44,380 nt of DNA from Thermogemmatispora sp. (lineage in GTDB: Bacteria; Chloroflexota; Ktedonobacteria; Ktedonobacterales; Ktedonobacteraceae): contig NZ_JADGHT010000003.1 in NCBI RefSeq assembly GCF_019683755.1, positions 1 through 44,380 on the forward strand. Reading direction: 5' to 3'. The translations under genes were made by a program, and so were the position numbers. Every line of letters begins with the position of its first letter. The stretch's first letter is position 1. Under the pieces are notes generated by a model. It searched no databases, had not been told where the DNA came from, and saw only the letters and a list, made by a program, of their open reading frames with translations. Of the stretch, positions 1 to 44,380 are shown in pieces.

Positions 1-623
1 TTGGCCGCCCCATAGTCTTCCATGCTGGCGTAGGTGTCGAGATGGTCGGGATAAAGATTAGTCATCACGGCCACCGAGGGGCTGATGCGATGCTGCTCGA
101 AGCCCTCCAGTTGCCAGCTTGACATCTCCAAGACCACCAGGGTTTCGGGGGTGATCTGGGGCAGGAGGGAGAGCGTTTCGACGCCAGCGACATTGCCACC
201 GATGACGACAGGTTTGCCTGCAGCGCGCAGAATCTCATAGATGAGGGTAGTAGTTGTAGTTTTACCGCGTGTGCCGGTGATGCCGATGGTGCGTCCTGGG
301 CAGGCAAGCATGAAGAGCGCTAGCTCCATCTCGATCTGAGCGCCGTGCGCACGAGCAATCTGCAGGTAAGGCGAATTGCGCGGAATACCGGGATTGCGAA
401 TGACGATTTCGGCCCAGCGAAAATCTTCCTCGCGATGCTCGCCAAGGATAAATTCGATGGGCAGGCCAGCCAAAGCGCGAATACTGGGAGCCAGTACCTC
501 TGCCGGCTTTTTATCGGTGACGCGCACAATGGCGCCTTGTTCGGCAGCATAGCGAGCGGCGGCAATGCCTGAACCCTGCAAGCCCAGTCCCATGACCAGA
601 ACACGTTTCCCACGTAGCTCCAT
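1..623 (-). CDS. murD: UDP-N-acetylmuramoylalanine--D-glutamate ligase, 5' part
   Basis: MurD adds D-glutamate to UDP-MurNAc-L-Ala in cytoplasmic peptidoglycan precursor synthesis. The gene runs off the left edge; 207 codons are visible. The N-terminus opens MELRGKRVLVMGLGLQGSG, the Rossmann-like UDP-binding domain of Mur ligases. The central ATPase motif reads GITGTRGKTTTTT at about residues 118-130, where most MurD proteins have GTNGKST, and is followed by an LEMSSWQLE segment and NLYPDHLD, both typical of MurD. The ATG at 621-623 follows a GGAGAGGAG ribosome site. It reads in the same direction as kdpD but has its own promoter in the 141-bp gap, so it is probably a separate transcription unit. 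Confidence 0.93.
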   Translation of the reverse strand, partial: MELRGKRVLVMGLGLQGSGIAAARYAAEQGAIVRVTDKKPAEVLAPSIRALAGLPIEFILGEHREEDFRWAEIVIRNPGIPRNSPYLQIARAHGAQIEMELALFMLACPGRTIGITGTRGKTTTTTLIYEILRAAGKPVVIGGNVAGVETLSLLPQITPETLVVLEMSSWQLEGFEQHRISPSVAVMTNLYPDHLDTYASMEDYGAA

Positions 624-686
624 CCGTCGAAGGCTCCTCTCCTCTACTCAGGTAGAGCGGCTTTCTCATGTGAGTACATAGCTGGT

Positions 687-716
687 TGTATAGCAGTCCA
701 AGCGGCTAGCTGTCAA
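687..716 (-). promoter_or_regulatory. Sigma-70-type promoter of murD
   Basis: On the minus strand a perfect -35 TTGACA (711-716) is separated by 18 bp from TATACA (687-692). The -10 is preceded by TGC, giving an extended -10. It points at murD, with a leader of roughly 55 nt. It also lies just beyond the kdpD stop codon, marking the boundary between the two units. Confidence 0.7.
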
Positions 717-764
717 GTCCTTTTGCTGGAATGCTGCTACTCTAGTAGAGACAGGAGAAGGAGC

Positions 765-2123
765 CTAAGCGTCGGCTTCAATCTCGTCGTTAGGGCGGCG
801 CGGCACCAGGTGAATATCGATATCGCTGCACAGGCGAAGCAGGCGATTAACGAGCGAGCCACGTAGCCATTCCTCCCAGCGGCGGCGCGCCGGTAAACCG
901 AGTACGATCAGCGTCGCACGGCGCTCGCGAGCGATAGTAACCAAGGCTTGCGCCACATCCTGGCTGCGAACATGGAGCACCTCGGCCCCGAGGTCCTCTG
1001 CAAGCTGGGCATGCTCTTCGAGGCGACGTCGGGCTGCTTCCTCTTCCGAGCGCAGACGGCGACCATATTTGAGCAGGCGCACCAAGCGCGCCATCCAGGC
1101 GGCGTAACCGGTCGGTTCAACAGACACCGCGATCAACTGGGCCTGGAGACCGTGCGCCAGTCGCCAGGCATCGCGAATGACCTGACGACTGTGGGGTCGG
1201 TGATCGAAGCCGACAAGTACGCGTTCGCAGGCTGGCCAGAGCCTGGCGATCCTATGTGAGGCCATATACTGCTGAAGCTGAGCCTCCGTCTTCTCGGCGG
1301 TCCGCCGGAGGGCCAGTTCGCGCAAAGCGGTCAGGTTCCCTTCGCGGAAGAAGTTATTGAGGGCCGCATCGATGCGCTCGCGCGGATAGATGTTACCATG
1401 CTTCATGCGTTGGCGTAGGGCATGGGGCGAGATATCGATCAGCTCGACCTCATCAGCCTGATCAAGAATCCAGTCGGGCAGCGTCTCACGCACTCGCACC
1501 CCAGTAATCTGGGCCACGATATCATTGAGGCTCTCAAGGTGCTGAATATTAAGGGTGGTCACCACGTCAATGCCGGCCTCCAGCAACTCAAGCACATCCT
1601 GATAACGCTTCTCGTTCCGGGAGCCAGGAACGTTGGTATGCGCCAGCTCATCGACCAGCGCCACCTGGGGACGGCGTGCCAGAATTGCCTCCAGATCCAT
1701 TTCTTCGAGAGTCAGGCCGCGATAGGCGATCTTTTTACGGGGAATGATCTCGAGGTCGCCGATCTGCTCCTCAGTGCGTGGGCGCCCGTGGGTCTCAACA
1801 TAGCCGATGACGACATCCGTGCCGCGACTTTTACGCCGGTGCCCCTCATTGAGCATAGCATAGGTTTTGCCAGCCCCGGGAGCAGCGGCCAGATAAATGC
1901 GCAGGCGTCCGCGACGGCCAGGAGAGGAGCGCGGCTCATGCGCCGCCGAAGCCTGGTCCTTTGCTGATCCATGCTCGCCGCCCGGCTTGTTGGCTCCCCC
2001 CGCTGCTGACTGCTGCTGCGCCAGATCCGCATCACGCAGGGCGTAGCGCTGGAGCAGCTCTTCCGGGGACGGGCGCCCATCGTCCTGGTGGCTACCAACT
2101 TTTCCAGACTTCTGCTCTCTCAT
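765..2123 (-). CDS. kdpD: KdpD N-terminal sensor and Usp domains, no histidine kinase
   Basis: This 452-residue protein matches only the cytoplasmic N-terminal half of the K+ sensor KdpD. Residues about 70-270 form the KdpD domain, with Walker A APGAGKTYAML near 82-92 and Walker B VALVDELAHTN near 154-163. Residues about 298-443 form a universal-stress-protein domain ending in the LRGSLVNRLLR segment typical of KdpD. Four-helix membrane, GAF, HisKA and ATPase regions (the remaining ~450 residues of full KdpD) are absent and the reading frame ends cleanly, so this is not an obvious frameshift. The ATG at 2121-2123 is preceded by AGGAGG at 11 nt, better than the upstream in-frame ATG at 2210. 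It is the last gene of the kdp operon. Truncated KdpD is known in cyanobacteria such as Anabaena. In S. aureus KdpD the Usp domain binds c-di-AMP; whether this one does is unknown. Confidence 0.88.
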   Translation of the reverse strand: MREQKSGKVGSHQDDGRPSPEELLQRYALRDADLAQQQSAAGGANKPGGEHGSAKDQASAAHEPRSSPGRRGRLRIYLAAAPGAGKTYAMLNEGHRRKSRGTDVVIGYVETHGRPRTEEQIGDLEIIPRKKIAYRGLTLEEMDLEAILARRPQVALVDELAHTNVPGSRNEKRYQDVLELLEAGIDVVTTLNIQHLESLNDIVAQITGVRVRETLPDWILDQADEVELIDISPHALRQRMKHGNIYPRERIDAALNNFFREGNLTALRELALRRTAEKTEAQLQQYMASHRIARLWPACERVLVGFDHRPHSRQVIRDAWRLAHGLQAQLIAVSVEPTGYAAWMARLVRLLKYGRRLRSEEEAARRRLEEHAQLAEDLGAEVLHVRSQDVAQALVTIARERRATLIVLGLPARRRWEEWLRGSLVNRLLRLCSDIDIHLVPRRPNDEIEADA

Positions 2124-2215
2124 GCTCCGCGGCTCCTCCTTCTTCTTCCGCCCTCTCTGCTGCTCAAGTGGAAGCTGTTCTTGCCTGTGAATGAGGTGAG
2201 TAGGATGCATGCAGC

Positions 2216-2839
2216 TCAGTGCTGAAGCGCGTCGAGAGCCAGATTGAGATCGAGGACGTTCACGTGCGGCTCGCCGAAGATACCCAGGAAGCGCCCCTGT
2301 ACATGGCTCATCACCAGTTGACGTACTCTCTCCTGGCTCAGCCCACGGGCTTGAGCCACCCGCGGCACCTGATAGAGCGCCGCAGCCACCGAAATGTCGG
2401 GATCAAGGCCCGAGCCAGAGGCCGTTACCAGATCGGCGGGCACCGGTCCTGGCGGTGCGTCGGGATTCTCGCGCTTAAGCTGAGCGACGCGCTGCTGGAC
2501 CATCTGCGCGAGAGTCTTGCTAGTTGGCCCCAGGTTGGAGGCGCCGGAATTCTCGGCATTATAGGGCTGGGCCTGACTGCCGTTGTCGCTGAGCGTAGCT
2601 GAGGGGCGCCCGTGGAAGTACTTCGGCGAGGTCCAGTATTGTCCAATCAGCTCCGAACCGACCAGACGTCCGTCGGCATAGAGCAGACTGCCGTTCGCCT
2701 GGTAAGGAAAGAGCAATTGGGCCAGGGCAGTGACCACTCCGGGGTAGAGGAGGCCTAGCAGAATGGTCAGCAGCAGCGTCATAACCAGCGCTGGACGTAG
2801 ATACTCCTGTACAAGCTTCTTAAGTAAGGTGGTAGGCAT
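2216..2839 (-). CDS. kdpC: Potassium-transporting ATPase subunit C
   Basis: KdpC is the single-span periplasmic subunit that stabilises the KdpFABC K+ pump and supports KdpB. One N-terminal membrane helix (about residues 12-38) is followed by a hydrophilic domain with the family landmarks SELIGQYW, YFHGRPSA and NAENSGASNLGPTS, then GSGLDPDISVAAA and the C-terminal GEPHVNVLDLNLALD. Length (207 residues) is normal. Two in-frame ATGs compete: 2848 lies directly against GAGAAGAGG, while 2839 is 9 nt from that site and is preferred. It sits 19-27 bp downstream of kdpB and 93 bp upstream of the kdpD start. Confidence 0.95.
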   Translation of the reverse strand: MPTTLLKKLVQEYLRPALVMTLLLTILLGLLYPGVVTALAQLLFPYQANGSLLYADGRLVGSELIGQYWTSPKYFHGRPSATLSDNGSQAQPYNAENSGASNLGPTSKTLAQMVQQRVAQLKRENPDAPPGPVPADLVTASGSGLDPDISVAAALYQVPRVAQARGLSQERVRQLVMSHVQGRFLGIFGEPHVNVLDLNLALDALQH

Positions 2840-2866
2840 CAGACTCATCCTCTTCTCGCTTCGGAC

Positions 2867-5083
2867 TTAGAGTGTCAAATGCAGCAGCGACAGCAGCATA
2901 TCAATCAGCTTAATGCCCACAAAGGGGGCCACGATGCCGCCCAGGCCATAGATCAGCAGATTGCGTCGCAGCAGGGGCCCGGCCCCAATGGGGCGATATT
3001 TTACGCCGCGCAAAGCCAGCGGGATCAGCGCAATAATGATCAGGGCGTTAAAGATGACCGCTGAGAGCACTGCGCTGTGGGGTGTTGCCAGGCCCATGAC
3101 GTTCAGGGCATTCAGTTGGGGATAGGTCGCCGAGAAGGCCGCCGGGATAATGGCGAAGTACTTGGCCACATCGTTGGCGATGCTAAAGGTCGTCAGAGCG
3201 CCGCGCGTGATCAGGAGCTGCTTGCCGATCTCGACGATCTCGATCAGCTTGGTGGGATTCGAATCTAGATCGATCATATTGGCCGCTTCCTTAGCGGCCT
3301 GCGTACCGCTATTCATAGCCACGCCGACATCGGCCTGTGCCAGAGCTGGGGCATCGTTGGTACCATCGCCGGTCATAGCCACCATATGTCCTCCGGCTTG
3401 CTGCTCGCGGATCAGCTTCAGCTTAGTCTCTGGAGTAGCCTGGGCGAGAAAGTCATCGACACCGGCCTCACGGGCGATGGCTGCGGCGGTAAGGGGATTA
3501 TCGCCCGTGATCATAATCGTACGAATCCCCATACGGCGCAGTTGCTCGAAGCGCTCGCGCATGCCCCCCTTAACGATATCCTTCAGCTCGATCACGCCCA
3601 GCACGCGGGCCTGTTCCTGGTGATCTGGGCCGGAGCGCCAGGTTTCAGCGACCACCAGGGGAGTGCTTCCCGCCCGAGCAATCTCATCGACGGTGCGCTG
3701 CAGCAGCTCACGGTCCACAGATGCACCGCCATGCTCCTGGACATAGGCCATAATGGCATCGGCAGCCCCCTTACGGATAGTGCGCAGCGCTGGAAGGCTC
3801 GCCAGTTCCTCGGGGTCCAAGCCGCTGCTTGAGCCATTGTGATCAGCCAGCAAATCCAGGCCACTCATGCGCGTCATGGCTGAGAAAGGCACAAAGCGGC
3901 TGACCTGCCCAAGGGTAGCTGCTTCCTCGCTGAGGCCGAAACGCTCGTGGGCCAAGGTCACAATCGAACGCCCCTCGGGAGTCTCATCGGCCAAGCTAGC
4001 GAGTAGAGCAGCTCGTGCCAGGGCCTGCTCTTCGATGCCGGGCATGGGGAGGAAGCGCGTTGCCTGGCGATTGCCCAGCGTGATGGTGCCTGTCTTATCG
4101 AGCAACAAGACATCAACGTCGCCGGCGGCCTCCACGGAGCGCCCGCTCATAGCCAGGACATTGCGCTGCACCAAACGATCCATCCCAGCAATGCCGATGG
4201 CTGAGAGCAGGCCGCCGATCGTCGTCGGAATCAGGCAGACCAGCAGAGCGATCAAGGTTGTGATCGAAACGGGGCTACCCGAGTAGATAGCGAACGGCTC
4301 CAGCGAGATCACCACCAGGAGAAAAATGATCGTCAGGCTGGCCAGGAGAATATTGAGAGCGATTTCATTGGGAGTCTTCTGACGCTGTGCCCCCTCAACC
4401 AGGGCGATCATACGGTCGAGGAAGGTTTCACCGGGGTTGGCGCCGATGCGCACAATGATCCAGTCGGAGAGCACGCGCGTGCCGCCAGTGACAGCGCTAC
4501 GGTCGCCCCCGCTCTCGCGGATGACAGGGGCCGACTCGCCAGTGATGGCCGACTCATCGACCGCAGCCACGCCCTCAACGACCTCGCCATCCCCGGGAAT
4601 CACATCGCCCGCCTCCACCAGCACATAATCGCCCTTGCGCAGGGAGGGTGCGGCTACCTCCTCCCAGGGGGCGGAGCGCTCAGGACGGCGTAGACGCTTA
4701 GCCGTCGTAGTTGTACGCGCGCGGCGCAGAGTCTCAGCCTGAGCCTTGCCACGCCCCTCAGCCATTGCCTCCGCGAAGTTTGCAAAAAGCACAGTGAACC
4801 AGAGCCAGAGACTGACGGCCAGCACAAAGAGCGTTTCATTGTGCAAGTGCGCAGCGGAGAGCGTCGGGGTTGGCGCCGTCAGCAGCAGGCGCACAAACTC
4901 CGTGGTAGTAATCAGGCTACCAACCTCCACCACGAACATTACAGGATTCTTAATCTGCCAGCGCGGATCAAGCTTGCGGAATGCGTCCAATAAAGCGCGA
5001 CGCACGATCTGCGGATCAAAAGAAGAGGCGCCGCTCTTGCGTCGCGTCTTCCACGGCTGCACTTCCAGTGTATGGCTGCTCAT
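2867..5083 (-). CDS. kdpB: Potassium-transporting P-type ATPase subunit B
   Basis: KdpB is the catalytic P-type ATPase subunit; ATP hydrolysis here drives K+ movement through KdpA. Visible motifs are the actuator loop ITGESAPVI (TGES at 181-184), the phosphorylation motif DKTGTIT with Asp329, and the hinge [13 protein letters not shown]-terminal membrane helices near 45-105 and 245-290 and a C-terminal set near 610-738 fit the family. At 738 residues it is about 55 longer than E. coli KdpB (682), largely through an N-terminal extension and some loop insertions. The serine in TGES matches the residue phosphorylated to inhibit E. coli KdpB. The ATG lies 3 nt after the kdpA stop, so translation is probably coupled. 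Confidence 0.97.
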
Positions 5084-5086
5084 CCT

Positions 5087-6823
5087 TCAAAAGGTCCTTC
5101 CTGCCAGCATCAGCAAATGTTCGACAATTGGCCCGAGGGCATAGGCTGGAAAGTAAGTTAAAGCCCCCACGATCAGAATGACCCCTACCAGCAGCATCAC
5201 AAACAGAGGTCCCGTCGTAGGAAAAGTCCCTGGTCCAGCGGGCACCACACGCTTGCCGACGAGGGAACCGCCAAAGGCCAGGATAGGGATCGAGAAGGCG
5301 AAGCGTCCAATCAACATGGCGAAAGCCCCCGTCCAGTTGTAAAAGGGCGTATTGCCGGCCAGGCCAGCGAAAGCCGAGCCGTTGTTACCATTCGAGGAGG
5401 TATACAAGTAGAGGATCTCCGAGAGGCCATGCGGGCCAGAGTTCGTCGTGAGCGAAGCCAGGCCCTGGGGCAAAACACTAGCGATGGCAGCGAAGCCCAG
5501 GATTGTAGCCGGTCCCAATAGGAGCGCCAGGGCAGCCATCATCACCTCTTTGCGTTCGATCTTCTTGCCGAGATACTCCGGCGTGCGTCCCACCATCAAG
5601 CCGGCAATAAAGACTGTCAGGATGGCGAACATCAACATACCGTAGAGACCGGAGCCGACCCCGCCGAAGATCACTTCTCCCAAGGCCATGTTGGCTAGCG
5701 GTACCAGGCCGCCGAGTGGCGTATAACTATCGAGAAAGCTATTGACCGCGCCGCAGGAGGTGGCCGTAGTGGTGACTGTGAAGAGAACCGAATCCGTGAT
5801 GCCAAAGCGGACCTCCTTGCCTTCCATATTGCCGCCTGGCTGCAAGGCCGAAGCCTGCTGGTTGACGCCAAGATGGGTCAGCAGCGGATTACCACTCTGC
5901 TCGGCAGGCAAGGCCACCGCTAACGCCAGCACGAAAATGATGGCTGAGGCTGCCCACAAAGCCCATCCCTGGCGCGTATCGCCGACCATGCGCCCGAACA
6001 TATAGAACATACCGGCGCCGATTCCAATAATGGCCAGCATCTCTATCAGATTAGTCAGAGCGTTCGGATTCTCATAAGGATGAGCCGAGTTAGCATTGAA
6101 AAAGCCGCCGCCGTTCGTCCCCAGTTCCTTGATAATCTCCTGAGAGGCCACTGGCCCTTGGGCAATCACCTGGGTGCCACCTTCCAGAGTATGCACCACC
6201 GTGTAGGGATTGAAATTTTGGACAACGCCCTGAGACACCAGGATCAGAGCGCCGACCAGACAGATGGGGAGCAGAATATAGAGGATGGCGCGAGTCAGAT
6301 CAACCCAGAAATTGCCAAGGTACTCAGCGCTACGCCGAGCCAGAGCACGTACCAGGGCCACAGCCAGGGCCATCCCAGTGGCAGCCGAGACAAAGTTATG
6401 GTAAGCCAGGCCAGCCATCTGAGTCAGGTAGCTCATAGTTTGCTCGCCGGCGTAGTTCTGCCAGTTAGTGTTCGTCGTAAAGCTGGCCGCGGTATTGAAG
6501 GCGAGCTGTGGCTCGACAGGTCCCAGGTGCTCAGGATTAAGAGGCAGCCATTGCTGAGTCCGTTCCAGCACATAAAGCAAGAGCATCCCGGCCAGGTTAA
6601 AGAGCAACATGGCAATAACATAGCCGGTCCAGCGCTGCTCACGCTCGGGATCAATGCCACAGGCATGGTAAAGGAAGCGCTCCAGCGGCCCCAGAACCGG
6701 AGAGAGCCAGGTGCGCTCTCCGTTGAAAACCTTGGCCATGTAGAGGCCCAGTGGTTTCGTCAGGACCAACACAAGCACCAAGAACAAACTGATCTGAACA
6801 AGACTATTGAGTGTAACGGGCAT
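5087..6823 (-). CDS. kdpA: Potassium-transporting ATPase subunit A
   Basis: KdpA is the channel-like K+-binding membrane subunit, related to Trk/Ktr transporters. The protein has 578 residues and about ten membrane helices. The four pore segments that shape the selectivity filter are visible: [42 protein letters not shown] and [13 protein letters not shown]. The start ATG at 6821-6823 has AGAGG about 11 nt upstream. kdpF ends 27 bp before it and kdpB begins 3 nt after it, so all are in one operon. Confidence 0.97.
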
Positions 6824-6850
6824 CGAAAGTCATCCTCTAGCGGTGCACTA

Positions 6851-6946
6851 TCAGAACCATTCTGGTTTCAGCAGGGCAATCACCAGATAGATCAGAAGGA
6901 GTAAGGCCGTGAGGCCAGTCAGCAAGTACTCCAATGGTGTATTCAC
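6851..6946 (-). CDS. kdpF: KdpF small membrane subunit
   Basis: A 31-codon gene too short for most gene callers. It begins with GTG (6944-6946), preceded by a clean GGAGG site about 7 nt away. The product is a single hydrophobic helix of about 20 residues and ends with LLKPEWF; the core IYLVIALLKPE matches the KdpF signature (Y-L-x-x-A-L-L-x-P-E). KdpF is a lipid-like peptide that stabilises the KdpFABC complex in the membrane. It sits directly upstream of kdpA, its usual place. Confidence 0.9.
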   Translation of the reverse strand: MNTPLEYLLTGLTALLLLIYLVIALLKPEWF

Positions 6947-6978
6947 AGAAAATCCTCCGTGGGCAGGATGACCCAGCA

Positions 6979-7062
6979 TCAGAGACGCTCACAGGCCAGC
7001 GTGAAGCCAATAAAGAGCAAGAACGTCAGCAGCGTCACGACCACAATCAGCGTGTCAAGCAT
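6979..7062 (-). CDS. 27-residue single-helix membrane peptide upstream of kdpF
   Basis: Begins with ATG at 7060-7062 behind a strong GGGGAGGA site at about 8 nt. The peptide starts MLDTLIVVVTLLTF, has one membrane helix of about 20 residues and ends CERL. The ATG lies inside the last codons of the receiver-like gene (8-nt overlap), which suggests translational coupling, and its stop is 32 bp before kdpF. It is distinct from KdpF: it lacks the KPE tail and has a Cys-acidic-Arg-Leu end. I recall small unnamed peptides with similar C-terminal endings beside kdpF in other bacteria, but this needs a search. A role as an extra Kdp subunit or regulator is an inference. Confidence 0.65.
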   Translation of the reverse strand: MLDTLIVVVTLLTFLLFIGFTLACERL

Positions 7063-7528
7063 AACGCCAATCCTCCCCTGTCGGCAGACCGGTCTCGGAA
7101 GCGGCGACCGGCGCTTGCGCTGTCTCTGAAGACCACTGAGCGCAGGCGTGAGCAACCAGGCGCAGCACAGCGCCAAGTGGACAGATACGGGGTAAGCAGG
7201 CCAATGGGCGCAGCTCTCCCCTACAGCGCGATTGAAGCGGATTAAAGGACAACAGGACGACAGGAAGACAGGTATTACCTTGCTCATCAACGCGCGGTGC
7301 CAGTAGACCACGGGCCCGAGCCTGGCGCAGCAAACCCCAGCCGGTGTCATCGCTCAGAGCCAGATCAACAACCAGCACTGTGGGGACCAGAGTGGCAAGC
7401 TGAGCCAGAGCTGCTGCCGCCGAGCGACACAGAGCGGTCTCATAGCCCTGAGCCTGCAGCGCCCGCTGAAGGAGCGATCCGAGCAACGTATCGCTCGTGA
7501 CGATCAGTACAGAACCTTTTTGAGACAT
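7055..7528 (-). CDS. Degenerate response-regulator receiver domain protein
   Basis: A 157-residue stand-alone receiver-like protein. The N-terminal part has the receiver pattern VLIVTSDT, LVPTVLVVDLAL (Asp55 at the phosphorylation position) and PVVLLSF. The acidic pair is reduced to Ser12-Asp13 and the conserved Lys-Pro of the fifth strand is not found. The last 50 residues are Cys/Arg-rich and unlike a DNA-binding domain. The ATG at 7526-7528 has GAGG at 9 nt; an in-frame GTG lies 6 nt upstream. It lies between the Usp-like gene and the small membrane peptide in the kdp operon. A role in kdp signalling is suggested only by position. It could instead be a decaying or non-phosphorylated pseudo-receiver. 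Confidence 0.7.
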   Translation of the reverse strand: MSQKGSVLIVTSDTLLGSLLQRALQAQGYETALCRSAAAALAQLATLVPTVLVVDLALSDDTGWGLLRQARARGLLAPRVDEQGNTCLPVVLLSFNPLQSRCRGELRPLACLPRICPLGAVLRLVAHACAQWSSETAQAPVAASETGLPTGEDWRYA

Positions 7529-7580
7529 CTTCACCTACCTCACCTTGCTTGATTGAAGCCAGCGCCTGGCGACAGACAAC

Positions 7581-8072
7581 CTAACGAGTGCCACCGATAT
7601 GGGCCACCGGCCTGGGCCAGTGGACCTTGAGCCAATCCTGCAATCTTCGTCCAAGAGAGACTTCCTCAGCGCTCTCTGGCAGGTAGAACAGGATCAAAGG
7701 GACCAGGCGCTCACGCAAGAGCTGCTGAACCTGCGGGGCCGGCAGCAAGGCGTCGCCATGAGGGCGACGGATCACAAGCACGCGGTCACAGCCGAACTTA
7801 CGAGCAAAGCTCACGATGCTCTGCCCAAAATCCTCGCTCAACAGCTCGTAGGCGGCGCCCCTGACGCCGTAGCGCTGGCTCTTCCAACGCACGACCTCCA
7901 GGAAATCCTGAGACTGCTGCCAATGTTCAGCGCGCAGCTTACGCATCTTCGCGCCTGGTAGCAAGGAGAGGGCGATCAAGCTCGCCTCCTCCAGAGCAGC
8001 GAGACGCACAATGGCATCAATAGCCTGGACATCGATTCCCCAGCTAAAGGGAAGCAACCAACGTCGTGTCAT
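7581..8072 (-). CDS. Usp-like (universal stress protein superfamily) protein
   Basis: A 163-residue soluble protein. The pattern of an N-terminal strand (WLLPFSWG), an alanine-rich helix, a central LIALSLLPGAK strand and FGCDRVLVIRRP resembles the alpha/beta fold of universal stress proteins and of the KdpD Usp domain, but the ATP-binding G-x2-G-x9-G(S/T) motif is absent. The ATG at 8070-8072 is 9 nt from GAAGGAC and is preferred over an upstream ATG at 8096. It is the second gene of the kdp operon, after a 185-bp gap. It could serve as a detached sensory partner for the truncated KdpD; that is inference from context. Confidence 0.6.
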   Translation of the reverse strand: MTRRWLLPFSWGIDVQAIDAIVRLAALEEASLIALSLLPGAKMRKLRAEHWQQSQDFLEVVRWKSQRYGVRGAAYELLSEDFGQSIVSFARKFGCDRVLVIRRPHGDALLPAPQVQQLLRERLVPLILFYLPESAEEVSLGRRLQDWLKVHWPRPVAHIGGTR

Positions 8073-8179
8073 CTTGAACCGTCCTTCTTTGTGCATGGGC
8101 CATCAGCGGCGGCGAAGGGCTGAGCGCACCGCTGCGCTGCCCAACTGCAACTGCTCTCGGCCACAGTGTAACTTAAGCC

Positions 8180-8261
8180 TGCTCAAGATGCGTTCCGAGT
8201 ACGCGCCCTTTTGCTCAAACTTTTCTCCAGAAGCAGGAGCAACTGCTCAAGACAAGCTCAA
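8180..8261 (-). repeat. Helically phased TTGAGCA direct repeats after kdpE
   Basis: Minus-strand TTGAGCA (plus-strand TGCTCAA) occurs at 8180-8186, 8212-8218 and 8244-8250, exactly 32 bp apart, with a fourth variant TTGAGCT at 8255-8261. A further copy lies at 9076-9082, next to the presumed kdpE promoter. Three-turn spacing on one DNA face is typical of binding sites for OmpR-family regulators such as KdpE, but nothing in the sequence proves who binds. Confidence 0.45.
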
Positions 8262-8992
8262 GGATGCGCGCAGTTAAACTGATCTGCCGCCTCAACCTCA
8301 TCGCTGAAGCGATAGCCTACGCCTGGGATCGTCAAAATCAGGCGCGGCTTACCGGGACAAGGCTCGATCTTCTGTCGGAGCTGGGCGACATAGACATGGA
8401 GGCTATGCACGCGATCATGAGACGCAGAACCCCAGAGCATGCGCAACAGCATCTGACGAGTCAACAGCTTGCCACGATGCACCACGAAGATTCTCAATAA
8501 CTCGTACTCAGTTGGAGTCAGAGCAATCTCGCGCCCCTTGAGCAAGACACGACGGCGACCGAAATCCATCACGAGAGGCCCAATAAGGACTTGCTCCTCC
8601 GCGGAGCCACCGTTTTGTCGCTCCAGGCGACGCAGAGCCACGCGAATACGTGCCAGCACCTCAGCGATCCCGAAGGGCTTGGCCACGTAATCATCGGCCC
8701 CCAGATCTAGGGCCTCTACCTTATCGTGCTCACTGTTCTTCACCGAGAGTACGATAATGGGCGTCGATGAAACCGCACGGATACGTCGACAGACCTCCAG
8801 GCCACTAATATCAGGTAGCAACAGGTCGAGCAGCACCAGATCAACATGGGCACGAGCAAAAAGCCCGAGCGCGTCCTCACCACGGCCTGTGCTCAAGACA
8901 CGATAGCCATGAGCTGTCAGGCTGCGTTCCAGAGCGCTGGCCAGTTCCGGTTCATCCTCAACCACCAGAATGGTAGCCCCAAAGGTGACCAT
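8258..8992 (-). CDS. kdpE: Kdp response regulator, OmpR/PhoB family
   Basis: KdpE activates the kdp genes after phosphorylation. The receiver domain (residues 7-120) shows the acidic pair Glu12-Asp13, phosphorylated Asp56 in VLLDLLLP, Ser83 and Lys105 in VAKPFG. The winged-helix DNA-binding domain (about 130-236) includes LTPTEYELLRIFVVHRGKLL and IPGVGYRF. It has 244 residues, normal for the family. The ATG at 8990-8992 is 8 nt from a perfect AGGAGGT, so the upstream in-frame start at 9028 is not used. It is first in the operon, ahead of the pump genes. Its cognate kinase is not in the window because the local KdpD lacks a kinase domain. Confidence 0.92.
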   Translation of the reverse strand: MVTFGATILVVEDEPELASALERSLTAHGYRVLSTGRGEDALGLFARAHVDLVLLDLLLPDISGLEVCRRIRAVSSTPIIVLSVKNSEHDKVEALDLGADDYVAKPFGIAEVLARIRVALRRLERQNGGSAEEQVLIGPLVMDFGRRRVLLKGREIALTPTEYELLRIFVVHRGKLLTRQMLLRMLWGSASHDRVHSLHVYVAQLRQKIEPCPGKPRLILTIPGVGYRFSDEVEAADQFNCAHP

Positions 8993-9358
8993 CGTATTGC
9001 ACCTCCTGCGGCAAAGCGGCAGAGCCACCCTCTCCGCCCTCCTGTCTGTCTAACAGAGGCAGTATAGCCCGGGAATGCTCAAGAAACAGACAGGACTGCG
9101 TATGCTCCCTCTCAGGATTCCCTCAAAAAGAGGCTGATCTCTCCTAACTGACTGGGCGGCCAGCAATTGAAGGGCAAGACACCTGGAAGAAGGATAGCTA
9201 GAATAAGAAGCGAGGGAGGCTCAAGCCTGTGGAGTAAATGGAAGCAGCCTGGTAGCGACGATGGGTCAAGAACAAGATAACTGACCCAGCCTGACCCATC
9301 GTCGCCTGGCCAGGAAAAGAGGAAAAGTCAGAGGTCAGCGGTCTGTACTGGAAAGGCT
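8993..9358 (-). promoter_or_regulatory. kdp operon upstream region with TATACT -10
   Basis: Gene-free 366 bp between the metE-like stop and kdpE. A minus-strand TATACT at 9061-9066 (preceded by GGC) is the best -10 for the kdp operon, with no good -35. Instead a TTGAGCA element (9076-9082) sits 9 bp upstream of it, as expected for an activator-dependent promoter. The long inverted repeat at 9255-9305 is listed separately. Nothing else is recognised. Confidence 0.45.
9248..9314. repeat. 14-bp perfect inverted repeat with interrupted extension
   Basis: GCGACGATGGGTCA (9255-9268) is repeated in inverse at 9292-9305 with a 23-bp loop. CCTGG (9248-9252) and CCAGG (9310-9314) extend the stem after small bulges. 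A third copy of TGACCCA lies in the loop at 9282-9288. It follows the metE-like gene by about 50 bp, but no T-run follows on either strand, so it is either a T-less terminator or a regulatory structure. Confidence 0.6.
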
Positions 9359-10441
9359 TTAGCCCCAAACTTCACGTGCCACGCTCGCCACCAGCTCCAG
9401 CTTACGGCGCTGGTCTTCGAGCGAAAGGCGATTGCCTTCAATGGTTGAAGCAAAACCACATTGCGGGCTCAAAGCCAACCGCTCCAAGGGAATATAGCGT
9501 GTCGCTTCCTCAATGCGCCGACGCAGTTCATCGCGGCTCTCTAATTGTGGCTTCTTTGTCGTCACCAGGCCCAGCACGACAAAGCGGTCCTCCGGTATGT
9601 GGCGCAGCGGCTCGAAGCCGCCTGAACGTGCATCATCATACTCTAGCAAGAAGCGCTGGAAATGAGTTTTCTGGAAGATACGAGCAATTGGCTCGTAATC
9701 TCCGCTAGCATAGAACTTGCTCTGATTATTACCGCGGCAGATATGGAGACCGAAGGTGATGCCCGGATGGCCATCGATGATAGCATTATCCAGCTCGATG
9801 CAGCGATCAATCAACTTTTCAGGATCATTACCGCGCTGGCGGTAGCCCTCGCGAATCTGCGGATCGAGCAGGGCCGCATACTGAGGGGCATCGATCTGAA
9901 TATAGGTGCAGCCCAGACGAATCAGCTCCTCGACTTCGCGGCGCGAGATATCGACGATATCGGCGAGATAGGCATCGAGGGTAGGATAAGCCCCCTTTGA
10001 CTTCTCAGGATCGTAGTAAGCCGCCGCCTGTTGAGCGCTGATCATCGTCACTTTACCGGCATGCTTCTTGCGTGCGCGCAGATAGACCCACTCCTCGCTA
10101 CACATACTGCGGCGCCAGCGCAGGCGATCCACCACCACCGGGCGTCGCATCACCAGTTCCTCGCCGCTCTCATCACGGAAAGGGATAGCCCAGCCACCAT
10201 ACTTATCGAAGCCATCGAGTGCCTCGATGAGATGGCCGAAGAAGGCATAGCGGCGCTGCTCCCCATCGGTAATCACCTCGATACCCGCCTCTTCCTGCAA
10301 AGCAATCGCCTCATCGACAGCGCGGTCCTCGATCGCCTTAAATTCCGAGGGACTCATGGTCCCTGCCTCTAACTGCTGGCGTGCCTGGTGGAGATAAGGA
10401 GGGCGGAGTAAACTGCCAATAACTTCGCTATGGTAGACCAT
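9359..10441 (-). CDS. Cobalamin-independent methionine synthase-like protein (MetE C-terminal domain)
   Basis: A 360-residue, single-domain member of the MetE/UROD-like TIM-barrel family. Zinc and homocysteine ligands are recognisable: His233-x-Cys235 in GLHICRGNN, Glu267 in LEYDD and Cys328 in LSPQCGFAS, matching the His-Cys-Glu-Cys set of MetE. Full MetE is about 750 residues; this protein is the catalytic half only, as in archaeal and stand-alone bacterial homologues. Its methyl donor cannot be read from the sequence and might be a methylcorrinoid protein or a small methylated compound. The ATG at 10439-10441 follows AAGGAG at 8 nt; the longer upstream frame is a low-complexity extension. 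It appears to be a single-gene unit. Confidence 0.82.
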   Translation of the reverse strand: MVYHSEVIGSLLRPPYLHQARQQLEAGTMSPSEFKAIEDRAVDEAIALQEEAGIEVITDGEQRRYAFFGHLIEALDGFDKYGGWAIPFRDESGEELVMRRPVVVDRLRWRRSMCSEEWVYLRARKKHAGKVTMISAQQAAAYYDPEKSKGAYPTLDAYLADIVDISRREVEELIRLGCTYIQIDAPQYAALLDPQIREGYRQRGNDPEKLIDRCIELDNAIIDGHPGITFGLHICRGNNQSKFYASGDYEPIARIFQKTHFQRFLLEYDDARSGGFEPLRHIPEDRFVVLGLVTTKKPQLESRDELRRRIEEATRYIPLERLALSPQCGFASTIEGNRLSLEDQRRKLELVASVAREVWG

Positions 10442-10902
10442 TGCGCTTCTCCTTCTTGCACCTCTCGTTTCCTGGTCACTCTTCCCGACTGGCACGCGGT
10501 TGTGAGAGGGCGGAGGCCGTGGCCTGCTGGCAGGGGGGCCAGCCGGGAGGCGGCTCCGTCTCATCTCTCTCCAATAGCCCAACGGCGTGTCGCCCAGGCC
10601 TAGTCAACGAAAGCGAGAGGTGAACAGCTAACAATCTCCCAAGCTTGACCTGACCAGCGAGAGAACAGCCATCGCCTCAGGCTCTAACTGATGAGGCCCG
10701 ATACAAGCGAGCAAACAAGCAAGAACGGTCCAGCGCACGAGCAAGCGGGAAGTCCCTACTGAACAGGTAGCCCAGCCGGTGAAGCAAGGTGAGGCGGGTC
10801 GCCGACCCAGCCAGCCGCAAAAGCTGCGCAGGGGCTAATCACCTGCTGGCAGAGAATCGAGCAAGAGCAAGACGCTCTACCTGTCTGGTCTTACCGCATC
10901 TC
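10442..10902. other. Intergenic region, nothing recognised
   Basis: 461 bp between the metE-like gene and the end of the dioxygenase gene. It contains short GC-rich inverted repeats such as GCTGGC/GCCAGC near 10522-10543. There is no convincing promoter, RNA or open reading frame with protein-like composition. The metE-like promoter must lie here but I cannot place it. Confidence 0.5.
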
Positions 10903-11916
10903 TCAAAGAGGATCAAAAACGGGAGCTGGCGTTTGCCCCCCCTGGCTGGTCTGGACTGACTCAATGACCGGGGTCCCATAGGTCTTGAAGCTCTCTGGCA
11001 GAGCGCCGCCCCAATAGACGCCGCGTCCGCGCTGCTCGCGGCGCCAGACAATCGGCTCCCAATCAGGAGCAAAAGCAAGATAGCCGCCCGAGTAGACTTC
11101 GACGCGATTGCCCCCTGGCTCATACAGATAAAGGAAGAAAGCCTGAGAGACATTGTGGCGTGCTGGTCCTGCCTCAATAAAGATATCGTGCTCCGATAGA
11201 ATATCGGCAGCGCGCAGCACCTCCTCGCGGCTATCAAGCCAGTAAGCGATATGGTGCAGACGTCCATGAGCGCCGCTGAAATCGCGCATATAAGCAATAT
11301 CGTGAGTCAGCGGCGTAACACTGAGCCAGGCCCCTTCCTCAATACCGTTCTCCTCTGGTTGGAGCAGCTCGCGCAGGCGAAACCCGAGCTGTTCCTGTAA
11401 GAACAGGCGATTGGGCGTGATATCGTGGCACATCAAGTTGACATGATCGATGCGCTTCACACCCACGCCGTGGCCAGTAAACTTCTGAGGTTGGTTGTAG
11501 AGGCGCGAACGTAGCTCTGCCGAGGCCAAATATTTTTGGGCCTCGTAGTACAATTCCATCAGATGGCCATCGGGGTCAGTAAAGCGAAAGGCTCGTCCGT
11601 GGCCGATATCGCCTTCGATCCAGCCCTGACCATAGCCCTGGGAGGACAGCGCTTGTGCACGTCGCTCTAGCGCCTGGGGACTCACCGTGCGCCAACCGAC
11701 ATGCCCGAGGCCGGCGTGAGGGGCTTCAGTCAGCTTAAGAGTACAATGCTCGTAATCGCCATAAGCGCGGAGGTAGACCGACTGGCCCTGACGATCGGTC
11801 ACCGTCATACCAAGCACTTCAGTGAAAAACCAGAGGCTCTCGGCGGGTCGTGGAGTAAGCAGCTCGACATGGCCCAGGTGGGCAACATCCCTGATTGGCT
11901 CCTGAAGGTCCGTCAT
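10903..11916 (-). CDS. Catechol 2,3-dioxygenase-type extradiol dioxygenase
   Basis: A two-module vicinal-oxygen-chelate protein of 337 residues, close in layout to XylE. The Fe(II) ligands align as His158 (RIDHVNLM), His222 (LHHIAYWLD) and Glu273 (GGNRVEVYSGG), with the nearby GPARHN segment that follows in XylE-type enzymes. Such enzymes open the ring of catechols next to the hydroxyls in the cytoplasm. The N-terminal module (about 12-130) has lost ligands, as usual. The ATG at 11914-11916 has GAGGAG at 8 nt. It follows the carboxymuconolactone decarboxylase-like gene by 141 bp. The actual substrate is not known. Confidence 0.85.
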   Translation of the reverse strand: MTDLQEPIRDVAHLGHVELLTPRPAESLWFFTEVLGMTVTDRQGQSVYLRAYGDYEHCTLKLTEAPHAGLGHVGWRTVSPQALERRAQALSSQGYGQGWIEGDIGHGRAFRFTDPDGHLMELYYEAQKYLASAELRSRLYNQPQKFTGHGVGVKRIDHVNLMCHDITPNRLFLQEQLGFRLRELLQPEENGIEEGAWLSVTPLTHDIAYMRDFSGAHGRLHHIAYWLDSREEVLRAADILSEHDIFIEAGPARHNVSQAFFLYLYEPGGNRVEVYSGGYLAFAPDWEPIVWRREQRGRGVYWGGALPESFKTYGTPVIESVQTSQGGQTPAPVFDPL

Positions 11917-12057
11917 GGGGCCATCTCCTCTCTTGGTTGCGGCCTTGCAGCACGACGAAGAACAAAGCCTGGCCTTGCCGGTCTGGCCAAGCCCTATTGA
12001 GATCAGGGGCGGAGACGCCTGTCCGGCAAAGCTGCTATACTGCTCCTCTGTCTCGTG

Positions 12058-12504
12058 TTAACGTGGTTCTGACTCCTGTGAACCCTGCTGGCCTTCAGCG
12101 GCGGCCAGCTCCTGCAGAATCTGAGCGCCGAGGTTGCCAGCAGGCAACCCGCGGAAAAGAAAAGCTAAATTGACCACGGCGTTGAGTTCTTCCCAGGTGG
12201 CACCGACGCGCCGGGCGGCACGTGCGTGGAGGTGAGCCGCGTCAGAGAGCAGCACCAGCAGCATGCCAAACAGCATCAACTGGGCTGTCTTCGTATCAAA
12301 GCATGAGGGATACATAGCGCGCCGGCGAATCTCTTCCTGGAGCAGAAGGAAATCGGGATCGAGGCGGGCAAGCAAATCGGTTCGGGCCTGAACACGGGGG
12401 GGAACAAAGCCAATCAGCTCAGCGTAGCGCTGGCGCAGCTCCGCTAGCTGCTCCTGGCTCAGCTTCAGCTCTGGAAACGGATCTCCCCCTTGAGCATGGC
12501 TCAT
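12058..12504 (-). CDS. Carboxymuconolactone decarboxylase family protein
   Basis: A 148-residue all-helical protein. The middle part (about residues 65-120: LDTKTAQLMLFG-like stretch, then SDAAHLHARAARRVGATWEELNAVV) fits the CMD/AhpD fold, in which a His in the HxHA segment and a following GATxEEL turn are conserved. The AhpD CxxC pair is absent, so a peroxidase-adaptor role is unlikely. The ATG at 12502-12504 has AAGGAG about 13 nt upstream; the longer frame to 12750 would cross a promoter. With the ring-cleaving dioxygenase downstream it suggests a small aromatic-compound pathway, but this is context only. Confidence 0.72.
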   Translation of the reverse strand: MSHAQGGDPFPELKLSQEQLAELRQRYAELIGFVPPRVQARTDLLARLDPDFLLLQEEIRRRAMYPSCFDTKTAQLMLFGMLLVLLSDAAHLHARAARRVGATWEELNAVVNLAFLFRGLPAGNLGAQILQELAAAEGQQGSQESEPR

Positions 12505-12885
12505 ACGCGCGTCTCTTCTCCTTGCCCTTCGGTGGGCTGACTGAAATACAGGGCCTACACACAGGCAAGCGCTGTTCGTATACATAATACCATAATCACC
12601 GGGAAGTCTGTAGCAGAAAGGGGCTATTGCCGAACAGCCCTCTGGCCGGCGCAGGCGGGTCGGTCGGAGAATCACCTCCACGCAAGCCTCCTGAGCAAGC
12701 AGCACAGCGACCACTGAAACCAAGGGTGGGGGACCAGACGTATCGATCACAGAGCACTCTGGCCTACTCTACCGAGAGCGAGCCGGTCGATTGGAAAGCA
12801 ACGAGCGTTGCGCGGAGACAAGCCGGCAAGCTGTAGTGAGGCAGCTCTGCCGGCTGGGTTATGGTCTGGAGGGAGGAATGAGAGC
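12505..12885. promoter_or_regulatory. Divergent promoter region for the CMD and KaiC-like genes
   Basis: 381 bp between divergent genes. Toward the CMD gene an extended -10 TGGTATTAT reads on the minus strand (TATTAT at 12584-12589). Toward the KaiC-like gene TTGCGC (12808-12813) and TGTAGT, 18 bp later, are a weak candidate; the latter falls in the hairpin listed separately. Nothing else is recognised. Confidence 0.4.
12821..12855 (+). promoter_or_regulatory. Inverted repeat just upstream of the KaiC-like gene
   Basis: AGCCGGCA (12821-12828) plus AGCTG (12829-12833) pair with CAGCT (12842-12846) and TGCCGGCT (12848-12855). This gives 13 bp with one bulged C and an 8-nt loop. It ends 30 nt before the ATG and only about 15 nt before the GGAGG site, so it could be an mRNA structure affecting translation or an operator for the helix-turn-helix partner encoded downstream. 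Confidence 0.5.
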
Positions 12886-13782
12886 ATGGAAACGCAAGCT
12901 GAAAGCGGGCAGCGCAAGGTAATCAAAGAAAGTCTTGGCACTCTGGCCCACTTTAGCCAGGAGACGCCCATCATCAGCGGTGTGCCCTCGGGCGTCGAAG
13001 GACTAGACGACCTCTTCTTTCTGCTCACACGCGACGAGCAGGGGCAGGTGATCGTCAAGCCTCTGGGAGGCTACCCACTGGGCAGCGTCCTCCAGATTAC
13101 TGGGGTACCTGATAGTGGCAAGAGCTTGATGGCTGAACAGTTTGTCCTCAAGCAGGCGGCAATGGGATACAACTGCTGCTTTGTCACTGTCGAACAGCCC
13201 GCTCCTTTCCTGATCGCTGGGCTGCGTCAGCGGGCGCTGGCTCTAGCTGTAGACGAGCACCTGATTGAAGAGCGCATTATCATTATCGATGCTGCCAGCC
13301 ATGCTGCTCTGCGTGAAGACCTGACCGCCCTGGGGGATACCCTGGCTTATGCCATCAAACAGTACCGCTGTCGCTCCGTCGTAATCGATTCCGTGACCGG
13401 CCTTTATGAGTCGCGAGAGATGCAAGCCAGACAGATCGTGCGCTTCCTCTATCATTTCCTCAAGAAGTGGCGTCAGACGGCCCTCCTCATTTCCCAGAAA
13501 AGGAGCGGACACGAGGACATCAGCGCTGAAGCGGCAGGAGGGTACGCTGTTGGGCACATTGTCGATGGGACCATTGTCCTTTTCAAGCGAGAGATTATGA
13601 GTCCCTATGACGAGCGCTGGTATCGTCTGCCCTTTGGCAGTGTCATCCGGCTTTTCCGCATCGATGGCTGTCGCTTAGCTGGCCATGACACACGTGTCCA
13701 CATAGTGACCATCAGCGAAGCCGGTCTGATCAAGATAGGACCCGCGGTGACCCAGGCGAAAGGAGGGGAAGAGAAAGCATGA
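12886..13782 (+). CDS. KaiC-like RecA-superfamily ATPase (AF_0795-like)
   Basis: A 298-residue single-domain KaiC homologue. Walker A is GVPDSGKS (73-80), the catalytic strand reads VTVEQ with Glu103-Gln104, and Walker B is SVVIDS (164-169). Circadian KaiC has two such domains and a Glu-Glu pair. This single-domain form with a PSGVEGLDDLF opening and a HTH-containing partner resembles the thermophile/archaeal AF_0795 family (TIGR03878, from memory). Such proteins are thought to be signalling or regulatory ATPases; no target is known. The ATG at 12886 follows GGAGGGAGG. Its stop overlaps the next start as ATGA, so the two are co-translated. Transfer from archaea is possible. Confidence 0.8.
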   Translation: METQAESGQRKVIKESLGTLAHFSQETPIISGVPSGVEGLDDLFFLLTRDEQGQVIVKPLGGYPLGSVLQITGVPDSGKSLMAEQFVLKQAAMGYNCCFVTVEQPAPFLIAGLRQRALALAVDEHLIEERIIIIDAASHAALREDLTALGDTLAYAIKQYRCRSVVIDSVTGLYESREMQARQIVRFLYHFLKKWRQTALLISQKRSGHEDISAEAAGGYAVGHIVDGTIVLFKREIMSPYDERWYRLPFGSVIRLFRIDGCRLAGHDTRVHIVTISEAGLIKIGPAVTQAKGGEEKA

Positions 13783-14435
13783 CTGTGCTAGGCCAACTGC
13801 CTATAGAGCGAGAAAAAGAACTTGACCACAAAGCGCTGCGCGTCTTCTTAAAGGCGCTCGATATTGCGGGTGGTCCACGCAAGCTCTTCGAATATCGGCA
13901 TCTCACCTGGCTTCCCTCGCTCATGGAAGCTGCCTACGTCATCGTTCTCAGCCGTGACCGACTCAGGCTCCAAAGCGAGATTGCCAGGGAACTAGGACTA
14001 ACCCCAGCCACCGTCAGGAACATCCTGGGAGCCGACGAACACAGAGTACTGGAGCATCTGCGCGCAGAGCGTGCGGGCCAAAACCAAGCTGAGGAGCCGG
14101 TCAAGACCCACATTGCCGGTGGCCTGGCCAAATTGGCCTACGAGGAGATCGCTGCTGGCCATGAGAATATCGCCTTCCTCGTCGGCATCTTACGGGACTA
14201 TCTTGGCGACAATGTTCACTGCTCCTGGCCGCTAGAGATACTCAGCCGCCTTCAAGAGGTCGAATTTCCTGCAGAGAAAGAGATGCTCACAGAGCGCCTT
14301 GGCGATCTCCACATCGATGGCCAGCCGGTCAGAGAGCTGCTGGAACACCTGTCGTTTCCTCTCTCCTCGCCAGCCACCTTACTACGTGAACTTGCGCAAC
14401 AGAAGCAACAGCAGCAATCTACTAAGACCTCCTAG
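13779..14435 (+). CDS. KaiC-adjacent regulatory protein with HTH
   Basis: A 218-residue protein. A helix-turn-helix is clear at about 62-84 (LQSEIARELGLTPATVRNIL), following a hydrophobic helix AAYVIVLSRD. The rest is helical with no enzyme motif and a Gln-rich tail. The domain and its position match the 'near KaiC' regulatory domain (TIGR03879, from memory), which is defined by being encoded beside KaiC-like ATPases. It probably binds DNA and acts with the upstream ATPase; its targets are unknown. It overlaps the upstream gene by 4 nt (ATGA). Confidence 0.75.
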   Translation: MTVLGQLPIEREKELDHKALRVFLKALDIAGGPRKLFEYRHLTWLPSLMEAAYVIVLSRDRLRLQSEIARELGLTPATVRNILGADEHRVLEHLRAERAGQNQAEEPVKTHIAGGLAKLAYEEIAAGHENIAFLVGILRDYLGDNVHCSWPLEILSRLQEVEFPAEKEMLTERLGDLHIDGQPVRELLEHLSFPLSSPATLLRELAQQKQQQQSTKTS

Positions 14436-14439
14436 CCTT

Positions 14440-14472
14440 CCCCCTGGCTCGCCTCCCTGCGAGCCAGGGGGG
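14440..14472. terminator. Strong hairpin between convergent genes
   Basis: CCCCCTGGCTCGC (14440-14452) pairs with GCGAGCCAGGGGG (14459-14471) around a 6-nt loop: 13 uninterrupted base pairs. It starts 5 bp after the HTH gene stop and lies between convergent genes. There is no T-run, so it is a GC-rich terminator or mRNA-end stabiliser. Confidence 0.65.
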
Positions 14473-14566
14473 CACAACGCTCACCGTCTCTCATCGTGTC
14501 TCTCCCCTGCTGCCTGTGCGCAGGAGGGAAGAAGAGCCGAAGCTTCCCCCTCTGGCTGAGCAAGCT

Positions 14567-16168
14567 TCAAGGCGTGTCCCACTCACGACCATCGCGCCGT
14601 ATCAGCTCCTCCGCTTCGGGAGGCCCCCAGGTACCGGCGGCGTAAGGACGCACACTATCTGCAGGCATCTGCTGCCAGGCTGTCGTAATCGAGTCGATAA
14701 GACGCCAGGCTGTCTCAATTTCATCACGGCGGATAAAGAGCGTTGAGTCACCAAGCATACAGTCGGCAATCAAGCGCTCATAGGCATCAGGCGGCTCCAT
14801 GCGGAAGGCCGTCGCGTAAGAGAAAGTCATATCCACCGATTTAAGCCGCTGGGCGGCGCCGGGGACCTTCGCGCCGAACTTCAAGGTGATTCCCTCTTCT
14901 GGCTGGATGTGCACCGTTAGGCGGTTAGGGACCAGCTCGCGGGCCTCACTTGGCTTGTAGAGCAGATGAGGCACACGCTTAAACTGAATAGTGACCTCAG
15001 TGCTGCGTTTCGGCAAACGTTTCCCCGTACGGATATAGAATGGCACATCGGCCCAGCGCCAGTTTTCAATAAAGAGCTTGAGCGCCACAAAAGTTTCTGT
15101 TGATGAATCGGCTGGAATGCCTGCCTCCTCGCGATAGCCAGGGACCTCCTGGCCGTTGATTGTTCCACGCATGTACTGCCCACGCACTACCTGTCGCGCC
15201 ACCTCCTCGGGAGTGAGAGGAGGAATAGCACGCAGTAGCTTCACTTTCTCATCGCGGATAGCGTCGGCCTCGAAAGCTACGGGGGGTTCCATTGCCGTCA
15301 AGCAAAGCACCTGCAGGATATGGTTTTGGACCATATCGCGAATGGCTCCAGCCTCATCATAGTATTCGGCTCGCCCTCCGATGCCGATCTCCTCCGCGAC
15401 CAGGATCTGCACGTGATCGATATATTTCTGGTTCCAGAGCGGCTCAAAAATACCGTTAGAAAAGCGCATAGCCAGGATATTCTGTACAGTCTCTTTCCCA
15501 AGGTAATGATCGATACGGTAGATCTGATCCTCATGCAGTACGCGAGCAATCTCGCGATTGAGCTTCTGAGCGGAATGGAGGTCACGACCGAAGGGCTTCT
15601 CGATGATCACGCGGCTCCAAGGACCACGATGGTTGAGGCGATGACCGCCGTGGGGACGGTGAATCAGGCCGTTTTCGCCAAGCTGATGCACCACGGGGGC
15701 ATACAGATCGGGGGGAATGGCCAGATAGAAGATGCGGTTTCCGCGTGTCTGATACTGCTCATCCAGGTGCGCTAGAAGCTGAGCAAGCTGCTGGTAGCCT
15801 GCGGACTCATTCAAATCTGCCTGGCAATAAAAGGTAGATTGGGCAAAGGCTTGTCTGGCCTCTTCATCTAAGCCCAGCTCGGGCGGGCTATTCTCTGCGA
15901 GCGTCTCTACAACGAATTGGCGCCATTGCTCTTGAGAGAAAGGTCGGCGCGCAAAAGCCACGACCACGAAGCTTTCTGGCTGTGGATGAGCATGCATCAG
16001 ATGGGCTAGTGTTGGGAGGAGCTTACGCCGAGTGAGATCGCCCGTGGCCCCGAAAATAACAACAATACAAGGCTCCGGGTGAATGCCATCCTGCCAGATA
16101 ACATGAGGCTGACGTGAAGATTGAGCCTGTTGTAATTGGGAATAGTGGCTGTAGTCAGCATTTGCCAT
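14567..16168 (-). CDS. zwf: Glucose-6-phosphate 1-dehydrogenase
   Basis: Oxidises glucose 6-phosphate to 6-phosphogluconolactone with NADP+ or NAD+, the entry step of the oxidative pentose phosphate pathway. The nucleotide-binding motif GATGDLTRRKLLP is at 40-52 and the active-site signature RIDHYLGKE at 218-226. EKPFGRD (190-196), SNGIFEPLWN and IRTGKRLPKRSTEV are also family landmarks. The protein has 533 residues, slightly longer than E. coli Zwf (491), mostly at the N-terminus. The ATG at 16166-16168 has AGGAG at 8-9 nt; a TTG sits one codon upstream. It is a single gene; no gnd or pgl is adjacent. Confidence 0.97.
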   Translation of the reverse strand: MANADYSHYSQLQQAQSSRQPHVIWQDGIHPEPCIVVIFGATGDLTRRKLLPTLAHLMHAHPQPESFVVVAFARRPFSQEQWRQFVVETLAENSPPELGLDEEARQAFAQSTFYCQADLNESAGYQQLAQLLAHLDEQYQTRGNRIFYLAIPPDLYAPVVHQLGENGLIHRPHGGHRLNHRGPWSRVIIEKPFGRDLHSAQKLNREIARVLHEDQIYRIDHYLGKETVQNILAMRFSNGIFEPLWNQKYIDHVQILVAEEIGIGGRAEYYDEAGAIRDMVQNHILQVLCLTAMEPPVAFEADAIRDEKVKLLRAIPPLTPEEVARQVVRGQYMRGTINGQEVPGYREEAGIPADSSTETFVALKLFIENWRWADVPFYIRTGKRLPKRSTEVTIQFKRVPHLLYKPSEARELVPNRLTVHIQPEEGITLKFGAKVPGAAQRLKSVDMTFSYATAFRMEPPDAYERLIADCMLGDSTLFIRRDEIETAWRLIDSITTAWQQMPADSVRPYAAGTWGPPEAEELIRRDGREWDTP

Positions 16169-16750
16169 CAATGTCTCTCCTGCTTCCTCGAGACCCGAGC
16201 CAGTCTTTGGGCATCAGCGCAGCTATTTTGCCTGCAGATCAGACGCAAGGCCGGCCAGAGGTCTCTATCTACTAGCTAGACTGTTCCTCCCCCGGATAAT
16301 TGTAGCAAAGGGAAAAGCCTCCCACCATTTGGACAGTAAGCATGCAGTCTATTATGAATAACGACTGAAAGACTCGTTGCTGAGACAAGGGCTGGCAAGA
16401 GGCTCCATTATGTGAGGAGAATGGACAATGAGAGGAGGCTGCCAGGACCAGAGAGACCAGGCAGCGGAGGAGAAAGAGCGAGCGTGGTAGGTGGACAGAC
16501 AACGAACCTGCAGTCCTACCCGAGCCTGGTCCCAGGATAAAGCACTCCTGGAGAGGTGAGGAAGCCTCACAGGGCTGGTGGAGACTACTGGAGAGGCCGC
16601 TACCGGCCCTTGCCATGGCCACTGAGCGACAGGGGGCATGATCACCGGTATCCAGACAGTCCCAGTGCGAGGGGCAGGCGCAGGCGGACAAAGGAAGCGG
16701 CAGCGGCCCAAAGTAATGGGAGCGTGGAGAAGATCAGCAGCCGACCTCTG
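16169..16750. other. Intergenic region upstream of zwf
   Basis: 582 bp without a credible gene. Open frames here have Ser/Pro/Cys-rich compositions unlike proteins. A TACAAT near 16300-16305 on the minus strand could be the zwf -10 but lacks a matching -35. No RNA gene or repeat family is recognised. Confidence 0.45.
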
Positions 16751-17200
16751 TCACACTTCGATCTGGAGGGCCTCCAGTACAGCGCGCCGACTCTCTTCGC
16801 ACGAAGGCACCGAGCTGCGCAAGTAGAGCGAGTGGCGAGCAATCGCGGCCTTCGCTGCCTGACGCAGCGTGATCTGATAACCATGTGTGCGATTGAGGGT
16901 CTGGGTAATGCTCTCAAAGTCTTCCAGCTCCTCCGGACTTCCTTCGGCGCGGCAACACAGGGCATAGAGAGCCATATCGGCGTAGTGGATCACCCACCAG
17001 CGCCGTCGCTGCTCCCGCGTTGAACGCTGTGCCTCAGCGAAGGCAGCGTATGATTGCCGGTAGCACTTGCGGAGCATAGCGGCAGTCCAATAGCAGGGAG
17101 GCTCGCGGAGAGCACTGGCCAGCCTGCTAGCTAAGTCGCAGACTTCGTTAATGATTTCGTCCTGTTCGGTGGCCCGTTCCAATTGTAACTGCTGTGGCAT
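16751..17200 (-). CDS. Hypothetical protein
   Basis: A 149-residue soluble, mostly helical protein that I do not recognise. It is rich in Arg, Glu and Ala, has no signal peptide or membrane segment, and contains a Trp/Tyr/Cys-rich core (RRRWWVIHYADMALYALCC, about 66-84). The ATG at 17198-17200 is preceded by AAAGGGGAAGG. It has a candidate promoter about 130 bp upstream and appears to be a single-gene unit. The codon composition is like that of neighbouring genes, supporting it as real. Confidence 0.65.
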   Translation of the reverse strand: MPQQLQLERATEQDEIINEVCDLASRLASALREPPCYWTAAMLRKCYRQSYAAFAEAQRSTREQRRRWWVIHYADMALYALCCRAEGSPEELEDFESITQTLNRTHGYQITLRQAAKAAIARHSLYLRSSVPSCEESRRAVLEALQIEV

Positions 17201-17328
17201 AACCTTCCCCTTTCCGTTCCTTCCTTGCCACGAACGGGGGAACGACTTCAGAAGAGGGAGCTAGACCTCTCCCCTTGTATAGGGTACATGAAGGACAAAA
17301 AAATGTCTAGGGCAATTCAGTTTAGATT

Positions 17329-17356
17329 GTTATACAAGATATATGGAAAAGATCAA
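17329..17356 (-). promoter_or_regulatory. Candidate promoter of the 149-residue hypothetical gene
   Basis: Within an unusually AT-rich stretch (about 17280-17400), minus-strand TTGATC (17351-17356) is 16 bp from TATAAC (17329-17334). It would give a leader of about 120 nt for the gene starting at 17200. Confidence 0.4.
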
Positions 17357-17408
17357 ATCGAGAGAAAGTGAATCTTGCTATAACTGCACAATGAATAGCT
17401 AGAGTATA

Positions 17409-18383
17409 TCAGGTTTTAGGAGTTGGGGACTTGCGTGGGGCGCTGGAATAGTACGTTGCCATTGCAGCGCGTATGCGTGTAAAGAGAATAATTAATCCGA
17501 TACAGATAGGAATGGGGATATAGAGTGATGCTGCTGGAGAGAAGTGAAAGACAAAATAGAACAGTGATTGCAGCACGGGAAGAGGTACGAGGAGAAGCAA
17601 GACAGAGAGAGTCACGGCCAAGGACCAGCGTCCGCCAAGATGAGCGGCCAGGGTCTTATAGCGCAGATCAGCCTGTTCCCGAATGCTCTGTTGCATCTGC
17701 AGAAGCTGTTGACGCTCAGCAGCAATCTGCTCTCGCTCGCGAGCCAGCTCCTCTTCAAGCTGATGAGCGCGGCGCTGGGCATTGCGGATCAGATAGAGAG
17801 TGGCGGCGGCCTGCTCATCCTCTTCCTGCCGTATCTGCAGCTCGATTGTCTTCTTGACATCCTGCAGTAGAGAAGGGACATGTTCCGGGCGCATAATGAT
17901 CGTATTAGCCGCCTCGGCAATCATCTTATGGGCCTCTTCTTCGACTGCCTGCTGATAATTCTTCTGCAACTCTTTATACTGCTCTTGTAGGCGCTGCTTC
18001 TCTGCCTGGAGCTGGCGGTTTTCGGCAAGCATATCGCGGAGATGAGCCTGATACTGCTCGATTTGTCGCTGGTGTCCCTCCTTCAGAGCTGCCAGCTCCT
18101 CATCAAAGCCAGCCTGCTGGTTATTATAAGCTGCAACCAGGCGTTCCAGCTCGGAGCGCTGCTCGGCCAGTTCACTGCGGAGACGTTTATTCTCTTCACG
18201 CAGCAGAGCGAGCTGGCGCTGAAGATTACGGACCTGAGCCAGGCTTGTTTCACGGCCTGGGCCGGCGGGCCAAGACTTCAGCGTACTAGTAGCAGTGGCC
18301 TCATGCTGATTGGCTGAGGGCTGACTTTCGGCAGGAGTGGGGGTAGACTGCTCGGGTGACCTCTCCTCTGAAGAGCGTGTCAT
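17409..18383 (-). CDS. Coiled-coil protein with C-terminal membrane anchor
   Basis: A 324-residue protein of unknown function. Residues 1-45 are Ser/Thr/Pro-rich and disordered. Residues about 47-245 form a long coiled coil, dense in Gln, Glu, Arg and Leu heptads, with a short break near 155-185. Two membrane helices follow (about 253-275 and 288-308) and the end is basic. The arrangement suggests a membrane-anchored cytoplasmic rod, perhaps structural or a scaffold. DivIVA-like proteins share the general look, but the diagnostic N-terminal motif is not seen. The ATG at 18381-18383 follows AGGA at 8 nt. Confidence 0.75.
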   Translation of the reverse strand: MTRSSEERSPEQSTPTPAESQPSANQHEATATSTLKSWPAGPGRETSLAQVRNLQRQLALLREENKRLRSELAEQRSELERLVAAYNNQQAGFDEELAALKEGHQRQIEQYQAHLRDMLAENRQLQAEKQRLQEQYKELQKNYQQAVEEEAHKMIAEAANTIIMRPEHVPSLLQDVKKTIELQIRQEEDEQAAATLYLIRNAQRRAHQLEEELAREREQIAAERQQLLQMQQSIREQADLRYKTLAAHLGGRWSLAVTLSVLLLLVPLPVLQSLFYFVFHFSPAASLYIPIPICIGLIILFTRIRAAMATYYSSAPRKSPTPKT

Positions 18384-18767
18384 AGTACTTTTCCTAGTAT
18401 CTCAATATGCCTGAATGTCCTGCATCTTGATCAATGGAGAGATGACAGCAAACACGATCTATCACATGGTAGTATAGCACGCTTCTTAACCTGCTTGAAG
18501 GAGCAGCGAGGTAGAAGCATATCACGCCGGTACAGTTCTCTCCACAGCAATTATGTCCCGAATTAAGAGAAGTTTCAAGGGCGAGCCTCTTGCCTCTCCC
18601 AAGACAGTGGCAAAGGAAGCACCGGAGTAAGAGCGGGCCAGGAGGAAGAAGGACCCGGCCCCACAGGCTAGGCGCAGCTCACACAAGGCGCTCCCTGCAA
18701 AGGACCGGGTCGTAGTAGCTCGCAGACACTCTAAGCGCTGGCCAACTTGCCAACCAGGGAAGAACCG
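18384..18767. other. Intergenic region with promoter of the coiled-coil gene
   Basis: 384 bp. The only clear element is the extended -10 at 18471-18479. A 7-bp inverted repeat GACCCGG/CCGGGTC frames about 18646-18710, downstream of the lipoprotein gene on the minus strand, and might help end its transcript. No gene is seen. Confidence 0.4.
18471..18479 (-). promoter_or_regulatory. Extended -10 promoter (TGCTATACT)
   Basis: Minus-strand TATACT (18471-18476) preceded by TGC, with only a poor TTCAAG at the -35 position 17 bp away. It points to the coiled-coil gene, with a leader of about 80 nt. The same nonamer is found near other genes in this window. Confidence 0.5.
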
Positions 18768-19451
18768 TCACGGTGAAGGGGTAGTCGTCCCGTGTGGTGG
18801 GCCGACAGGGACCGTCACCGTAATCGTCACGGTTGGGAACGGCGCAGCCGTAGAGGTAGCGGTAGGCGTTGGCGTCTGCTGAGTTGGACCACTTGTTGCC
18901 TGTGGGCTAGCTGTTTGCGTAGCGACCGCTGTGCCGGCGCCGGAAATAGTAAAATAGGCGGCCTGGGGTACAGTACAACCAGGGGTTCCAGCTTTACTGA
19001 AGGTCACATTCACCAGCGTCATCTTGCCGACCGCATCCGCCCGAGGGGGGATCGAGAAGACCGCCAGGCCATCGCTGGTCGTCTGTACCGTCTGAGTAGT
19101 CACACTGCCATCCCACCAGCGCACAGTAGCTGTCGCAGTTGCATCTCCCACTCCAACAGGGTTCCCATCAACGGTATGGACGAATTTTGCGTAGACCATA
19201 ATCATCTTTCCACTGCCGATCTGCGGCGAGGTATCCGTTGCCCATGCGCCGCACAGATAATCTGGCAGGGATGGAGTGGGAGAATCATTTGTGCCGAAGA
19301 CAATAGTAGCAGTCACACTAGGACTTTCCAGGTTTGTCTGTGAGCTGTTATTTCCGCAGGCGACGATCACCGCACACAGCACTAAAAGCAAAATCAGAGA
19401 GCCGCACTTCAGTACAAGGCTATAAACGGAAGAAGTCAATATCTTCTTCAT
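18768..19451 (-). CDS. Secreted lipoprotein with a beta-sandwich-like domain
   Basis: A 227-residue predicted lipoprotein. The signal peptide (KK start, hydrophobic 10-30) ends in a lipobox-like VIVAC with Cys32. Residues about 60-175 look like an immunoglobulin-like beta domain (ATATVRWWDGSVTTQTVQTTSDGLAVFSI), with single cysteines near 67 and 155 that might pair. The tail is Thr/Pro/Ser-rich, as in proteins that pass through a cell wall. I do not recognise a specific family. The ATG at 19449-19451 has only a weak ribosome site. Location would be the outer face of the membrane. Confidence 0.72.
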   Translation of the reverse strand: MKKILTSSVYSLVLKCGSLILLLVLCAVIVACGNNSSQTNLESPSVTATIVFGTNDSPTPSLPDYLCGAWATDTSPQIGSGKMIMVYAKFVHTVDGNPVGVGDATATATVRWWDGSVTTQTVQTTSDGLAVFSIPPRADAVGKMTLVNVTFSKAGTPGCTVPQAAYFTISGAGTAVATQTASPQATSGPTQQTPTPTATSTAAPFPTVTITVTVPVGPPHGTTTPSP

Positions 19452-19541
19452 CAGTCATCATCTACAGAAATAGGCGCAACTGCTCTACATTCAGTCCGAA
19501 TCCCTCGGCTGGCGGAAAGGCCCCTGCTTAAGGCTGCCTTG

Positions 19542-19550
19542 AGTATAGCA
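19542..19550 (-). promoter_or_regulatory. Extended -10 promoter of the lipoprotein gene
   Basis: Minus-strand TATACT (19542-19547) preceded by TGC; no good -35. It is about 95 bp upstream of the lipoprotein start codon. Confidence 0.5.
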
Positions 19551-19758
19551 TACCCGCCCGGGTCACCTGTAGATCAGCGGCTGCTTGTGACAAAAAGTAC
19601 TAGCGAGCGGATGACAGCCGCGGCAATGGCCCGGGGTTCTCAGAGTAAGAGCATAGAGGGCTGAGAGGAGGCAGGCCAAAGAGGAAGAGAGCGAAGTAGG
19701 ACAACTAGCAAAAAACGCAGTAAGCGGATAGACAGATGACAGGGCAAGCTCTAATTCT

Positions 19759-19828
19759 GAGGGCCGGGGAGCCAGAGGACTCCTGTCCTCAGTGACAGGC
19801 AAGAGTGATCTCAGGCGATCCGGCCCTC
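19759..19828. ncRNA. Structured element with mutually exclusive hairpins
   Basis: An outer stem pairs GAGGGCCGG (19759-19767) with CCGGCCCTC (19820-19828). Inside it, GAGGAC (19775-19780) can pair with GTCCTC (19785-19790), or CCTGTC (19782-19787) can pair with GACAGG (19794-19799). The two inner hairpins share bases and exclude each other. This could be a regulatory RNA, an mRNA end or chance; no known RNA class fits. Confidence 0.3.
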
Positions 19829-19912
19829 TCCCTCCTACAGAGGAGTGATGTCCTGCTGACACAAGCCTTACTCATCCTGGCCAGCCTGGCTGCGGCCTTA
19901 CCTACCTGGCTA

Positions 19913-20308
19913 CTACTGGACGATAACAGTTAGCTGCATGTTGGGATGGATAGTGCAGACCAGATGGAAAGTGCCAGCAGTCGTAAAAGGCGGAGTTGTG
20001 GCGCTCTCACCCTGAACGCCATTGAAATTCAGATCGACCGTTGGGGCGCCAGCTTCCTTTGTCACCTGTGGGGTGGAACCTTTCCAGGTGCCATTTTTAA
20101 TCACATGTGGCACAGCTACATCATCCACCAGAGTGAGCGCCTGGCCCTTCTTGATGGTAATCTGCGCGACCTCGAACGCAGTTGAACTCATCTTCACCGT
20201 TGGGCCGGTGTTCGCTGCCCCTGCAGCAGTATCGCGGATGCCGCAGGCCGCCAGGACCAGAGTGAGGACTCCTAGAAGTACCAGACCCGTAACAACCTTT
20301 CTATACAT
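19913..20308 (-). CDS. Cupredoxin-domain lipoprotein (blue copper protein)
   Basis: A 131-residue lipoprotein. The signal peptide ends LAAC with Cys22 as lipidation site. The rest is a plastocyanin-like domain with the type-1 copper ligands His68 (VPHVI), Cys118, His121 and Met124 in the C-x2-H-x2-M loop (CTIHPNM). Such proteins carry single electrons outside the membrane, for example to oxidases. The ATG at 20306-20308 has AAAGGGA about 11 nt upstream and removes a longer, unlikely N-terminus. It is a single gene and its partner is unknown. Confidence 0.87.
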   Translation of the reverse strand: MYRKVVTGLVLLGVLTLVLAACGIRDTAAGAANTGPTVKMSSTAFEVAQITIKKGQALTLVDDVAVPHVIKNGTWKGSTPQVTKEAGAPTVDLNFNGVQGESATTPPFTTAGTFHLVCTIHPNMQLTVIVQ

Positions 20309-20406
20309 AGAAAAAACATCCCTTTCATCGTGGAGAGATAGCAAAGGAGCAGGAGAGCAAGATCCTGCTGTCAGCGATCTGGTCTACTCTGGCTAATCCG
20401 GGAGCC

Positions 20407-20459
20407 AGTGTAGCCTACCAGATAGTGCGGTGCCCCGTTACATGTAACAGGTGCGGTGC
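20407..20459 (-). promoter_or_regulatory. Cupredoxin promoter with palindrome and direct repeats
   Basis: Minus-strand TACACT (20407-20412) is a candidate -10. A perfect 12-bp palindrome GTTACATGTAAC (20437-20448) lies upstream, about -40 from the presumed start, and is flanked by two direct copies of GTGCGGTGC (20425-20433, 20451-20459; 26 bp apart). This looks like a regulator-binding site. The regulator is unknown. Confidence 0.45.
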
Positions 20460-20560
20460 TCTCTTAATAACTATAGCAAAAGCCGACCTGAACGAGAAGA
20501 GAAAAGGACCATCCCGCCGCTCAGAGATGCTCGTGTGAGGCTCGCATCGGCAAACAAGAA

Positions 20561-20592
20561 GCCCGAGGCGGAGATAAGAGGGAGCCTCGGGC
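20561..20592 (-). terminator. Terminator of tRNA-Glu copy 1
   Basis: On the minus strand GCCCGAGGC and GCCTCGGGC (20584-20592 and 20561-20569) form a 9-bp stem with a 14-nt loop, followed by TTCTTGTTTG. Confidence 0.7.
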
Positions 20593-20608
20593 GAGGACGA
20601 GAGAAAAG

Positions 20609-20682
20609 TAGCGCATACGGGATTTGAACCCGTGATCTCCGCCTTGAGAGGGCGGTGTCCTAGACCGCTAGACGAATGCGCC
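20609..20682 (-). tRNA. tRNA-Glu (anticodon CTC), copy 1
   Basis: A 74-nt cloverleaf: acceptor GGCGCAT/ATGCGCT, D arm, anticodon stem CCGCC/GGCGG with loop CTCTCAA (anticodon CTC, reads GAG), T arm ACGGG/CCCGT with loop TTCAAAT, discriminator A. CCA is not encoded. Confidence 0.95.
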
Positions 20683-20731
20683 ACAGAAGCTTGCTACCGG
20701 GTTGGCTGCGACCCAGCAACTGACGGCAGTT

Positions 20732-20775
20732 ATCATACCTTATTCTTAGCCCGCTGTCAAGAGTATCTAGCGGGC
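20732..20775 (-). promoter_or_regulatory. Promoter of tRNA-Glu copy 1, -35 flanked by an inverted repeat
   Basis: Minus-strand TTGACA (20755-20760), 17-bp spacer, TATGAT (20732-20737). GCCCGCT (20749-20755) and AGCGGGC (20769-20775) form an inverted repeat around the -35. The repeat is absent from copy 2. Confidence 0.8.
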
Positions 20776-20892
20776 AAACCCATAATTTCAAGCGAAGCTC
20801 TGCGATCGTGACCTGCGAGCCAACGGCGGCCTGTTCTCTAGCAGCGGGTATCATCGGAGCAGGGGCACAAAGGAGGGAATACCAAGTAAAAG

Positions 20893-20924
20893 GCCCGAGG
20901 CGGAGATAAGAGGGAGCCTCGGGC
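20893..20924 (-). terminator. Terminator of tRNA-Glu copy 2
   Basis: The same 9-bp stem as copy 1, followed on the minus strand by CTTTTACTTGG. Confidence 0.72.
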
Positions 20925-20940
20925 GAGGACGAGAGAAAAG

Positions 20941-21014
20941 TAGCGCATACGGGATTTGAACCCGTGATCTCCGCCTTGAGAGGGCGGTGTCCTAGACCGC
21001 TAGACGAATGCGCC
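20941..21014 (-). tRNA. tRNA-Glu (anticodon CTC), copy 2
   Basis: Identical in sequence to copy 1, including anticodon CTC. It has its own promoter upstream (21064-21092) and its own terminator. Confidence 0.95.
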
Positions 21015-21063
21015 ACAGAAGCTTGCTACCGGGTTGGCTGCGACCCAGCAACTGACGACAATT

Positions 21064-21092
21064 ATCATACGCTCATCTTTGCCATTTGTCAA
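21064..21092 (-). promoter_or_regulatory. Promoter of tRNA-Glu copy 2
   Basis: Minus-strand TTGACA (21087-21092), 17-bp spacer, TATGAT (21064-21069). The predicted start is about 40 nt before the mature tRNA. Confidence 0.8.
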
Positions 21093-21158
21093 GTACTTTT
21101 CTGGGAAAGATCACGCTTGAGCACGTCCTGAAGATAGCACTTGGCGAACCAGAGCGGC

Positions 21159-22415
21159 TTATTCGCTGTGGACAGAAGGAGAAGGCTCGCCGGAGGCAGA
21201 AGATGGTACAGTATCGGACGCAGCGAAGCCTGCTGTCCAACGCTCACGGGCAGTGGCTGGCCCGGCAGCCAGAGCAGAGACGATGGCCACTGCACTAAAG
21301 AACAACATCGTTCCAAAGGCGGCGCTGTAGCTTGCTGTCTGATCAAGCAAGAAGCCGATCAGAGGAGGCCCCATGATCAGCGTTGGAGAAGAGATCACAC
21401 TTACCAGGCTCTGCGCCACACCCTTGCCGACACTGCGCAGTGCAGCGACCTCATTAAAGATCGCCGCGTAGGGAGCGCTAGAACCAATGGCGGTAAGAGC
21501 AATGCCGACCAAGCTTAGCAGAGCGTTATGCCAGGGCAAAGCCAGACAGACAATCCCAGCGCAGGAGAGCGAAGCCATCAGGCGCACCAAGGAGATGCTA
21601 TCCAGCCAGCGGCGTCCAAGTATGAAACCTCCCAGTGGGCGGAACAGCATCCCGCTCAGCAGAACCAAGGAGCCGCAAGTAGCGGCCAGAGTCAACGGCA
21701 AATGATCCAACTGCACCAGATAGAGCGCAATCCAAGTAGCAACAGCATTGCCCAAGCCGAACGTACCCATATGCGCCAGACCCAGGCTCCAGACAGCTCC
21801 CGAGCGCAGTCCATCCCGCAATCCACCCTGGCGCATCGGGCGTCGCTCCTCGACCTCCACCAGGAGCCAGATCGCCGCACCGAGCAAGCCCGGCAGGCCC
21901 CAACACAAGAAAGCCCCGCGCCATCCGACCAGCCGAGCCAAATAAGGAGTCACCAGTAGACCAAGTCCCGCACCAACCTGGGTAGAACCACCGTAGAGGC
22001 CCTGACCCAGTGCGGCCAGGCGGCCGCTCCCCGCTGCTACACTAGCGCCTGCCACGAAAGCCCCGCCGATTCCCAGCCCAGTCACCAATCGCAGCGCCAG
22101 CAGCCATGCGAGATGTGGCACCAGGGGCAGCAGCAAAGCCCCGCCAGTAGCCAGCAAGGTCGAGATCAGCAGCACCGGACGAGCGCCATAGCGATCGATC
22201 AGCATCCCCGCTGGCAAATAGGCCAAGGTAAGGCCGAGGAAAAGCAGCGTTGAAAACAAGCCAACCGTGCCGGCGCTGATATGCAGCGCTGCCTGTAGCT
22301 CAGGGATCAAAGGGCTATAATTTGTATACTGTACGGTCAAAATCAGCAAAGTCCAGCAGGCAGCAAAAATACGCCAGGGCGCGCTACGGCGCCGTTCGAA
22401 ACGAGGAAAGCGCAT
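21159..22415 (-). CDS. MFS transporter
   Basis: A 418-residue inner-membrane protein with about twelve helices. The first half carries the MFS loop 2-3 motif in GMLIDRYGARPVLL, and RLVTGLGIGGAFVAG is the usual helix 4 segment. The loop between the halves is short and charged, and the C-terminal 25 residues are Ser-rich and soluble. The general shape resembles the NarK/CynX-type branch (nitrate/nitrite, cyanate), but I see no substrate-defining motif. The ATG at 22413-22415 is 8 nt from GGAAGG and preferred over an upstream start. Confidence 0.85.
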   Translation of the reverse strand: MRFPRFERRRSAPWRIFAACWTLLILTVQYTNYSPLIPELQAALHISAGTVGLFSTLLFLGLTLAYLPAGMLIDRYGARPVLLISTLLATGGALLLPLVPHLAWLLALRLVTGLGIGGAFVAGASVAAGSGRLAALGQGLYGGSTQVGAGLGLLVTPYLARLVGWRGAFLCWGLPGLLGAAIWLLVEVEERRPMRQGGLRDGLRSGAVWSLGLAHMGTFGLGNAVATWIALYLVQLDHLPLTLAATCGSLVLLSGMLFRPLGGFILGRRWLDSISLVRLMASLSCAGIVCLALPWHNALLSLVGIALTAIGSSAPYAAIFNEVAALRSVGKGVAQSLVSVISSPTLIMGPPLIGFLLDQTASYSAAFGTMLFFSAVAIVSALAAGPATARERWTAGFAASDTVPSSASGEPSPSVHSE

Positions 22416-22834
22416 CAGAGTAACCTTCCTTGTCAAACTACAACGGGCATAAGTGGGCGCTGGCAAGCCGACGGCCTACCTGCCGAAGCGGGTGAGCCAG
22501 CAGTGGTCCTGCGCATTGCCTGCTCCGCTTCCATCCAGAAAAAGGATGCCAGCCAGCAAAGGGAGCGTCAAGTATCTCTCAGAGATGTGCAAAAGAGAGC
22601 AGAGCGTGCGCAGACTTGACAGATCGTAGAGGAGGGGGTACAGTCTTGCTATAAGCACAGGCAGAGCAAGAGGCAGAGAGAGCTGAACCGCCTGTACTGG
22701 AAGAGCCTCCCGGTCGTCTCGGGCTCGCCTGCAGCATCAGCCGTAGCAGGCCAGAGGTCAAATCTGGGCCAGGCCATTATCATGTAACGTACAGACAGAA
22801 AGAGGCCAGCCAGGACCAGAGAGGGAGGAACCTC
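22416..22834. other. Divergent intergenic region of the two MFS genes
   Basis: 419 bp. The plus-strand promoter at 22616-22644 is the only strong element. Short hydrophilic frames here are not protein-like. No promoter for the minus-strand MFS gene could be placed with confidence. Confidence 0.45.
22616..22644 (+). promoter_or_regulatory. Promoter toward the second MFS gene
   Basis: TTGACA (22616-22621), 17-bp spacer, TACAGT (22639-22644). It implies a leader of about 185 nt before the start at 22835. Confidence 0.6.
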
Positions 22835-24211
22835 ATGGAAATTGGCAGAGACTCAGGCGAAGTAGCCATGAGTGCCGCAGCGACTGCAAAGTTTGTCACT
22901 CCTCGAGTATCGCTGCTCGAACATATCAACATCAACGTCTTCTGGTTTGCCAACAACTTTCACTGGCAGGCGCTCCTTGCCATCGTTATCCCCAGCATGG
23001 TGGCCAAATTCCTGCCAGTCAGCCAGGAAGCCATCAACCTGACTACCGTTGTCCTGTGGGGGACCATTGTCGCCGTCATCGTCAACCCGCTGGTTGGAGC
23101 CATCTCCGACTATGCCACCTTCCGCATGGGCAGGCGGCGTCCCTTCATGATCATCGGCACCATCTTCAATATCATCGTCCTGCTGGCCTTCGCCTTTGCG
23201 CCCGGTTGGGCCAGCTCCACCGCGCTCCTTGTGCTCTTCGCTCTCCTTTTCATCCTTCTTCAGATCACCAACAACGTGGCTAACTCACCCTGGAGTGCCA
23301 TCATTGCTGACAAGGTGCCCCAGAATCAGCGCGGCCTTGCCGCCGGCTTCAACGGGCTGCTCTCGCTCCTTGGAACAGCCGTCGGCTCGCTGGTCGCTGG
23401 AGCTATTGTCAACAAGCATGATCCTCTCCCCGTCTACCGTCAAGAGATCATCAAAATCTTTTTGATCATCGCCGCTGTGCAAATCATCTTTGTCATCTAT
23501 ACAGTCCTCACCGTCAAAGAAACGCCTCTCGCCGCCGAGAATCAGGAGCGTTTCAGCTTGAGGCGCTTTATCAGGCGCTTCCTCTTCAACCCTCTGGACT
23601 ATCCTGACATGGCCTGGGTTCTCCTCGCCAGGCTCCTGGTCATGATGGGCATTTGGACCGTCTACTACTTTCTGCAATATTACTTTGACAATGTTCTGGG
23701 GGGGCCAGGAGTACGCACCATCATCTACAACACCCCCTTCTCAGGTGAATTCTTCAATGGCCTGGTCTTTCAGCCTGCACTGCTCCTCACGGCTCTGCTG
23801 ACCTCGATTATCGGCGGTTGGGCCTCGGACCATTGGGGACGTAAGGGACTGGTCTATCTCTCGGGCGCGATGATGGCCATTGTCTGTCTGGTCTTTATCT
23901 TCTTCCAGACTCAATACGGGGCCTTAATTGCCGCCCTCATCTTTGGCATTGGCTTCGGCGCCTACACAAGCGTCGACTGGGCGCTCACGACAGATGTGCT
24001 GCCTCCAACCAACGAGGCCGGCAAATTCATGGGCTTCTGGTCAATGATGGGTATTCTCCCCCAAGTCATAGGGACAGCCATAGGGGGCGTCATTCTTCAG
24101 CTCTTACAGAGCCTGCCTAATCATCTCGGTTATACTGTGCTCTTTGCCGTCACCACGCTCTATTTTGCCATCGGCACACTGGCCATCACCCAGGTGCGCG
24201 GAGCACGCTAG
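22835..24211 (+). CDS. MFS transporter, SLC45/GPH-like (possible sugar transporter)
   Basis: A 458-residue membrane protein with about twelve helices. RMGRRRPFMIIG (about 90-101) is the loop motif seen in sucrose-type SLC45 and related glycoside transporters, and NNVANSPWSAIIADKVPQNQRG is also typical of that group. The middle loop (ENQERFSLRRFIRRFLFNPLDYPDM) is basic. The substrate is not fixed; a disaccharide or glycoside is the best guess. The ATG at 22835 follows GGGAGG at 6-7 nt; another ATG at 22868 is possible. It is a single gene. Confidence 0.82.
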   Translation: MEIGRDSGEVAMSAAATAKFVTPRVSLLEHININVFWFANNFHWQALLAIVIPSMVAKFLPVSQEAINLTTVVLWGTIVAVIVNPLVGAISDYATFRMGRRRPFMIIGTIFNIIVLLAFAFAPGWASSTALLVLFALLFILLQITNNVANSPWSAIIADKVPQNQRGLAAGFNGLLSLLGTAVGSLVAGAIVNKHDPLPVYRQEIIKIFLIIAAVQIIFVIYTVLTVKETPLAAENQERFSLRRFIRRFLFNPLDYPDMAWVLLARLLVMMGIWTVYYFLQYYFDNVLGGPGVRTIIYNTPFSGEFFNGLVFQPALLLTALLTSIIGGWASDHWGRKGLVYLSGAMMAIVCLVFIFFQTQYGALIAALIFGIGFGAYTSVDWALTTDVLPPTNEAGKFMGFWSMMGILPQVIGTAIGGVILQLLQSLPNHLGYTVLFAVTTLYFAIGTLAITQVRGAR

Positions 24212-24264
24212 GGGCAAGAGGTCCTGACCTGCTGAAAAGCCAGTGCTGTCAACAAGCAGACCTC

Positions 24265-24300
24265 AAAAAGGGGCTGGCCACTCTCCGGTGGCCAGCCCCT
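24265..24300 (-). terminator. Intrinsic terminator of the aldolase gene
   Basis: AGGGGCTGGCCAC (24269-24281) pairs over 13 bp with GTGGCCAGCCCCT (24288-24300) around a 6-nt loop. On the minus strand it is followed by TTTTTG. It lies between convergent genes and may also serve the MFS gene. Confidence 0.88.
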
Positions 24301-24334
24301 GAGCGCTCTGGGGTCTCGTTGTAGCCCTCCCAGC

Positions 24335-25258
24335 TTAGCGGATGGACCCCTCATAAATGCCCATCACCGTGCTCAGGAAGCGCAGCGCCTCATCCTTGCG
24401 CCGCTGGAAAGAATTGCGTCCAATGATTGAACCGAAGCCACCGCCGTCGCGAATAGCGCGCACCTCCTCGAAGACCTGCTCATCAGCGGCAGCCGGCCCA
24501 CCCGAGAAGATTACAATACGGCGGCCATTAAAGGCGCTCTGCACCACATGGCGCACGCGATCAGCCAGAGTCGCGATCGGAATCTCGTACTTCTGGTAAA
24601 CCTTCTGGGCCTCTGGTTTCTCGATCTTCTCGCTGGGAAGCTTCACCTTGATAATGTTGGCCCCCAGTTGGGCGGCAATATGCACGGCGTAAGCTACCAC
24701 ATCGATAGCCGTCTCACCCTCCTTACTCAGGCCGCTGCCGCGCGGATAGGACCAGACGACCACTGCCAGGCCGTGAGCCTTGGCCTGGCGGGTCAGCTCG
24801 CGCAACTCCTCATACATCGTATCGCGAGCCGCCGAGCCAGGATAGATCGTAAAGCCAATAGCCGAGCAGCCCAGGCGCAGAGCATCCTCCACGCTAGAAG
24901 TCAAGGCAGGCAAAGGATCGCGCGACTCATAGAGCAGATCGTGGTTATTGCACTTGAGGATCAAGGGGATCTCACCAGCGAACTCAGCGGCGCCAGCCTC
25001 CAAAAAGCCCAGGGGGGCAGCGTAGGCATTACAGCCCGCCTCAATAGCAAGCTGGAAGTGGTAGCGAGGATCATAGCCTGCTGGGTTCGGGGCGAAGCTG
25101 CGCGCGGGGCCATGCTCGAAGCCCTGATCAACTGGCAGAATGACCAGCTTACCAGTGCCGCCCAGGCGGCCATGATTCAAGATACGGGCCAGGTTGGTTA
25201 AGACGCCGGGATTCTCACCAGCGTACCAGCTCAGAATCTCACGAATGCGCTCATTCAT
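24335..25258 (-). CDS. Class I fructose-bisphosphate aldolase, DhnA/FbaB type
   Basis: Cleaves fructose 1,6-bisphosphate to two triose phosphates, or runs in reverse for gluconeogenesis, through a Schiff base. The protein has 307 residues, with PVDQGFEHGP at 42-51 and NIIKVKLP at 201-208; the Schiff-base lysine is Lys204 or Lys206. GRRIVIFSGGPA and GSIIGRNSFQR form the phosphate site. The family is common in archaea and thermophilic bacteria. The ATG at 25256-25258 has AAGGAG at about 10 nt, so an upstream 28-residue extension is dropped. With the fructose PTS at the right end it connects to the same sugar phosphate pool. Confidence 0.92.
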   Translation of the reverse strand: MNERIREILSWYAGENPGVLTNLARILNHGRLGGTGKLVILPVDQGFEHGPARSFAPNPAGYDPRYHFQLAIEAGCNAYAAPLGFLEAGAAEFAGEIPLILKCNNHDLLYESRDPLPALTSSVEDALRLGCSAIGFTIYPGSAARDTMYEELRELTRQAKAHGLAVVVWSYPRGSGLSKEGETAIDVVAYAVHIAAQLGANIIKVKLPSEKIEKPEAQKVYQKYEIPIATLADRVRHVVQSAFNGRRIVIFSGGPAAADEQVFEEVRAIRDGGGFGSIIGRNSFQRRKDEALRFLSTVMGIYEGSIR

Positions 25259-25496
25259 ACGTGTTGCTCCTTCCTCCATCAACAGCGGCAAATACGTTGG
25301 TAAACAGGATCTGTAAGCGTAACTCAGCGAGAGAGAGCTCACAACCTTTATTGTATCACGCCTGAAACGGCGGTCCTGACCGGTGCGGCTGACAAGGCCC
25401 GCGCACAGCAGCTTTGCCGGCGCCAGAAAGCTGTTCGTCTCTGCTCAAAGAGCTGAGGCAACGGCAATGGCGACCGTCTCATACGACCGGTCCTAC

Positions 25497-27515
25497 TTAC
25501 CAGCGCTTCACCATATGCGCGACCTGCATGCCACCGCCTGGAGTGATCTCGTAGCTGATGCGATCGGGATTAATATCCTCAATCCTGGGCACCTCGTCAG
25601 CAGGGACGATCGTATCATGAGGATGAACGATCTGCCAGACGCGGGCAATCGTCCCAGGCTCGTAGGGACGGTAGACATAGCGGCGGGTACTGATTTTGGC
25701 ACGGCGGGCCTGGCTCTCAGCCTTGCCGAAAAGCTCCTTGGCCTGCTCATCCTCAAGGTAGGGATCAACCACCTCGAAGAGGCGCGGCGTACGGGCTACA
25801 CGCGGCTCGCCAACGTAGAGGAAGACGACTGGGCGACCATCGGCGCTGTGGATCGCCGTGCGGATCACATCCTCATTATGAGGATTATTGGCCGTCAACA
25901 CAGCCAGAATAGAGCCGTGGAGATGATCCTCAATGGTGGTCACAGGCACGGGCAGGCGACCCATCAGGCGATGACTGCGGTAGTTATAGAAAGCCACTCC
26001 CATGCCCACTAGGGCGACCGAGCCGCCGAAGGCTGTGGCCAAAGGCTTCGCCACTAGATTGATCGACCAGGCCAGCGTCACCAGAAAGGTGGTAGCGATC
26101 CCCAGATAAAAATCAAGCGTATACCAGAGGCCGCGCCATCCCTCGTATGAACGCTCGGAACTCTCCACAATCTCTCCGTGAGAGGGCCGTTGTGAGGCCT
26201 GATGCTCGTGATGGCCATTGAGAACCGCGCTGCCATTGGGGGCCAGCGTGAGACCTGGCTCCCCCGGAGCATGACCATTCTGGCTGCTGTGCTGCAGCTC
26301 CGTCAGGGCGCTGGCGCGGTTTCGGGCCGCCCGCCGCTCGCGCCAACGGACAACATCCAGGCCAAGGCAAGTCAACGAGAACGCCCCGAGCAGGCCAAAG
26401 GCGTACATATCGCCAAGGAGATCCAACTGCCCGTGAACCAGCAGCAGGACCACGATGGGAACGCCCGTGGCCAACGCAATCGAATAGTGGGGAGTACCGC
26501 GCAGGCGGTTCCGCTTTAGCACAAAGGAAGGCAAGAACTCCATGCGCGAGAGGGCCATAAAGACATGGTACGCGCCAATGATAGCCGTATTACTTGCAAA
26601 GACCAGGAGGGCGCTAGCGCTAATTGCTACCTCGGTCTGTAGCCAGAAATTGCCCCAGTGGCCAGCCAGCAAGGAAACGAGCTGACTATTCTTCAGAGGA
26701 TCGGCTGCCTCCTGCGGCTGCAGGAGCGTAGAGAAAGTTGTGAGCAGGGGGCTGGTGAGGCCGATCGTTACCACGACCAGCAGCAGGGCCAGGCCGGCGA
26801 CCTTTTTGCGAGGAGTCTTCATCACCGGCGATAGCTGCGAGATGCTCTCCAGACCCGAGAAAGCCAGGAAGGCGCCCCCGAAACCAACCAGCAGCTTCAC
26901 GGGGGTCACTGCATTGCCGGCGAACATACTTTCGAAGAGATGGAGCGCCTCAGCAGGAGAGACATGAGTGAAGACCGTGACAAGAATAGCCAAGTCGCTC
27001 ACAAAGGAGATAACCGCTCCAACCAGGCTCACCGTAGCGCTCTCCGTAATGCCGACCCAATTGAGGAGACCCAGCAGGGCCAGCACGGCAATCGTAATCC
27101 AGAGAGCATTAGGACCCAAGGCGGGGAAGACCACACTGAAATAAAAGATACCAGAGAGACAGCTCAGTGCTGCTGTCAAGAAGTAATCGACAAGAATAAA
27201 CATCCCGCCCAAGGCTCCAAACCAGGGGTTCAGCGCGTGGGCCGCCACACTCACTACGCCACCGCCCTGGGGAAAGCGAGCCGAGACCTCAGCGTACTTG
27301 AGCGTTAACAGGACAAAGACAACCATCGTAAGGAGGACAAAGAACCCGGCCAGTTTCCCCACAGTGACGTAGAGAATGCCGGGCGTATAGTACACTGAGG
27401 TACCGATGTCAGCAAAGACGACTGCCCAGCAAAGCAGAGGGCCAAGGCGGCCACGGCCTGCATGGTGCTCCTGCGACTGGTCTGTTGTTGCTGCCTGTGT
27501 CACCGAATCCTGCAT
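25497..27515 (-). CDS. APC superfamily permease with cytoplasmic C-terminal domain
   Basis: A 672-residue protein. Residues about 25-400 and 465-505 contain roughly twelve membrane helices; the first reads VVFADIGTSVYYTPGILY, the broken helix 1 of APC amino-acid and K+ transporters. A 60-residue hydrophilic insert rich in His, Ser and Gly (about 405-465) separates the last two helices. Residues about 520-672 are soluble, with an alternating strand/helix pattern (ILAVLTANNPHNEDVIRTAI, PVVFLYVGEP) reminiscent of Usp-like tails in KimA/KUP-type K+ transporters. Substrate could be an amino acid or K+; neither is proven. The ATG at 27513-27515 has AAGGA at 9 nt. Confidence 0.82.
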   Translation of the reverse strand: MQDSVTQAATTDQSQEHHAGRGRLGPLLCWAVVFADIGTSVYYTPGILYVTVGKLAGFFVLLTMVVFVLLTLKYAEVSARFPQGGGVVSVAAHALNPWFGALGGMFILVDYFLTAALSCLSGIFYFSVVFPALGPNALWITIAVLALLGLLNWVGITESATVSLVGAVISFVSDLAILVTVFTHVSPAEALHLFESMFAGNAVTPVKLLVGFGGAFLAFSGLESISQLSPVMKTPRKKVAGLALLLVVVTIGLTSPLLTTFSTLLQPQEAADPLKNSQLVSLLAGHWGNFWLQTEVAISASALLVFASNTAIIGAYHVFMALSRMEFLPSFVLKRNRLRGTPHYSIALATGVPIVVLLLVHGQLDLLGDMYAFGLLGAFSLTCLGLDVVRWRERRAARNRASALTELQHSSQNGHAPGEPGLTLAPNGSAVLNGHHEHQASQRPSHGEIVESSERSYEGWRGLWYTLDFYLGIATTFLVTLAWSINLVAKPLATAFGGSVALVGMGVAFYNYRSHRLMGRLPVPVTTIEDHLHGSILAVLTANNPHNEDVIRTAIHSADGRPVVFLYVGEPRVARTPRLFEVVDPYLEDEQAKELFGKAESQARRAKISTRRYVYRPYEPGTIARVWQIVHPHDTIVPADEVPRIEDINPDRISYEITPGGGMQVAHMVKRW

Positions 27516-28033
27516 TGTAGAGTCCTTAGCTGAGCTCAGAGGATCTTAGAGTGTGCCTCCCCTTTTTTGGTGATCCCCAAGAAGGGGAGGCACCTGAGCC
27601 GGCGCGTCGGTCATTCCGGCTATAACTGTAACATGCAATCTCAGCCCGGGGCAAGGGGCAAACGCCTTACTCTGGGCTATGAAGCAAAGCCCAACCATTG
27701 TTACTTCACTGCCCCTCAACCGTTCTATGCCAAAGAAATGTTTCTCGGGTAATCAGGCTGTTTCACTGGTCGGACAGACCTGGTGACAGGCGCGCCTGCC
27801 TGCCTGGTGGCTACTGGAAGAGAAGAGCGGCGCGGTTGGGTGAGCGTCTGGACAAGGCAAGACTAGAGAATGGGGCTTATCTCATCGGGGGAGCGAAAGT
27901 CACTCAGCGAAGAAGGCGCCAATGAAAGGATGTCAGCCGTCTCTATCTTGTCTGTCTCCAGCGATTGGGGCAGCGGTTGGTCGTGGGTGATCGGATCGTC
28001 AGGTCTGCAACTGGAGAGGAGAAGCTAAAAACT
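27516..28033. other. Divergent region of the permease and a hypothetical gene
   Basis: 518 bp. It holds the 12-bp stem-loop at 27553-27593. On the minus strand TTGCCC and TTACAG, 17 bp apart near 27621-27650, are a weak promoter for the permease. No RNA class such as a c-di-AMP riboswitch could be recognised. No protein-like frame is seen. Confidence 0.4.
27553..27593 (-). promoter_or_regulatory. Leader stem-loop of the permease mRNA
   Basis: GTGCCTCCCCTT (27553-27564) pairs with AAGGGGAGGCAC (27582-27593) over 12 bp with a 17-nt loop. It lies in the presumed 5' leader, ending 37 nt from the start codon. There is no T-run on the minus strand; on the plus strand the loop begins with TTTT. Confidence 0.55.
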
Positions 28034-28726
28034 ATGACCGTAAGTGGCGATGCCTTTGATCGTCTCTTAGAAGCAATCTATGCACAGCAGCGTCTACTCG
28101 AAGAGCTTGAAAGAGAGAATCGCGAGCTGCGCCAGCAGTTAGCGGATCTGCGCGAGGGGAGAGGGATCTTCGTGGAGATTCTGGGGGTGCGCTATCCTCT
28201 AGCCGTACCTGGGGCTGTGGGGCAGCAATTCCCCGAGCCTATGCCGGCGACTGCAGCGCAGTCTGAATACATATCACCAATGTCCTCCTATCAGCCGGTG
28301 CAGGAGCTACCGGAAGGGCGCTCTGTGGGACAAGATCAGCAAGGGATAGCTGCGGCTGCAACTGATGGGCGCCTCCCGGAAATTACCCAGATCCGGGCTT
28401 CGATTGGTCCGCTGGAAGCCCAACAAATGGCCCAACCGCTGCCCAAGACTCCGGATTCGAGCCTGCAAGGTCCTCGGCTCTCGCCCTCGTACCTCGAAGA
28501 GATGCTCCTTGATGAATTCGCAGCCGCTGCCACGGGGCCGCTAGGGACAATGGCGCCCCCTGCTCCTGGAGTTGGAGCGTCCGGCTCAACGGATGGAAAG
28601 CAAGGCGAAGAAAGCGGGCCAGAGCGATGGCCAGGCCAGGCCGGGTCACCATCGCCCACGGCCCTAGATGAGGAACGCAAGGCTGCGCTCAGACGTGAGC
28701 TGATGGGCAGCTTCCTACTAGACTAA
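28034..28726 (+). CDS. Hypothetical protein with N-terminal coiled coil
   Basis: A 230-residue soluble protein that I do not recognise. Residues 5-45 form a heptad-rich coiled coil (FDRLLEAIYAQQRLLEELE and on). A short conserved-looking strand GIFVEILGVRYPL follows near 47-60. The rest is Pro/Gln/Ser/Gly-rich and probably disordered, ending in a charged helix (LDEERKAALRRELMGSFLLD). It may be a dimerising adaptor. The ATG at 28034 lies 13 nt from GGAGAGGAG; an upstream in-frame start at 27965 is less well placed. Confidence 0.62.
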   Translation: MTVSGDAFDRLLEAIYAQQRLLEELERENRELRQQLADLREGRGIFVEILGVRYPLAVPGAVGQQFPEPMPATAAQSEYISPMSSYQPVQELPEGRSVGQDQQGIAAAATDGRLPEITQIRASIGPLEAQQMAQPLPKTPDSSLQGPRLSPSYLEEMLLDEFAAAATGPLGTMAPPAPGVGASGSTDGKQGEESGPERWPGQAGSPSPTALDEERKAALRRELMGSFLLD

Positions 28727-28807
28727 GCACCCGGAGCTACGGCTAAGCCCCGGGTCAGGCAGACAATCGCTGCTTTTCGCTGCTCCTGTGGAACGTAACT
28801 GCGCGTT

Positions 28808-28837
28808 GTCCCTGGAAGGAATTTCCCTTCCAGGGAC
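28808..28837. terminator. Bidirectional hairpin between convergent genes
   Basis: GTCCCTGGAAGG (28808-28819) pairs with CCTTCCAGGGAC (28826-28837): 12 bp and a 6-nt loop. No long T-run is present. Confidence 0.65.
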
Positions 28838-28963
28838 ACATACTGCTTGCTAATGGCTGCTCAGGTCAGGGAGTTAAGAGCCTGATCACCTAACCTCCAG
28901 AAAGCCCCGCGTATAGTCCGCTCGCATGCTCTGGGCCTGTCTGGCCAGCTAAGCGAGCGAGGG

Positions 28964-30091
28964 CTAAGATGGCAGGCGAATTGTGGCGCTGGCGCTTTGC
29001 ATGCCACTTCCGGCTTGGCTCATGATCAGCGTGAGTTGCTGGCTCTTTTGAGGAACAAGAAAAGTGACCGTCCCGCTCTGCCCATTGGCTCCTTGGGCGA
29101 AGGCCACGGGCAGCGTGCTATAGCTTGGAGCGATGCGGCTCCCGTTCTCCGTCTCCAGGCGGATATAATCGTACGGCGAACCAGGGATAGCCGTCTGGGC
29201 CAGAGTATTAGTGGCAGTCAGCGTCAACGTCAAGAAAACCTTGTCGCGTGGGGCTTGTTGCCCGTTAGCGCTCCAGCTCAGCGTAGCGGCTGTGACCGTC
29301 CAATTCAGCCCGAAGTACTGGAGCTGTGTATTCAACTTCACGCTGCGGGGAGCGTAACGTGAAAGGTCTGGCTTACTCGTCAAAGGGATATCCATTTGGG
29401 CCTCGCTATTCGTGCCCAAGCGCAGCACAAGCTGGCTGAGAGGTACATTGAAAGGGACGGCAAAATCCAGCAGATTGTTACGGCTGGCCTGGGGAGCAAG
29501 AGGACCATTCGCAGTGACCAGCAGCGGAGCCTGTTCCCCCTTGCCGGGGACAACTACATGAGCGCACTGATAGAGATTATAAGCGATCGAGTAGTTTGCA
29601 GGGTTCTCCTCATGCAAGAAGACACGCAGCATCCCATCTGAGCTAGCGTGCGGATCATCGGCAAAAGTCTGAGCCTGTTGAACCCGCTGGATGGTCAGGC
29701 GAGCGCTAGCATAAGTCACAGTTGTATTCAGCGTCCGCGTGGTCACAGGTCCCTGTGCCGAGCTCCGAAAACCGGGCACGGGGGCACCGGCAAAGCCGGC
29801 AGCGACATAGCTCAGAGCCGCCAGAAGCACGACAGCAAGCAGGATCGGAAACAACCAGCTTCGCCAGGAAAGGCGCCTGGCCAGCGAACGCCGTGTCGCA
29901 GGAGGAAAGGCGCTCTCCTGCTGACCCGGAGCAGCGAGCTGGGTCGACGCTGATAATGGCTGCGGTGGCCGAGCGCTCAGGTAGTGAAGGGCTTCCTCAG
30001 AACTGAGACCGCAAGCAGGGCAGAAGCGCTGGTTGGGTCTCGCCGGAGCGCCGCAGCGGGGACAAGACGACAATGGCGAATCCTGCGCCAT
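28964..30091 (-). CDS. Zinc-ribbon membrane protein with a secreted domain
   Basis: A 375-residue protein. An N-terminal zinc ribbon has Cys10-x2-Cys13 and Cys24-x2-Cys27 (CPRCG...CPACG). A Pro/Ala/Gln-rich linker precedes one membrane helix at about 78-100. The remaining ~275 residues are extracellular and beta-rich, in two similar halves (about 118-215 and 240-375), perhaps two DUF4352/immunoglobulin-like domains. The function is unknown. The ATG at 30089-30091 is 9 nt from AAGGAG. Confidence 0.75.
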   Translation of the reverse strand: MAQDSPLSSCPRCGAPARPNQRFCPACGLSSEEALHYLSARPPQPLSASTQLAAPGQQESAFPPATRRSLARRLSWRSWLFPILLAVVLLAALSYVAAGFAGAPVPGFRSSAQGPVTTRTLNTTVTYASARLTIQRVQQAQTFADDPHASSDGMLRVFLHEENPANYSIAYNLYQCAHVVVPGKGEQAPLLVTANGPLAPQASRNNLLDFAVPFNVPLSQLVLRLGTNSEAQMDIPLTSKPDLSRYAPRSVKLNTQLQYFGLNWTVTAATLSWSANGQQAPRDKVFLTLTLTATNTLAQTAIPGSPYDYIRLETENGSRIAPSYSTLPVAFAQGANGQSGTVTFLVPQKSQQLTLIMSQAGSGMQSASATIRLPS

Positions 30092-30455
30092 AAGCAAAGA
30101 CTCCTTGGGTGGGTGCTCTCTGGGCTTGGCCTGCCGACAGAGGAGGGAGAAACCTCCCTGCCTCTCTCGCTACCATTCTAGCATAATGACTAGTCGAGGC
30201 AGGGCAATTCGCTTCTGACACTGAATTCCTAGCTTGAGGGGTCAAGCGTCTGAGAAAGGGAAGGGTCAGCGGCTGAAGCTGAGCTAAAAGAAAGCTCGTG
30301 TCCACTGACCCGCCACATAAAAAGGGGTCGCTACGACGAAGAGAAGATGATATAATGGTGAGGACTTTTGGAGGCTCAGCCATCAGCCCGAGCCGACGAA
30401 GACCCAAACAAGCATTGCACGCAAGCGCTAAGAGACCTGAGGGGGGCAAATATCT
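30092..30455. promoter_or_regulatory. Divergent promoter region of the zinc-ribbon gene and uvrB
   Basis: 364 bp. Toward uvrB an extended -10 TGATATAAT ends at 30356. Toward the zinc-ribbon gene TGCTAGAAT (TAGAAT at 30175-30180) is the matching extended -10 on the minus strand. GGGTCAG/CTGACCC and the inner GAGCT/AGCTC form an inverted pair near 30265-30312. No SOS box was recognised with confidence. Confidence 0.5.
30348..30356 (+). promoter_or_regulatory. Extended -10 promoter of uvrB
   Basis: TGATATAAT with a perfect TATAAT at 30351-30356; the -35 position is poor (TCGCTA). It implies a leader of about 90 nt. Confidence 0.6.
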
Positions 30456-32456
30456 GTGCCTGAGTTCAAAGTAGAAGCTCCGTTTACTCCAACTGGTGAT
30501 CAGCCGCAGGCCATAGCAGCCCTTGTCGAGGGCCTGAGAAAAGGCTATCGCATGCAGACCCTGCTTGGGGTCACTGGCAGCGGTAAAACCTATACGATCG
30601 CCAAGGTCATCGAGCAGGTGCAGCGACCGACATTAGTCTTGGCCCCCAATAAGACCTTAGCGGCGCAGCTCTACAGTGAGTTCAAAGAGTTCTTCCCGAA
30701 TAATGCAGTAGAGTACTTTGTTTCTTACTACGACTACTATCAGCCAGAGGCGTATATTCCACGCACCGACACCTATGTCGAGAAAGAGAGCCTCCTTAAT
30801 GAAGAGATCGAGAAGCTGCGTCTCTCGGCGACCCGTAGCCTCTTTGAGCGGCGCGATGTCTTGATTGTGGCCTCGGTCTCCTGCATTTACGGTCTGGGGA
30901 GCCCTGAAGAATACGGGGAAGTGGTGTTGACGCTGCGTGTTGGTGAAGAGCGACGGCGCGATAAAATTTTGCGCCATCTTACCGAGATTCAGTATGAGCG
31001 TAACGACACCAACTTCACCCGTGGGCGCTTTCGTGTGCGCGGCGACGTATTGGAGATCTTCCCGGCCTATGAGGATGTAGCGGTCCGTATTGAATTCTTT
31101 GGCGATGAGATTGAACGCATGACGGAGATCGATCCGCTGACGGGGGAGGTGCTGGGAAGGCGGCAGCGACTGGATATCTATCCAGCCAAGCACTGGGTCA
31201 CGACTCGCGAACGTCTCAATCGCGCTATAGAATCGATCCAGGCCGAGCTACAAGAGCGTCTGGCTGAGCTGGAGGCGCAGGGCAAGCTGCTGGAAGCAGC
31301 GCGTCTGAAGCAGCGGACCAATTTCGATATTGAGATGCTGCGTGAGACCGGCATCTGCTCCGGCATTGAGAACTACTCGCGACATCTCTCGGGACGTGCC
31401 CCAGGTGAACCGCCCTGGACACTGCTTGACTATATGCCCGATGACTACCTGTTGGTGGTGGACGAGTCACATATTGCCCTGCCCCAGGTGCGAGGCATGT
31501 ACGAAGGGGATCGGTCCCGCAAGCAGGTGCTGGTCGACTATGGCTTCCGTTTGCCTTCGGCTCTGGATAATCGCCCGCTGACCTTTGCCGAGTTCGAACG
31601 CCAGATCAACCAGGCTATCTTTGTCTCGGCCACACCTGGCCCTTACGAGTACGAGCATAGCGAAGCGATTGTCGAGCAGATCATTCGTCCGACAGGGCTA
31701 GTCGATCCCGAAATCTTTGTGCGCCCAACGCGAGGCCAGATCGATGATTTGGTAGCCGAAATTCGCAAGCGGGTCGAGAAAGGGCAGCGTGCCCTGGTCA
31801 CGACTCTGACCAAAAAAATGGCCGAGGATCTGGCTGACTACCTGCAGGAGCTGAATATCAAGGTTCATTACCTGCACTCCGAGATCGACACCATTGAGCG
31901 GGTCGATATCCTGCGCGATCTGCGCCTGGGGGTCTACGACGTGGTAGTGGGCATCAATCTCCTGCGCGAAGGGCTGGATCTTCCAGAGGTCTCGCTGGTG
32001 GCTATCCTTGATGCCGACAAAGAGGGCTTCTTGCGCTCGGAAGGCTCGCTCATACAGATGATCGGGCGGGCCGCACGCCACGTCGAAGGCACAGTCATTA
32101 TGTACGCAGATACAATCACTGGCTCCATGCAGCGGGCAATCGATGAAACCAACCGCCGCCGTCGCCTGCAGATGGCCTACAACGAACAGCATGGGATCAC
32201 TCCCCGCGGCATCAAGAAAGGGGTTAAAACGCTGTCAGAGCGCATCAAGGCTATGAGCGCAACCGGAGCCGAAGAGGGTCAGCAACAGCAGCAAGGGGCA
32301 GCAGTGGCTCTGACTGGCATCCCTAAAGAGGAGGCCCTGCGCCTGATCAAAAATCTGGAGGCCCAGATGCGCGCCGCAGCCAAACAGCTCGAGTTCGAAA
32401 AAGCAGCTGAGCTGCGCGATCAAATTATCGAGATTCGACGTGCCATGATTGAGTAA
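30456..32456 (+). CDS. uvrB: Excinuclease ABC subunit B
   Basis: UvrB is the central helicase-like subunit of UvrABC nucleotide excision repair: it verifies damage handed over by UvrA and recruits UvrC. The start is GTG at 30456 behind GAGGGGGG. Walker A is GVTGSGKT (about residues 39-46), the beta-hairpin region [12 protein letters not shown] follows, and the helicase motifs [16 protein letters not shown] and [10 protein letters not shown] are all visible. The C-terminal UVR domain (residues about 625-666) binds UvrC. At 666 residues it is complete. It is a single gene. Confidence 0.98.
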
Positions 32457-33788
32457 AAGAGGGCCTGGTGCTTTTCCATACCAGCCGCAAGAGAGCGAAA
32501 AAACAGAGGGCAAGCGGAGCAGCAAGAAGAACAAGCCGTACAGGCTTGCGGCACAAGTTCTGTCATGGCACCAGGACCACAGAGAGCGGGCAAGGTCTAT
32601 CCTTCTACCAGGCTTGCCTGCTCAGCAGCCAACCTTGCCGGAGTCCGGCGCTACTACCTATCTGACCAGGAAGGAAAGGATTGGCAACAGTATCACTATG
32701 GCCCAGCAGCAGAGTCAGCAACATCGGCAACAGGCACAGCGCCGTCATCATCAAGCGACAGAGGAAGCCGGACAGTCTGAGCAAGCTGAACAATCCGAGC
32801 AGCCGGAAGAACGTTTTTTTCACAAACAGCGGTGTGGTTTACTGCGCCTGCCGCTGACAAGAGGGCAGAGGAAAGCTGGCAGGGCAGGAGCGACGGACCA
32901 TCACCCTCTTTCTCAAGTTGAGCATATGGCGTGCTGGCAGGAGGCAGCACGTTTCTTTGTGGCAAGCGCACCGTATAGCGCGTTTGGGCCTCTCCCCAAG
33001 AGGAGCAGCGGTGTCACTGCTCGGAAGAGGCTCTCGCTGCCGTTGAGGAGGCTGCGGCTGGCGGAAGAAAGCTTCCTTCGGGGCGAGGTCCAAGCATGGT
33101 CGATAGCAGACCTGTGGCGCCGTGGACCGGGGGAGATCGACAAAGTGTGGTTGATCTGGCTCTCCCGTTTCAGCAGAACATCTCAGATCCAGACAGCCTT
33201 AAGAAAAAAGCCGCTGGTCTGCGGAATGCTGGCGTCGACTGACCAAAAAGCAGCGACCGCAAGCTTCCTCCTGGCGCAGGCATCAGCACCTGTGCGACCG
33301 CATTCAGGCAGGCTAGAGCACTATAAGAGGCAGTCGCTGGACAGGCCTTTCGCTATTGAGATGGCTGCCTGGAGCGCGAGCAAGCCTGAGCATGAGCGAC
33401 GCACAAGCCTAACGCTCCGTTGCGTCCGCTGGACCAAGAGTGTCCCCTTGCTGGCGACCCGCCCAGCCGGCAGGGCATCGCTCCCTCTACACAAGCGCCC
33501 CCGCCACTGGCGCGCTGCGTGGCTGGCGGGAGCAAAGCGCTTCTCTCGTCGCCAGGCTTGTTGAATGCTGGGGAGCGGTGGCTCTGGGCTTCTGCGCCCC
33601 GGCTAGGCTTCTGCCATGCAGCGCCCGCCATTCCTCCCCGAATTGCTGAGCTGATCTCTTCCCGCTCGCGTGCCCTGGGCCAGTCGTGCGCTCATACACT
33701 CCTAACTGGCTCTAGCTGGAGCGGCGAACGGACTGGCACGACCAGAAGCGGCGGCGCAAGCGAGTGACTTGCGCCTATTTATGGATGA

Positions 33789-33808
33789 GCATGAGCTTAA
33801 GCTCATGC
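33789..33808. repeat. Perfect 20-bp palindrome
   Basis: GCATGAGCTT followed by its exact reverse complement at 33789-33808, with no central gap. It sits 57 bp before the small ORF and could be an operator or a cruciform. Confidence 0.75.
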
Positions 33809-33821
33809 GTAGCAATACTGT

Positions 33822-33833
33822 AACACTAGTGTT
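33822..33833. promoter_or_regulatory. 12-bp palindromic operator-like site
   Basis: AACACTAGTGTT, a perfect palindrome, 14 bp after the 20-bp palindrome and 32 bp before the small ORF start. It resembles TetR- or GntR-type operators, but the regulator is unknown. Confidence 0.45.
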
Positions 33834-33864
33834 CCATTACTCGTTTATGTGAGGAGGCAGGCCA

Positions 33865-33930
33865 ATGAAACGGCTCCCCTTAGTGATTGTCCGGGAGCTG
33901 AGTGCATTCCTGGTTCAGCGCCGGCTCTGA
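33865..33930 (+). CDS. 21-residue peptide ORF upstream of speD
   Basis: ATG at 33865-33867 follows GAGGAGG at about 8 nt, one of the best ribosome sites in the window. The peptide starts MKRLPLVIVREL and ends in Arg-Arg-Leu: basic and hydrophobic. Its TGA overlaps the ATG of a second small frame (33930-34061, 43 residues). It could be a leader peptide for speD, a toxin-like peptide, or chance. No family is recognised. Confidence 0.4.
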   Translation: MKRLPLVIVRELSAFLVQRRL

Positions 33931-34006
33931 TGGTTCTCTCCCCAGGAGAGTACCTCAGGCCAGGCTGCGACCGCAGCCGGCTTGCGGTTCCGTTGACCTG
34001 CTACCG

Positions 34007-34012
34007 TATAAT
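34007..34012 (+). promoter_or_regulatory. Candidate -10 of speD
   Basis: A perfect TATAAT; the nearest -35 candidate TTGCGG (33982-33987) is 19 bp away. A leader of about 120 nt would contain the short inverted repeat GCGAGTC/GACTCGC. Confidence 0.45.
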
Positions 34013-34136
34013 ATCACTTGTGCTCAAAACGGCACTTGAATTGATTGCAGCGAGTCGCTAACCTGGCAGTCTGGGCCGAGTGAGGCTAAAGACTCGCAGA
34101 TTTCATACTTTTAACGTCTACAGGAGGAGTAGCCCG

Positions 34137-34598
34137 ATGCTTGTGCATTTAATGCTGGAGTTGTACGGCTGCAAACGGGAACTCTTGACCAGCGAGCCGC
34201 TGCTCAGGCGTGTGCTGGATGAATTCCCGGCGCGGGTGGGGATGGAGAAGGTCAGTCCGGTGCATCTCTACGACATCGAGACACCGAATCCGCTCGACTC
34301 CGGCATGTCCGGTTTTGTCATCATTGCCCAGAGCCATATTAGCCTACACGCCTGGCCCGAGTACGGCGAGGTCGATATAGATATCTGCTCCTGTAAGGAG
34401 TTCAGCCAAGAGGACGCCATTGCCTATGCCAAGGAGATGTTTCAGACGGAGGACGTAGAGGCCCATTTTGTGGTCCGGGCCACGCGCTCACTGCGCCCCG
34501 AGACACCTGATCCGGTGCGTTATGCCGAAGCAATGGCGGCCCGTCGTGCCAGGCAAGCTGCCCGCGGCGAATCCAGGCTAACGACGGAGGTGTCCTAA
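34137..34598 (+). CDS. speD: S-adenosylmethionine decarboxylase proenzyme (prokaryotic SpeD)
   Basis: Short class (153 residues) of the pyruvoyl enzyme that makes decarboxylated SAM for spermidine synthesis. The core AQSHISLHAWPEYGEVDIDICSC holds Ser66 (self-cleavage, becomes pyruvoyl), His71 and Cys86, at the spacing of T. maritima SpeD (Ser63, His68, Cys83). The residue before the cleavage serine is Gln65 instead of the usual Glu. The ATG at 34137 follows CAGGAGGAG. No speE is adjacent, so the aminopropyltransferase must be elsewhere or the enzyme has another substrate. Some SpeD homologues have become arginine or ornithine decarboxylases, which cannot be excluded here. Confidence 0.88.
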   Translation: MLVHLMLELYGCKRELLTSEPLLRRVLDEFPARVGMEKVSPVHLYDIETPNPLDSGMSGFVIIAQSHISLHAWPEYGEVDIDICSCKEFSQEDAIAYAKEMFQTEDVEAHFVVRATRSLRPETPDPVRYAEAMAARRARQAARGESRLTTEVS

Positions 34599-34671
34599 AG
34601 GCAAGGATAAGTGGCCGGGAAGCGTTTCCACGGCCTTTCACTGCCAGCATCGTCCGGGCATCCATCCCGGC

Positions 34672-34713
34672 TGAGGAGCTATCTGCGGCAAGTGGATAGC
34701 TCCTCATTTGCTT
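34672..34713 (+). terminator. Terminator of speD
   Basis: TGAGGAGCTATC (34672-34683) pairs over 12 bp with GATAGCTCCTCA (34695-34706), followed by TTTGCTT. Confidence 0.8.
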
Positions 34714-34879
34714 GCGCTCTCGTGAAAAGAGCTGACTGGTGCTGAGGGGGCAATGTCATGCCGCACACTATCAGCCGGTCTGCCGCTGGCTACCTGCCTA
34801 CTGTCATCCTCAACGAGAGTGGGCCTCTGCTCGCGAAGACGGTTTCAAGCAATCAAAGGAAGAAAGGAGAGAATTGCTG

Positions 34880-35701
34880 ATGAGTACGACAGACCAAGGC
34901 GCTGCTGAACCGCGGCTGATCCGCCTGGGCTACGGTCCGCAACCTCTCCACTTTGGAGAGCTACGTCTGCCATCCTCACCTGGGCCTTATCCCGTGGTAG
35001 TGCTGATTCATGGTGGCTTCTGGCGCAATCCATACGACCTCTCTCTCATGAAAGGGCTAGCAGAGGACCTGACTGCTCACGGCCTGGCCACCTGGAACAT
35101 CGAATACCGTCGTCTGGGCGATGCAGGCGGTGGCTGGCCAGGTACCCTGCAAGATGTGGCCCTGGCCGTCGATTTCCTGTGCCAACTGGCAGAGAGTTAT
35201 GGCCTCGATCGAACGCGGCTGATCAGCCTTGGTCACTCGGCTGGGGGACAGCTTGCTCTCTGGCTCGCGGCGTGGCCCCTGCTTGCCCAGCAAGCCATTG
35301 GTACAGAACAGCAACCATTGCGCCCTGAGAGAGCCAAGCCCTTGCGGGGAGCAGTCAGCTTAGCAGGGGTGGTCGATCTAGAAGCTGGCTGGCAGCGTCA
35401 TCTTGGACGTGACGCCGTTGCCGAGTTACTAGGTGGAAGCCCCGCGGAAGTACCCGAGCGCTATCGCCTGGCCTCACCGGCGGCCTTGCTTCCGCTCGGC
35501 GTTCCCCAGGTGCTGATTCATGGGACCGCAGATGACCGTGTACCCGTGGAGGTCAGTCGCAGCTACGCAGAACGAGCGCGCCTGGCAGGCGATCAAGTGA
35601 CCCTGATAGAGCTGCCCAACGTTGATCACTTTGCCCTCATCGAGCCAAGCTCGGCGGCCTGGCAGACAACTCGTGAGCTGGTGCTGGCCCTCTGCCGCTA
35701 A
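34880..35701 (+). CDS. Alpha/beta hydrolase (esterase or kynurenine formamidase-like)
   Basis: A 273-residue cytoplasmic hydrolase. The oxyanion motif HGGFW is at 44-48, the nucleophile elbow GHSAGG has Ser120, and the other triad members are Asp218 or Asp219 (HGTADDRVP) and His250 (NVDHFAL). The HGG(F/Y)W form and the IEYRRLGD segment are typical of the BD-FAE/kynurenine-formamidase-like branch. The substrate is unknown. The ATG at 34880 is 10 nt from AAAGGAG. It starts about 170 bp after the speD terminator and is probably a separate unit. Confidence 0.85.
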   Translation: MSTTDQGAAEPRLIRLGYGPQPLHFGELRLPSSPGPYPVVVLIHGGFWRNPYDLSLMKGLAEDLTAHGLATWNIEYRRLGDAGGGWPGTLQDVALAVDFLCQLAESYGLDRTRLISLGHSAGGQLALWLAAWPLLAQQAIGTEQQPLRPERAKPLRGAVSLAGVVDLEAGWQRHLGRDAVAELLGGSPAEVPERYRLASPAALLPLGVPQVLIHGTADDRVPVEVSRSYAERARLAGDQVTLIELPNVDHFALIEPSSAAWQTTRELVLALCR

Positions 35702-35898
35702 GAATGGGGCGGCGCCTGGCTGGAAAAGATCGCCTGCGAGCAGATGAGCAGGACACGGCTGCCGCGGCCAGACCCGCGAGAAGGGCAAAGAAGATCTTGT
35801 CCACACCGTAGAGAAGCCTGGCCTGTGATCCCCTCCTTGGCTGTAATTGATTGCCGGCCTTATCGCGGCCCACCAGCGGCTCGTTCGTCCTAACTTAG

Positions 35899-36657
35899 CT
35901 AGGAAGACGTGCGTTTAGCCCACAAGCCGGTCTGTGAAACAAAGACATCGTAGCTGCCATCAGCCGGGTTGAACACGGCATTGCCATACGAGGCCTCTAC
36001 CAGATTCGACAGCCAGCTACCGCGCTGATTGCGCATTGTCTGGAAGAAATTGTCATCGCCCCCGTTCAGAACTACTACCGTGTGCTTGGCATTCGCCTCC
36101 AGATTGGGATCGTCAAAGCGTCCTTCCAGGCGAGTTAGCTTGTAGCCAGAATGAAGGCCCAGAACATTCAGCCAGGAGGGATACTTGATAATGTCTCCCT
36201 GGAGCATCCACTCATCACCGGCCACGATGTAGAAGTTGTCGGAGAGCTGACTACCGTCCTGGCCATAGAGGATCAGCTCAACGTTCATCGTGTGGGGCAT
36301 GTTAGCGACCGGATAGGCGCGTACATGGGCCACCTTGATATCACCAGTCAGACCGATATAGGTCTGCATCAGCGACGTGAGCCAAAGCAGCAGAATAGCG
36401 AACAGCAGCAAGACCAGCCCACCGAGGCCGTGACCTACACGGTAACGCCTCCGATAGCGAAAGAAGCGGCGATGGGGGTGATCATACCAGCCATGCTCCC
36501 AGGCTTCTTTTTCGCTGCGGTAAGGATGTTTCTGACGGTAGTAAACTTTTTCTCCTCGAACCACCCCTAAAATGGCATAGATGAGCAAAGCCAGGCCGAG
36601 GGCTGCAATGGCGAAGAGCAAGAGCTGCTGCCAGCCGAAGACAAACGGTGTATTCAT
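35899..36657 (-). CDS. Hypothetical membrane protein
   Basis: A 252-residue protein that I do not recognise. A first membrane helix (about 11-32) is followed by a basic, aromatic-rich cytoplasmic loop (EKVYYRQKHPYRSEKEAWEHGWYDHPHRRFFRYRRRYR) and a second helix (about 78-98). The C-terminal 150 residues are outside and probably a beta/alpha domain (VELILYGQDGSQLSDNFYIVAGDEW, TVVVLNGGDDN). The ATG at 36655-36657 follows AAGGAAGG. A good promoter lies about 140 bp upstream. Confidence 0.72.
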   Translation of the reverse strand: MNTPFVFGWQQLLLFAIAALGLALLIYAILGVVRGEKVYYRQKHPYRSEKEAWEHGWYDHPHRRFFRYRRRYRVGHGLGGLVLLLFAILLLWLTSLMQTYIGLTGDIKVAHVRAYPVANMPHTMNVELILYGQDGSQLSDNFYIVAGDEWMLQGDIIKYPSWLNVLGLHSGYKLTRLEGRFDDPNLEANAKHTVVVLNGGDDNFFQTMRNQRGSWLSNLVEASYGNAVFNPADGSYDVFVSQTGLWAKRTSS

Positions 36658-37054
36658 CGGGCCTTCCTTATGGTTTCTACTCCCCGGTCTTGCAAGCAGG
36701 GGCTTTCCTTATAGACGGTTGAAGACGACAGGACCTTCTCTACTAGAAAACACGTCCTACCGGGGGGTTAGGGTTCTCTTCAGGAAGAATATTACCGGGT
36801 GTAGTCAGGGGGGTCAAGAGACAGCAAATCGAGAAAAAGGACGGCCAGGAAGAGCGCGACTGGCGGTCAGGACGGGAAGAGTCTCACTCTGGCTAGCGCC
36901 AGGCTAGGGCCAGATCCCTGGGAAAAGCTGCCTGGTCCGGTCGGCGCTTCCTCTGGCAAGAGATTGCTGGGAAAGCGCGCAGTAGCGGCGGACGCCGAGG
37001 CGGACCAGGCGAAAAGACCAAAAGAGCAATCTAGGCACGCGAGCGAGCGGTAGC
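36658..37054. other. Intergenic region upstream of the membrane protein gene
   Basis: 397 bp. It contains the promoter at 36789-36817 and otherwise GC-rich sequence without a protein-like frame. It also forms the 3' side of the lacI-family gene; no terminator is obvious. Confidence 0.45.
36789..36817 (-). promoter_or_regulatory. Promoter of the hypothetical membrane protein gene
   Basis: Minus-strand TTGACC (36812-36817), 17-bp spacer, TAATAT (36789-36794). Confidence 0.65.
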
Positions 37055-38164
37055 CTAGGCCTCGGGGAGCAGCGCGGAGGGATGACGCTGCAAAGCACCG
37101 CAAGACTCGCGGATCACCAGACTGGTGGGCAGGACCAGACGCGGAGCCTCCCGCGGCAACTCTTCGACTGTGGTGGGTGTGCTCTGCCGCCGGCGCCGCG
37201 GCATCTGCTCCTGCTCAATCATCTCTAGCAGCAGCTTGATAGCTTGCTCACCCATAGCATGCACTGGCTGGCGAACAGTTGTCAGGGCAGGTCGCAGGTG
37301 CGCCGAGGCCGGATTGTCGTCGAAGCCCACCAGGGCGATATCTTGAGGAATGCGCAGACCAAGCGTTTCGGCGGCTGCGATCACGCCATAGGCCATGTAA
37401 TCACTGGCGGCAAAGATCGCTGTGGGTCGCTCGCTGGCAGGCCGCGAGAGGAGGTCAAGAGCACAGCGCTGACCACCCGCCGGCATAAAGTCGCCTTCCA
37501 GAACCAGCGAGGGATCAATCTCTAAACCTGCCTCCTGGAGCGCGTCGCAGTACCCCTGGTAGCGCTCATGGGAGACACAGTACTTGAGCGGCCCCTGAAT
37601 GTGGGCAATACGCCGGTGACCAAGCTCGATCAGGTGGCGCGTGGCTTCATAGGCACCGCGTCGATTGTCTGCCCCAATCCAGGGAATCCCTTCCGGCGGC
37701 GGACTCTGATCATCTATGAGCACAACCGGGAAGCCCTGGCGCCGTAGCCTCGTCAGATGCTGACTGGACTGACCCGGAAAGACAGCCAATAGCCCTGCGG
37801 TCAGCCGCGTGGCAAGAATACGATCAATGATTTTGCCACAGTCTCGCTCGTGATTAGAGCTGCTGATGCTATAGAGCACCATTTCATAAGAGGTGCTCTC
37901 TACGACAGAGGCCACACTCAGCAGCAGTTCGGGAATTAATGGCCAGGTCAAAGCCGGCACCAGCACGCTGATGAGAGGGTTACGTCCAGCAGCTAGCCCG
38001 GCTGCGGTAATGCTGGGGACAAAGCCTTGCTCTTCAACAATGCGTAGAATACGCTCGCGCGTCGCCGGGTCAACGTCCGGCTTGTTATGGAGGACACGCG
38101 AGACGGTGGTCGTGGAGACCTTCGCCAGGCGTGCAATATCGAGTATCGTCACTTTGTGGGCCAT
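37055..38164 (-). CDS. LacI family transcriptional regulator
   Basis: A 369-residue DNA-binding regulator. The helix-turn-helix at residues 5-26 (VTILDIARLAKVSTTTVSRVL) is the LacI/GalR signature. The effector-binding domain (about 60-335) has the periplasmic-binding-protein fold, with IPWIGADNRRGAYEATRHLIELGHRRIAHI and ALVGFDDNPASAHLRPALTTV as landmarks. The effector is unknown; a glycan-derived sugar is likely given the divergent glycoside hydrolase remnant. The ATG at 38162-38164 has GGAGG about 16 nt away, a loose spacing. It probably binds the paired operators at 38439-38463, near the divergent promoter. Confidence 0.93.
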   Translation of the reverse strand: MAHKVTILDIARLAKVSTTTVSRVLHNKPDVDPATRERILRIVEEQGFVPSITAAGLAAGRNPLISVLVPALTWPLIPELLLSVASVVESTSYEMVLYSISSSNHERDCGKIIDRILATRLTAGLLAVFPGQSSQHLTRLRRQGFPVVLIDDQSPPPEGIPWIGADNRRGAYEATRHLIELGHRRIAHIQGPLKYCVSHERYQGYCDALQEAGLEIDPSLVLEGDFMPAGGQRCALDLLSRPASERPTAIFAASDYMAYGVIAAAETLGLRIPQDIALVGFDDNPASAHLRPALTTVRQPVHAMGEQAIKLLLEMIEQEQMPRRRRQSTPTTVEELPREAPRLVLPTSLVIRESCGALQRHPSALLPEA

Positions 38165-38334
38165 AGGTGTTTGCTTTTCGCCTCCGCTGCATGTGGAACA
38201 TAACTGCCTCAAGGCAGGCAGGCCGATAAAAACCTGCCTTCATGTCGTCTCTACTCTGCTTTGCTGCTCCGGGTTCCTGCTCTACTCTGTGAGAAATCAC
38301 AGGTGACCTGCTTCGGTTACCTGCTTACGAGATA

Positions 38335-38363
38335 AGTATACCGAAACGCCGGCATAAGCACAA
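38335..38363 (-). promoter_or_regulatory. Promoter of the lacI-family gene
   Basis: Minus-strand TTGTGC (38358-38363), 17-bp spacer, TATACT (38335-38340). An imperfect inverted repeat AGGTGACC/GGTTACCT (38301-38308, 38315-38322) lies just downstream of the start. Confidence 0.5.
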
Positions 38364-38403
38364 GCATCCCGACGGTTCTATCGTGCCTGCTATTGTCCCA
38401 CTC

Positions 38404-38432
38404 TTGACAATCAAAAGTCTCCTAAATATATA
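38404..38432 (+). promoter_or_regulatory. Strong divergent promoter facing the glycoside hydrolase remnant
   Basis: TTGACA (38404-38409), 17-bp spacer, TATATA (38427-38432). It is the strongest-looking promoter in the right half and points rightward, away from lacI. No intact gene follows it for more than 5 kb on that strand. Confidence 0.75.
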
Positions 38433-38438
38433 TACTTA

Positions 38439-38463
38439 CGTAAACGATTACGGTAACGGTTAC
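38439..38463. promoter_or_regulatory. Tandem LacI-type operators
   Basis: CGTAAACGATTACG (38439-38452) has the CGTAA/TTACG arms and central ACGA of LacI/GalR operators. GTAACGGTTAC (38453-38463) follows directly. They cover the start and first bases of the rightward promoter, so binding would repress it. Confidence 0.75.
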
Positions 38464-38511
38464 AAAATAGAGAGGAACCACACCCTATAAGCTGGCCGAG
38501 CCTTTTCGACC

Positions 38512-38528
38512 GCGGCCTGGCAGGCCGC
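38512..38528. repeat. GCGGCCTG inverted repeat in the decayed leader
   Basis: GCGGCCTG and CAGGCCGC around a single central base, 80 bp downstream of the promoter. It is possibly an mRNA hairpin of the lost gene. Confidence 0.45.
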
Positions 38529-38585
38529 TCTGATCAGAGTCTGGTCAAGGTCTAGGCCGTGCAGCGGCGTGATGGATCGCCGTGA

Positions 38586-38813
38586 TGGATCGCTAAGTAT
38601 CTACTGATCAATACCGATCCGCTGACAGCTTATCAAGCCAGAGTGAATGTGGCTGGAGGACCTGGGGTGCATCTGCCACGACAGGCGGTGCGCTACGTCT
38701 ACGGTGAGGACAGTACAGCCCTCAGTGTCGAGCAACTCCGTGGGGCAGCTACAAGCGCCCCATTGCTTCCGCCCTATTCGCTCACAGTGCTAGTGTACCA
38801 GCTAACATTCTGA
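38586..38813 (+). pseudogene. C-terminal remnant of a glycoside hydrolase (GH44-like)
   Basis: A frame of 75 codons with no usable start and an in-frame TGA directly upstream at 38583-38585. It reads KYLLINTDPLTAYQARVNVAG, then RYVYGEDSTA, and ends LLPPYSLTVLVYQ. The LINTDP, VNVAG and terminal PPYSLTVLV segments match the beta-sandwich tail that closes many bacterial cellulases/xyloglucanases, GH44 in particular. The catalytic domain (several hundred codons) is missing. The remnant lies 150 bp behind a strong promoter with LacI operators, so the gene was probably a regulated glycan-degrading enzyme cut down by an internal deletion. Confidence 0.6.
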
Positions 38814-38838
38814 AGGCAGAGACTCGCTCGCACCAGAA

Positions 38839-38869
38839 AGGCCAGGCTGCTCTACCAGCAACCTGGCCT
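38839..38869 (+). terminator. Hairpin after the glycoside hydrolase remnant
   Basis: AGGCCAGG and CCTGGCCT (38839-38846, 38862-38869) pair, with TGCT/AGCA continuing the stem after one mismatch. It lies 26 bp past the stop codon. A weak T content follows (GTCAAATGTG). It may also end the opposing fructose operon. Confidence 0.55.
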
Positions 38870-39077
38870 GTCAAATGTGCTCCTCGTATCCTCGCCAGTG
38901 TCGGGAGAGATGGAGTATTTCTTTGATGGCTATCCAAGCGTTAGCTTGGGATGAAACTGCGCTGATCCTGCCTCAGCCAGCACCTCATCCCAGGCGCTTC
39001 GCTTGTCATGAGCACAGCTCTCGCGAACGAACACAGCTTCCCCTGCAGTTCCTACGCTCTATGAACCTGCACGCAGC

Positions 39078-40607
39078 TTAAGCCAAGGCTGCCTCCATGT
39101 GCTCCTGCTCGACTGCGATAGGGCGCTTAAGGACGAAGAGCATGCCGGTAGTCACCAACGTACCCGCCACGATCGACAGCAGATACTGTGGCAGATTACC
39201 CACGACGCCAGGCAGGAACATGACCCAGATGCCGCCATGCGGGACATGGAGCTGGCAGCCGAAGAAGGCCGAGAGTGCGCCCGTCACCGCCGAGCCGACC
39301 ATGATCGAAGGAATGACCCGGAAAGGATCATTGGCGGCGAAGGGAATGGCCCCCTCCGTAATGAAGGAGAGACCTAGCACCCAGGCAGCCTTACCAGCCT
39401 CGCGCTCATCGGGCGTGAAGCGATTCTTAAAGAGCAGTGTCGCCAGGGCCAACCCAAGTGGCGGGGTCATCCCGGCAGCCATCGCCGCCGCCATCGGCAG
39501 ATAAACCGGATTATGGGTATCAAGCAGCAAGCCAGTCGAGAAGGCGTACGCTGCCTTATTAACTGGACCCCCCATATCAAAGGCCATCATCAGGCCGATG
39601 ATCAATCCCAAGACCGCGGCATTGACCCCCTGCAGATCCTTCAGGCCGTTCACCAGAGCCTGATTAAGCAAGGCCACCGGCGTACCGACCACATAGAGCA
39701 TCAGAAGCCCGGTGATCAACGAGCCAAGCAGAGGCAGGATCAGCACCGGCATCAGTCCAGCCAGGTTGCTGGGTAGGCGAATGCTGCGGTTCATCCAATG
39801 TACCAGGTAGCCGGCCAGGAAACCAGCAATGATGCCGCCCAGGAAACCCGAGTTTGTGAGGCTGGCCAGAACACCGCCGATCATGCCTGGGGCGATACCA
39901 GGCCGGTCGGCGATCGAATAGGCGATGAAGCCTGAAAGGATGGGCACGAAGAGCAGGAAGCCTGCCTTAGCCCCAATGACGAAGAGCGCTGCTCCCAGCG
40001 ACTGCAGCGGCTGAGCAAGAAAACCGGTCGTTAACGTGGTCAGATTAGAGGTGTCGTAGAAGGCGATGCGGTAGCCAGCAATGGCGAAGGCCAGGGCAAT
40101 CAAGATTCCGCCTGCCACGACAAAGGGAATCATATACGAGACGCCGGTAAGCAGGTGCTTATAGGGACCACGACGAGCCTGGGCACGTGCCGCCTTGGCC
40201 TGTTGCACACGCGTCAGATAATCGCTGCTCTCGGGTGACGCCGTTTGGGTAGGGCTGCCGGCGCTACTAGCGGCGGCTCCCTGACGCGCTGCTGCCGCAG
40301 CCTCGGCGCGGGCGAGCGCCGCGCGAATGACCGCCTGCCCATCCTTAATAGCTGCGCTCGTCGAGGTCTCATAAACCGTCTTCCCGCTGAAGCGGCTCAA
40401 GTCGACCTTCGTATCGGCCGCGATGATCACCACATCGGCGGTGGTGATCTCCTCGGGAGTCAGGGTATTCTGCACCCCGACTGAACCCTGTGTCTCCACC
40501 TTGATAGTGTGGCCCAGGGCCTCGGCGCCGCGCTGAAGACCCTCAGCGGCCATAAACGTGTGGGCAATGCCTGTAGGACATGAGGTAATGGCTACAATCC
40601 GTGCCAT
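39078..40607 (-). CDS. fruA: Fructose PTS permease, EIIB-EIIC fusion
   Basis: Imports fructose and phosphorylates it to fructose 1-phosphate. The IIB domain (residues 1-100) carries the phospho-accepting Cys10 in [17 protein letters not shown]. An Ala/Ser-rich linker (about 105-160) precedes the IIC domain with about nine helices ([64 protein letters not shown]). There is no IIA, which is supplied by the fused protein upstream in the operon. The ATG at 40605-40607 has AAGGAG at 7 nt. The gap to fruK is 317 bp, so an internal promoter is possible. Confidence 0.95.
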
Positions 40608-40924
40608 ACGCAAACTCCTTTGTGTGTGCTTGCTTGGTGGGGTCGACAAAACGACGCTGCGTCATTGCTAGCGAGAACAAACACGTGCTCGCTCGCTCGC
40701 CACATAGCTCCGAGTCGCCTGCTGGCAGAGAATACCCAGCGCTGTGGTCGCAGGCGTAGGCGCCGTGGAGAGAATAGAACGGGCCGGTGGCACCGAGCAC
40801 AATCTAGCTCAGTAGACATGGTGCAGTCGGTGACCATCGCGGGTCAGGCCCTGCCGCTGACCAGCCTCCTGCACAGGCGGAGTGACCCGGACTGGAGAGG
40901 CCTCGCCCGGGGGAGCGTGCTCCG
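40608..40924. other. Gap between fruK and fruA, nothing recognised
   Basis: 317 bp. It contains a short hairpin GGTCAG/CTGACC (40842-40862) and a GCTC tandem run near 40687-40698. No promoter, operator or frame with protein character is clear. Confidence 0.45.
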
Positions 40925-41878
40925 CTACTCCTCAGCAGGCCGCGCTACAAGCGAGTAAACCTGCACGCGCTCGCTGTAGTGCTCCAATACGGACGACGGC
41001 GGTAAGGCCCCATCGAGACGCGTAATGCGCGCCAGAGCATAGGCTGTAGCCAGGCGAGCGCTGGCGGTGAGATCCAGGCCGCGCAGCTCCGCCAGCACCA
41101 GAGCGGCCACCATTGCATCTCCAGCGCCAACCGTACTCTCGACCGTTACCTCGGGCGGTACAGCGTGCAATACCTGCTCATCCTCCACGAAAAGGGCGCC
41201 CTGTTCGCCAAGGGAGACCACCACGCGACGAATATCGTGGCGCAGCAAAGAGCGAGCCGCCTGAGCCACGGCAGTGAGAGTGGTCAAAGGCTGGCCGGTC
41301 AACTGTTCCAGTTCCGCCCGATTCGGCTTCACCAAGGTTGGACCAGCCAGAATACCTTGAGCCAGCGCCTCGCCACTGGCATCGAGCACCGTCAGTCGGC
41401 CCAGCGCCTTCAGGCGCGCAATGAGTGTGGCATAGAAGGAGGCGGGTACCGCCGGCGGCAACGTACCCGCCAGCACAAACCAGCGGCAATCAGCGGCCAG
41501 CTCATCAATGGTCTGACAAAGCTTCGTCAGAGCCTCCTCCGAGGGGGCCAGGCCCGGCAAATTAATATCAGTTGTCTGTCGGCGCTCCTCATCGACAATC
41601 TTGATATCGATGCGCGTCTGGCCTGGGAGGCGTACAAAAGCATCGACGATACCACGCTCGGCAAAGAAGCGCTCAAAAAGCGTCGCATTCTCGCGACCAA
41701 GAAAGCCGGTGGCGCTCACCTGGCAGCCGCTAGCGGCCAGAAAAGCCGCCACATTAATCCCTTTACCGCCGGCCTGAAACAGCATAGTGTGGGCCCGGTG
41801 GACGTGGCCCGGCACCAGAGCGGCCACGCACACCGTCTGATCGATGGCCGGATTAAGGGTGACCGTTGCCACCTTCAT
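40925..41878 (-). CDS. fruK: 1-phosphofructokinase
   Basis: Phosphorylates fructose 1-phosphate, the PTS product, to fructose 1,6-bisphosphate with ATP. The protein has 317 residues of the PfkB ribokinase family: N-terminal VTLNPAIDQTV, substrate segment AGGKGINVA, and C-terminal ATP/catalytic motif STVGAGDAMVAALV containing the catalytic Asp. The start ATG overlaps the TGA of the upstream EIIA-HPr-EI gene as ATGA, so translation is coupled. Confidence 0.94.
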   Translation of the reverse strand: MKVATVTLNPAIDQTVCVAALVPGHVHRAHTMLFQAGGKGINVAAFLAASGCQVSATGFLGRENATLFERFFAERGIVDAFVRLPGQTRIDIKIVDEERRQTTDINLPGLAPSEEALTKLCQTIDELAADCRWFVLAGTLPPAVPASFYATLIARLKALGRLTVLDASGEALAQGILAGPTLVKPNRAELEQLTGQPLTTLTAVAQAARSLLRHDIRRVVVSLGEQGALFVEDEQVLHAVPPEVTVESTVGAGDAMVAALVLAELRGLDLTASARLATAYALARITRLDGALPPSSVLEHYSERVQVYSLVARPAEE

Positions 41879-44337
41879 AGCCCGCGTACCTCCTCCGCTG
41901 TGCGACAGCGCAGAGCCTGCTGAGCCAACTGCTGTAGCTCAGCGAGCGTGCGACTGCGAATCTGGGCCTTGATCGTGGCCAGAGCAGGGATCGCCATACT
42001 CAACTCTGAGACGCCCAGTCCAACCAGGATGGCGGCGCCCAACGGCTCACCAGCGAGGCCGCCACAGACACCAACCCACTTACCGGCGGCGCGAGCCACC
42101 TCGACCGTGCGTGCCACCATACGCAATACCGCGGGATGGAGCGCATCGGCCTGCCGTGCCAGTTGTGGATGTAAGCGATCCATTGCCAGCGTATACTGTG
42201 TCAGATCATTTGTCCCAATCGAGAAGAAATCGACCTCCGCGGCGAACTCCTCGGCCAACAGTACTGCCGAAGGTACTTCGACCATCATACCCAGCGGCAG
42301 ACGGGGCGCATTCAGCTCACGGCGGACGCGCTCGGCATACTCACGGGCCTGTGCGAAATCCTCCAGCGTCGCAATCATTGGGAACATAATGCTAATTGGG
42401 CCGCAGGCTGCCGCGCGATAGATGGCGCGAAGCTGTGTCACAAAGAGGTCGGGGTAGGCCAAACACAGACGGATGCCGCGTAAGCCCAAGAACGAAGAAT
42501 CTTCGGCGGATAATTGCAGATAGGGCACATGCTTATCGCCGCCGATATCGAGAGTACGAATAATAAGAGGACGCCCATTCAAGGCACGAGCCATCGCGCA
42601 ATAGGTCGCATACTGCTCCTCCTCCGAGGGGGGAGCGGCCCGGCCCAGAAAGAGGAACTCCGTGCGCATCAGGCCGACGCCCTCGGCGCCGGCGTCCAGG
42701 GCTTGGGGGACCTCCTCAGCGCGATTAATATTCGCCGCAATTTCCACACGGTGCCCATCGCGTGTCACCGCCGGCTGGAAGCGCTGACGCAGGGCCGCCT
42801 CCTCCCGCTGACGCAGTTGTGCCTGTAAAGCGCGAGCCTCAGCCAGATCGGCCTCACTTGGCCGCACATAGAGCCGCCCGTTGAAGCCATCGAGAATCGC
42901 CGGCGTACCATCGGCAAGCGTCAGTACAGCCTCACCGGCAGCCACCACTGCCGGAATACCCTGCGAGCGGGCGATAATAGCCGTGTGTGACGTTGGCCCA
43001 CCACGCGCCGTACATAGACCCTGGACAATATCGGGGTCCAGCGCTGCCGTATCCGAGGGAGTCAGGTCCTCGGCCACCAGAATCACCGGGCCAGCCGTAG
43101 GAAAAGCGCCCGCTGCCGCCACACCGAGCAAGTGACGAAGCACCCGCTCACCGACATCGCTCAAATCGACAGCGCGTCCCGCCAGGACCGGATCATCGAT
43201 CTGCTGGAGCTGGCTCACCCGCCGGGCAATAGCCTGCTGCCAGGCCCAGGCAGCTCCATGACCGGCGTAGATCAGGCGTACCGCCTCCTGGATCAGCTCG
43301 GCATCTTGCAGGAACTCGCGATGAGCGCGGAAGATGGCCGCCCGACTCGAACCGAGACGTGCCCGCACCTCCTCATAGAGCTGGTCTAGCTCGCGCTGCG
43401 CAACATCAAGCGCCCGTTGCAGCGCCAGCCCATCGCCAGCGGGATCGGTTGGCTGATCGAGAACTTCCAGACGCTGGCGGCGATAGCGCTGGAGCGGAGC
43501 AATGGCCAGCCCGCCGGCGGCTCCCAGACCGCTGTAAGCGGCAGCCACCGAACGTGGTGCCCAGCGCAATACTGGCACCTCAGAGGGAGCCGGATCGGAA
43601 GGAGGTAGCGGTTCCAATTCATCGCCCAGACCAGCGGCAATGGCTGCCTGCAGCGTGGCCAGAGCCTGGGCCGCATCAGGGCCTTCCGCCGAAACGCGGA
43701 TTCTGGCACCGCGCTCGGCCCCAAGCTGTAAGAGAGCAATCAAACTTTTCCCGTCGGCAACCCGCTCGCCATAGCGCACGCGGATCGCGGCCTGAAAGCC
43801 GCGGGCCAGCTCCACAAAGCGCGCCGCCGGTCGGGCGTGCAAGCCGGTACGATTTTGAATCACTGTCTCGAAAGAAGCGGAATAGTCAGCCTCCGTACTG
43901 GGAGCGGTGGGCCGTTCACCAGTAAGGGCCTCAATAATATCGCGGGGATCAGTCGTGTGGATCAGGCGCTCGACAGCGGCAGGATCGCCGAGCACACGCG
44001 TCAACCGTCGCAGTGCATCAATATGCTCATCTGAACGGGCGGCGATCGCCACCACCAGGTGGACGATCTCGCCAGGGTTCCAGGTAACACCAGCAGGTAG
44101 CTGCAAGACCGCGATGCCGGTCCGATGGATCAGCTCTTGATCGCGAGGCAAACCGTGGGGGATGGCGATACCGTTGCCAAGATAGGTATTGGCAACCTGC
44201 TCACGCTGCAGCATGCTGTCAATGTAGCCTGCCTCAATGCAGCCACTACGTACCAGGAGGTCGCCCGCCTGGCGAATGGCTCCTTGCTTGTCCTCAGCCT
44301 GCGCCTGCAGTCGGACTTGCTGTTCACTCATTTGCAT
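41875..44337 (-). CDS. Fused PTS EIIA(Fru)-HPr-Enzyme I
   Basis: A 820-residue multiphosphoryl transfer protein. EIIA (about 1-145) has His61 in IAIPHGLP. HPr (about 155-240) has His167 in NRTGLHARPAARF. Enzyme I (about 265-820) has the phosphorylated His451 in GGPTSHTAIIARSQG, the PEP-site segments IMFPMIA and GTNDLTQYTLAMDR, and VCGGLAGEPL near the end. One polypeptide therefore carries the phosphate from PEP to EIIBC. Two ATGs (44340, 44337) follow GGAGG at 5 and 8 nt; 44337 is chosen, but either is possible. It heads the operon with fruK and fruA. Confidence 0.94.
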   Translation of the reverse strand: MQMSEQQVRLQAQAEDKQGAIRQAGDLLVRSGCIEAGYIDSMLQREQVANTYLGNGIAIPHGLPRDQELIHRTGIAVLQLPAGVTWNPGEIVHLVVAIAARSDEHIDALRRLTRVLGDPAAVERLIHTTDPRDIIEALTGERPTAPSTEADYSASFETVIQNRTGLHARPAARFVELARGFQAAIRVRYGERVADGKSLIALLQLGAERGARIRVSAEGPDAAQALATLQAAIAAGLGDELEPLPPSDPAPSEVPVLRWAPRSVAAAYSGLGAAGGLAIAPLQRYRRQRLEVLDQPTDPAGDGLALQRALDVAQRELDQLYEEVRARLGSSRAAIFRAHREFLQDAELIQEAVRLIYAGHGAAWAWQQAIARRVSQLQQIDDPVLAGRAVDLSDVGERVLRHLLGVAAAGAFPTAGPVILVAEDLTPSDTAALDPDIVQGLCTARGGPTSHTAIIARSQGIPAVVAAGEAVLTLADGTPAILDGFNGRLYVRPSEADLAEARALQAQLRQREEAALRQRFQPAVTRDGHRVEIAANINRAEEVPQALDAGAEGVGLMRTEFLFLGRAAPPSEEEQYATYCAMARALNGRPLIIRTLDIGGDKHVPYLQLSAEDSSFLGLRGIRLCLAYPDLFVTQLRAIYRAAACGPISIMFPMIATLEDFAQAREYAERVRRELNAPRLPLGMMVEVPSAVLLAEEFAAEVDFFSIGTNDLTQYTLAMDRLHPQLARQADALHPAVLRMVARTVEVARAAGKWVGVCGGLAGEPLGAAILVGLGVSELSMAIPALATIKAQIRSRTLAELQQLAQQALRCRTAEEVRGL

Positions 44338-44380
44338 CATGGTTGCCTCCAGGGGTAGGAGCCAGGGCACACACTTTATC

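Follow-up and report, generated by a model that had tools for sequence, protein, structure and literature searches.

Why would a pair of LacI-type operators be kept beside a repressor gene when the promoter that they adjoin leads only to the ruined 3′ end of a glycoside hydrolase gene? The question arises in the window, by which we mean the whole 44,380-nucleotide stretch of Thermogemmatispora DNA that we analyzed (genome G000, a 537-contig assembly). An earlier note on this DNA had described a promoter with two adjoining operators facing a short hydrolase 3′ end, with repressor, operators, and 3′ end surviving and the catalytic part lost, and our analysis bears out that arrangement. The features of the locus and its neighbours are as follows.

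37055–38164, minus strand: lacI, encoding a LacI-family repressor of 369 amino acids with recognition helix STTTVSR (assigned by Pfam and by identity to congeners).
38165–38403, minus strand: lacI control region and leader, unchanged at 218 of 239 positions across six genomes and free of indels.
38335–38363, minus strand: candidate lacI promoter, TTGTGC (38363–38358), 17 bp, TATACT (38340–38335), read from the sequence in the near-invariant core.
38404–38432, plus strand: promoter that once faced the hydrolase gene (TTGACA, 17 bp, TATATA).
38440–38451, no strand: LacI-type operator 1, GTAAACGATTAC, invariant across six genomes.
38452–38463, no strand: LacI-type operator 2, GGTAACGGTTAC, two positions varying among six genomes.
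38508–38798, plus strand: pseudogene remnant, recognized by homology to a GH51-like hydrolase and a paralogue, with in-frame TAG (38553–38555) and TGA (38583–38585).
38589–38813, plus strand: final open frame within the remnant, with 74 codons and a stop.
39078–40649, minus strand: convergent neighbour, a fruA-like PTS fructose EIIBC gene (TIGR01427, E 3.7e-125).
40925–41878, minus strand: fruK-like PfkB kinase gene (domain match).

The hydrolase-side promoter comprises TTGACA (38404–38409), a 17-bp spacer, and TATATA (38427–38432), matching 10 of 12 consensus bases; its description as near-consensus holds for the –35 element but not for the –10 element, which has only four of six consensus bases. 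It was missing from our promoter-scan list because the scan rule accepts only second hexamers that end in T. Among congeners the –10 element is TATATC, TACATC, or TAGATC, and one congener has GTGACA at –35. The two operators abut, with a centre-to-centre distance of 12 bp, and would cover about +1 to +24 of a transcript from the predicted start. A 22-letter array pattern searched with zero mismatches had one match per genome in six Thermogemmatispora genomes, always at the lacI-hydrolase locus; with up to three mismatches, the same pattern gave 14 matches in the window genome versus two for a reversed control.

The gene downstream is a decaying pseudogene rather than a clean truncation. The remnant spans roughly the last 90 hydrolase codons, to 38813. 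Two related genomes encode hydrolases, each in an open frame of 520 codons, whose C-terminus aligns with the 74-codon frame (48% identity, E 1.7e-10 and 2.7e-10), which confirms the suspected similarity to glycoside hydrolases. The earlier note counted 75 surviving codons. Homology runs further 5′, to 38517 with a 515-residue homologue (residues 424–509) and to 38508 with an intact paralogue in the window genome, and the TAG and TGA codons inside that homologous stretch, absent from the earlier note, mark it as decayed.

To which family the lost enzyme belonged depends on the half considered. As a direct query the 74-residue remnant matched no Pfam family, and a PDB search gave two chance-level matches (E 0.87). 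The 515-residue homologue likewise matched no Pfam family; it scored E 1.2e-16 against the NCBIfam ArfA model, at 60.7 bits versus a cut-off of 625, and a single-sequence PDB search with it returned 16 distinct sequences up to E 0.1, all named arabinofuranosidase or arabinosidase. A three-sequence profile matched 21 PDB sequences. The same 16 arabinofuranosidases or arabinosidases aligned with the catalytic half (best E 4.5e-18), and three entries aligned with the C-terminal half, namely the GH44 domain-containing entry 7pr9 (8.3e-6), a GH79 entry (8.8e-6), and a glucuronoarabinoxylan xylanase (6.4e-5); the remaining two, antibody chains, were chance-level matches. In their catalytic half, the intact homologues thus resemble α-L-arabinofuranosidases such as 3s2c, 4atw, and 3ug3 (profile E 4.5e-18 to 6.1e-18), which we take to be GH51 enzymes, although the search output names only 1pz3 as such; the intact homologue differs from them in having no Pfam family and in a C-terminal half that matches GH44- and GH79-named entries instead. 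We conclude that the lost enzyme was GH51-like in its catalytic half, with arabinofuranosidase activity as a prediction. The GH44-like label proposed previously is rejected for the catalytic half, where arabinofuranosidases match; the resemblance to 7pr9 is confined to the C-terminal domain, and the label therefore fits only the part visible in the remnant.

The earlier note had offered a recent internal deletion or an assembly gap, and the fragmented assembly and open final 74 codons would fit an intact gene that exists, or existed until just now, in the window genome. Comparison with five congeners (G001, T. tikiterensis T81; G002, the HOG59 metagenome assembly; G003; G004, T. carboxidivorans PM5; and G005, T. 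aurantia A1-2) argues otherwise. First, the order lacI, control region, broken hydrolase, fruA is the same in all five, with the locus of G002 divided over two contigs by a break inside lacI; the intact gene sought there in related genomes proved to be a broken copy every time. Second, frameshift-tolerant alignment found stops, frameshifts, or large deletions in each of the five copies. This alignment also places weak, doubtful segments (window residues 304–390, and others in other species), and we therefore relied on lesions also visible in the other sequence comparisons. Third, the lesions fall into groups: G001 and G005 have in common a TGA at residue 72, a TAG at 106, and a frameshift at 133; the 3′ deletion junction of G002 is the same as that of G001 and G005; G003 and G004 have another deletion in common; and the window genome has lost a third, different part, with about 420 5′ codons gone. 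Because a decayed copy stands at the same place in all five congeners, the loss is neither recent nor local, and because every congener assembly, a single-contig one included, is without an intact gene at this place and two in-frame stops interrupt the remnant, an assembly gap is improbable as well. We regard a deletion or gap peculiar to the window genome as extremely unlikely. The hydrolase may already have been dead in the ancestor of all six genomes. An intact hydrolase paralogue is present in each of the six, in open frames of 729–794 codons; complete reading in G000 and G001 showed a protein of 716 residues with a CBM2 domain.

The repressor has fared differently from the hydrolase. Its product is a LacI-family protein, with both the helix-turn-helix domain (PF00356, E 5.4e-17) and the periplasmic-binding-type domain (PF13377 Peripla_BP_3, E 3.3e-40), and is 96–97% identical in the five congeners, the G002 copy covering residues 8–368 only. 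In a LacI tree, the window gene groups with those of its congeners and one gene of Dictyobacter kobayashii (support 100/99), apart from the paralogues within the genus, which are 63–67% identical to it. The helix STTTVSR of the window protein is replaced by SKATVSR in 12 of the 20 tree rows outside this genus-level clade. The near-invariance of the 239-bp lacI leader is far above the apparent need of a simple promoter; the leader matched no structured RNA in Rfam, its reading frames showed no clear coding pattern on inspection by eye, and a search for the control region on plasmids gave no match.

Rates of change separate what is kept from what is decaying. LacI is under strong purifying selection: dN/dS was 0.015–0.038 across 10 pairwise comparisons among five genomes, a set from which G002, with its split gene, was excluded. 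The hydrolase wreck drifts neutrally: its divergence was 0.108–0.514 in six of the 10 possible pairs among the five congeners, and it was no lower than lacI dS in any of the four pairs having both values (0.108 versus 0.083, 0.212 versus 0.175, 0.448 versus 0.372, and 0.514 versus 0.359). We then counted changes within clade A (G001, G005, and G002) and clade B (G003 and G004). The 24-bp operator pair had none where 10.1 were expected (P = 4.2e-5), and the lacI leader had 12 against 100.4 expected. The promoter segment had eight against 15.1 (P = 0.035) and the next 36 bp had 10 against 14.7 (P = 0.13). The operators differ between the clades at two positions. Conserved blocks flank the promoter segment on both sides, yet it changes faster than both of them, so the conservation of the operators is not a property of the region as a whole; the promoter partly erodes while the operator pair beside it is kept. 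These counts show that LacI and the operators have been under purifying selection after the death of the hydrolase, if the deletions common within each clade mark that death. The operators might instead appear conserved only for want of elapsed time, a reading that clade A alone would allow, since 35 of its 1112 24-column wreck windows are also unchanged; in clade B, however, only two of 591 windows lack a change, and with the joint probability for both clades this explanation becomes very unlikely.

We consider it likely that a divergent lacI-hydrolase pair lost its hydrolase and that continued use by LacI, in autoregulation, in trans, or both, has preserved the operators. In the ancestral state, a LacI-type repressor gene stood divergent from a GH51-like hydrolase gene with two overlapping LacI operators in its start region, and the position of these at about +1 to +24 suggests that the hydrolase was repressed, with release by a sugar assumed from the LacI family. 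In Thermogemmatispora the hydrolase died and has drifted neutrally, acquiring different large deletions in different species. The likeliest reason for the survival of repressor and operators is that LacI still binds the operator pair and controls its own gene across the conserved leader; it may also act in trans at promoters elsewhere that carry similar arrays, of which that of a GH6 cellulase gene is the closest.

How far autoregulation explains the array can be judged from other LacI genes. We examined the upstream regions of 25 (those of the window, four of the five congeners, and 20 others) and found site pairs 10–14 bp apart in nine (the window, two congeners, and six others), compared with one in 12,500 mononucleotide shuffles. 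Three further genes have a 24-bp pair (loci L032, L119, and L120), two congener loci (L023 and L025) have only one site that reaches threshold, and seven of the 25 regions have no site at threshold, one of the seven offering only 132 bp. Spacing of 12 bp, a strict value unlike the helical repeat, is seen upstream of lacI at loci L028, L029, L030, L031, L038, and L041. The pairs of the six other LacI genes lie 41–148 bp from the gene; the window array, 287–299 bp from the lacI start codon, is much farther away, and autoregulation from it is therefore not obvious. The lacI gene of D. kobayashii (L132), the nearest relative outside the genus, has no such site upstream, which counts against an old autoregulatory array.

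Similar arrays exist elsewhere. A strict search of 29 genomes of the family, in which 29 spacings were allowed, returned exactly 12-bp spacing in 25 of 34 rows, with four control matches; near-palindromic places count on both strands in this search, 18 of the 25 rows come from this genus, and the window array itself fails the strict pattern. A relaxed search of G001, the genome in which the neighbouring genes were read, gave about eleven array places. Five precede glycoside hydrolase or CBM2 genes (two GH6, GH48, GH5, and CBM2 with BNR repeats); among the others are the hydrolase locus, two places before lacI paralogues, one before a 603-codon gene, and one near transporter genes without a clear partner. 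The 12-mer of the GH6 array also occurs at a paralogous lacI. In a separate set of loci (L139:199-6940, L140, and L141), another lacI is grouped with transporter genes and with what looks, from its sequence, like a gene for a GH1-like β-glucosidase, and the 43 bp upstream of this lacI are 84% identical to the window operator region.

Because paralogous LacIs have similar sites, they could bind the operator pair. On that account a paralogous cellulose-type LacI would occupy the operators while the window LacI regulated something else, in keeping with the 63–67% identical paralogues whose own genes are preceded by like sites at 24-bp spacing (L119 and L120). The array, however, adjoins the control region of the window lacI and is conserved together with it, and we think a paralogue unlikely to be the binder; binding by the window LacI is the reading that we prefer.

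The fructose operon next door was another candidate. The window LacI could survive mainly as regulator of this PTS operon, with the operators by the dead gene kept for that circuit, and two facts speak for it: the order fruA, wreck, lacI is kept in congeners, and the operator 1 12-mer GTAATCGTTTAC, which occurs at only three to five places per genome (control, 0), lies at the fru promoter in all six genomes. At that promoter (L127:5365-5475; L146-L151) six genomes each have two LacI-type sites separated by 99 bp. The window contig breaks off where the fru operon begins (44264–44380), and another contig of the same genome (C485:6278-6599) carries the upstream part and promoter. In the two genomes read, however, a different LacI gene, with helix STATVSR, stands divergent at the fru promoter, and the fru operon therefore has a LacI gene at both ends. 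In two other genera, a comparable site adjoins a gene that looks from its sequence like this STATVSR LacI, and the fru sites are thus most simply assigned to that LacI. The separate LacI gene weakens the fructose operon as the obvious live target, and its control as the main reason for survival of the window LacI is improbable. Continued use of the pair by LacI, for its own gene or in trans, remains our preferred explanation.

What happened at this locus is ordinary gene decay with a surviving repressor; the retained operators are the unusual element. With the pair retained and the adjoining promoter eroding, the locus is a natural test of the role of operators once a target gene is gone. A more specific proposal, which is possible but which we hold only tentatively, is that the pair was orphaned by the death of its target gene and kept genus-wide as a distal autoregulatory element, and that it is one of the exactly 12-bp-spaced overlapping arrays that would mark a cellulase regulon in this Chloroflexota order and need an unusual binding mode.

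No literature on these operators in Ktedonobacteria was among the matches listed, and the closest comparisons are with systems known elsewhere. The CelR-type operator is TGGGAGCGCTCCCA; the operator here is of the GTAANCGNTTAC type, the phylum is different, and membership of the window LacI in such a regulon is putative. In actinobacteria, cellulase regulons of the CelR type, that of Thermobifida fusca included (PMC3377646), have LacI-type sites in front of genes for cellulases, for cellobiose transporters, and for the regulator itself. The similar arrays before GH6, GH48, and GH5 genes in G001 might belong to a CelR-like regulon, but any of several LacI paralogues may be what binds these arrays. 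Autoregulation is reported in 72% of the LacI/GalR-family regulators studied by Ravcheev et al., 2014 (PMC4052901). The local regulators catalogued there are like the system here in having an even palindrome with central CG and in having tandem and overlapping sites, and differ from it in that the neighbouring target here is dead. The spacing here is 12 bp, compared with a peak at 13 bp in that study, and its strictness bears on a question raised there, namely how two LacI dimers use overlapping sites.
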